37,476 bases of DNA, from contig JAAXHO010000053.1 in NCBI GenBank assembly GCA_012270795.1, forward strand, positions 1 to 37,476. The letters are read 5' to 3'. The position numbers were made by a program, and so were the translations under genes. The notes under the pieces were generated by a model, which did not search any database, was not told the origin of the DNA, and saw only the letters and a program-made list of their open reading frames with translations. The DNA comes from Candidatus Poribacteria bacterium (GTDB lineage: Bacteria; Poribacteria; WGA-4E; WGA-3G). Shown in pieces: positions 1-37,476 of this stretch. Every line of letters starts with the position of its first letter. The stretch's first letter is position 1.

Positions 1-63
1 AAACCCCTCCAACAAGAGTACATTTCGACAACTGAATGCCTCTGGTTAAAATAGAGAATTGAA

Positions 64-92
64 TTGACATTTTTTCATATTTTGAATATGAT
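64..92 (+). promoter_or_regulatory. Sigma70-type promoter upstream of trkH
   Basis: TTGACA at 64-69 and TATGAT at 87-92 are separated by exactly 17 bases, a near-consensus housekeeping promoter. It lies about 125 bases before the TrkH start codon, leaving an AT-rich leader in which I see no other feature. It would drive trkH and the closely spaced pdxH. Confidence 0.7.
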
Positions 93-101
93 AATATTCA
101 A
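82..101. promoter_or_regulatory. Inverted repeat over the -10 box, possible operator
   Basis: TTGAATA (82-88) and TATTCAA (95-101) form a 7-bp inverted repeat with a 6-base spacer that overlaps the -10 hexamer of the trkH promoter. A dyad here would be a natural repressor site, but AT-rich dyads also arise by chance and no regulator is seen nearby. Confidence 0.3.
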
Positions 102-216
102 TAACATTTTTTGGTTTTGTGTAAACGTGTTTTGTCTTTTATTTCCTACCCTGTATATATGTCTTTCAGATACTACATCAGATTTGTAACTATATCATTA
201 ACTTAAGTCTATCTAT

Positions 217-1725
217 ATGAGTCGTAAACTCATTTTTCACACACTTGGCAACCTATTGATATTCCTTTCGGGTACAATGCTCTTACCGTTAGGGATAGCA
301 TTATACTATTATTTCTATGCGGGTGGACCGAGGGAGGACCTGTTTGCTTTTTTATACACGCCCCTTTTAACCTTATGTGTAGGTTTAATACTTCGATTTA
401 CTGTGAGACCTGCTGAACACGAATTGGGGATACGTGAAGGTTTTGCAATAGTTGCTTTAGGTTGGGTAGTAGTTGCCCTATTTGGTTCGTTTCCATATCT
501 TTTTGCAGGAGTTTTCTCAGACGCTGGTCGGACCCCGTGGGTAGAATTTTCTTTCTGCTATTTCGAATCTATGTCTGGTTTTTCAACGACCGGTGCGACA
601 GTTCTCACAAAGATTGAAGACCTTTCCCATGCCATGCTGTTTTGGCGTAGTTTTAGTCATTGGTTGGGTGGCATGGGCATTGTTGTGCTTGCTGTAGCGA
701 TTCTTCCGATGCTGGGTGTTGGCGGTATGCAGCTGTTTCGTGCGGAGGCACCAGGACCGCAGACAGATCGACTCACTCCCCGCATTGCACAAACAGCTAA
801 ATTACTATGGGGTGTGTATATCCTTCTATCACTATTGGAAACATTGTTGCTTTGGTTGGGGGACATGACATTATTTGATGCGCTCTGCCATACCTTTGGG
901 ACAATGGCGACAGGGGGGTTTTCTACAAAAAACGGCAGCATTGCACATTACAATAGCGTTTATATTGAAATCGCCATTATGGTTTTCATGTTCCTTGCTG
1001 GTACCAATTTTGCGTTGCACTATCGTGCGCTCCGTGGGGATGTCAAAAGTTACTTTAGAGATACTGAATTCCGATTCTATTGCGTTGTGATTCTTTTAAG
1101 CATTCTTCTGGTATCTTGGAACACAGTCCGTTTTCAAAACGAAGCTGGAGAGGTCGTATACGAATCTGTATGGGATTCAATCCGTTATGCGTCCTTCCAA
1201 GTGCTGTCAATTACAACCACAACAGGTTATGGGACAGCTGATTTTGAGATGTGGCCAGCGTTGTCGCAGTTCATTTTAGTCACGCTGATGTTTTATGGTG
1301 GTTGTGCAGGGTCAACAGGGGGTGGTATGAAACAGTTGCGTTTCCTACTCCTCATCAAGCAGAGCGGCGCGGAGATCAAACGGCTTATTTTTCCACATGC
1401 AGTTCTTCCAGTTCGGGTTAACGACAAAGTTGTACCATCTGAAGTACTTACGCATGTTCTCGGATTCTTTTTCTTTTTTATAGGTATTTTTGCTATAGTA
1501 ACATGTATCATGGCGACCTTGGGCTTAGACCTTATTACTGCTGCGGGTTGCACTATTGCTACGTTGGGTAACATCGGTCCTGGTCTGGGGGATGTTGGTC
1601 CTTTAGATAATTATGCGGATATCCATGCTGCGGGTAAATTTGTGTTGACTTTCTGCATGTTACTTGGTCGTTTGGAGCTGTATACCGTGCTAATACTTTT
1701 TTCACCGAATTACTGGAAGAAATAA
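217..1725 (+). CDS. trkH: TrkH-family potassium uptake channel subunit
   Basis: This 502-residue polytopic membrane protein is the pore subunit of a Trk/Ktr-type potassium uptake system, which works with a TrkA/KtrA-type nucleotide-binding gating protein. The four pore loops of the family are visible in order: SMSGFSTTGAT, GTMATGGFSTKN, SITTTTGYGT and TIATLGNIGPGLG, each with the filter glycine. E. coli TrkH is about 483 residues, so the length is normal. No TrkA/KtrA gene is in the window, so the partner would be encoded elsewhere. The ATG at 217 gives a hydrophobic first helix (HTLGNLLIFLSGTMLLPLG). I see no strong ribosome binding site. A promoter lies at 64-92, and pdxH follows after one base. 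Confidence 0.93.
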   Translation: MSRKLIFHTLGNLLIFLSGTMLLPLGIALYYYFYAGGPREDLFAFLYTPLLTLCVGLILRFTVRPAEHELGIREGFAIVALGWVVVALFGSFPYLFAGVFSDAGRTPWVEFSFCYFESMSGFSTTGATVLTKIEDLSHAMLFWRSFSHWLGGMGIVVLAVAILPMLGVGGMQLFRAEAPGPQTDRLTPRIAQTAKLLWGVYILLSLLETLLLWLGDMTLFDALCHTFGTMATGGFSTKNGSIAHYNSVYIEIAIMVFMFLAGTNFALHYRALRGDVKSYFRDTEFRFYCVVILLSILLVSWNTVRFQNEAGEVVYESVWDSIRYASFQVLSITTTTGYGTADFEMWPALSQFILVTLMFYGGCAGSTGGGMKQLRFLLLIKQSGAEIKRLIFPHAVLPVRVNDKVVPSEVLTHVLGFFFFFIGIFAIVTCIMATLGLDLITAAGCTIATLGNIGPGLGDVGPLDNYADIHAAGKFVLTFCMLLGRLELYTVLILFSPNYWKK

Positions 1726-1726
1726 A

Positions 1727-2368
1727 ATGGATGCTAACAAACTTCGTAGGGAATATCAAGCGCGTGGTGGATTGACTGAAGGTAATATTGCTGAAAAACC
1801 TTATGACCAATTTGAAATATGGTTTAATGAAGCAATAGATGCAGAGATTGACCTGCTAGATGCAATGACACTTGCAACTGCAACCCTTGAGGGTATCCCG
1901 TCTGCGCGTATGGTTGTGCTCAGAGGATTTGACGCAAACGGGTTGTGTTTCTATACAGACTATGACAGTCAAAAAGGGAGGGAATTGGCGCAGAACCCAC
2001 ACGCTGCTCTGGTATTCTATTGGCGGGAACTGGATCGACAAGTAAGGATCAACGGCACGGTTGAAAAGATGACAGCAGCAGAATCTGATGCATATTTTGC
2101 CAGTCGTCCGATAGATAGTCAACTTGCAGTATGGGCAGAACGACAAAGTATTGTAATTCCTGAACGGGAACATCTGGAAAAAAACTTTGAAAACGCTAAA
2201 GAGAAGTATACAAGCGATGCTATTCCACGACCACCCCATTGGGGTGGCTACAGACTGATTCCAAACATGTATGAATTTTGGCAAGGTTGTCCAAGCCGTT
2301 TACATGATAGGATTCGTTACATATTAAAAGACACTGGCAACTGGGAAATTGAAAGGTTATCGCCTTGA
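1727..2368 (+). CDS. pdxH: Pyridoxamine 5'-phosphate oxidase
   Basis: This FMN-dependent enzyme oxidises pyridoxine or pyridoxamine 5'-phosphate to pyridoxal 5'-phosphate, the last step of vitamin B6 synthesis and salvage, in the cytosol. The 213-residue length is typical. Family signatures are visible: the N-terminal substrate-lid region (MDANKLRREYQARGGLTEG), the FMN-binding stretch SARMVVLRGFD, YTDYDSQKGREL, and the C-terminal block FWQGCPSRLHDR ending in RLSP as in E. coli PdxH. The usual Arg or Asn of the QGRPNRLHDR motif is partly replaced (GCPS). The start codon follows the trkH stop after one base, with GGAAGA about 8 bases upstream inside trkH, so the two are probably co-transcribed and translationally coupled. 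I see no functional link between them. Confidence 0.95.
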   Translation: MDANKLRREYQARGGLTEGNIAEKPYDQFEIWFNEAIDAEIDLLDAMTLATATLEGIPSARMVVLRGFDANGLCFYTDYDSQKGRELAQNPHAALVFYWRELDRQVRINGTVEKMTAAESDAYFASRPIDSQLAVWAERQSIVIPEREHLEKNFENAKEKYTSDAIPRPPHWGGYRLIPNMYEFWQGCPSRLHDRIRYILKDTGNWEIERLSP

Positions 2369-2455
2369 TGTGTGAATTGCTCCTACACTACCAAGATTTT
2401 CTGGAACTACCATTCATAATTACTTTGCAAGAAACATTTTTGAAAAGGAGATATT

Positions 2456-2842
2456 ATGGAACTTGAATATATACCTGATGTGGGATATTACACTCCGTTG
2501 ATAATTATGTCTCCAATCATTCCAACGAAGGCAGATCAATTACACAAAGCGATACAAGATGTCATATTGGGATCTGAGGAAACGCTTGATATTCACACTT
2601 TGCCATTTATAACTCCGGTAGACGGGTGTAGGTTATCGGCACAGATTGCTGAACAAGATGATGGTGCGGTTTTGATAGAAAAGACCAAAAACCATTTCAC
2701 ATGGAAGTTGACACATAAATCCTGGGAATTTTCATTAGCTTTATTAGATCACTTTACAAGCCCAGATATTAGTGGTTACCAATATCTTGATGACACGCTT
2801 GCTATCCACGTTATTATTTCAACATATTATCGACAATGGTGA
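2456..2842 (+). CDS. Hypothetical protein, first of two tandem paralogs
   Basis: This 128-residue soluble protein belongs to no family I recognise. A clear AAGGAGAT Shine-Dalgarno sits before the ATG. It is a paralog of the next gene: both contain DIH(T/A)LPFI(T/S)PVDGCRLSAQ, then GAVLIE(K/N)TKNHF and a Trp-rich segment, and both end in a YYR(Q/N)W tail. The conserved DGCRLSAQ and hydrophobic pattern suggest a compact alpha/beta fold. I see no signal peptide or membrane segment. The stop codon overlaps the ATG of a very short ORF (TGATG). The pair could be small immunity-type or regulatory proteins, but nothing in the sequence establishes a function. Confidence 0.75.
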   Translation: MELEYIPDVGYYTPLIIMSPIIPTKADQLHKAIQDVILGSEETLDIHTLPFITPVDGCRLSAQIAEQDDGAVLIEKTKNHFTWKLTHKSWEFSLALLDHFTSPDISGYQYLDDTLAIHVIISTYYRQW

Positions 2843-2898
2843 TGCAACTTATGAATTGGTTTCAGAAGTCTTTCCACCCTTATGGTAAGTTTCTGCTA
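2837..2898 (+). repeat. Direct repeat copy 1 at the 3' end of the first paralog
   Basis: About 62 bases spanning the last Trp codon, the stop and the downstream sequence recur at 3338-3400 after the second paralog, with only a one-base indel and one substitution. The adjacent coding regions have diverged to a level visible only as protein similarity. Confidence 0.9.
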
Positions 2899-2940
2899 AG
2901 CCGAGTCGTTTGGAGGAGTGCTAATGTGTCTTATACTTGA
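2842..2940 (+). CDS. Small ORF overlapping the upstream stop (TGATG), possible gene remnant
   Basis: The ATG overlaps the TGA of the preceding gene by one base and opens a 32-codon frame beginning MQLMNWFQKSFHP. The same thirteen residues start an equivalent ORF after the second paralog (3343), but the two diverge completely after a one-base indel. It may be a translationally coupled small peptide or the 5' stub of a third gene carried along in the tandem duplication. Its end overlaps the start of the next gene. I favour a remnant. Confidence 0.3.
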   Translation: MQLMNWFQKSFHPYGKFLLSRVVWRSANVSYT

Positions 2941-3343
2941 ATACATACCAGAAGGTGCTGATCTTTCCCCTCTGGTGCTTCTATCAGATTCTACACCAGA
3001 GAAAGCTGAAAAATTATCCCAAGCGTTAGCCAATCTAGTTGCGGACAATAACGCAGTCGTAGATATACACGCTTTGCCTTTTATCTCTCCAGTTGATGGG
3101 TGCAGACTATCAGCACAAGTTATTGATAAAGATATTGGGGCAGTTCTGATAGAGAATACAAAAAATCATTTCGCTTGGCAGATGACAAGTGAAGGTTGGA
3201 AATGGATATTAGCGTTATTAGATCGTTTTGCCGAACCAGATTGCTTTGGTTATCAATACCTTGTACCTTATGAGGAAGAGTGTGATCTCGATGTTCTAAG
3301 TGATATCGAGGTTATATTTTCATCATATTATAGGAATTGGTGA
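2924..3343 (+). CDS. Hypothetical protein, second of two tandem paralogs
   Basis: This is a 139-residue paralog of the protein at 2456. I chose the ATG at 2924 because GGAGG at 2912-2916 is then about seven bases upstream and the protein begins MCLILEYIPEG, aligning with MELEYIPD of the first copy. A GTG at 2918 is in frame but touches the Shine-Dalgarno. The block DIHALPFISPVDGCRLSAQ, GAVLIENTKNHFAW and WILALLDRF match the sister gene, and the C-terminus carries a short acidic insertion (YEEECDLDVLSD). No known domain, signal peptide or membrane helix is recognised. The gene probably arose by tandem duplication of a unit of about 500 bases that included the 3' flank. Confidence 0.75.
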   Translation: MCLILEYIPEGADLSPLVLLSDSTPEKAEKLSQALANLVADNNAVVDIHALPFISPVDGCRLSAQVIDKDIGAVLIENTKNHFAWQMTSEGWKWILALLDRFAEPDCFGYQYLVPYEEECDLDVLSDIEVIFSSYYRNW

Positions 3344-3400
3344 TGCAACTTATGAATTGGTTTCAGAAGTCTTTCCACCCTTTATGGTTAGTTTCTGCTA
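3338..3400 (+). repeat. Direct repeat copy 2 at the 3' end of the second paralog
   Basis: This is the partner of 2837-2898, nearly identical over about 62 bases. It begins at the terminal TGG codon and runs through a TGATG stop/start overlap into untranslated or small-ORF sequence. Confidence 0.9.
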
Positions 3401-3429
3401 TAGTGAATTGGAAGTCACTTCTACAATAA
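3343..3429 (+). CDS. Small ORF overlapping the upstream stop, possible gene remnant
   Basis: This 28-codon frame starts at an ATG overlapping the TGA of the second paralog and begins MQLMNWFQKSFHP, as does the ORF at 2842. The remaining residues (LWLVSAIVNWKSLLQ) differ because of a one-base indel. No independent Shine-Dalgarno is seen. It may be a coupled small peptide or the degraded 5' end of a lost third gene. Confidence 0.3.
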   Translation: MQLMNWFQKSFHPLWLVSAIVNWKSLLQ

Positions 3430-3463
3430 GTTTGGAAATAAGCAAATTTTTCTTCAATAAAAC

Positions 3464-3492
3464 TTGACAAAACTCGAGAATCCGTGTATAAT
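3464..3492 (+). promoter_or_regulatory. Consensus sigma70 promoter P1
   Basis: TTGACA at 3464-3469 and TATAAT at 3487-3492 are separated by 17 bases, so both hexamers match consensus at ideal spacing. It is the first of two promoters in tandem before the short ORF at 3639 and the cysteine-rich gene group. Confidence 0.8.
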
Positions 3493-3544
3493 TTACAAAA
3501 AATAGAAAAAATATCATAAAATTCTGCGAATTTTTAAAAAAAGT

Positions 3545-3573
3545 TTGACATTTGTAGAAATTTGTGTTATACT
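3545..3573 (+). promoter_or_regulatory. Strong sigma70 promoter P2 with extended -10
   Basis: TTGACA at 3545-3550 and TATACT at 3568-3573 are separated by 17 bases. A TG at 3565-3566 gives an extended -10. The -10 lies 81 bases downstream of the P1 -10. Transcripts would start near 3580 and reach the ATG at 3639. Confidence 0.78.
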
Positions 3574-3638
3574 ACAACTATTAAGCAGTATAAAAGGGGA
3601 ATTTCCACGTATTTTGTTTTAAAATTGGGGTCTTAACG

Positions 3639-3773
3639 ATGAAAAACCGACACCTAAATTCACTATTCAAAAATGAACTTCCTAGATCTTCTGTGCAGAA
3701 TTGCCTCCGCGCAATATCTGCTGGTTTCGCTTTAGTTCACGGTTTTGAGTCCCCCCCCGACGTTAACGCTTAG
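3639..3773 (+). CDS. Short ORF ending just after a C8 tract, possibly a truncated or slipping gene
   Basis: This 44-codon ORF begins MKNRHLNSLF and sits at the right distance from the tandem promoters, with GGGG about eight bases before the ATG. It ends fourteen bases after a run of eight C residues (3751-3758). A one-base change in that run would join it to the frame that stays open to 3978 with about 70 more codons. It may be a truncated gene, a slippage-controlled gene or a leader peptide. The protein resembles no family I know. The hydrophobic stretch AISAGFALVHGF is too short to be a confident signal peptide. Confidence 0.4.
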   Translation: MKNRHLNSLFKNELPRSSVQNCLRAISAGFALVHGFESPPDVNA

Positions 3774-4018
3774 TTACAACATAATGTTACGAGTTTTAGC
3801 GGTTTTGCCGCTTTTGTGTCCGCACGTACTTCGTCTTGCACGGAGTTTATCGTCGCGGACTTTTGTTGTTGCATTGGAGTATTCTTCAATGCTTGTCAAT
3901 TTGGTATTTTTCACAAGTGTGGTATACTTGCCACGTCAAACGGGAGCAGAGAAGATCGTAGATCACGCATCAATTTGATGTGAGAAACAGCATTCTCCAA
4001 TGTTGTCAGGAGGTTCGC
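3774..4018. other. Unassigned stretch after the C8 ORF, with a possible promoter at 3901-3928
   Basis: I assign no gene to these 245 bases. The frame shifted by one base from the preceding short ORF is open to 3978. A small hairpin (AGCGG/CCGCT) lies near 3799-3813. TTGGTA at 3901-3906 and TATACT at 3923-3928, 16 bases apart, form a plausible promoter about 90 bases before the gene at 4019. Confidence 0.35.
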
Positions 4019-4252
4019 ATGGTATCTCTTTTACACAAACATAGTTTTAAACGCGGACTTTTCCTCGTTCTGATTGGATGCATTATTGGCGGACTGTTGT
4101 TCGGCGCACTGAGTTTCACGTTGGCAACGCTGCAAGAGACATCCGACTGCCCAGCGCAACCCCGACCTAAGTGTCCCATCTATGAAAAACAACCAAATCC
4201 CTGTCCAGAACAAAAAACAAACCGTCTTATTTTGCTGCTTTTAGCAAAATAA
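4019..4252 (+). CDS. Small one-pass membrane protein with a Cys/Pro-rich tail
   Basis: This 77-residue protein starts at the ATG preceded by AGGAGG with a spacer of about six bases. Upstream in-frame starts are less likely. A basic N-terminus (LLHKHSFKRG) precedes one hydrophobic helix (LFLVLIGCIIGGLLFGALSF). The short tail that follows has three spaced CP motifs (DCPAQP, KCPIYE, PCPEQ). It could be an anchored metal- or thiol-binding peptide, but I know no family for it. The C-terminal LILLLLAK is encoded inside a perfect 13-bp hairpin that also contains the stop codon. It is the first of three small cysteine-rich genes in a row. Confidence 0.6.
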   Translation: MVSLLHKHSFKRGLFLVLIGCIIGGLLFGALSFTLATLQETSDCPAQPRPKCPIYEKQPNPCPEQKTNRLILLLLAK

Positions 4253-4255
4253 GAC
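4224..4255 (+). other. Perfect 13-bp hairpin spanning a stop codon
   Basis: Bases 4224-4236 pair perfectly with 4243-4255 around a six-base loop, and the TAA at 4250-4252 lies in the 3' arm. The stem is AT-rich and lacks an immediate U-tract, so it is not a classic terminator. It may stabilise the mRNA end or affect termination of translation. Confidence 0.6.
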
Positions 4256-4261
4256 ATAACC

Positions 4262-4282
4262 GACACCTTTTACCGCGGTGTC
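4262..4282 (+). other. Small hairpin before the 4304 gene
   Basis: GACACC (4262-4267) pairs with GGTGTC (4277-4282) around a nine-base loop, just ahead of the Shine-Dalgarno of the next gene. A related GACACC-containing stem occurs at 4709-4732 before the following gene. Confidence 0.4.
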
Positions 4283-4303
4283 ACATAAGATAGGAGATTT
4301 CAC

Positions 4304-4645
4304 ATGAAACGGAAATTATATTTAGACATTGCAGTCTTCATAGTGATTCTCGGTGGCTTTGGTGCACTCGTTTTTATGCAACAACACACACCAACCACGG
4401 AAGCTCAAACGCAGGATGCAGCAGATGCTTCTGCCACGGGATGTTGCGGCGCATCTAAGGTTGAAGGTAGAACTCCGTCTGAAACTGCAAGCGGATGCTG
4501 CGGCAAACCTAATCCTGAAACTACACAAAGTGACAACGTGTCAAAACAGGAGCAACCCTTAGATATACCCGAAACAGACGAAGCAGCTCCCACTACACCT
4601 CCAAGTGAAGACTCAGGCAAAGGTGGATGTGGGTGCGGAGGCTAA
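4304..4645 (+). CDS. Anchored small protein with repeated GCCG motifs and a CGCGG tail
   Basis: This 113-residue protein has an AGGAG Shine-Dalgarno. Residues of about 8-25 (IAVFIVILGGFGALVFM) form a signal anchor. The rest is a low-complexity Thr/Glu/Pro-rich extracytoplasmic linker holding two GCCG(A/K) motifs about 21 residues apart and a C-terminal GGCGCGG. Paired cysteines in glycine-rich loops suggest metal (copper or zinc) binding or disulphide exchange, which is inference only. The neighbouring His/Met-rich barrel protein at 7372 belongs to a type often found near copper genes, which fits weakly. No annotated family is recognised. Confidence 0.65.
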   Translation: MKRKLYLDIAVFIVILGGFGALVFMQQHTPTTEAQTQDAADASATGCCGASKVEGRTPSETASGCCGKPNPETTQSDNVSKQEQPLDIPETDEAAPTTPPSEDSGKGGCGCGG

Positions 4646-4708
4646 TAATTTATCTCTGTAGAATCTTTACTGAGATGTCCAACGTGCTTTGAAAGAAGCA
4701 CAAAATCC

Positions 4709-4740
4709 GAGACACCTTATAATGTGTGTCTCTATATTTC
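4709..4740 (+). terminator. Probable Rho-independent terminator
   Basis: GAGACAC (4709-4715) pairs with GTGTCTC (4726-4732) around a ten-base loop, followed by TATATTTC. It separates the gene at 4304 from that at 4783. Confidence 0.5.
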
Positions 4741-4782
4741 ATAATTAGATGCCCACGCGGCATAAAAGAAAAGGAGAATATA

Positions 4783-5274
4783 ATGTTTTTCAAAAAGTTT
4801 CTAAATCAACCCAATGTAGTCGGCAGTGTGCTGATAGCCTTGATGGTTTGTAGTGGTTTTGTTTACGCTTTCGCTTTCGATGGTTTTAGCATTGAAGCTG
4901 TTTCGGGGACTGAAGTGGATGCCTGGCTTGCAGAAGCCAACGGTGGAAGTTACAGTGGTTATACACCGGATCCGTGTGATTGTCTGGATGGTTGGCTTTA
5001 TGGTGAGAACGATCCTGAGGATTACGAGTGTCCCCCCAAATTATGTAAATCAATTGATGATTGTGGCGGCCGTATAGCTACATGTGCAGCGAATTGCGGT
5101 GGCAAGAATGATAATGGGATGGGAGCATGCGTTGATTGCGAAGCATACGAGGACGAAAATGGCGTAACCATAAACATCCTATGTGAAAACGTAGGTAACA
5201 AATGTGGGGATAATCCAGAAGTGTGTAAACCAGCCGATGATAGTGAGGGAACTATTCTTCCTAGACCAGATTAA
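4783..5274 (+). CDS. Secreted or anchored cysteine-rich hypothetical protein
   Basis: This 163-residue protein starts at the ATG preceded by AAAAGGAGAA; a longer in-frame version has no ribosome site. The N-terminus (FFKKFLNQPNVVGSVLIALMVCSGFVYAFA) is a signal peptide or anchor. The remainder contains about 14 cysteines in close pairs (DPCDCLDGW, ECPPKLCKSIDDC, TCAANCGG, CVDCEAY, CENVGNKCG). This resembles small disulphide-stabilised or metal-binding extracytoplasmic domains, but no specific family is recognised. A strong terminator follows at 5295-5327. It is the third cysteine-rich exported protein in this cluster. Confidence 0.7.
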   Translation: MFFKKFLNQPNVVGSVLIALMVCSGFVYAFAFDGFSIEAVSGTEVDAWLAEANGGSYSGYTPDPCDCLDGWLYGENDPEDYECPPKLCKSIDDCGGRIATCAANCGGKNDNGMGACVDCEAYEDENGVTINILCENVGNKCGDNPEVCKPADDSEGTILPRPD

Positions 5275-5294
5275 ACATTCGCTCATATAAAAAC

Positions 5295-5327
5295 GGATGC
5301 TGTCTCTATTAGACGGCATCCTATTTT
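5295..5327 (+). terminator. Rho-independent terminator
   Basis: An 11-bp stem (5295-5305 with 5311-5321, one G-T pair) closes a five-base loop and is followed by TATTTT. It ends the cysteine-rich gene group; the next gene starts 15 bases later. Confidence 0.7.
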
Positions 5328-5342
5328 ACAAAGGATTTTTAG

Positions 5343-7349
5343 ATGGTAGATCAAAATTTACAGATTGCAACGCAAGGGATAGACCCCACTACTCATTTCA
5401 ACACGTGGGCACTTCCAGAAGGTGCAATTGCTCGATTCGGAAAAGGACGTGCAAACGACGCATTAGCCTTTTCTCCTGATGGCAAGTATCTCGCTGTCGG
5501 CACTTGGGTGGGTGTTTGGTGGTATGACGTATCTACCTTGTCCCCTATTGCATTATGGGAAACGGGACGAGGGGCGATTGATCGGCTCAACTTTTCCCCT
5601 GATGGGAAACATATCATCATTAGCAATTACGATGGGGTGACTAAAGTTTTTGACGTGTCCAGTGGTATTTGTGTTTCTCAGACAGAACGCCGTGTGACTC
5701 CTTGCGCACTTGCTTTTTCACCGAATAATCAGCATTTTGCGACATCTCACAGGCACGTTGGCAGTTTTGATCTTTGGCAGGCTGACACGGGAGAACAGCT
5801 TGCCAGACTCTCACCTGAACTGGATATAAAGTTTAAAAAGGCTAAGAGAAGTGAGAAGTGCCCGCTCTGCTTTTCCCCTGATGGACAACTTCTTGCCCAT
5901 GCATGTCCAGTGGATGTAGATGGAGCAGCTGATTTCATTTTGGTGTGGGATATGAATACGTTTGAACCGATTACTTCTATTAAAGATTATACGACACGCG
6001 TAGATACACTTGCATTTTCTCCGTGTTCTAAATTTCTTGCCGTAGGAGATGCATCGGGCACCCTCAAGGAATGGGATATAATTACGAAACAACCCACTGG
6101 AAAACAGATAAAGACTTCATCCAATTATCCTCGAGGTTACCAGGTAATTCCTTCTTATACGCAATCAGGGCAATTGCGAGCGGCTTGTGGGAGTGGGGCA
6201 AAGGTCATCCTGTGGAATATAGATGATAGTGAAAAGATAGACGAGTTTGATCATGATTGGTATATCAATCACTATCATTTTTTAAACGGAACGCATCTGA
6301 TTATCCGCAATTCTGTGAAAGTGTGGATAGAGGGCACATCAAATAGGGGGACTATACTTCCCGGTTTCTCCAATGTAGGCTATTCCCCCGTGTTTTCACC
6401 TGACGGGAAAAAACTTGTGAGTATAAGGTTGGGGAGTTATAGTGCTCATATTTGGGATGTTTTGGATAAACGTGAGGACTATTGGGTATATGATGAGGAA
6501 AAATCAATGATTCAGGTCTATTTTTCACCTGATGGAAGTATACATGCTCGTGGAAATATGAGAAATGCAAATACAGGTGTAGTGTGGAATATCCAAACGA
6601 ACGAAACGATTAAAACTTTTCCAAAACCAGATACGCGTATAACAGCATCCAAAGCAGACCCGTTGACGGGCAACTGTGCTTTTGGAGATTTAGAGGGCAA
6701 TTGCTACCTATATACTGGTGAGGAGACAGCAAAAATACTATCTGGACATACAGGTGCAATTAAGGCACTTGCTTTTAGCACCAATGGTGAGCAACTTGCG
6801 AGCACATCAGAAAAAGATGCTGCTTATCTGTGGGATGTGGCATCGGGAGAAAAAATTACATCACTTTCTACAGATCATGTGTTAGATGCAAACTTATATA
6901 CAGGGGACCCAGATCAACTGCAAACACGACTAAGAACGCTTCAGTATGTTTCTACGAACCCCAGCAAAAGCACAGTAGAAGCGATAGTTTTTTCACCCAG
7001 GGGGGATCTGATTGCAGGAGGAATAGGGAGTGAGATACGTTTGTGGCATGCGAAAACACATGAGGTACAATTAGTAATAATTCCACCCCGGACGTGCCTA
7101 CGTTGCTTTGCTTTAGCATTTACGCCTTGTGGGAGGTATATCGTTTCCGGTTCATGGTGGAGAGCAACGGACAAAGTTTCTATTCGTTTTTGGGATGTCG
7201 CAAGCGGTGAAAATATCAAAACCTTATGGAGCCATTCAACGGATGTTCAAGAGCTGTCTTTTTCACCGGATGGCACGCTTTTGGCAAGTGGCAGTTATGA
7301 TGGTACTATCCTGTTATGGGATGTGAAATCTTACTTAAAAAACGCATAA
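5343..7349 (+). CDS. WD40-repeat protein, probably two seven-bladed propellers
   Basis: This 668-residue protein is built almost wholly of WD40 repeats. About fourteen blades can be followed, each with an (A/L)FSPDG(K/E/T)-type turn and many with a closing LWD(V/M/I). Examples are ALAFSPDGKYLAVGTW, LNFSPDGKHIIISN, VFSPDGKKLVSI, ALAFSTNGEQLASTSE and LSFSPDGTLLASGSYDGT. Fourteen blades would fold into two propellers. No kinase, protease or NACHT domain and no signal peptide is present, so it is a cytoplasmic scaffold or interaction protein of unknown partner. AAGGAT precedes the ATG. The blades are divergent, arguing against recent internal amplification. The next gene follows after 22 bases, so co-transcription is possible. 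Confidence 0.9.
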   Translation: MVDQNLQIATQGIDPTTHFNTWALPEGAIARFGKGRANDALAFSPDGKYLAVGTWVGVWWYDVSTLSPIALWETGRGAIDRLNFSPDGKHIIISNYDGVTKVFDVSSGICVSQTERRVTPCALAFSPNNQHFATSHRHVGSFDLWQADTGEQLARLSPELDIKFKKAKRSEKCPLCFSPDGQLLAHACPVDVDGAADFILVWDMNTFEPITSIKDYTTRVDTLAFSPCSKFLAVGDASGTLKEWDIITKQPTGKQIKTSSNYPRGYQVIPSYTQSGQLRAACGSGAKVILWNIDDSEKIDEFDHDWYINHYHFLNGTHLIIRNSVKVWIEGTSNRGTILPGFSNVGYSPVFSPDGKKLVSIRLGSYSAHIWDVLDKREDYWVYDEEKSMIQVYFSPDGSIHARGNMRNANTGVVWNIQTNETIKTFPKPDTRITASKADPLTGNCAFGDLEGNCYLYTGEETAKILSGHTGAIKALAFSTNGEQLASTSEKDAAYLWDVASGEKITSLSTDHVLDANLYTGDPDQLQTRLRTLQYVSTNPSKSTVEAIVFSPRGDLIAGGIGSEIRLWHAKTHEVQLVIIPPRTCLRCFALAFTPCGRYIVSGSWWRATDKVSIRFWDVASGENIKTLWSHSTDVQELSFSPDGTLLASGSYDGTILLWDVKSYLKNA

Positions 7350-7371
7350 GACAAACATATAAGGAGAACTT

Positions 7372-8394
7372 TTGAGACGTAATACGTTTTACTTTATCAT
7401 TCTTATTTTTGCATTGTTTATATCTTTCACAGATATTGCAAGGGCACGTCCCGATTGCCACGCGCCGATTGGTGTTATGGGTGAACATGGGCATAAAGCA
7501 GGTGAAATGATGCTTGCTTATCGGTTCATGGTAATGGGTATGCAAGGGTTGCAATCTGGGACAGATTCCGTAGAAACTGCGGATGTACTAAAAGATTTTA
7601 TGATGGCACCAACTGCTATGGACATGAGAATGCACATGTTCGGTGCCATGTTCGCCCCGCATGACAAGATCACGCTCATGGGGATGGTAAGTTATCAACA
7701 ACGCTATATGGAGATGGAGGGTGCACACCTGCACGCAACAGGACACCACGATCATCCCGTAGGCATGCACGAAATGTCAAGTGCTGGCATCGGTGATGTC
7801 AAACTGGACTCGCTTTTGACGTTCTGGAAAAGCCATAACGTCACGTTTCTCGGTAACGTTGGTGTATCGTTTCCTACAGGATCCATTACACAGCAGGCAG
7901 ACGACGGTAGCATTCTTCCTTATCCGATGCAACTGGGAAGTGGTTCATTTGAAGCACGTCCTGGCATAACGGTTTTCGGAACGCACGGCAATTGGTCTTA
8001 TGGTGGTCAGTTGCGCGGGACATTTCCGTTGAATACCAATGCCAGCGAATATCAGCACGGTAACACGCTCACTGCCACAACCTGGGGCGCGCGGCGTGTA
8101 AACAATTGGATCAGTCTCAGCGCGAGGTTACTATTTTCGCATAAGGGAAATATAACAGGAAATCACCCAGATTTGGATCTAAATAGGAGTCCAAGCCACC
8201 GTCCTGATTTTCAAGGTTTCAATAGACTTGATGTTGCGATTTCAAGTAATTTGATAGTCCCGGAAGGCGCACTAGTGGGGCAGCGTCTTGCTATTGAGTT
8301 CATGTTGCCTGTTTATCAGAACCTCACTAGAACGCAGCTTAAAAATACATGGAGACTCACACTCGGTTGGCAATACGCTTTCCGGCTGCTCTAA
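7372..8394 (+). CDS. His/Met-rich predicted outer-membrane beta-barrel protein
   Basis: The 340-residue protein uses a TTG start with AAGGAG six bases upstream. A signal peptide (NTFYFIILIFALFISFTDIARA) is followed by a mature region beginning RPDCHAPIGVMGEHGHKAGE. It is rich in His and Met (MAYRFMVMGMQG-like stretches, MDMRMHMFGAM, HLHATGHHDHPVGMHEM) and then shows alternating strands typical of a barrel (FLGNVGVSFPTGS, GNWSYGGQLRGTFPL, WRLTLGWQYAFRLL) ending in an aromatic/Leu C-terminus. I know this type as conserved putative transporters often near copper-handling genes. The metal role is inference. A truncated gene is unlikely, since both ends look intact. Confidence 0.7.
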   Translation: MRRNTFYFIILIFALFISFTDIARARPDCHAPIGVMGEHGHKAGEMMLAYRFMVMGMQGLQSGTDSVETADVLKDFMMAPTAMDMRMHMFGAMFAPHDKITLMGMVSYQQRYMEMEGAHLHATGHHDHPVGMHEMSSAGIGDVKLDSLLTFWKSHNVTFLGNVGVSFPTGSITQQADDGSILPYPMQLGSGSFEARPGITVFGTHGNWSYGGQLRGTFPLNTNASEYQHGNTLTATTWGARRVNNWISLSARLLFSHKGNITGNHPDLDLNRSPSHRPDFQGFNRLDVAISSNLIVPEGALVGQRLAIEFMLPVYQNLTRTQLKNTWRLTLGWQYAFRLL

Positions 8395-8396
8395 AA

Positions 8397-11018
8397 ATGA
8401 AAAAGCAATTGGAGCTGACACTCCGAAACCCTGGCGGGAAGACGATCATTATCGTACCACATCCTCGTGTGGATAGAATTCTTGATGTGCTAAAGTTTTT
8501 TCGTATTATTATTTTTCGTATTATTAAAAGGACTTTCTTTAGAGGAATACTATGGATTCTGCCCAGATTGCTTGCCAGAAATTTTCAACCGATGAACACT
8601 TATAAAAAAGGAACGTTGGGAACTCGGATGCAATTACCTGTTTATCTTCGAAAAACCCTGATGGGCATACTCCTCATCAGTGTCTTATTCCTTGCTTTCT
8701 GGATTCGGATTCAGGGTGTGGAGCGGATACCTGAGGGGCAGTTTACCGGGCATGACCCCTATGTCTTCTATTGGCAGGCACTCACTATTTCGGAGAAAGG
8801 ATACCTGCCTGCCCGCGATATGCATCGATGGCTTCCTCTTGGTAGAGATAATGGACAGGTGCTTCAGCTCTTTTCTTATGCCATTGCTTATGCCCATAAA
8901 GTGGTTGGTTGGATTTCTCCAAACCTCACACTTTATCACATTCAACTCTATGCCTCTCCTATCTGTTTTACGTTCGGACTTGGTGTGTTAATGTTTTTTC
9001 TTATGCAGGCCTATGGTGTGTTCTTCGCCGCCACTGTCGGTATACTCCTTGCGACGCTGCCCGGAAGTATTGACCGGAGTGCAGCAGGGTTTGGTGATAG
9101 GGATGCGTGGTGTTGGATGATGGCAGTAGTGGCCGTTACCAGTTACCTATGGAAAGAACAGATGCCCTATGGATGGCGTAGATGGCTCGGAACTGTCCTC
9201 TGCGGCTTTACCGTTTTTTTGGGTGGATTGAGTTGGGAAGGTTTTGGCGTTTTCGTATTAATCATTATTGTTGTAGAATTTTGGAAATTCTGTACGACAG
9301 ATACGGAGACACGTCTTAAAGAATATTTTCTCTGGGTGCTCATGTTCGTTCCCGGGCTTTTACTTTTGAGTCCTGCTTATCGGAGCGGTTATGGTTTTTC
9401 GACGCACGTTGCTGCTCTCATGCTTGCCCCGTCGTTGGTGTTGCTTGTATTGCGCGGGGTAAGATGCTTGCTGCTGACTTACTTTGAGAACCTCCGCCAA
9501 CATGCACGTGAACTTGCTTTAGGATTATCCCTATTTGCTGTTGCTGCTGGTCTCTGTTACTTTTTCTTTCAGAAACACACTTATGAAATGACTGCCTTTG
9601 CATTTCGCAAAAGTCGACTGATGCAAAGTATTGGGGAGTTAGATAGCCCGGATTATCTGTATTGGAAGGTATACTATGGGACAGTCTTTGCTTTGGGTAG
9701 TCTCGGATTGATATTCTGTAGCCGCCGCCTTGGGACACCTACAAGATTTTCCGTTGAAATTCCTCTCATTTTTTTCTTCCTAACCACCTTCCTTCGAGAA
9801 ATTATGAATAACTGGATAGGTGATGTTTGGTGCGATAGGCTCTTTTTCGCTTCACTTGGATTGACATGTTTGGCTTTAGGCCTTGTCTGTCTACGGCACA
9901 CTGCGGAAAAATCAGATAAAAATGAGTTAGTGGTGTTTGCTGCAATTGCATGGTTTTTGTTATGGATTAGTTTAGCTCGGAGTGGAAAACGCCATGACTT
10001 TTTCATAGGCATACCACTTGCTTACGGCACAGCATGGCTTTTATGGGAGTTTACAGCCCCGTTAGTCCAGAAGCTTGTCCAGAAAATCCCCGGTGCCTTC
10101 CTGAGAGTCTGGAATCAATGGGTAGCTGCGAGTGTTGTCCTCATTGCGTTGATAGGTATTCTATTTTGGTCACCCCTTGGCGGACATGCGAGATTTTCAG
10201 TAGCAGCCGCTTCTAAATTACGAGGCCCTGTCCCTGGTGAAGGGGGTTTGAAAGATGCGTATCAGTGGCTCAAAGAAAATACACAAGATGCTGTTGTCAG
10301 CACTATTTGGGATTATGGTATCCAATTAAACATCTTTGGTGGTGTAAAAAATGTGATTGATACCGACCATTATTTACCACATTGGATATATCTTTACTGC
10401 CGACATGTAGTCTGTGCGCAAACTGAACAGGAAGCACTTTCTTTTCTGAAAACGCACGGTGCCACGCACCTATTCCTTACAAGATGGGATACCACATCTC
10501 GTGCTGGAACTCTGTCGTTTATCGGTAGTAACGAAAATGATGATAGAATGTTTAGATTCCATCAACTCAGTCAAGAGGTGGAAAACACTACAGAAACATC
10601 TACGCGATTGATATCACAAGAAACTCCTTTAGATTATATTGATGTTGCAGTTTCAACACCTAATAAGCGCACAGTGACAGCACAGTTTAAAGATGGCACA
10701 GACATATCCCGAGACTTCATATTGATGGAAGACACATCAACCCAAAAAGCAATTGATTTAGAAAATGGGGGGATCCTTCTCTCTTTTGATGCAGACAGAC
10801 AAATTGAAAAAGCTGAATATATTTCACCTATTGGTTGGAATAGTCTCGCTATTCAGTTGTATTTCCGCGGCGGGCATAATGAGGCTTTTATCCCTGTTTA
10901 TCCAGAAGATGCTGACAGTTCTGTCCCGGTCAAAATCTGGGAAATCCACTATCCATCTGACATCAAAACAGATGAGAAATATCTTGCAACCGAACCGGAG
11001 AAACCAGATAAAAAATGA
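8397..11018 (+). CDS. STT3/PglB/AglB-like oligosaccharyltransferase
   Basis: This protein of about 873 residues has a polytopic N-terminal half and a soluble C-terminal domain. Hallmarks of the STT3 catalytic subunit appear in order. They are an acidic luminal motif (FTGHDPYVFYW), a second acidic loop DRDAW (9095-9109) within AGFGDRDAWCW, SIGE (9627-9638) matching the SVSE/TIXE motif, and IWDYG (10308-10319) matching WWDYG with the first Trp replaced by Ile. STT3 enzymes transfer lipid-linked glycans to Asn in acceptor sequons outside the membrane. I use the ATG at 8397, two bases after the upstream stop; starts at 8349 or 8592 are also in frame, and no strong Shine-Dalgarno decides. Glycosyltransferase-like genes follow downstream. 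The family call is firm, but activity is inferred. Confidence 0.82.
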   Translation: MKKQLELTLRNPGGKTIIIVPHPRVDRILDVLKFFRIIIFRIIKRTFFRGILWILPRLLARNFQPMNTYKKGTLGTRMQLPVYLRKTLMGILLISVLFLAFWIRIQGVERIPEGQFTGHDPYVFYWQALTISEKGYLPARDMHRWLPLGRDNGQVLQLFSYAIAYAHKVVGWISPNLTLYHIQLYASPICFTFGLGVLMFFLMQAYGVFFAATVGILLATLPGSIDRSAAGFGDRDAWCWMMAVVAVTSYLWKEQMPYGWRRWLGTVLCGFTVFLGGLSWEGFGVFVLIIIVVEFWKFCTTDTETRLKEYFLWVLMFVPGLLLLSPAYRSGYGFSTHVAALMLAPSLVLLVLRGVRCLLLTYFENLRQHARELALGLSLFAVAAGLCYFFFQKHTYEMTAFAFRKSRLMQSIGELDSPDYLYWKVYYGTVFALGSLGLIFCSRRLGTPTRFSVEIPLIFFFLTTFLREIMNNWIGDVWCDRLFFASLGLTCLALGLVCLRHTAEKSDKNELVVFAAIAWFLLWISLARSGKRHDFFIGIPLAYGTAWLLWEFTAPLVQKLVQKIPGAFLRVWNQWVAASVVLIALIGILFWSPLGGHARFSVAAASKLRGPVPGEGGLKDAYQWLKENTQDAVVSTIWDYGIQLNIFGGVKNVIDTDHYLPHWIYLYCRHVVCAQTEQEALSFLKTHGATHLFLTRWDTTSRAGTLSFIGSNENDDRMFRFHQLSQEVENTTETSTRLISQETPLDYIDVAVSTPNKRTVTAQFKDGTDISRDFILMEDTSTQKAIDLENGGILLSFDADRQIEKAEYISPIGWNSLAIQLYFRGGHNEAFIPVYPEDADSSVPVKIWEIHYPSDIKTDEKYLATEPEKPDKK
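8497..8526 (+). repeat. Perfect 15-bp tandem duplication inside the STT3-like gene
   Basis: Two exact 15-base copies (8497-8511 and 8512-8526) encode a doubled FRII-type segment near the N-terminus. The length is a multiple of three, so the frame is kept. It is AT-rich and may reflect slippage. Confidence 0.85.
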
Positions 11019-11055
11019 ACTTCTCCACCTACCAAAATAAACAAACAGCAACATT

Positions 11056-11541
11056 ATGTCCGTAAAAACTCTTATCATCGGAATTAGCATCATGGGGATT
11101 ATCACTATCATCGGGTGGAATTTATATGAGGATAACAATCAGAATAATCAATCACCGGTAGAGAAAAATAGAGTCATCAATCCGCAACAGAAAGCAAAAC
11201 CATCTCAAAACAAAAATATGGAAGGTAAAACTGATAGCACCCCAGGAACCCCTGAGGCGTTTTATCAGATTATCATTGACAATAACCTTTTTCGTCCATT
11301 GGGGTGGCAACCAGAGGTACCGCAACCGAAATATATGTTGATCGGTACTGTGATCGCAAAAAATACCGCACAACACACAGAAGCATTTATTGTCGAACGG
11401 CAATCAAGACAGCTACATATCGTCCGGGTAAACGATTGGATCGGTGAACAGATGGTAAAAGGGATAGAAGCAAAAAAGGTGATTTTACAAGAGGGTGATC
11501 AAGAGATCATCCTTCAGATAGAACACTCTCCGTTCTTCTAA
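11056..11541 (+). CDS. GspC-like one-pass protein
   Basis: This 161-residue protein has an N-terminal membrane helix (TLIIGISIMGIITIIGWNLY), a Gln/Asn/Lys-rich linker, and a C-terminal domain resembling the homology region of type II secretion GspC or PilP-like proteins: IIIDNNLFRPLGW, then YMLIGTVIA, AFIVERQSRQLHIVRVNDWIGEQMV and a final KVILQEGDQEIILQI. GspC connects inner-membrane secretion components to the secretin. No other type II secretion gene is present, so it may be a stand-alone relative serving the glycosylation locus. It lies 37 bases after the STT3-like gene and 44 before the GT-C gene. No strong Shine-Dalgarno is visible. The fold assignment is by pattern only. Confidence 0.5.
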   Translation: MSVKTLIIGISIMGIITIIGWNLYEDNNQNNQSPVEKNRVINPQQKAKPSQNKNMEGKTDSTPGTPEAFYQIIIDNNLFRPLGWQPEVPQPKYMLIGTVIAKNTAQHTEAFIVERQSRQLHIVRVNDWIGEQMVKGIEAKKVILQEGDQEIILQIEHSPFF

Positions 11542-11585
11542 ATCTCATACTGAAAATAGATTGTTTCCGTAGAGGTAATTGCTAT

Positions 11586-13548
11586 ATGAAGTCAATCCCC
11601 ATTCAGGTGTACCGCACAATAGGTTATCTACTCGGTGGACTCTGTTTTCTGCTGATCGGGTATTGGGTTAAAAATAATCTTTTTATTTTTGATGACAAAC
11701 TGATCATTTCACAACAACAATCTGAGCACTTGTTAATCCCTTTACCGATTTGGTGTGTGAATGTCGTTGCGGGGGTGCTTCTACTCTATACACTTCTTTT
11801 AATACTCCCGAATTTTACAGTGTTGCAACAGCGGCGATTTCAATATACTGTTTTCTGTATTTTGCTTTTTATCTGTGTCCTCCCACTTTACACACACTTG
11901 CACACCGCGCGATTCAATGATGTTCGAGGACGTTCCGATGTATACAGCCTGATTATTTTCCGATGTATACAGCCTGATTATTTATAGTGTTGGGATGGCT
12001 TTGTGTTTGCGCGGATTACTCAGCAGTCCCCCCGCATTCATCCACACAATCGGTTCGCGGATTTTCCAATGGATACACAACATTTCCACGCGGACTTTTC
12101 TCTTATGTACCGCTGCTGGCACCTTGATAATATGCTGTGTCATCTCACACACGCTCTTTGATGGTGCCCCCGGTACTTATGACGGCTGCATGTACATGTT
12201 TCAAGCACGTTTGTTCTCACACGGCATGCTTTCCGCACAAACACCACCCGAACCACAGTTTTTCCAATACCCACTTATTATTCTATCTGATAAATGGTAT
12301 ACACAGTTTCCACCCGGGTTCCCCGGAATCCTCACATTAGGCGTGCTACTGCGGATACCTTGGCTCGTGAATCCACTCCTCGGTGCACTCACAATTGCCG
12401 GAATTTATCTGATTGCTAATGAACTTTATGGGAGAAATACCGCAAAACTTTCTGCACTATTGGCTTGCGCAAGTAGTTTTTTTCTCTTCATGTCCTCAGA
12501 GTTCCTGGCACACACTTCAACCCTCTTTTTTATAACAACAGCGTTTCTGAGTTTCGTGTGGATGGTTAAGAAGAACCGTCCGCTTTTGTCAGCAATGGTC
12601 TGCGGTACAGCTTTAGGGATTGCACTGCTATGCCGTCCTTATACAACAGTCTGGTTCTGTGTCTGTCTCGGAATCGCAGCAATTGTGATGCGGAAACAGT
12701 TATCAATTCAACACATCCTTATCGGTGCAGTTCCTCTTATCGCCGCTGCATTAGCATTCCTTGCATATAACGCCGCAACAACGGGGGACCCACTCCTTTT
12801 CGGTTATATTGCTGCACACGGTAAAAAGCATCTTCCAGGTTTCCACCAAGACCCATGGATGGAACAACCCCATACAATTATACAAGGTGTCAAATACCTA
12901 ATCGGCAACCTGAATGGACTTAACAATTATCTATTTGAGTGGCCAGTCCCATCGCTTTTTTTTGTTGTCCTATATCTTACATTCGGGAAAAAAGAGACGT
13001 GGGACTGGACGCTTGTCGGGTGGATGAGCTCTTTGTTCGTAGGGCACGTTTTCTATTTTTTCAGCGAGTTTCACCTGGGGCCCAGGTTTGTGTATGAAAC
13101 GTTACCCGCAGCCATTCTATTGACAAGTAAAGGGATTGCCACCAGTACACAACTTTTGGCAGCTTGGCAAAAAACACCTTCTTATGCACATGCACGAAGT
13201 GCAATCTGTTTTATACTTAGCGGACTTTTTCTGTTTGCGATGCTTCTCAATATTCCTGCAACCGCAAAATCATACCAAAGCCGACATTATGGGAAAGACG
13301 TGACAATTCACAAATACCTTGAAGAAAACAGTGTAGAAAAAGCTCTCGTTTTTGTGAAAGACGAGCCGACCTTTCGGGTACATTACCCCTTTAACGCACC
13401 TTTTGCCAAACCCCATATCTATGCCAAAGATAGAGAGAAACAGAACATAAAACTCGCGAAAAAGTTCCCTGAATACCGATATTTCATTGCTGATGAAGGA
13501 AACGTTAAAGAAGTTTCTATTGACGAACTCCAACAAGATGAAAAGTAA
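11586..13548 (+). pseudogene. GT-C (ArnT/PMT-like) glycosyltransferase, frameshifted by a 25-bp duplication
   Basis: Two reading frames, 11586-11987 (133 codons) and 11995-13548 (517 codons), together encode one polytopic protein. They are separated by an exact 25-base tandem duplication (11933-11982). Removing one copy restores a single frame of about 645 residues through VYSLIIYSVGMALCLRGLL. The protein shows GT-C features: many membrane helices, a first-loop acidic segment (FDGAPGTYDGCMYMFQARLF), QFPPGFPGILTLGVLL, and a soluble C-terminal tail. GT-C enzymes use polyprenyl-phosphate sugars. The gene lies in the STT3 locus. It may be a pseudogene, a phase-variable ON/OFF state, a split gene, or an assembly error. 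The ATG at 11995 alone would give a protein lacking the first helices. Confidence 0.8.
11933..11982 (+). repeat. Exact 25-bp tandem duplication causing a frameshift
   Basis: Copies at 11933-11957 and 11958-11982 are identical. Since 25 is not a multiple of three, the second copy shifts frame and brings a TAG at 11985-11987. With one copy the surrounding gene reads through. Confidence 0.95.
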
Positions 13549-13574
13549 GAAAACAAGAGGAATAGGAAAATCTT

Positions 13575-13741
13575 ATGAAAAATAAAAACAGAGATGTCTT
13601 TATTGTCAGGCCGTGCCTCAACGAAGAAGAAACACTCGGCACTTGCATTGAGAAGGCACTACCTTAGACGCATTAGGCATTCAAGGAGAAATGGTTATTG
13701 CCGATAACGGCTTAACAGATAACTCTGTCCACAAAGTATAA
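13575..13741 (+). pseudogene. Truncated, frameshifted GT2 glycosyltransferase remnant
   Basis: The frame from the ATG at 13575 reads DVFIVRPCLNEEETLGTC, the classic start of a family 2 (GT-A) glycosyltransferase of the polyprenyl-phosphate glucose/mannose transferase type. It hits TAG at 13665. The frame one base back continues as LDALGIQGEMVIADNGLTDN with the nucleotide-binding (A/D)DN(G/S) motif, then stops at 13739. Only about 55 of roughly 300 residues remain. Such enzymes make the lipid-linked sugars used by GT-C transferases, so the context with the STT3-like and GT-C genes fits. It appears to be a dead fragment. Confidence 0.75.
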
Positions 13742-14028
13742 ATTTTCCCACCAGCGTAAAATTAACCTCGCCAAAAATCCCTCCAAATTTGAACTATCAA
13801 TTCACTCTTTTCTCTCCAATATCTGAAAAAATTGTAATATTTATTGAAAAAAACTTGACACTTTTATCAAAATATGTAAAATTATAGAGGAATATGACAA
13901 ATTTGGTTGCGAATTTGAACGAACATTCATAATAAATTTGGGCAGCAGAGAAATCAATCTGATATAATAACAAGTAATAGATAGTTTTCTCATTTTTTGT
14001 TGCTGGAGGCTTAAATAGATTAGAGCAA
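13742..14028. other. Intergenic leader upstream of nuoA
   Basis: This AT-rich stretch is gene-free as far as I can see. It holds the promoter at 13855-13882 and a further TATAAT at 13962-13967 with a poor -35 (TTGGGC, 19-base spacer). GGAGG at 14005-14009 is about 20 bases before the nuoA ATG, too far for an ideal Shine-Dalgarno. Confidence 0.5.
13855..13882 (+). promoter_or_regulatory. Probable promoter of the nuo locus
   Basis: TTGACA at 13855-13860 is followed after 16 bases by TAAAAT at 13877-13882, about 150 bases before nuoA. It is the best promoter-like sequence upstream of the complex I genes. Confidence 0.55.
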
Positions 14029-14394
14029 ATGATAGATTATCTTCCGATACTGTTCTTAGGTTTGTTTGCTGTGTTATTTGCGGCAATCAACCTTTCACTT
14101 ACCCATCTTCTTGGTCCCAAAAAACCTACACGTGTTAAACTTTCTGTCTACGAATCTGGTGTGCAACCGGTCGGAGATGCCCGACAAAGATTCTCTATCC
14201 GGTTCGACCTCATTGCGATGCTTTTTATCATTTTTGATATTGAGGTGGTTTTTCTGTATCCGTGGGCTGTCGTTTTTAGGGATATGTCAGAAACAAACGG
14301 TTTGTTTATTTTAATTGAGATGCTTGTATTTATCGGAATTCTCTTGCTTGGCTACATATATGCTTGGAGAAAAGGAGGCTTAACATGGGATTAG
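14029..14394 (+). CDS. nuoA: NADH-quinone oxidoreductase subunit A
   Basis: NuoA is a small membrane subunit of complex I near the junction of the peripheral and membrane arms. The 121-residue protein has three hydrophobic helices and the family signature: YESGVQP in the first loop, then [20 protein letters not shown] with the conserved acidic residue in the second helix, and LYPWAV. The length is standard. The 3' end overlaps the nuoB start by ten bases. It opens the nuo locus after a 287-base leader. Confidence 0.96.
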
Positions 14395-14888
14395 ACTTTG
14401 GACATCGCGCTGAACCTACAGATGGCAATATATTAACAACGACAATTGACAAAGTTGTGAACTGGGGACGCAGAAATTCGCTATGGCCGATGCCTTTTGG
14501 TACTGCCTGCTGTGCGATAGAGATGATGGCAACCTTGGCATCTAAATATGACCTTTCGCGTTTCGGTTCTGAAGCGATACGTTTTTCTCCGCGGCAATCC
14601 GACCTTTTGATTGTTTCTGGTCGTATCTCAATCAAAATGATGCCGGTGTTGAAGCGAATCTATGACCAGATGCCTGACCCAAAGTGGGTTATTTCAATGG
14701 GAGCATGTGCGTCTTGTGGTGGTGTTTTTGATACATATACCTTAATACAAGGTGTTGATCAGTTCCTTCCTGTTGATGTCTACATTCCTGGTTGCCCACC
14801 ACGCCCTGAAGATTTAATTGATGCGGTGATGCAGGTGCAACGGCAAATTGACAAAGGTGCACTCCCCAAAGGTTCTGAGGTCGCATAA
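14385..14888 (+). CDS. nuoB: NADH-quinone oxidoreductase subunit B
   Basis: NuoB carries the N2 [4Fe-4S] cluster, the last redox centre before quinone. The 167-residue protein retains the ligands: adjacent Cys42-Cys43 in [11 protein letters not shown], Cys108 in MGACASCGG and Cys137 in [12 protein letters not shown]. The ATG at 14385 is chosen because AAAGGAGG lies just upstream, inside the end of nuoA; an in-frame ATG at 14364 lacks this. The gene overlaps nuoA by ten bases and is followed by nuoC one base after its stop, so the three are translationally coupled. Confidence 0.97.
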
Positions 14889-14889
14889 A

Positions 14890-15435
14890 ATGAATGAAGA
14901 AAAGGAGTTAACTGAAGAGACACAACCGTTGGTGCTTAAGAGACTACGGGAAAAGTTTCCTGATGCACTATTAGCGGATGCAGAAGTCAGTAACGGTATA
15001 TCCATTGTTGTAAATAAAGAAAATAGTTACGCCTTTTTAGAATATTTGAAAACAGAACTGGCGTATACACTTCTTGTTGATATAACAGCAGTTGACAACT
15101 CTAATTTAGAATCAGAATTGTTGCAATATGACTACGCAAGATTCATGGTTGTCTATCAACTATACACTTTTGAAGGTGAAACGCAACGTATTCGTGTTAA
15201 AGTACCTGTGCATGAAAAGGACTTGAAAGTTCCATCTGTGACATCGTTATGGAAAGGTGCGAATTGGTTGGAACGTGAAACCTATGACATGTTCGGAATA
15301 GACTTTGAAGGACACCCCGACCTGTGTCGCATTTTAATGCCAGATGATTTTGAAGGACATCCGCTCCGTAAGGATTATCCGCTTCGGGGTCGTGGTGAAC
15401 GCGAAAGATTCAATTTTGATAAGCAGAATGCCTAA
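14890..15435 (+). CDS. nuoC: NADH-quinone oxidoreductase subunit C
   Basis: This is the 30-kDa-type peripheral-arm subunit that supports NuoD and the quinone site. In a 181-residue protein, the signature [20 protein letters not shown] followed by [19 protein letters not shown] is unmistakable. The ATG at 14890 follows the nuoB stop after one base. A longer in-frame start at 14848 would overlap nuoB, giving a weakly plausible N-terminus. NuoC and NuoD are separate here, unlike the fused NuoCD of E. coli. A short membrane ORF lies before nuoD. Confidence 0.95.
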
Positions 15436-15469
15436 TTTGTAAATAATTAAATATATTGAGATTAGGACT

Positions 15470-15613
15470 ATGAATGTAATTTTTTTGACGTTTTTCATTT
15501 GTGTTTGGGTAGGTCTTGTATGTTTGATATTGGGACTTGTTCAGAATAGATTTCAACAATCAAACAAAAAATATCAACGACTTAAACAACGATACAATGA
15601 CGTAAAAGAATAA
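15470..15613 (+). CDS. 47-residue single-pass membrane microprotein between nuoC and nuoD
   Basis: The ATG at 15470 opens a 47-codon frame. Residues of about 2-22 (NVIFLTFFICVWVGLVCLI) form one membrane helix, followed by a charged, Gln/Lys/Arg-rich helical tail (QNRFQQSNKKYQRLKQRYND). A weak TAGGA lies upstream. It fills the nuoC-nuoD gap on the same strand, with nuoD starting 27 bases later. The helix-then-basic-tail pattern is typical of real membrane microproteins, and a complex I accessory role is possible but unproven. No family is recognised. Confidence 0.5.
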   Translation: MNVIFLTFFICVWVGLVCLILGLVQNRFQQSNKKYQRLKQRYNDVKE

Positions 15614-15640
15614 GTCACCTTTTATAAAAAGGAGTTTAAT

Positions 15641-16837
15641 ATGCAAGCTGGGATGGAACGCACTACAGGCGAGAAAATGGTTCTCAATTTCGGACCGCAA
15701 CACCCCGCAACACACGGGACACTGCGAATTGTATTAGAACTTGATGGTGAAACCGTTTTGAAGGCGACACCCCATGCCGGCTACTTACATACTGGTTTTG
15801 AAAAACTGGGTGAGCATCTGGATTATAACCAGTATATAGTCGTAACGGATCGGATGAATTATTTATCTCCGTTGTCCAACAATTTCGGATATGTGCTTGC
15901 GGTGGAACAATTGCTCGGTATTGAAGTGCCGAAACGGTGTCAATACATCCGAATTTTGATGGCAGAACTTTCTCGTTTGGCGGATCATCTGTTGTGGCTT
16001 GGTACTGCTGCGTTGGATTTAGGGGCGTTTTCTGTGTTTCTGTATAGTTTCCGTGAACGCGAAAAACTCTATAGCATATTTGAAAAGACAACTGGTGCGC
16101 GGTTGACAACAAGTTACACGCGGGTCGGGGGTGTATTCCGCGACCTCTATGATGGATTTGAAACTGATGTTCGGGATTTCATTACGAATTTACCGAAGGC
16201 ACTGAAGGAAACACATACATTGCTAACCCGCAACAGGATTTGGATGGATAGGACAAAAGGCGTTGGGGCAATTTCTCCTGAAGAGGCAATTAATTATGGG
16301 TTAACCGGTCCCTGTTTGCGTGCTACTGGTGTCTCGCACGATATCCGCAAGGCTGAGCCGTATTCTTCCTACAATGAAATGAAATTTGAAGTGCCCGTTG
16401 GTACTAACGGAGATGTTTATGACCGATATTTGGTGCGAATGGAGGAGATGATCCAGAGTTGTCGTATCGTTGAACAAGCATTAGATAATCTCCCTGATGG
16501 TCCATTTAGTGTGGAAGACAACAAAATCATGTTGCCACATAAATCGGATGCGTATGGACATATTGAGGGGTTAATACATCATTTTAAGATTGTGATGGAT
16601 GGGCACGGTGTACAACCGCCATTAGGTGATCATTATTGTGCTACGGAATCACCAAATGGTGAATTGGGATTCTACATTGTGAGTGATGGGAGTGGAACTG
16701 CCTATCGCATCAGAATTCGTCCACCGAGTTTCTTTCATTTTCAGGCACTGCCACACATGTTGGAAGGCGGCATGGTATCGGATACGGTTGCTGTGTTAGG
16801 GAGTCTGAACGTGATTGCAGGTGAGTTGGATAGATAG
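15641..16837 (+). CDS. nuoD: NADH-quinone oxidoreductase subunit D
   Basis: NuoD is the 49-kDa-type subunit forming the quinone-binding pocket with NuoB; it descends from the large subunit of NiFe hydrogenases. The 398-residue protein shows FGPQHPATHGTLR, with the quinone-site His, and TDRMNYLSPL, with the conserved Tyr. It also has TTGARLTTSYTRVGG and the C-terminal FHFQALPHMLEGGMVSD block ending ELDR. An AAAAAGGAG Shine-Dalgarno precedes the ATG. It is the last nuo gene before a five-gene interruption. Confidence 0.97.
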   Translation: MQAGMERTTGEKMVLNFGPQHPATHGTLRIVLELDGETVLKATPHAGYLHTGFEKLGEHLDYNQYIVVTDRMNYLSPLSNNFGYVLAVEQLLGIEVPKRCQYIRILMAELSRLADHLLWLGTAALDLGAFSVFLYSFREREKLYSIFEKTTGARLTTSYTRVGGVFRDLYDGFETDVRDFITNLPKALKETHTLLTRNRIWMDRTKGVGAISPEEAINYGLTGPCLRATGVSHDIRKAEPYSSYNEMKFEVPVGTNGDVYDRYLVRMEEMIQSCRIVEQALDNLPDGPFSVEDNKIMLPHKSDAYGHIEGLIHHFKIVMDGHGVQPPLGDHYCATESPNGELGFYIVSDGSGTAYRIRIRPPSFFHFQALPHMLEGGMVSDTVAVLGSLNVIAGELDR

Positions 16838-16898
16838 TAATGCCCTTACATAGAAGGGAAATTGAACAGCACCTTAAAAATAGGATAGAGGTACAGAT

Positions 16899-17255
16899 AT
16901 GTCAGAAATGAAAATTAGTCTTGGCGGAGTCATGCTTTTTATCAAAGATATGAAAACTGTCATTGCGTTTTACAGGGATGTAATCGGATTGACACCAGAT
17001 GAAGATCAACCATTTCCAGAACATCGATTTTATCGATTTGATACAGGTGAGTGTAAACTGTGTTTCCATAGTGCAAGTAAACCAAATGAGGGGAGACAAA
17101 AGTTAATGCTTCATGTTGAAAGTGTGAGTGCAATGCACCAACATTTAAAGTCAAAAGGGTTACGTTTGAGACCTTTGAAAAATGAAGATGGTTATGGGAT
17201 TTTTGATATCCATGACCCTGAGAAAAACCGAATTCAGTTTGGGGGAAAATACTAA
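16899..17255 (+). CDS. VOC (glyoxalase/bleomycin-resistance) superfamily protein
   Basis: The 118-residue protein has the paired beta-alpha-beta-beta-beta pattern of the vicinal oxygen chelate superfamily: GGVMLFIKDMKTVIAFYRDV, then RFYRFDTGECKLCFHS, LMLHVESVSAMHQHLKSKG and YGIFDIHDPEKNRIQF. The YRDVIGL and DPEKNRI elements are typical. The substrate cannot be told from sequence, as members include glyoxalases, dioxygenases and antibiotic-binding proteins. AGAGG precedes the ATG. It begins the D/E interruption of the nuo locus and has no evident role in complex I. Confidence 0.85.
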   Translation: MSEMKISLGGVMLFIKDMKTVIAFYRDVIGLTPDEDQPFPEHRFYRFDTGECKLCFHSASKPNEGRQKLMLHVESVSAMHQHLKSKGLRLRPLKNEDGYGIFDIHDPEKNRIQFGGKY

Positions 17256-17321
17256 CTCAGGACTGAAGTTAAGAAACAATAGCGAAAACATTATAATCTT
17301 TATGTAAAGGAAAACTTACTC

Positions 17322-17985
17322 ATGAAATTACTTTCTGGAACCTTTGCTACGGTTTTGATAGTACTACTCTCGATTTTCGTGATCGGTTGTAGTGAAAGTG
17401 ATGATATTCAAGATGATAATCAAATAATAATAATAATCAAAATAATGTTGATTTAAGTTTTGTTGGAGTTTCTTGGGAAATTTCTTCAATCAATGGCGAA
17501 ATGTTTAAAACCTTTTCCCCAGACAATTCGAAGCGGGACAACCGGAAGGGACAGAAACTGAACAAGCGTACACGCTCGTTTCAAATAATTGGGTTTTTGA
17601 AGCTGATAGTTCACTGTCGGGCAAATTAGTGTTTGAGATATCAGAGAAATACACGAGTATACCTCCTCGCTCAATGACGCAGGAAGTAACTTACACGATA
17701 ACAGGGATGTATACTGCAGAAGGCAACACCTTAGAAATCACTACAGAAGATGTCAAACTGGATGTTGAAGTAACACTTGAGCCTGAAGAAGTATGGGCAG
17801 CACAACTACAAGGTAGAACTTTAGAAGAGTTAGAAGCAGATTTGGCAGAGACTTCAAAAAGTGGATTAACACCGAGTCCTTCAAATTTTATATTTGATAG
17901 CCGCATCGAATATACATGGGATGCCACAGAAGATACGTTAACACTGACCTATTCTGATCAGGAAATGGTTCTCAAGAAAAAGTGA
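17322..17985 (+). pseudogene. Frameshifted lipoprotein gene
   Basis: Three frames in succession look like one lipoprotein. The first starts at the ATG at 17322 with an AAGGAA site and gives a signal peptide with lipobox VIGC and an acidic tail. It runs through an (ATA)n tract into TAA at 17454. The second frame gives NNNNNQNNVDLSFVGVSWE and continues to 17629. The third, open from 17509, carries QFEAGQPEGTETEQAYTLV and continues to the stop at 17985. Its C-terminal part (YTWDATEDTLTLTYSDQEMVLKKK) resembles lipocalin-like or small beta-barrel lipoprotein tails. Shifts occur near an ATA repeat and near a T4C4 run. It is either decayed or affected by sequencing error. Confidence 0.65.
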
Positions 17986-18049
17986 TACCGAAATTACATG
18001 AAATTGGTTATTTCCGTTTTCTTGCATCGGACAACAAAGGAGAAACATT

Positions 18050-18829
18050 ATGGCACGTCCCTATGCAAAAGATACCGCAATCTCTTATGTCCCTACAGAT
18101 GGTGCGATTCACTACCCCGCAGAGGATGGAGAACCTATGGCAGCAAGTGATTATCATTTAAAATTACTAATTTGGACGCTGCAAGCTCTTGAGGCACATT
18201 TCGCACAAATCCCAGATGTTTATATCTCTGGCGACATACTAATATATTACAAAGAAGGAGATCCTCGAAAGTCTATTTCGCCAGATGTACTCGTCTGTTT
18301 TGACATAAACCCGAAGCTACGGCGGACGTATAAAGCATGGGAAGAAGGAAAAGCACCCGATTTCGTGATGGAATTTTCCAGTGAAAGTACTTATAAGAAA
18401 GACCTAAATGAGAAAATGGATGTCTACGCTTCACTGGAGATACAAGAATATTTCTTATATGATGCAGAGGATAAGTATTTACCATTTCCACTGATGGGAT
18501 TTACCTTAGTGGATGGTGACTATGTGGCGATTCCACCTGACGATCAAGGAGGCATTCATTCATCTGTTTTGGGTTTGGATTTCCGTCTTCAAGATGGAGA
18601 AATAAGGATTTATGATCCTATAGCAAACAAATGGGTTCTGACACGCGCTGAACGTACTGAAATAGCAGAAGCACTTGCAGAACAAGAAGCTACACGGGCA
18701 CAAAACGCAGAAACACGTGCAGAACAAGAAACTGCACGGGCACAAAACGCAGAAACACGTGCAAAAAACGCAGAAGCAGAAGCCGCATTACTCCGTGAAG
18801 AACTGACACGCCTAAAAGCAAGCAGTTAA
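18050..18829 (+). CDS. Uma2-family (PD-(D/E)XK-like) protein with a coiled-coil tail
   Basis: The 259-residue protein has a Uma2/DUF820 domain, a restriction-endonuclease-like fold common in cyanobacteria and some other phyla. Candidate catalytic residues are D79 in ISPDVLVCFD, E108 in DFVMEFSSEST and K122 in DLNEKMDVYASL, followed by EIQEYFLYD. After about residue 200 the protein becomes a charged coiled coil with a 14-residue repeat (AEQE..RAQNAETR). AAAGGAGA precedes the ATG. A HicB-like gene starts six bases after the stop. The biological role of Uma2 proteins is not established; nuclease function is family inference. Confidence 0.88.
   Translation: MARPYAKDTAISYVPTDGAIHYPAEDGEPMAASDYHLKLLIWTLQALEAHFAQIPDVYISGDILIYYKEGDPRKSISPDVLVCFDINPKLRRTYKAWEEGKAPDFVMEFSSESTYKKDLNEKMDVYASLEIQEYFLYDAEDKYLPFPLMGFTLVDGDYVAIPPDDQGGIHSSVLGLDFRLQDGEIRIYDPIANKWVLTRAERTEIAEALAEQEATRAQNAETRAEQETARAQNAETRAKNAEAEAALLREELTRLKASS
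18677..18760 (+). repeat. Two 42-bp tandem repeats encoding a coiled coil
   Basis: Copies at 18677-18718 and 18719-18760 differ at very few positions and encode 14 residues each of the Uma2 coiled-coil tail. The length keeps the frame. Confidence 0.9.
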
Positions 18830-18835
18830 AATATT

Positions 18836-19150
18836 ATGAAACTAAAAGTTGTTATTCACGAAGCTGAAGAAGGTGGATATTGGGCAGAAGTACCATCAAT
18901 CGTCGGGTGTGCTACACAAGGTGACACCTTTGAAGAGTTGCTTGAAAACATTTATGAAGCAATTGAAGGGTGTTTATCTGTAGATGAGAAGCGAAAATTC
19001 TATCAAATTCTGCCTGACGAGAAAGCGGCAAGTGAGGGATATCTGCGAGTCGTTGATGAATCTCAGGAAGATTATTTGTATCCCGAATCTTATTTCATTT
19101 TTGTTGAACTGTCACACAAAGTACAGGAGGCATTCATAGCGTCAAGCTAA
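18836..19150 (+). CDS. HicB-like antitoxin-family protein
   Basis: The 104-residue protein begins with the HicB partial RNase H-like fold: [18 protein letters not shown], then [20 protein letters not shown], which closely follows the consensus ([24 protein letters not shown]). HicB proteins neutralise the HicA mRNA interferase. The C-terminal half is unusual for HicB, and no DNA-binding helix-turn-helix is obvious. No HicA gene is visible on either side. It may therefore be an orphan or a non-toxin-antitoxin relative. It lies six bases after Uma2 and is probably co-transcribed. No Shine-Dalgarno is evident. Confidence 0.75.
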
Positions 19151-19195
19151 GAATTTAGTTTAAGTGTGCAAATAATTTACTATAAATTGTTTTAC

Positions 19196-19390
19196 ATGAA
19201 AAATATAAAACGTTTAGGCAAGATAGCACTGAATTTATTGGGTATAGTTTGTGTATGTTTAACTTTTAGTGGATGTCCTGGAGCTGACACGTTACTGTTC
19301 TCCATTATTTTACAATTTCTGATCCTAAACACGATACTTCTGATAGCCGCTATTGTCTATTTAATCTGGCGATTTGGATTTAAAAAATAG
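19196..19390 (+). CDS. Small membrane protein or lipoprotein
   Basis: From the ATG at 19196, 64 residues follow: a basic N-terminus (KNIKRLGKIALN), a hydrophobic stretch ending in a lipobox-like LTFSGC, then a second long hydrophobic helix (LLFSIILQFLILNTILLIAAIVYLIW) and a basic end. It could be a lipoprotein with a membrane tail or a two-helix membrane protein. A GTG at 19166 would add ten residues with no better ribosome site. No family is recognised. Confidence 0.5.
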   Translation: MKNIKRLGKIALNLLGIVCVCLTFSGCPGADTLLFSIILQFLILNTILLIAAIVYLIWRFGFKK

Positions 19391-19452
19391 GACTTACACT
19401 ATAGATGTAAATCTCTTAAAGACTGCTGATAGCCAAGAAAAGGAAAACATTG

Positions 19453-19977
19453 ATGTCAGATGAAATTGTCCAAATAGAAACACCATTTCAGTTTAACGAA
19501 GAAAACAAACGCGAATTTGACGAACTGATTGGTCGGTACCCCGTTAAAGAAGCAGCGATGCTGCCAACACTCCACCTTGCACAACGGCAAGAAGGTTACA
19601 TTACACCTGCTGTCATGAAGTATGTAGCGGAACTGTTGGAACTTTCCGTGATGAAGGTAAAAGACGTGGTAACCTTCTATCCAATGTTCTTTGAAGAACA
19701 GGTTGGCAAGTATGTTATTCGCATCTGTCATACGTTACCTTGTGCATTGCGCGATTGTAAGGTGGTTTTGGAGCATCTCAAAGCAAAACTCGGTACTGAC
19801 GTGGCATCGGAAACGGATCTCGCAAAAGGGACAACTGATGACGGCAAGTTCACATTGATGAAAGTTGAGTGTCTCGCTTCTTGTGATGTCGCACCCGTTA
19901 TCATGGTGAATGACGATTTGTATAAGAATTTGACACCCGAAAAGGTTGATAAACTATTAGAACAATTGCCCAATTAG
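19453..19977 (+). CDS. nuoE: NADH-quinone oxidoreductase subunit E
   Basis: NuoE is the 24-kDa-type subunit that binds the N1a [2Fe-2S] cluster next to NuoF. The 174-residue protein has the thioredoxin-like domain with ligands CHTLPC (C-x4-C) and CLASC (C-x3-C) before DVAPVIMVND. An N-terminal helical domain includes LPTLHLAQRQEGYI. I use ATG 19453, as the TTG just before it is less likely; AAGGAA lies upstream. The gene resumes the nuo order after the D/E interruption and is followed by nuoF after 88 bases. Confidence 0.96.
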   Translation: MSDEIVQIETPFQFNEENKREFDELIGRYPVKEAAMLPTLHLAQRQEGYITPAVMKYVAELLELSVMKVKDVVTFYPMFFEEQVGKYVIRICHTLPCALRDCKVVLEHLKAKLGTDVASETDLAKGTTDDGKFTLMKVECLASCDVAPVIMVNDDLYKNLTPEKVDKLLEQLPN

Positions 19978-20065
19978 AAGACATATCATAAATTTGTAGT
20001 TTTTGGGTTTCACAACGTTCTGCCTAATCTATAAAACTATAAGTGATAATTAGCAAAGGAAAAAT

Positions 20066-21541
20066 ATGGTTCAAGAAAGACGGATTCTCTACGAGCATCT
20101 GGATGTACCAAATATAAATACTTTTGATGTCTTTAGACAACATGAAGGTTACACCCGTTTTGAAAAGGCGATTGCCGATTTTGAACCGGACGACATTGCT
20201 AAAATGGTGATGGGTTCTGGACTGAAAGGCAGAGGTGGTGCCGGTTTCTCTACTGGGTTAAAATGGAGTTTTGTCCCAAGGGATATTGAGCCGCGTTACC
20301 TATGTTGCAACGCTGACGAAAGCGAACCAGGAACGTTCAGTAACCGCTATGTCTTAGAAAAAAATCCACATCTGCTAATAGAAGGTATCCTCATCTGTTG
20401 TTATGCGATGGGAATTGAGACCACGTATGTGTACATTCGTGGTGAGTTCACACTTGGCAAGAAAATGTTAGATGCCGCCATCAAAGAGGCTTACGAACAG
20501 GGATACCTTGGGGAAAATGTCCGTGATACAGGATTAAACATTAACATCTATACACATCCGGGGGCTGGTGCTTATATCTGTGGTGAAGAGACAGGATTGA
20601 TTGAATCGCTTGAAGGAAAACGGGGGCAACCTCGCAACAAACCACCTTTTCCCGCTGTTGAAGGTGTATTCATGAAACCTACCGTCGTCCAGAATGTGGA
20701 AACCTTGTGCAACCTACCCTTCATCGTCGGGAATGGTGTTGATTGGTACACCAAGATGGGACCAACTTATGCAGATATGCGAAACGACCCACCCACACCT
20801 GATCCCAACACTGGCACAAAACTCTACTGTATCAGTGGGGATGTCAATGAACCCGGCGTATACGAGTTAGATCTCGGTTTGACATGCTCCGAGCTTATAG
20901 AGGTCGCAGGTGGTTTGCGTGGTGAGGAGGTCAAAGCGGTAATCCCTGGCGGTAGTTCCGCACCGATCTTAACACATTATGAATTGGACACAAGACTTGA
21001 TTTCACGTCCCTCACGCTTGCCAAGTCCATGTTAGGTTCGGGAGGTATCATCGTGATGAATGAAACCCGTAATATCGTTGATTGCTTGCTCAATATCATG
21101 AAATTCTACGCGCATGAATCTTGCGGACAGTGCACACCGTGCCGATGGGGAACTCCGTGGGTTCGTGATATCGTGCAACGGATTGCAGATGGAGAAGGTA
21201 GACAAACCACTATCACACGACCAAAATTCGGCATCACCGAAAGCGGTAGATGGGGCGATACTGGGGAAACAGAGGAAATCTACGAAGACCTTGATCTGCT
21301 GGAAAACGTTGCGAACAACATCGCGAATGTGGATACGATGACATGGAACACGATCTGCGTCTTTGGCATTGCTGTCTCGTGGCCAGCGGTAAGTTATATG
21401 CGAAAATTCAGACCAGAATTTGAAGCCGCTATCCGAGAAGGAAAACTTGTGACATTGCCTGTTGCTGAAGCAACAGTACCACCAGAGGAAAACTACGCAT
21501 ATCAACAACGGATTATTCCACAGGAGTTTGCTGACCTATAG
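20066..21541 (+). CDS. nuoF: NADH-quinone oxidoreductase subunit F
   Basis: NuoF is the flavoprotein subunit that oxidises NADH, holding FMN and the N3 [4Fe-4S] cluster. Signatures in the 491-residue protein are the glycine-rich KGRGGAGFSTGLKW, CNADESEPGTF, GAGAYICGEETGLIESLEG and the cluster motif ESCGQCTPCRWGTPW, with the fourth ligand in NTICVFG. The spacing between the third and fourth cysteines is about 70 residues rather than about 40 as in E. coli. This reflects an insertion around GRQTTITRPKFGITESGRWG. AAAGG precedes the ATG. Confidence 0.96.
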   Translation: MVQERRILYEHLDVPNINTFDVFRQHEGYTRFEKAIADFEPDDIAKMVMGSGLKGRGGAGFSTGLKWSFVPRDIEPRYLCCNADESEPGTFSNRYVLEKNPHLLIEGILICCYAMGIETTYVYIRGEFTLGKKMLDAAIKEAYEQGYLGENVRDTGLNINIYTHPGAGAYICGEETGLIESLEGKRGQPRNKPPFPAVEGVFMKPTVVQNVETLCNLPFIVGNGVDWYTKMGPTYADMRNDPPTPDPNTGTKLYCISGDVNEPGVYELDLGLTCSELIEVAGGLRGEEVKAVIPGGSSAPILTHYELDTRLDFTSLTLAKSMLGSGGIIVMNETRNIVDCLLNIMKFYAHESCGQCTPCRWGTPWVRDIVQRIADGEGRQTTITRPKFGITESGRWGDTGETEEIYEDLDLLENVANNIANVDTMTWNTICVFGIAVSWPAVSYMRKFRPEFEAAIREGKLVTLPVAEATVPPEENYAYQQRIIPQEFADL

Positions 21542-21661
21542 AACTAATTTTCCCAGTCCAGAAACTGACAGAATATTGAAACTACCCCACTACATTACAC
21601 CTGAAGAATTTAAAGAAATCAGCACAGAAGTGGGAACAATTCACACATAAAGCAGATATCA
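21542..21661. other. Spacer after nuoF with a possible coding relic
   Basis: One frame shifted relative to nuoF stays open across the nuoF stop to 21650 and reads FPSPETDRILKLPHYITPEEFKE, which looks protein-like. It has no start codon or ribosome site of its own. It could be a fragment of a gene displaced by the insertion that follows. Confidence 0.2.
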
Positions 21662-22663
21662 ATGATAGTTAGTAGCTTGAAAACTCTAGATAATCTACCA
21701 CTTGTGGAAAGTACTTTAAATAATAGAAGAGGAAGTATTGACCCTAATCTACTTTATGACTATAAAACGCCTAATATATTAAAATTACAATCCGAAAAAA
21801 ATATATTAAACTTTTTGAAGGATAGGGATCTAAGTCATATAGTTTCGGTTGAAAGTAGTCCATCATTAGTTGACAATATAAATAATATTACTTTTGAAAA
21901 TAGTTCTTTAAACCGCTCTCGCGGTTCAGCAAATATGACTAAACTTGAATTAAGAAAAATTAGTGTAAATAATTTATTGACTAATCTTAAATCAGGTTTT
22001 GCAGTTACAGGAAAAAACTTATTAGTTGCCGCTCTATATGAAATACCTTTTACAGCGATAGAAGCATTCTTTGCTATAAAGAGCGGAAGTGCTTTACAAC
22101 CTATTATTATTACAGCTTCTAAAAAAATAGGAATTAGCGCAGCAATGAGTATTCCAAGTACAATAATTTCTATAGCCTTTGCAAGTTGTGGTATATCACT
22201 TGGGCCTGTAGGTTGGGCACTAACAACAGTTGGGATAGGTTTCTATTTATGGAACGGAAGAAATAGAACTATAGAAGCTAAGAAGGGTTATGCTAATTAT
22301 TTATCACTACAACAGAGAAATAAGAATATTACAAAGAGCGTTTTAATATCTGCATTAAGTATTGCTTGTATAACAGCAGTAAAGGAAAATAAAAAAAGAA
22401 GACAAAAACTACCAGAGGCTGGTGTCATGGATTTTAAACCAATTAACAGTAATCAAGGTTTAATAAATAAAACACTAACACCTGTATGTAAAACTATAGG
22501 TTATGTAGACGGTACAGTGAGAGGTTACTCTGAATTGTTGAAACATAAACTTAAAAACCTTAAAGGATATACTAAAGTAAAGTCAATAATTAATGAGACA
22601 TTTACGCAGTTACAAGAATCACCCCGCGTAGGGGGCGAGGTCTCCTTATCAGTGGGACTTTAA
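21662..22663 (+). CDS. AT-rich ORFan membrane-associated protein inserted between nuoF and nuoG
   Basis: The 333-residue protein has no family I can name. Its codons are strongly A/T-ending (ATA, AAT, TTA), unlike the nuo genes on both sides. Residues of about 1-110 are polar and Asn/Ser-rich. Three or four hydrophobic segments follow (LLVAALYEIPFTAIEAFFAI, ISAAMSIPSTIISIAFASCG, SLGPVGWALTTVGIGFYLW, SVLISALSIACITAV). The rest is basic. The hydrophobic GISLGPVGWALTTVGIG part recalls pore-forming or colicin-like hairpins, but this is only a resemblance. The last codons lie in GC-richer sequence (about 22620-22645) that looks like a fragment of a dispersed repeat. No Shine-Dalgarno is seen. It is probably a horizontally acquired insertion. 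Confidence 0.6.
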   Translation: MIVSSLKTLDNLPLVESTLNNRRGSIDPNLLYDYKTPNILKLQSEKNILNFLKDRDLSHIVSVESSPSLVDNINNITFENSSLNRSRGSANMTKLELRKISVNNLLTNLKSGFAVTGKNLLVAALYEIPFTAIEAFFAIKSGSALQPIIITASKKIGISAAMSIPSTIISIAFASCGISLGPVGWALTTVGIGFYLWNGRNRTIEAKKGYANYLSLQQRNKNITKSVLISALSIACITAVKENKKRRQKLPEAGVMDFKPINSNQGLINKTLTPVCKTIGYVDGTVRGYSELLKHKLKNLKGYTKVKSIINETFTQLQESPRVGGEVSLSVGL

Positions 22664-22755
22664 GAAAAGCTGCGTAAGTCCTGTAAAAACGGTATTTCTA
22701 CGTCTAAAATCTTATAGGTAGCAACTTGGGTTATTATAGAATTGGAGTAATATAT

Positions 22756-24393
22756 ATGGCATTTATAAAACTTAATGACCTTGAAATAGAGGTTGAAGAT
22801 GGAACGAACATAGTTGAGGCAGCACGACAACATGGTATTGAAGTGCCTCACTACTGCTACCACCCGGGTTTGAGTCGTCCAGCGAATTGCAGGATGTGTC
22901 TCATAGACCTTTACCTTAGAAGTTCAGAGATGCCTGAACGGCAATTGGCAACGGGCTGCACAACGACTGTCCAATCCTCTCCACCAGAAAGAAAAATAGA
23001 TGGAAAATATGACGTAATTGTCCGCACAGATAGTCCCCGAGTCATAAAAGCACGTGAGGATATACTTGAATTTCTTTTGGTACATCACCCCCTTGATTGT
23101 CCTGTCTGTGACCAAGCAGGTGAGTGTGACCTACAAGACTTCAGTTATCGGTATGGACACGATAAAAGCCGCTATGTGGAAGTCAAAAACGTTCCACCGA
23201 AGAAGGACTTAGGACCGGATGTACTACTCTATACCACACGGTGTATTGTCTGCACGCGGTGTATCCGATTTTGTGAAGAAGTGTCAGGAAGTGGCGAACT
23301 TGGCTTGATCAATCGCGGTTCTCACGATGAGATTGATATTCCCCGAAGCCATGATGGAACGCCTATACAACTGCTTGATAACAAACTGGCAGGTAATGTC
23401 GTTGATATATGTCCAGTCGGCGCGTTGGTAAGTAAGGATTTCCTGTTCAAATCTCGTCCGTGGTTTATGAAAAAGCAAAATAGTATCTGTTCGGGTTGTA
23501 GTGTCGGTTGTAATATCACCGTTGAGTATAAAGAAGATGGGTTGTATCGTATCAAACCACGTTTCCATGAAGATGTCAATCAACACTGGATGTGTGATGA
23601 CGGACGACTCGGCTACCACTACGTCAACAGTGATGATAGGCTTCAACTTCCACTGAAACGAGTAGATGGCGAACTCTCCACAACACAGTGGGCAGATGCG
23701 TTGTCACTGATAACTGAAAAAATTTCGGAAGTTGAGCCTAAAGAAATTGTTGTTATCGGTTCTGCACAAGGCACAAATGAAGACAACTACGTATTACAGC
23801 AGTTTGCACACGATGTCCTGAAAACAACGCAACTCGGTCTCTTTGGGCAGCAGCCCGGTGAAGAACACAAATTCCCACAATTTACGATTGAAGCTGATAA
23901 GAACCCAAATACGGCAGGTGCGCGAACAGTCCTCGGTTCCGCAAACGGTAATACGGTTTTAGAAGGCGATGCACTTTGGGAAAAGGTTGCTGACGCGAAA
24001 GTTGTCTATCTCGTTAGTGGTGTGCCAGAACGTTCTCTTGAAGATGCCAAAAAAAATGCATTAGAAAAGGTTGATTTTCTCGTCGTGCAAGACATTTTAC
24101 GCTCAGAGGTTGCAGAATTGGCAGATGTCGTGCTACCAGGAACTACCTTTGCCGAAAAAGACGGCACCTTCACGAATTCTACGGGATGGGTACAGCGAAT
24201 CCGAAAGACAATTGACCCACCAGGCGAAGCACAAGTGGATTGGGAAATCACACAGCAACTGGCAAAGCAACTTGGTGGTGAGATTGATTATCACTTTGCA
24301 GGTGAAATCGCAATCGCGATTTCAGAAAATGTCCAGGGTTACGGTGACGCAACACATCAGAACATTGGAGATGCAGGAGTCAAGTTGGACTAA
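22756..24393 (+). CDS. nuoG: NADH-quinone oxidoreductase subunit G, short form
   Basis: NuoG is the 75-kDa-type iron-sulfur subunit. From the ATG at 22756 (TTGGAGT upstream), it has 545 residues. Visible ligands are Cys34/45/48/68 for the N1b [2Fe-2S] cluster and H111/C115/C118/C124 (HPLDCPVCDQAGEC) for N5. CIVCTRCIRFCEE with a later ICPVGAL supplies N4. CSGCSVGC with a distant Cys (WMCDDGR) forms the optional N7-type motif. The C-terminal molybdopterin-like domain is much shorter than in E. coli (about 908 residues in total) yet retains VVQDILRSEVAELADVVLPG, so it appears internally reduced rather than truncated. It is preceded by the ORFan insertion. Confidence 0.95.
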   Translation: MAFIKLNDLEIEVEDGTNIVEAARQHGIEVPHYCYHPGLSRPANCRMCLIDLYLRSSEMPERQLATGCTTTVQSSPPERKIDGKYDVIVRTDSPRVIKAREDILEFLLVHHPLDCPVCDQAGECDLQDFSYRYGHDKSRYVEVKNVPPKKDLGPDVLLYTTRCIVCTRCIRFCEEVSGSGELGLINRGSHDEIDIPRSHDGTPIQLLDNKLAGNVVDICPVGALVSKDFLFKSRPWFMKKQNSICSGCSVGCNITVEYKEDGLYRIKPRFHEDVNQHWMCDDGRLGYHYVNSDDRLQLPLKRVDGELSTTQWADALSLITEKISEVEPKEIVVIGSAQGTNEDNYVLQQFAHDVLKTTQLGLFGQQPGEEHKFPQFTIEADKNPNTAGARTVLGSANGNTVLEGDALWEKVADAKVVYLVSGVPERSLEDAKKNALEKVDFLVVQDILRSEVAELADVVLPGTTFAEKDGTFTNSTGWVQRIRKTIDPPGEAQVDWEITQQLAKQLGGEIDYHFAGEIAIAISENVQGYGDATHQNIGDAGVKLD

Positions 24394-24420
24394 CCAAAGC
24401 GTCATCAAGAAGGAGAATAC

Positions 24421-25611
24421 ATGGAAATTGAAATATTACCACAGATTATAATTCCAATCATTAAGATACTCTTCATTGCCCATCTGTTGATTATCGGTGT
24501 GATGGCGATGATCTGGTCTGAACGGCGTGTGAGTGGATGGATACAGGATCGTCTCGGACCGAATCGCGTGGGACCGCAAGGGCTCTTACAACCGATAGCA
24601 GATGGAATCAAGTTCCTCTTTAAGGAAGACATCATCCCAAATCACGTAGATAAACCGCTTTATGTGCTTGCCCCCGCTATGCTCTTGGTGCCAGCGATGA
24701 TTGCCGTAGCAGTTGTTCCGTTTGGCGACACAATCACGATAGCAGATAATGTAATTCCACTCCAAATCGCAGACATTAACATCGGTATTTTGTATATTTT
24801 AGCAATAACCTCTCTCGGTGTGTATGGTGTTGTGATAGGTGCGTGGGCATCAAATAATAAATACTCTCTATTGGGTGGTTTACGTTCATCGGCACAAATG
24901 ATAAGCTACGAATTGACCCTCGGTTTGGCAATCATCGGCGTGCTGATGCTTTCTGAATCACTGAGTCTTCGCACAATCGCAAAGGAGCAAGGTGCAAATC
25001 CGTGGGAGTGGAATTTCCTCATACACTTACCCGCATTTCTTGCGTTCACAACAGCAATGTTTGCAGAAACAAACCGATTGCCGTTTGACCTGGCAGAAGC
25101 GGAGCAGGAACTCGTCGCAGGATACCACACCGAATACAGCAGTATGAAATTCGCTATATTTTTCATGGCAGAATATATGAATATGATTGTCGGTTCTGCA
25201 GTCGTTGTAACGTTGTTCTTAGGCGGATGGCACTTCTTCGGATTAGAAAGCATAGGCGGTCCCTTCTGGAGCGGGGTTATCTCATTCGCCATCTTCTTCG
25301 TCAAAACAGGCATTTTCCTGTTTGTGTTTATATGGGTGCGCTGGACACTGCCGCGTTTCCGCTATGATCAACTGATGAATTTCGGTTGGAAATTCCTGTT
25401 GCCTGTTGCGTTGACATCAATCGTGGTTACCGGTACGTTATGGATAGCAACGAACGGTAGTCGTCTTTGGATTGGCATTGGAAATTTGGTAGCAGCATTC
25501 ATTGTGGTCGCAATTGTAGCAGGGATAATGGCAGTAGACAATAACAGCAAATCAGCGGTACAAAGTGCACCCGATGCACCACCATTACGCGGCTTGGACG
25601 CTATAGAATAG
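24421..25611 (+). CDS. nuoH: NADH-quinone oxidoreductase subunit H
   Basis: NuoH is the membrane subunit that forms the quinone chamber and connects it to the proton-pumping arm. The 396-residue protein contains ERRVSGWIQDRLGPNRVGPQ, then PIADGIKFLFKED, and FAETNRLPFDLAEAEQELVA with its conserved acidic cluster, followed by GYHTEYSSMKF. About eight to nine membrane helices can be followed. AAGGAG precedes the ATG. nuoI, which normally follows, is missing: nuoJ starts ten bases after this stop codon. Confidence 0.97.
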   Translation: MEIEILPQIIIPIIKILFIAHLLIIGVMAMIWSERRVSGWIQDRLGPNRVGPQGLLQPIADGIKFLFKEDIIPNHVDKPLYVLAPAMLLVPAMIAVAVVPFGDTITIADNVIPLQIADINIGILYILAITSLGVYGVVIGAWASNNKYSLLGGLRSSAQMISYELTLGLAIIGVLMLSESLSLRTIAKEQGANPWEWNFLIHLPAFLAFTTAMFAETNRLPFDLAEAEQELVAGYHTEYSSMKFAIFFMAEYMNMIVGSAVVVTLFLGGWHFFGLESIGGPFWSGVISFAIFFVKTGIFLFVFIWVRWTLPRFRYDQLMNFGWKFLLPVALTSIVVTGTLWIATNGSRLWIGIGNLVAAFIVVAIVAGIMAVDNNSKSAVQSAPDAPPLRGLDAIE

Positions 25612-25621
25612 GAGTGATAAT

Positions 25622-26143
25622 ATGACTGCAGAACATGTTCTCTTTTTCGTATTTGGAGCGGTTTCACTGATTGGCGCAATCTCTGTCATCTCGTTTCGGC
25701 ATCCGATCTATAGTGCCCTTTCGCTGATTGTGACTTTTTTTGCACAAGCGGGGTTGTTTGTGTTATTAGGTGCACATTTCGTTGCTGCTGTTCAGGTGAT
25801 TGTATATGCTGGAGCAATCATGGTGCTGTTCCTCTTTGTAATTATGCTGCTGAATCTCGGCACATTATCTGCTAAAAGTGCTCTTAAAGGAAAACTGAAG
25901 GGGTTAGCGGTAGTGTTGGGAGTTCTGTTGGCAATTCAAGGCGTTTATATTGCAATGACAGCAGGTACCAACACTGCACTTGAGTCTGCACAAGCTTCAA
26001 CGGAAGCAGTAACCACTTACAAAATTGGTGAACTCCTGTTTAGCAAATATCTCCTACCATTTGAGGTAACATCGCTTATTTTGTTGGCAGCATTGATTGG
26101 TGTGATCGTCTTGGTAAAACGCGAAAACCAAACTGAAAATTAA
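25622..26143 (+). CDS. nuoJ: NADH-quinone oxidoreductase subunit J
   Basis: NuoJ is a small five-helix membrane subunit beside NuoK and NuoA. The 173-residue protein has the signature AVQVIVYAGAIMVLFLFVIM (the conserved YAGAIMVLF) and a last helix (SLILLAALIGVIVLVKRE). TAGGAGTG precedes the ATG, only ten bases after nuoH. Confidence 0.96.
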   Translation: MTAEHVLFFVFGAVSLIGAISVISFRHPIYSALSLIVTFFAQAGLFVLLGAHFVAAVQVIVYAGAIMVLFLFVIMLLNLGTLSAKSALKGKLKGLAVVLGVLLAIQGVYIAMTAGTNTALESAQASTEAVTTYKIGELLFSKYLLPFEVTSLILLAALIGVIVLVKRENQTEN

Positions 26144-26189
26144 CTAAGGTCCCAGAGATACATCTACAATAGTTAGAAAAGGATTTTAT

Positions 26190-26492
26190 ATGTTGTCATT
26201 AGAATATTATCTCGTATTAAGCGCACTTCTGTTTACAATAGGTGTTCTCGGTGTCCTCATCCGCAGAAACGCAATTATCATCTTTATGTGTATTGAACTG
26301 ATGTTAAACGCCGCGAATCTCGCCTTTGTAGCAATCAGTCGTAGTTTGAGGCATGCAGAAGGACAGTTGTTCGTCTTTTTTGTCATGGCAGTTGCTGCTG
26401 CAGAAGTCGCAATCGGATTAGCAATCATTGTCAGTGTGTTCAAGCATAAAGAAACAATTAATGTGGATGAAGTTAATTCGCTGAAAGGATAA
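26190..26492 (+). CDS. nuoK: NADH-quinone oxidoreductase subunit K
   Basis: NuoK is a three-helix subunit related to MrpC. The 100-residue protein carries both glutamates essential for proton translocation in E. coli NuoK: one in [15 protein letters not shown] and one in [22 protein letters not shown] precedes the ATG. nuoL starts three bases after its stop. Confidence 0.97.
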
Positions 26493-26495
26493 AAC

Positions 26496-28415
26496 ATGTC
26501 AAAAGCACTAATTATCATCTTGTTAATTTCACCACTTGTCGGATTTCTGATTAACGGATTGCTTGGCAGATGGTTAAAAGGAAACGAGAAACTGAGCGGA
26601 GGTATTGGTGCGCTTGCTGTACTTATCTCTTTAATCTGTTCGATTATTGCCTTTATAAAGGTCCAGGGTGGAACTACGCTTGAGGGTGAAGCTGGAATCC
26701 TCTATCCTTGGATTTCAGCAGAAACGTTCAGTTTCAACATCGGTTTTCACGTTGATGCCTTGACGACTGTGATGCTCTTGGTTATCACAGGTGTCGGCTT
26801 TCTTATTCACATATATTCCATCGGCTACATGCACGGCGATGCAGGATATACCCGTTATTTTGCATATCTAAACCTGTTTGTCTTTGCAATGCTAATCCTT
26901 GTTCTTGGCAACAACTATGTGATGATGTTTGTTGGCTGGGAAGGTGTCGGTCTCTGTTCCTATCTGCTAATAGGGTTCTGGTACGAGAAACAATCCGCCA
27001 CAGATGCAGGCAAAAAGGCGTTTATTGTCAACAGAATCGGTGATTTTGGATTCCTGTTGGGTATGTTCACACTGTTCGCTGCTTTCGGAAGTCTTGATTT
27101 TGTGTCAATATTTGATAAAGCAGAAGCAGGTACCATTGATATAGTTTTTGGAGAAACTACAAAAGTTACACTCATAGTTGCGACTTTGCTACTCTTCGTC
27201 GGTGCAATCGGTAAGTCAGCGCAAATACCACTCTATGTCTGGCTACCAGACGCAATGGAAGGTCCAACCCCTGTTAGTGCATTAATACACGCCGCTACAA
27301 TGGTCACCGCGGGTGTCTATATGATTGCACGCTCCGCAGTACTATATAATCTGGCAGGAACAGGTTTGGTTGTCGCTTGGATTGGTGTCCTAACCGCATT
27401 GTTCGCCGCAATAGTTGCCCTCAAACAGAATGACATCAAACGAATTCTCGCCTATTCCACAGTAAGCCAACTCGGATATATGTTTGTCGGTGTCGGTGTC
27501 GGTGCGTATGCTTCAGGTATTTTCCACTTGGTGACACATGCTTTCTTCAAAGGACTAATGTTCCTAACAGCAGGCAGTGTGATGCACGCAATGGCGAATG
27601 AATTAGATATACGAAAAATGGGCGGGTTACGCAACAAACTACCGATAACTTATGCAACATTTTTAGTCGGGGCATTAGCAATTGCAGGTGCTCCATTCTT
27701 AAGCGGTTTCTGGAGTAAAGACGAAATTCTGCATAGTGCCTGGGGAAGTTCAAAAGCAATCTACATCATTGGACTAATTACTGCATTCCTAACAGCCTTC
27801 TATATGTTCCGCTTGATTTTTGTAACCTTTTACGGTAAATCTCGCGTTGAACCTGAAGTTGCATCACATCTTCATGAATCGCCTGCAGTGATGTGGTTGC
27901 CGCTGGTAATTCTTGCTGTTCCCTCTGCACTTATTGGCTTGTTAATTGGTTGGAATGGACATGATAGTGTCTTTCACCACTTCACAGAGAGCGTTTTTTC
28001 TGCTGGACATGGAGATGAGGGGCATGCAAAAGAATTGGGTAGTGCAATACCTTTTATGATAATTTCGTCCATTGTCGGTTTACTCGGAATCGCCTTTGCT
28101 TGGACACGTTACAAAGATCGTGTGCCTTCTGATGAGCCAACAAACGCACTACAACGACTTGTGGCTAACAAATTCTACATTGATGAGATATACAATACCT
28201 TTATCGTTCAACCCATCAAAAACATCTCTCATTTTCTCTTATGGAAAGTGTTTGATACACTCATTGTTGATGGAATAGTCAACGCAATCGCTGCAATTGT
28301 CCGAGTGATAGGAGGAACGTTACGAAGATTACAAACAGGACTCGTCCAAGTATATATCGTTTCCATGGTAATAGGCATTGTGTTGTTCCTTGCATACTAC
28401 CTATTTTTTGCTTAG
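26496..28415 (+). CDS. nuoL: NADH-quinone oxidoreductase subunit L
   Basis: NuoL is the distal antiporter-like pump subunit, related to MrpA. In the 639-residue protein, key pump residues are present: Glu in FVGWEGVGLCSYLLIGFW, Lys in GAIGKSAQIPLYVWLPDA, and His in SALIHAATMVTAGVYM, followed by NDIKRILAYSTVSQLGYM. The C-terminus has the extended amphipathic lateral segment ending in a helix (VSMVIGIVLFLAYYLFFA). Its start is three bases after nuoK. A four-gene island with a MITE-like element separates it from nuoM. Confidence 0.97.
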   Translation: MSKALIIILLISPLVGFLINGLLGRWLKGNEKLSGGIGALAVLISLICSIIAFIKVQGGTTLEGEAGILYPWISAETFSFNIGFHVDALTTVMLLVITGVGFLIHIYSIGYMHGDAGYTRYFAYLNLFVFAMLILVLGNNYVMMFVGWEGVGLCSYLLIGFWYEKQSATDAGKKAFIVNRIGDFGFLLGMFTLFAAFGSLDFVSIFDKAEAGTIDIVFGETTKVTLIVATLLLFVGAIGKSAQIPLYVWLPDAMEGPTPVSALIHAATMVTAGVYMIARSAVLYNLAGTGLVVAWIGVLTALFAAIVALKQNDIKRILAYSTVSQLGYMFVGVGVGAYASGIFHLVTHAFFKGLMFLTAGSVMHAMANELDIRKMGGLRNKLPITYATFLVGALAIAGAPFLSGFWSKDEILHSAWGSSKAIYIIGLITAFLTAFYMFRLIFVTFYGKSRVEPEVASHLHESPAVMWLPLVILAVPSALIGLLIGWNGHDSVFHHFTESVFSAGHGDEGHAKELGSAIPFMIISSIVGLLGIAFAWTRYKDRVPSDEPTNALQRLVANKFYIDEIYNTFIVQPIKNISHFLLWKVFDTLIVDGIVNAIAAIVRVIGGTLRRLQTGLVQVYIVSMVIGIVLFLAYYLFFA

Positions 28416-28493
28416 GTAATTGTTAGAAATTAACATAAATAAGATAATTGATTTCAGGATAATTTTAGCATAGATACAAGGAACAGGAAAACC

Positions 28494-29645
28494 ATGAAGC
28501 GTCTTACACTAACTTCCTTGGGGCAAATCCGTGAAGCCGATATCACCTTTGGAGATATGACGATCTTTGTTGGTGAACAAGCAAGCGGAAAGAGTATTCT
28601 GCTCCAACTTGTAAAACTAATTTCAGATGCAGGCGGAATTACGCAAACTCTTAAAAAACACGGTTTTGATTGGCACAAAAAAATGGAAAATTTCTTATCC
28701 CTATATTTCGGTGAGGGAATGGGAACGATTTGGAACAAAGATGAGACGAAAGTCACCATTGACAAAGCAGATTTTACACCTCTAAATGCGTTATCAAAGA
28801 GAAAAAAAGAGGAAAGCCTTTTTCTGATACCAGCGCACCGGGTCGTAACACTCAAAGATGGATGGCCGCGCGCTTTTACAGATTATGGAGCAAGTGATCC
28901 TTACATCGTTAAGGAATTTAGTGAGAAATTGCGTCTATTAATGGAAGCGGGTTTAGGTTCAGGTAAGAGGGCTATTTTTCCACAAGAAGGGCGTATGAAC
29001 AAAACAGTCCGAGAGGCAATCGGGAAAAGTATCTTTGGAGAGGGTGAAATCAAATTGGATAGGTCGGGATTACGTAAACGTATTATCTTAGATGTTGCAG
29101 GCACCCAACTACCGTTTATGGTTTGGTCTACAGGTCAGAGAGAATTCGCACCGCTTTTACTGGGACTGTATCGGTTAATGCCTTCAGGAAAAGCACAAAA
29201 GAAAGATAACATCAACTGGGTTGTAATTGAAGAGCCGGAAATGGGGTTACATCCGCAAGCAATCTCAGCACTACTCTTAATTTTTTTAGAGCTTTTAAGG
29301 CGAGGATATAAAGTCATTGTTTCCACACATTCAGCGCAAATTTTAGAACTTGTCTGGGCAATTCAACTTATTGCAAAATCAAAAAACCCACCAGCACGGT
29401 TGAGAAAACTGTTGGATTTGAAAGCTAATGCCTATTCTTATGACCTTACAGAGACTGTCATACATACAAAAACGTTCAAAACCTATTATTTTTTCCGAAA
29501 AGATAGTGTTGTGGAGGTCAAGGACATCTCAAAATTAGATCCAGAAGATCCTGATAAATCAGTATCAGATTGGGGCGGACTTACACTCTTTAGTACGAAG
29601 GCAGCTGATATTGTTACAGAAGCTGTATGGGAAAGTAACACATGA
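28494..29645 (+). CDS. AAA-family (ABC/SMC-type) ATPase, possible defence effector
   Basis: The 383-residue protein is an AAA_15/21-type ATPase of the group found in OLD, Septu/PtuA-like and other defence systems. The Walker A GEQASGKS is at residues 27-34. The Walker B NWVVIEEPEMGLHPQ is at about 241-255 with VVIEE at 243-247. A D-loop/H-loop-like segment VIVSTHSAQILELV follows. Between them is a long, divergent lid. GGAACAGGAAA precedes the ATG. The gene overlaps the next by ATGA (29642-29645), showing translational coupling. No TOPRIM nuclease domain is fused, so cleavage, if any, would need the partner. It is clearly not part of complex I. Confidence 0.9.
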   Translation: MKRLTLTSLGQIREADITFGDMTIFVGEQASGKSILLQLVKLISDAGGITQTLKKHGFDWHKKMENFLSLYFGEGMGTIWNKDETKVTIDKADFTPLNALSKRKKEESLFLIPAHRVVTLKDGWPRAFTDYGASDPYIVKEFSEKLRLLMEAGLGSGKRAIFPQEGRMNKTVREAIGKSIFGEGEIKLDRSGLRKRIILDVAGTQLPFMVWSTGQREFAPLLLGLYRLMPSGKAQKKDNINWVVIEEPEMGLHPQAISALLLIFLELLRRGYKVIVSTHSAQILELVWAIQLIAKSKNPPARLRKLLDLKANAYSYDLTETVIHTKTFKTYYFFRKDSVVEVKDISKLDPEDPDKSVSDWGGLTLFSTKAADIVTEAVWESNT

Positions 29646-30115
29646 ATTTTGCCGATGTTGTTCAGAGTGTTCCTGAAATAGCTAAATGTCTAAGAAAAGG
29701 GTTGCAGGCATTGGGGGCAAATAGCAGAAAAATAGAGGTTCGTTCAACACGCGATTTGGCAGGAAGCGTTGACATAGATACATGTCTTAAAAAACTTTAT
29801 CCGAACGCGCATCGTTGGGATTATGCATTCGGTTATAAAGATCGAATCTTCTATGTTGAAGTTCATCCAGCGGAAAATACGGGCAAAGTAGGAGAAATCA
29901 CAGCAAAATTAGGATGGTTAAAGCAGTGGCGAAAACTTTCCGCTAAAAACCTTGAGGGTTGGGAAGGGAAGAGTTCTTACCACTGGATTTCGACTGGGAA
30001 AACCGCGGCAAGTGTGAAACGAGGTAAATACCTTCGGATATTAGCGGTAAATGGTATCCGTGGACCGAGTGCTGTATTAAACACAGATTCGGTCATAAAA
30101 AATGCAGTTGCATAA
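29642..30115 (+). CDS. Small protein coupled to the ATPase, possible PD-(D/E)XK-like nuclease
   Basis: The 157-residue protein begins inside the ATPase stop codon (ATGA overlap). I do not recognise a named family. RWDYAFGYKDRIFYVEVHPA (residues 58-77) shows an acid, hydrophobic strand, E-x-H arrangement (D60, E73, H75). This is compatible with a variant PD-(D/E)XK core in which His replaces Lys. Basic and aromatic residues follow (GWLKQWRK) and could contact nucleic acid. No HNH or TOPRIM motif is seen. Its coupling to the ATPase and proximity to a methyltransferase suggest it is the effector of a small system. That role is inference, and an alternative is a regulatory subunit. Confidence 0.6.
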   Translation: MNFADVVQSVPEIAKCLRKGLQALGANSRKIEVRSTRDLAGSVDIDTCLKKLYPNAHRWDYAFGYKDRIFYVEVHPAENTGKVGEITAKLGWLKQWRKLSAKNLEGWEGKSSYHWISTGKTAASVKRGKYLRILAVNGIRGPSAVLNTDSVIKNAVA

Positions 30116-30121
30116 TTCAGA

Positions 30122-31270
30122 ATGAGTCAAAAACATTTAGTCTATGAAGACAGAGTCAACTTGGGAAGTTATTATACACCACCTAAATTTGTGCAACTGG
30201 CGTGGGAATTAATTGAACCTTATGTAGATTCACAGACGACCATAATTGATACCGCATGCGGATACGGCGATTTTCTGATAGATTATGGACAAGTAGCAAC
30301 AATCGGATGTGATATAGACAAAGATGCAATAGAGATAGCAAGAAAAAATATTGATAAAGTCCAGTTCTTTCGGACAAACGCTTTACACAAGGTTTCAAGG
30401 GAGAAATTCGGAATTCCTCAACAATCCACAAGATTGATAGTTGTAGGAAATCCACCCTATAACGATAGAACATCACTGATACGTCATAAGATTAAACAGG
30501 TTGATTTTGATGTAGATGAAGATATAGTAAGTCGGGACTTAGGAATATCATTTCTCCGTTCCTATAGTAAACTGAAAGCAGATTGTATATGTGTGTTACA
30601 TCCATTGTCTTACTTGATAAAACAAACAAATTTCAGACACTTAAAGGAGTTTACTGCAAATTATAAACTGATAGATGGGGTACTAATTAGTAGCGGGGAA
30701 TTCCCAGAATCAGCTAAACATACACATTTTCCAATCATCATTGCTTTTTATCAACGAGAGGCAAACGGAATGGAATACGATTATATCCGTTCATTTCATT
30801 TTAGAACAACGGACAAGAATCGTTTCTGTGTGAGTGATTTTGATTATATAACAAATTATATTCGCAAGTATCCCAGCAAACAACAACCGGTCCCTGATGA
30901 TTCTCTCTTTTTCTGGACAATGCGGGATATCAACGCATTAAAGCGAAATCGCACTTTTGTCCAAGAATATAGCACAAACACGATTATCCTTGACAAAACA
31001 AAACTGGATTATTATGCTTATGTAGATGTGTTCAAAAGAAACATATATAGACTTCCTTTCTATTTTGGAAACTGTGATGTTCCGATAAAGGATGAACTTT
31101 TCAGGCAGAATAAACACTATTTCATCAGTGATGTTATTAGACACCATCCTTATCTGAAAAAGCACTTTCAGATAAAACCAATAGGGAAGGAAGAAGTTGA
31201 GACCAAACTTGATAAGTATTTCAAAGAACTGTTAGGAAAACACCATAAATGTAACCCGATATTCAAATGA
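30122..31270 (+). CDS. SAM-dependent adenine-N6-type DNA methyltransferase
   Basis: The 382-residue protein has the N6-adenine methyltransferase hallmarks: GSYYTPPKFVQLAW near residue 15, motif I DTACGYGDF at 43-51, an acidic loop residue D64 in IGCDIDKDAIEIA, and the catalytic NPPY at 110-113. The C-terminal region, where target recognition would lie, is lysine/aromatic-rich and not assignable. It starts six bases after the preceding gene and overlaps the next by ATGA. Size and layout fit a solitary or type II/IIG-like methyltransferase. With the ATPase and small nuclease-like protein it could provide self-modification. Confidence 0.88.
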   Translation: MSQKHLVYEDRVNLGSYYTPPKFVQLAWELIEPYVDSQTTIIDTACGYGDFLIDYGQVATIGCDIDKDAIEIARKNIDKVQFFRTNALHKVSREKFGIPQQSTRLIVVGNPPYNDRTSLIRHKIKQVDFDVDEDIVSRDLGISFLRSYSKLKADCICVLHPLSYLIKQTNFRHLKEFTANYKLIDGVLISSGEFPESAKHTHFPIIIAFYQREANGMEYDYIRSFHFRTTDKNRFCVSDFDYITNYIRKYPSKQQPVPDDSLFFWTMRDINALKRNRTFVQEYSTNTIILDKTKLDYYAYVDVFKRNIYRLPFYFGNCDVPIKDELFRQNKHYFISDVIRHHPYLKKHFQIKPIGKEEVETKLDKYFKELLGKHHKCNPIFK

Positions 31271-31314
31271 TTTTAATGCTTTCCTATTTTGAAGGAATGC
31301 TAACGGAGGAAGAA

Positions 31315-31734
31315 ATGAAACAGAAAAAATTTCAACCGCGCAATATGGTTAGCAAAGAAGTCGCTGGAATCTGTGGTGTCGCAAGAATGGCAGACAAAGC
31401 ACGCGCCGCACATACTGGACAGATCCGTGAATACAAATACGGTGCTGACTCCCAACAGGATACACGGATTCTGACTTTCTTGGGAATTACTCCAGACGCT
31501 TTTCAAGAGGCAGCAGTTAGAAATACGAATGACGTTAGACTCGGGGCATGGGTGCTGGATCACTGTAAGAGATCCGATGAAGATATTTCTAAGTTTAATC
31601 AGCAGTTGTTGTCTTGGTGGAAGACGAATACACCACGAAACTATTTTTCCAAACGCAGACGACAATTAGCACGAGAACAACCCGATTTATCTCTTACATT
31701 TTGGGATTGGTTGTTTATTTGTTTATTTGGTTGA
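31315..31734 (+). CDS. DUF5069-family protein
   Basis: The 139-residue protein resembles DUF5069: an N-terminal basic element, then GICGVARMADKARAAHTGQIREYKYG and, after it, ILTFLGITPDAF. I choose ATG 31315 because GGAGGA at 31304-31309 sits six bases before it. A frame start at 31267 overlaps the methyltransferase stop (ATGA). The family has no established function. The last residues (FWDWLFICLFG) are hydrophobic and atypical, perhaps from a changed 3' end next to the repeat element that follows. It may be a passenger gene rather than part of the modification cassette. Confidence 0.75.
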   Translation: MKQKKFQPRNMVSKEVAGICGVARMADKARAAHTGQIREYKYGADSQQDTRILTFLGITPDAFQEAAVRNTNDVRLGAWVLDHCKRSDEDISKFNQQLLSWWKTNTPRNYFSKRRRQLAREQPDLSLTFWDWLFICLFG

Positions 31735-31777
31735 GTAGTTAACACTTGTATTAGAAACTTTAAAATGCATGTATATT

Positions 31778-31936
31778 ATACCATTTCTAATTGAAAATGT
31801 CTCATTAGTTGTGGAGATCTGGTAGGAGCGACCTCCAGGTCGCGACCGGGGAGGTCGCTCCTACCGAAGAGAGAAACCTACAACCAGCGATAAAAGTGAA
31901 ATTCCTTAATGGGACAATATTAATTAGAATTGGTAT
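31778..31936. mobile_element. MITE-like element A1 with 30-bp imperfect terminal inverted repeats
   Basis: Left end 31778-31807 and right end 31907-31936 are inverted repeats matching at 25 of 30 positions, beginning ATACCA. The element is about 159 bases long and codes for nothing. It contains a large palindrome at its centre (31821-31865). TA-rich bases flank both ends, compatible with TA target duplication as in IS630/Tc1-type MITEs. A related element with the same TIR start is at 37163-37275. It fills most of the 300-base gap between the DUF5069 gene and nuoM. Confidence 0.7.
31821..31865. repeat. Palindromic dispersed repeat inside element A1
   Basis: A perfect 15-bp inverted repeat (31821-31835 and 31851-31865) encloses a self-complementary GGTCGCGACC core (31838-31847). 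The arm GTAGGAGCGACC also occurs at 37428-37439 and a relative (TAGGTGCGGTT) at 35218. Confidence 0.9.
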
Positions 31937-31997
31937 TATATAGGATACAAGCATGAAATATTGTAATTTTCATAAGATATTCGCCATAACTTTTTTG

Positions 31998-32014
31998 GGT
32001 GCTAAAATAGCACC
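31998..32014 (+). other. Hairpin in the nuoM leader
   Basis: GGTGCTA (31998-32004) and TAGCACC (32008-32014) form a 7-bp stem with a three-base loop, ending about eight bases before the AAGGAG site of nuoM. There is no downstream U-run, so it is not a terminator. Confidence 0.45.
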
Positions 32015-32034
32015 GTAAATCTAAGGAGTTCTTT

Positions 32035-33633
32035 TTGCTACTTTCAATAGTTATTTTCTTACCACTGCTGGGTGTGATAGCGATTGCATTGTTTAGAGGT
32101 TTAGGAGCAAACGCTGTTAAATGGATCGCGCTTGGTATTGGTCTTCTCACTTTTATTATATCAATAGGACTTTACACCGGATTTGAGGTAGGAATTGATG
32201 GTTTCCAAACTGACACACAACTCTATCAAAAACTACCGTGGATTGAAGGTTTAGGAATAAGTTACCACATCGGTATTGACGGCATTTCGTTGTGGTTAGT
32301 GTTACTTACAACTTTCCTCACGCCAATATGTATCCTCGCCGCATGGAATTCTGTAGAGAAAGGTCTCAGCGGTTTCATGATGTCGCTCCTCGCGCTGGAA
32401 ACCGGCATGTTAGGCGTATTCTGTGCATTAGACCTATTCCTGTTCTTCGTGTTCTGGGAAGCAATGTTAATCCCGATGTATTTCCTCATCGGAATATGGG
32501 GCGGGGAACGTAGAATTTATGCCACCATAAAGTTTGTCCTTTATACAATGGCAGGAAGTGCGCTCATGTTAGTCGGTATTTTAGCACTCTACTTCCAAAA
32601 CGGCAACAGTTTTGATCTCGTAACACTAATAGAGGCTGGAGGAACATTTAAGCCTGCCATGCTCTTATTCCTTGCATTTTTCATCGCCTTTGCCATAAAA
32701 GTACCCCTTTTCCCCTTCCACACTTGGTTACCTGATGCACACGTTGAAGCTCCCACAGTCGGAAGTGTTATTCTTGCTGGTGTGCTGCTTAAAATGGGAA
32801 CGTATGGCATAGTCCGATTTTGCCTCCCACTTTTCCCACAAGCAGCAGCTGACGCGACACCGTGGATAGTTCCACTTGCCGTTATCGGTATAATTTACGG
32901 GGCATTAGTAGCAATGGTACAACCGGACCTGAAAAAGTTAGTTGCATATTCCAGTGTAAGTCACCTCGGTTTTGTTGTTTTAGGACTATTTTCGCAAAGT
33001 GATGCAGGTATACAAGGCAGCGTTATTCAGATGGTCAATCATGGGTTAAGCACAGGCGCGCTGTTTCTCTTAGTCGGTATGATATATGAACGTAGACATA
33101 GCAGAATGATCGTTGATTTCGGGGGGTTGGCAAAGAAAATGCCTATCTTCGCAACAATCTTTCTAATTGTAACGCTGTCATCCATCGGATTGCCTTATCT
33201 GAACGGATTTGTAGGCGAATTCATGATACTACTCGGTAGCTTTGTAGGCGGAGCATTCTCAAAATGGTACGTGGTCTTCGCAACAACGGGTGTCATTTTG
33301 GCAGCGGTCTATATGCTATGGATGTACCAACGTGTCATGTTCGGAACATTGGACAGTACCAATGAATCTTTGCCCGACCTGAATCCGCGCGAGATCGCTG
33401 TACTCGTGCCAATATTGCTGTTCATCGTCTGGATCGGGGTTTATCCAAAAACATTCATGGATCCCATGGAAAAGTCTGTTAACGAAGTTGTGGCAAAAGT
33501 AAAAGTAGAAGATGCTACTGAAACACCTGCAGAAGGGCAATTGATAATTGACAAAAAAGATAAAGATGCTGTTATTATGAAAGTCAAATCTGCAAACCTA
33601 CGATTGATTGAAGAGGAGGCACAGACAAAATAG
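32035..33633 (+). CDS. nuoM: NADH-quinone oxidoreductase subunit M
   Basis: NuoM is the second antiporter-like pump subunit. The 532-residue protein shows Glu in FVFWEAMLIPMYFLIGIWGG, Lys in FAIKVPLFPFHTWLPDAH and the second Lys in LLKMGTYGIVRF, then DLKKLVAYSSVSHLGFV. I use the TTG at 32035, since AAGGAG lies seven bases upstream and no ATG fits better. The C-terminal tail carries a Lys/Asp/Glu-rich extension (IIDKKDKDAVIMKVKSANLR) that is longer than in E. coli. The TAG stop overlaps the GTG of the antiporter gene. Confidence 0.96.
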   Translation: MLLSIVIFLPLLGVIAIALFRGLGANAVKWIALGIGLLTFIISIGLYTGFEVGIDGFQTDTQLYQKLPWIEGLGISYHIGIDGISLWLVLLTTFLTPICILAAWNSVEKGLSGFMMSLLALETGMLGVFCALDLFLFFVFWEAMLIPMYFLIGIWGGERRIYATIKFVLYTMAGSALMLVGILALYFQNGNSFDLVTLIEAGGTFKPAMLLFLAFFIAFAIKVPLFPFHTWLPDAHVEAPTVGSVILAGVLLKMGTYGIVRFCLPLFPQAAADATPWIVPLAVIGIIYGALVAMVQPDLKKLVAYSSVSHLGFVVLGLFSQSDAGIQGSVIQMVNHGLSTGALFLLVGMIYERRHSRMIVDFGGLAKKMPIFATIFLIVTLSSIGLPYLNGFVGEFMILLGSFVGGAFSKWYVVFATTGVILAAVYMLWMYQRVMFGTLDSTNESLPDLNPREIAVLVPILLFIVWIGVYPKTFMDPMEKSVNEVVAKVKVEDATETPAEGQLIIDKKDKDAVIMKVKSANLRLIEEEAQTK

Positions 33634-35123
33634 TGAAATCAAAACTCGCTTGTTGTATTATACTTTGTGTCATTTTAGCACTTACCCTATCCGTTTCAAT
33701 GGATAGCTTCGGGGCAGATGAAACACAGAATGGAGAAGCTACACACCACGGTGTAGACGGAGCAAAATTGCCTATCTGGAGTATCATTCCATTTGTCGGT
33801 ATCCTTCTATCAATCGCAATTCTCCCGCTTGTATTTGATTCCCACTTTCTGGTACACCACGGTGGAAAGATGTCATTAGTGTGGGCATTGGTTTTCGCAA
33901 TCCCATATCTTGCAGTTTTCAAAGGTGAAGCATTCTACGATATTCTCCATATTTACCTTTTAGACTATATACCGTTCATCATTCTGTTGTGGGGTTTGTT
34001 CACAGTTGCGGGAGGTATCCTCGTTCGCGGAACATTACGAGGCACGCCAGTTGTCAATACACTCTTATTGTTATTCGGTACTGTGATTGCATCATGGGTC
34101 GGAACCACAGGGGCATCAATGCTACTAATTCGTCCCTTAATCCGTGCAAATGAATATAGAAAGAATAAGGTACATCTGATTGTCTTTTTCATCTTTCTGG
34201 TCAGTAATATCGGTGGTTCATTAACACCCATTGGAGATCCGCCACTATTCCTCGGTTTCCTCCGTGGCGTGCCTTTCTTCTGGACAACAACCGCACTATT
34301 ACCGCACATGCTATTTATTAGTGTGATACTGATTGCGTTGTTCTTTATAATAGACACATTCTTCTTTAAACGGGAGGGTGGCACAGTCCCCGATGATGGA
34401 GTTAAAGAACCACTTCGTGTAGATGGACTATTCAACCTTGTTTTCCTACTCGGTATTATTGGGGCAGTGTTAATGAGTGGTAGTGTGGAGCAGCTCAAAG
34501 TCAGCATCCTTGGAATTGAGGTGGCGTGGGGTAGTATTTCCCGAGATCTAATTATTATCGTGATGGGGTTACTATCACTCCAATTCACACCCTTTAGTGG
34601 GGAATTACGTCAAACAAACGAATTCTCATGGGAACCAATTGAAGAGGTGGCAAAAGTTTTCGCCGGAATCTTTATGACAATTATTCCTGCTTTGGCAATT
34701 CTGAAAGCAGGAGAAAAAGGGGCATTAGCTGGATTAATTGGTGCAATGCAAGAACCATTTCACTATTTCTGGACTACAGGTATCCTCTCAAGTTTCTTGG
34801 ACAACGCACCGACCTATTTAACTTTCTTCAATACAGCACTTGGAAAATTACATCTTACTGAAGCAGATGTCCCAATGATTTTGACTGGACAATTAACCGA
34901 ACAACATCATCTTGATTTTATTAAACTGCTAATTAGTATATCTGTAGGAGCGGTATTCATGGGAGCATGTACCTATATCGGCAACGCACCAAATTTCATG
35001 GTCAAAGCAATTGCAGAACAGAGTGGAATCCGCATGCCGAGTTTCTTTGGATATATGCTCTGGTCAGTTGTTATACTGTTCCCGTTATTTGTAATTGTAA
35101 CTTTTGTGTTCTTATTAAAATAG
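33633..35123 (+). CDS. NhaD-type sodium:proton antiporter
   Basis: The 496-residue polytopic protein belongs to the ion transporter superfamily, NhaD-like. The diagnostic loop SNIGGSLTPIGDPPLFLGF appears around residues 186-210, with another discontinuous-helix region, LSSFLDNAPTYLTFFNTALG, in the second half. An N-terminal signal-like stretch (KLACCIILCVILALTLSV) ends near SFGAD. It would exchange Na+ for H+ across the inner membrane. GTG at 33633 overlaps the nuoM TAG, with GAGGAGG upstream. Placement inside the nuo locus suggests joint expression with complex I. Confidence 0.88.
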   Translation: MKSKLACCIILCVILALTLSVSMDSFGADETQNGEATHHGVDGAKLPIWSIIPFVGILLSIAILPLVFDSHFLVHHGGKMSLVWALVFAIPYLAVFKGEAFYDILHIYLLDYIPFIILLWGLFTVAGGILVRGTLRGTPVVNTLLLLFGTVIASWVGTTGASMLLIRPLIRANEYRKNKVHLIVFFIFLVSNIGGSLTPIGDPPLFLGFLRGVPFFWTTTALLPHMLFISVILIALFFIIDTFFFKREGGTVPDDGVKEPLRVDGLFNLVFLLGIIGAVLMSGSVEQLKVSILGIEVAWGSISRDLIIIVMGLLSLQFTPFSGELRQTNEFSWEPIEEVAKVFAGIFMTIIPALAILKAGEKGALAGLIGAMQEPFHYFWTTGILSSFLDNAPTYLTFFNTALGKLHLTEADVPMILTGQLTEQHHLDFIKLLISISVGAVFMGACTYIGNAPNFMVKAIAEQSGIRMPSFFGYMLWSVVILFPLFVIVTFVFLLK

Positions 35124-35148
35124 GAAATTGCAATTGTTTATTATTTAT

Positions 35149-35278
35149 TATTAATGTGAGTTTGATAATAGATATATGAAATTCATTTTGCATAAAATCT
35201 TATTCTCATAAGCCCGGTAGGTGCGGTTTCCTAACCGCACCTAGCCCAAAAATCTGATTTATCAAACTCACGTTATTA
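35149..35278. mobile_element. MITE-like element B with 20-bp terminal inverted repeats
   Basis: Left end 35149-35168 and right end 35259-35278 are inverted repeats matching at 18 of 20 positions (core GTGAGTTTGATAA). The 130-base element is non-coding. At its centre is an 11-bp inverted repeat (35218-35228 with 35233-35243) of the TAGGTGCGG type. The terminal sequence differs from element A1, so this is a second family carrying a similar palindrome. It lies between the antiporter gene and nuoN. Confidence 0.65.
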
Positions 35279-35340
35279 CAACTTGATGCTTGATGATACA
35301 CCTTTACTGCTATTTCGGAGTTTAAAAACGGAGGTTTTGA

Positions 35341-36819
35341 ATGCCTGATATTGATTGGTCACTGTTAATGCCACAGTTTGTCATCGTCGCAACGTTGTTG
35401 ATTGTCCTTGTCTTTGACATGTTTGATTCTATTTCCAAAAAGACGCATGCATGGATGACAATCGTCGGATCGGGGATTGCCTTATGGTCATCTATAAATC
35501 TACTAATTGCAGGCACAAATACAACCCAATTCCACGATATGTTCAGGATTGATAGTTATTCCCTCTTTTTCAATATTATCTTTCTCGTTTCAACCATTTT
35601 GGTAGCGTTATTCTCAATCAGTTATTTAGGGAGAGACGACAAAAAGCAGGGACCCTACTATCTACTTATTCTACTCGCAACACTTGGCATGATGTTAATG
35701 GCTGCTGGCAATGAACTGATTATCGTTTTCCTCGGCTTAGAACTGATGTCGCTATCGTTGTATGTGTTAGCAGGCTATTTCCGAGAAAGTCCAGCATCAA
35801 GCGAAGCGGGTATGAAATACCTACTGCTCGGCGCATTCGCAAGTGCATTTTTCCTCTACGGGATCGCACTGATTTACGGTGCCACTGGCAAAACCAACAT
35901 AGACGAAATATCAAACGTCCTCACCAATGCCAGTGTGAAGAACCCGCCGCTCCTTTTAGCAGGTATATTCCTACTCGTTGTTGGATTCGGTTTCAAAGTC
36001 GCTGTCGTGCCATTCCATCAATGGGCACCTGATGTTTATGAAGGTGCACCCACGACCATCGCTGCATTCATCTCAGCAGGTCCAAAAGCAGCGGGATTTG
36101 CTGCTTTTATCAGAATATTCACAGAGGCATTTCCGATCCTACATAGCGAATGGAGTGGGGTTATCATTCTTATCGCAATGCTAACGATGACGGTTGGAAA
36201 CGTCATCGCTATTGCACAAACAAACATCAAACGCATGCTCGCCTATTCAAGTATTGCACACGCAGGCTACGTGTTGATAGGCTTGGCAGCAGCAAGCAAT
36301 GCAGCAGTTAAAGGTGATGGTGTCTCCAGTGCAATGATTTATCTCCTTGTTTATTGTGTCATGAATATTGGGGCATTTGGTGCAGTAATCTTGGCAAAAA
36401 CTGCTGACGGTGAAAACTTGGTGATTTTCGATTACGCAGGACTCGGTTTCCGAAAACCTTTACTCGGCGGGTTCTTAACGTTAATGCTGCTGTCTCTGGC
36501 AGGTTTTCCACTTACTGCAGGATTTGTCGGAAAATTTTACATCTTCAAATCTGCGGTTCAAGCCGCTGTTCAACCAGATCCAGTCAACACTTGGCTTGTT
36601 TTACTCGTCATAGTCGGTGCAATCAACACCGCAATCTCAGCGTTCTACTACCTACGCGTTGTCGTCACCATGTATATGCGCGAACCAGAAGAAGAATTGG
36701 AGTTCAACACGTATCCCTCAACCTTAGTCATCGGATTAACTCTTGCAGCAATCGGTATCTTGCTTATCGGCATTTTGCCCTTCCTACTCCTTGATCCAGT
36801 ACAAAATGCTGTATTATAA
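35341..36819 (+). CDS. nuoN: NADH-quinone oxidoreductase subunit N
   Basis: NuoN is the third antiporter-like pump subunit, next to NuoK. In the 492-residue protein, Glu in VFLGLELMSLSLYVLAGYF, Lys in GFGFKVAVVPFHQWAPDVY and Lys in AFISAGPKAAGFAAF are retained, followed by TNIKRMLAYSSIAHAGYVL. ACGGAGG precedes the ATG. It is the last nuo gene, with a strong terminator about 65 bases downstream. It is separated from nuoM by the antiporter and element B. Confidence 0.97.
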   Translation: MPDIDWSLLMPQFVIVATLLIVLVFDMFDSISKKTHAWMTIVGSGIALWSSINLLIAGTNTTQFHDMFRIDSYSLFFNIIFLVSTILVALFSISYLGRDDKKQGPYYLLILLATLGMMLMAAGNELIIVFLGLELMSLSLYVLAGYFRESPASSEAGMKYLLLGAFASAFFLYGIALIYGATGKTNIDEISNVLTNASVKNPPLLLAGIFLLVVGFGFKVAVVPFHQWAPDVYEGAPTTIAAFISAGPKAAGFAAFIRIFTEAFPILHSEWSGVIILIAMLTMTVGNVIAIAQTNIKRMLAYSSIAHAGYVLIGLAAASNAAVKGDGVSSAMIYLLVYCVMNIGAFGAVILAKTADGENLVIFDYAGLGFRKPLLGGFLTLMLLSLAGFPLTAGFVGKFYIFKSAVQAAVQPDPVNTWLVLLVIVGAINTAISAFYYLRVVVTMYMREPEEELEFNTYPSTLVIGLTLAAIGILLIGILPFLLLDPVQNAVL

Positions 36820-36884
36820 TTGAAATACTACAACTCATAGAAAATCAATACACAACCTTAATGTCAGTATTATAGGTGTTATTA

Positions 36885-36911
36885 CCTAATAACTTGATAT
36901 TAGGGTTTTTT
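36885..36911 (+). terminator. Rho-independent terminator of the nuo locus
   Basis: CCTAATA (36885-36891) pairs with TATTAGG (36898-36904) around a six-base loop, followed by GTTTTTT. It marks the 3' end of the nuo locus. Confidence 0.75.
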
Positions 36912-37162
36912 GTTTGTAATGAATTGTGTGTAAAATTTTTATAGTAAAATTCTGCCCCAATATTCCAAATACACATTATAGTAAAGTCTATAATTATTTA
37001 TACATTTTGCACCTGTCTGATCTCCCCTCGCTTGCGGGGGATAAAGGGGGGTAGTCTTTCGTGTGTAAACTTAATTGTGGATTCTACTATCAACTTATTG
37101 GAAATCCCAATAACCAGACACCAAAACAAAACCATCATAACCCTACATAACGTATAATTTTG
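36912..37162. other. Non-coding stretch with a degenerate GC-rich repeat
   Basis: I see no gene here. CCCCTCGCTTGCGGGGG near 37025-37041, followed by AAAGGGGGG, is an imperfect hairpin-like GC-rich motif that stands out in AT-rich surroundings. It looks like a dispersed repeat fragment. Confidence 0.4.
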
Positions 37163-37275
37163 TACCATTTCTAATCGAAAAAACTCTTTCTTGTAGCACA
37201 AACTTTCGGCTTGTGTCCTAAAGAATGGCTGTGATAACAACCTTCCAATGAGACAATAATTTATAGAAATGGTAT
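37163..37275. mobile_element. MITE-like element A2, related to A1
   Basis: The left end starts TACCATTTCTAAT and the right end, read in reverse complement, starts TACCATTTCTA and continues into ATTGTCTCATT. Both match the ends of element A1 at 31778. The element is about 113 bases, non-coding and internally different from A1. Confidence 0.65.
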
Positions 37276-37297
37276 TTTACAAAAAAGTATCGCCAAA

Positions 37298-37423
37298 ATG
37301 ACAGACAAACAAATCAAAGAATACAAACCATCTGATAAGTCCAAAACCTATACAAAAATGCTCTACAAAAAAACGATAAAAAACGCATTTATGGTAAATT
37401 ATACAATTAATTCTACATTCTGA
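37298..37423 (+). CDS. Short ORF, possible gene fragment
   Basis: This 41-codon frame begins MTDKQIKEYKPSDKSKTYT, which loosely resembles the start of tyrosine-recombinase (arm-binding) domains, and then becomes Lys-rich. It ends three bases before the palindrome at 37426. It has no clear Shine-Dalgarno. I regard it as a possible 5' remnant. Confidence 0.2.
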   Translation: MTDKQIKEYKPSDKSKTYTKMLYKKTIKNAFMVNYTINSTF

Positions 37424-37425
37424 GT

Positions 37426-37467
37426 TGTAGGAGCGACCTTTGGTCGCGACCAAAGGTCGCTCCTACA
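37426..37467. repeat. Perfect 42-bp palindrome, dispersed repeat
   Basis: The two 21-base halves are exact reverse complements around a CGCG centre. The arm GTAGGAGCGACC and core GGTCGCGACC are shared with 31821-31865. It could extrude as a cruciform or form a long hairpin. Confidence 0.95.
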
Positions 37468-37476
37468 GAAGAGGTG

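Follow-up and report, generated by a model that had tools for sequence, protein, structure and literature searches.

The window, that is, the whole stretch of DNA analyzed, was the entire contig C167 (37,476 bp) from the 5.18-Mb draft genome (298 contigs) of a Candidatus Poribacteria sponge symbiont. The first-pass annotation had described in it a GT-C glycosyltransferase gene split by an exact 25-bp tandem duplication. The locus was as described, with two perfect copies of the repeat and separate ORFs of 133 aa and 517 aa:

11586-11987, plus strand: ORF1 (133 aa), the N-terminal fragment of the GT-C gene, its last residues out of the original frame
11933-11957, plus strand: first copy of the 25-bp tandem duplication
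11958-11982, plus strand: second, identical copy of the 25-bp tandem duplication; the relatives G012 and G004 have a single copy at this site
11985-11987, plus strand: TAG stop that the frameshift brings into frame; the ORF2 ATG follows after 7 nt
11995-13548, plus strand: ORF2, the GT-C core (517 aa, PMT_2), which holds the conserved Asp equivalent to D191 of the 640-aa relative

The repeated 25-mer, TTCCGATGTATACAGCCTGATTATT, was present in two copies placed head to tail. The periodic match continued one base beyond the copies (26 matching positions at period 25), and a random window with this base composition is expected to hold approximately 1e-11 such runs. Microhomology at the junction was 1 bp only. 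ORF1, which showed 85-87% amino acid identity to residues 1-126 of the intact relatives, ran into the duplication, and ORF2 lay in a different frame from ORF1, since 25 bp is not divisible by three. The duplication fell in codons ~117-125, upstream of the core, where the N-terminal region has additional hydrophobic segments. With one copy removed, the locus measured 1963 - 25 = 1938 nt, or 645 codons plus the stop. This agreed with the approximately 645 residues given in the first-pass annotation, and the intact relatives encode 640, 638, and 647 aa.

The assignment to the GT-C glycosyltransferases, also made at first pass, was supported: ORF2 matched Pfam PMT_2 (PF13231) with 29.7 bits, just above the gathering score of 26.1, and the intact relative scored the same 29.7 bits. 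Hydropathy indicated many membrane segments and thus a polytopic protein. The Asp that follows segment 158-186 (position 191 in the numbering of the 640-aa relative) was kept in all 29 aligned homologous loci. By analogy with GT-C enzymes it is likely the catalytic residue, and the loop that bears it would be extracytoplasmic, judging from the family. ORF2 and its intact homologues therefore share with PMT_2-type GT-C enzymes a Pfam score above cutoff, a polytopic hydropathy profile, and an Asp that follows the first core helix and is invariant; the intact homologues differ from them in that the core is preceded by approximately 150 additional N-terminal residues, which include further hydrophobic segments. 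An AlphaFold2 model of the 640-aa relative was poor (mean pLDDT 40) and was set aside, and a PDB sequence search for a solved relative returned two insignificant matches only.

Comparison with sister genomes, as suggested in the first-pass annotation, showed a single 25-mer and an unbroken gene in the nearest of them. The two closest relatives were both Candidatus Poribacteria MAGs: G012 (SB0662_bin_35) has an uninterrupted 640-aa gene with a single 25-mer that differs by one base, and G004 (PCPOR2a) has an uninterrupted 638-aa gene, again with a single 25-mer. A third relative, L043 (PNGco_C_bin3), has a gene of 647 aa, and the gene was likewise in a single open frame in G006, G016, and G025. 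No repeat was found at the duplication site in any relative or other homologue compared. Given the single copy and unbroken gene of the nearest relatives, the two-copy state is, on this comparison, derived and specific to the window genome among the genomes compared. An ancestral two-gene arrangement, with the split shared by all relatives and independent of the duplication, was ruled out, the nearest relatives having one ORF.

The gene was present in 7 of the 18 genomes of the genus, the window genome included; the others showed only a paralogue of approximately 28% identity. Three of these seven genomes held only disrupted copies, and the lesions were of several kinds. In G017, the copy on C101 had a 2-bp deletion near codon 151 and the copy on C177 had a 1-bp deletion near codon 23; a paralogous copy in this genome was split ~25 codons beyond the site of the duplication by a different lesion. 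In the copy in G005, single bases were deleted at two places, near codons 306 and 421. For comparison, NuoL, which is of equal length, was unbroken in all seven relatives checked. The difference between the two genes (4 of 10 copies broken for the GT-C gene vs. 0 of 8 for NuoL) was not significant by itself (P ~0.09). These data portray an accessory, dispensable gene lost repeatedly through assorted mutations, for which the frequency of breakage relative to NuoL is suggestive only.

Three of the five indels in the family lay within the initial 24% of the gene, leaving a core ORF open, a distribution that is weakly unlikely by chance (~0.09, hand calculation) and that would suit a functional split, in which ribosomes reinitiate at ATG 11995 to make the ORF2 core, active without N-terminal helices fused to it. 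Some activity of this kind is possible, and it is a counterpoint to a loss of function: ORF2 retains the PMT_2 match and the invariant Asp, and its ATG lies only 7 nt past the stop. Moreover, almost every genome of the genus, including that of the window, encodes distant paralogues of 540-580 aa that naturally have no N-terminal extension and carry the Asp at residue 32-56. ORF2 alone resembles this shorter architecture, and residual function may therefore be possible if it is translated. However, the orthologues and nearer homologues (31-100% identity) all still have the N-terminal part fused to the core, and in these proteins of 638-662 residues the Asp is at position 191-205; a convincing ribosome-binding site was not found before ATG 11995; and the break in G005 sits inside the core. 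We consider a working split enzyme quite unlikely.

The substitution pattern bears on the age of the break. Pairwise dN/dS (NG86) of the ORF2 part was 0.16-0.20 against G012 and G004, close to the value between the intact genes of these two relatives (0.18, NG86), and pairwise dN/dS of the ORF1 part was 0.21-0.31. When changes in ORF2 were polarized, the window branch carried 38.5 synonymous vs. 13.5 nonsynonymous changes, and amino acid changes were not in excess. ORF2 was open across all 517 codons, and its coding signal was undecayed. The pattern shows a gene that, until recently, was apparently constrained in the normal way during most of the period after the split, and the break is taken to be recent because dN/dS was low and amino acid changes were not in excess on the window branch. 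The two copies themselves give a second estimate. With a dS of 0.35 to G012, approximately nine differences between the copies are expected if the duplication is as old as the split, and none was seen. Assuming neutral change in both copies, the duplication would be younger than approximately one-third of the time since the split from G012, which is a loose bound. Thus, the statement at first pass that the duplication is perfect and hence recent stands as to recency, the copies being identical, but its age is bounded only within this wide limit.

Taken together, the locus is probably a young, ordinary loss-of-function allele of a dispensable accessory GT-C (PMT_2-type) glycosyltransferase gene. 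A single 25-bp tandem duplication, which probably arose by replication slippage, lies in codons ~117-125 of the gene in this symbiont and shifts the frame, and translation would end at the TAG at 11985-11987. On this account the allele would be real in the cells and the function lost. The frame would be regained if one copy were deleted exactly, and the allele should thus be revertible in principle. Two features of a young pseudogene were seen here: the orthologue is intact in close relatives and disrupted in the window genome, with little further decay since the disruption. A search of the Poribacteria literature on glycosyltransferases and pseudogenes, limited to titles and abstracts, gave none on this topic. 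As a single mutation in one draft genome, the allele is of small importance.

Short duplications of this type were common in the genome. Perfect tandem arrays with a unit of at least 14 bp were counted in a 0.92-Mb sample of the window genome and in 0.4 Mb each of G009 and G024. The window genome had 25 arrays (~27 per Mb), nearly all two-copy, whose units ranged from 14 to 74 bp. In G009, a one-contig relative, the rate was 25 per Mb, and in G024, a one-contig genome of another genus, it was 2.5 per Mb. Most arrays were outside long ORFs or kept the frame. A perfect 19-bp tandem duplication at G000:C165 15429-15466 (L106) probably splits another gene; the downstream part of this gene had a weak fn3 match, and its relatives, of approximately 530 aa, were uninterrupted in G005 and G001. 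A weaker, third gene-breaking candidate was located on C163 near 6,435. No frame-breaking array was found in the 0.4 Mb sampled from each of G009 and G024. Short perfect tandem duplication is an ordinary and frequent class of mutation in the window genome, and its frequency should be remembered when split genes are annotated in these genomes.

The same counts bear on the proposal that the cells carry one copy and that the 25 bp were duplicated by the assembler at a join. The contig comes from a fragmented draft of 298 contigs, and the case on C165 means that another gene of the same genome was probably broken by a perfect duplication, with no such case in 0.4 Mb of each one-contig genome. However, two to three frame-breaking events in 0.92 Mb vs. 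none in 0.8 Mb are too few to distinguish the genomes, the overall rate equals that of one-contig G009, the window contains no N, and the unit lengths vary widely and show no common overlap length. The spread of unit lengths and the matching one-contig rate make a systematic artefact less likely, and they speak less strongly at a single site. An assembly artefact at this locus is unlikely, albeit with an appreciable chance.

Apart from an assembly error, a young loss-of-function allele has also to be weighed against phase variation, in which a 25-bp duplication would arise and be excised at high frequency and turn surface glycosylation OFF and ON. In pneumococcus, spontaneous tandem duplications in cap3A, cap8E/wchA, and tts are reported to have given reversible variants in culture (Waite et al. 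2001, 2003, as cited in PMC4022640 and PMC4243769). As those citing articles describe them, the pneumococcal cases resemble ours in that a short, exact, frame-shifting tandem duplication disrupts a glycosyltransferase or capsule gene and precise excision would restore it; the window allele can be likened to the OFF state. They differ in that reversible variants were obtained in culture there, whereas the window gives a single consensus sequence of an uncultured organism, and in that the gene family and the organism are unrelated. Phase-variable contingency genes with simple sequence repeats (SSR) also change reading frame with repeat number, but the window case has two 25-mer copies, in one genome only, rather than a short-unit array.

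With a conserved contingency locus, relatives are expected to carry a repeat at the corresponding position. No repeat tract of variable copy number was kept at the site among the relatives compared (one copy in G012 and G004, no repeat in the other homologues), and because this feature of maintained repeats was absent, we did not class the case as phase variation. Although the gene shows no other decay and would regain its frame on precise excision of one copy, two copies are the minimum, a longer array is absent, and the other broken copies have unrelated indels at other sites. An evolved switch was rejected as unproven, given the relatives without a repeat at the site and the different lesions in the other broken copies. 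Of the options raised in the first-pass annotation, the ON/OFF switch thus found no positive evidence (one duplication in one genome), and we regard it as very unlikely. The fresh pseudogene was the best supported, by the intact one-copy relatives, the undecayed coding signal, and the independent breaks in other lineages.

A broader conjecture, to which we give barely any credence, is that frames in this Poribacteria glycosyltransferase family are disrupted frequently and in part reversibly, mainly in the N-terminal helices, which would yield mosaic populations with fused, split, or silent enzyme and varied surface glycans within one sponge. If one- and two-copy alleles were mixed within a sponge, they would offer an initial lead to variable surface glycans in a symbiont phylum that is uncultured.

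Several observations concern the neighborhood of the gene. A Phenol_MetA_deg-like gene (window 7372-8394) adjoins the GT-C module, and its homologues were truncated or in pieces in G005, G017, G004:C118, and G006:C68, so this neighbor often decays as well. Between the Phenol_MetA_deg-like and GT-C genes, an STT3-like ORF and a small 161-aa ORF (11056-11541) were present in the window, G012, and G004; in the window, the pair together with the GT-C gene spans 8349-13548. In G017 and L043 this pair was absent from that place and the GT-C gene followed directly. The ORF at 8349-11018 was judged STT3-like by eye and had no significant Pfam match. Its 5′ end (8395-8624) has the appearance of a methyltransferase gene tail: VPHPRVDRILDVLKF is similar to a 192-aa ORF at L055:5279-5857, and the true start of the STT3-like membrane protein is probably further downstream. 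A perfect 15-bp tandem duplication lies at 8497-8526, inside this methyltransferase-like remnant. On the other side of the GT-C gene, at window 13576-13740, only the 5′ part of a GT2 glycosyltransferase gene is left; this remnant has a small deletion and stops early, and the 3′ part is missing. An intact 253-aa paralogue is present at G000:C168:84576-85337 (L055:4576-5337), with 75% DNA identity over the shared part.
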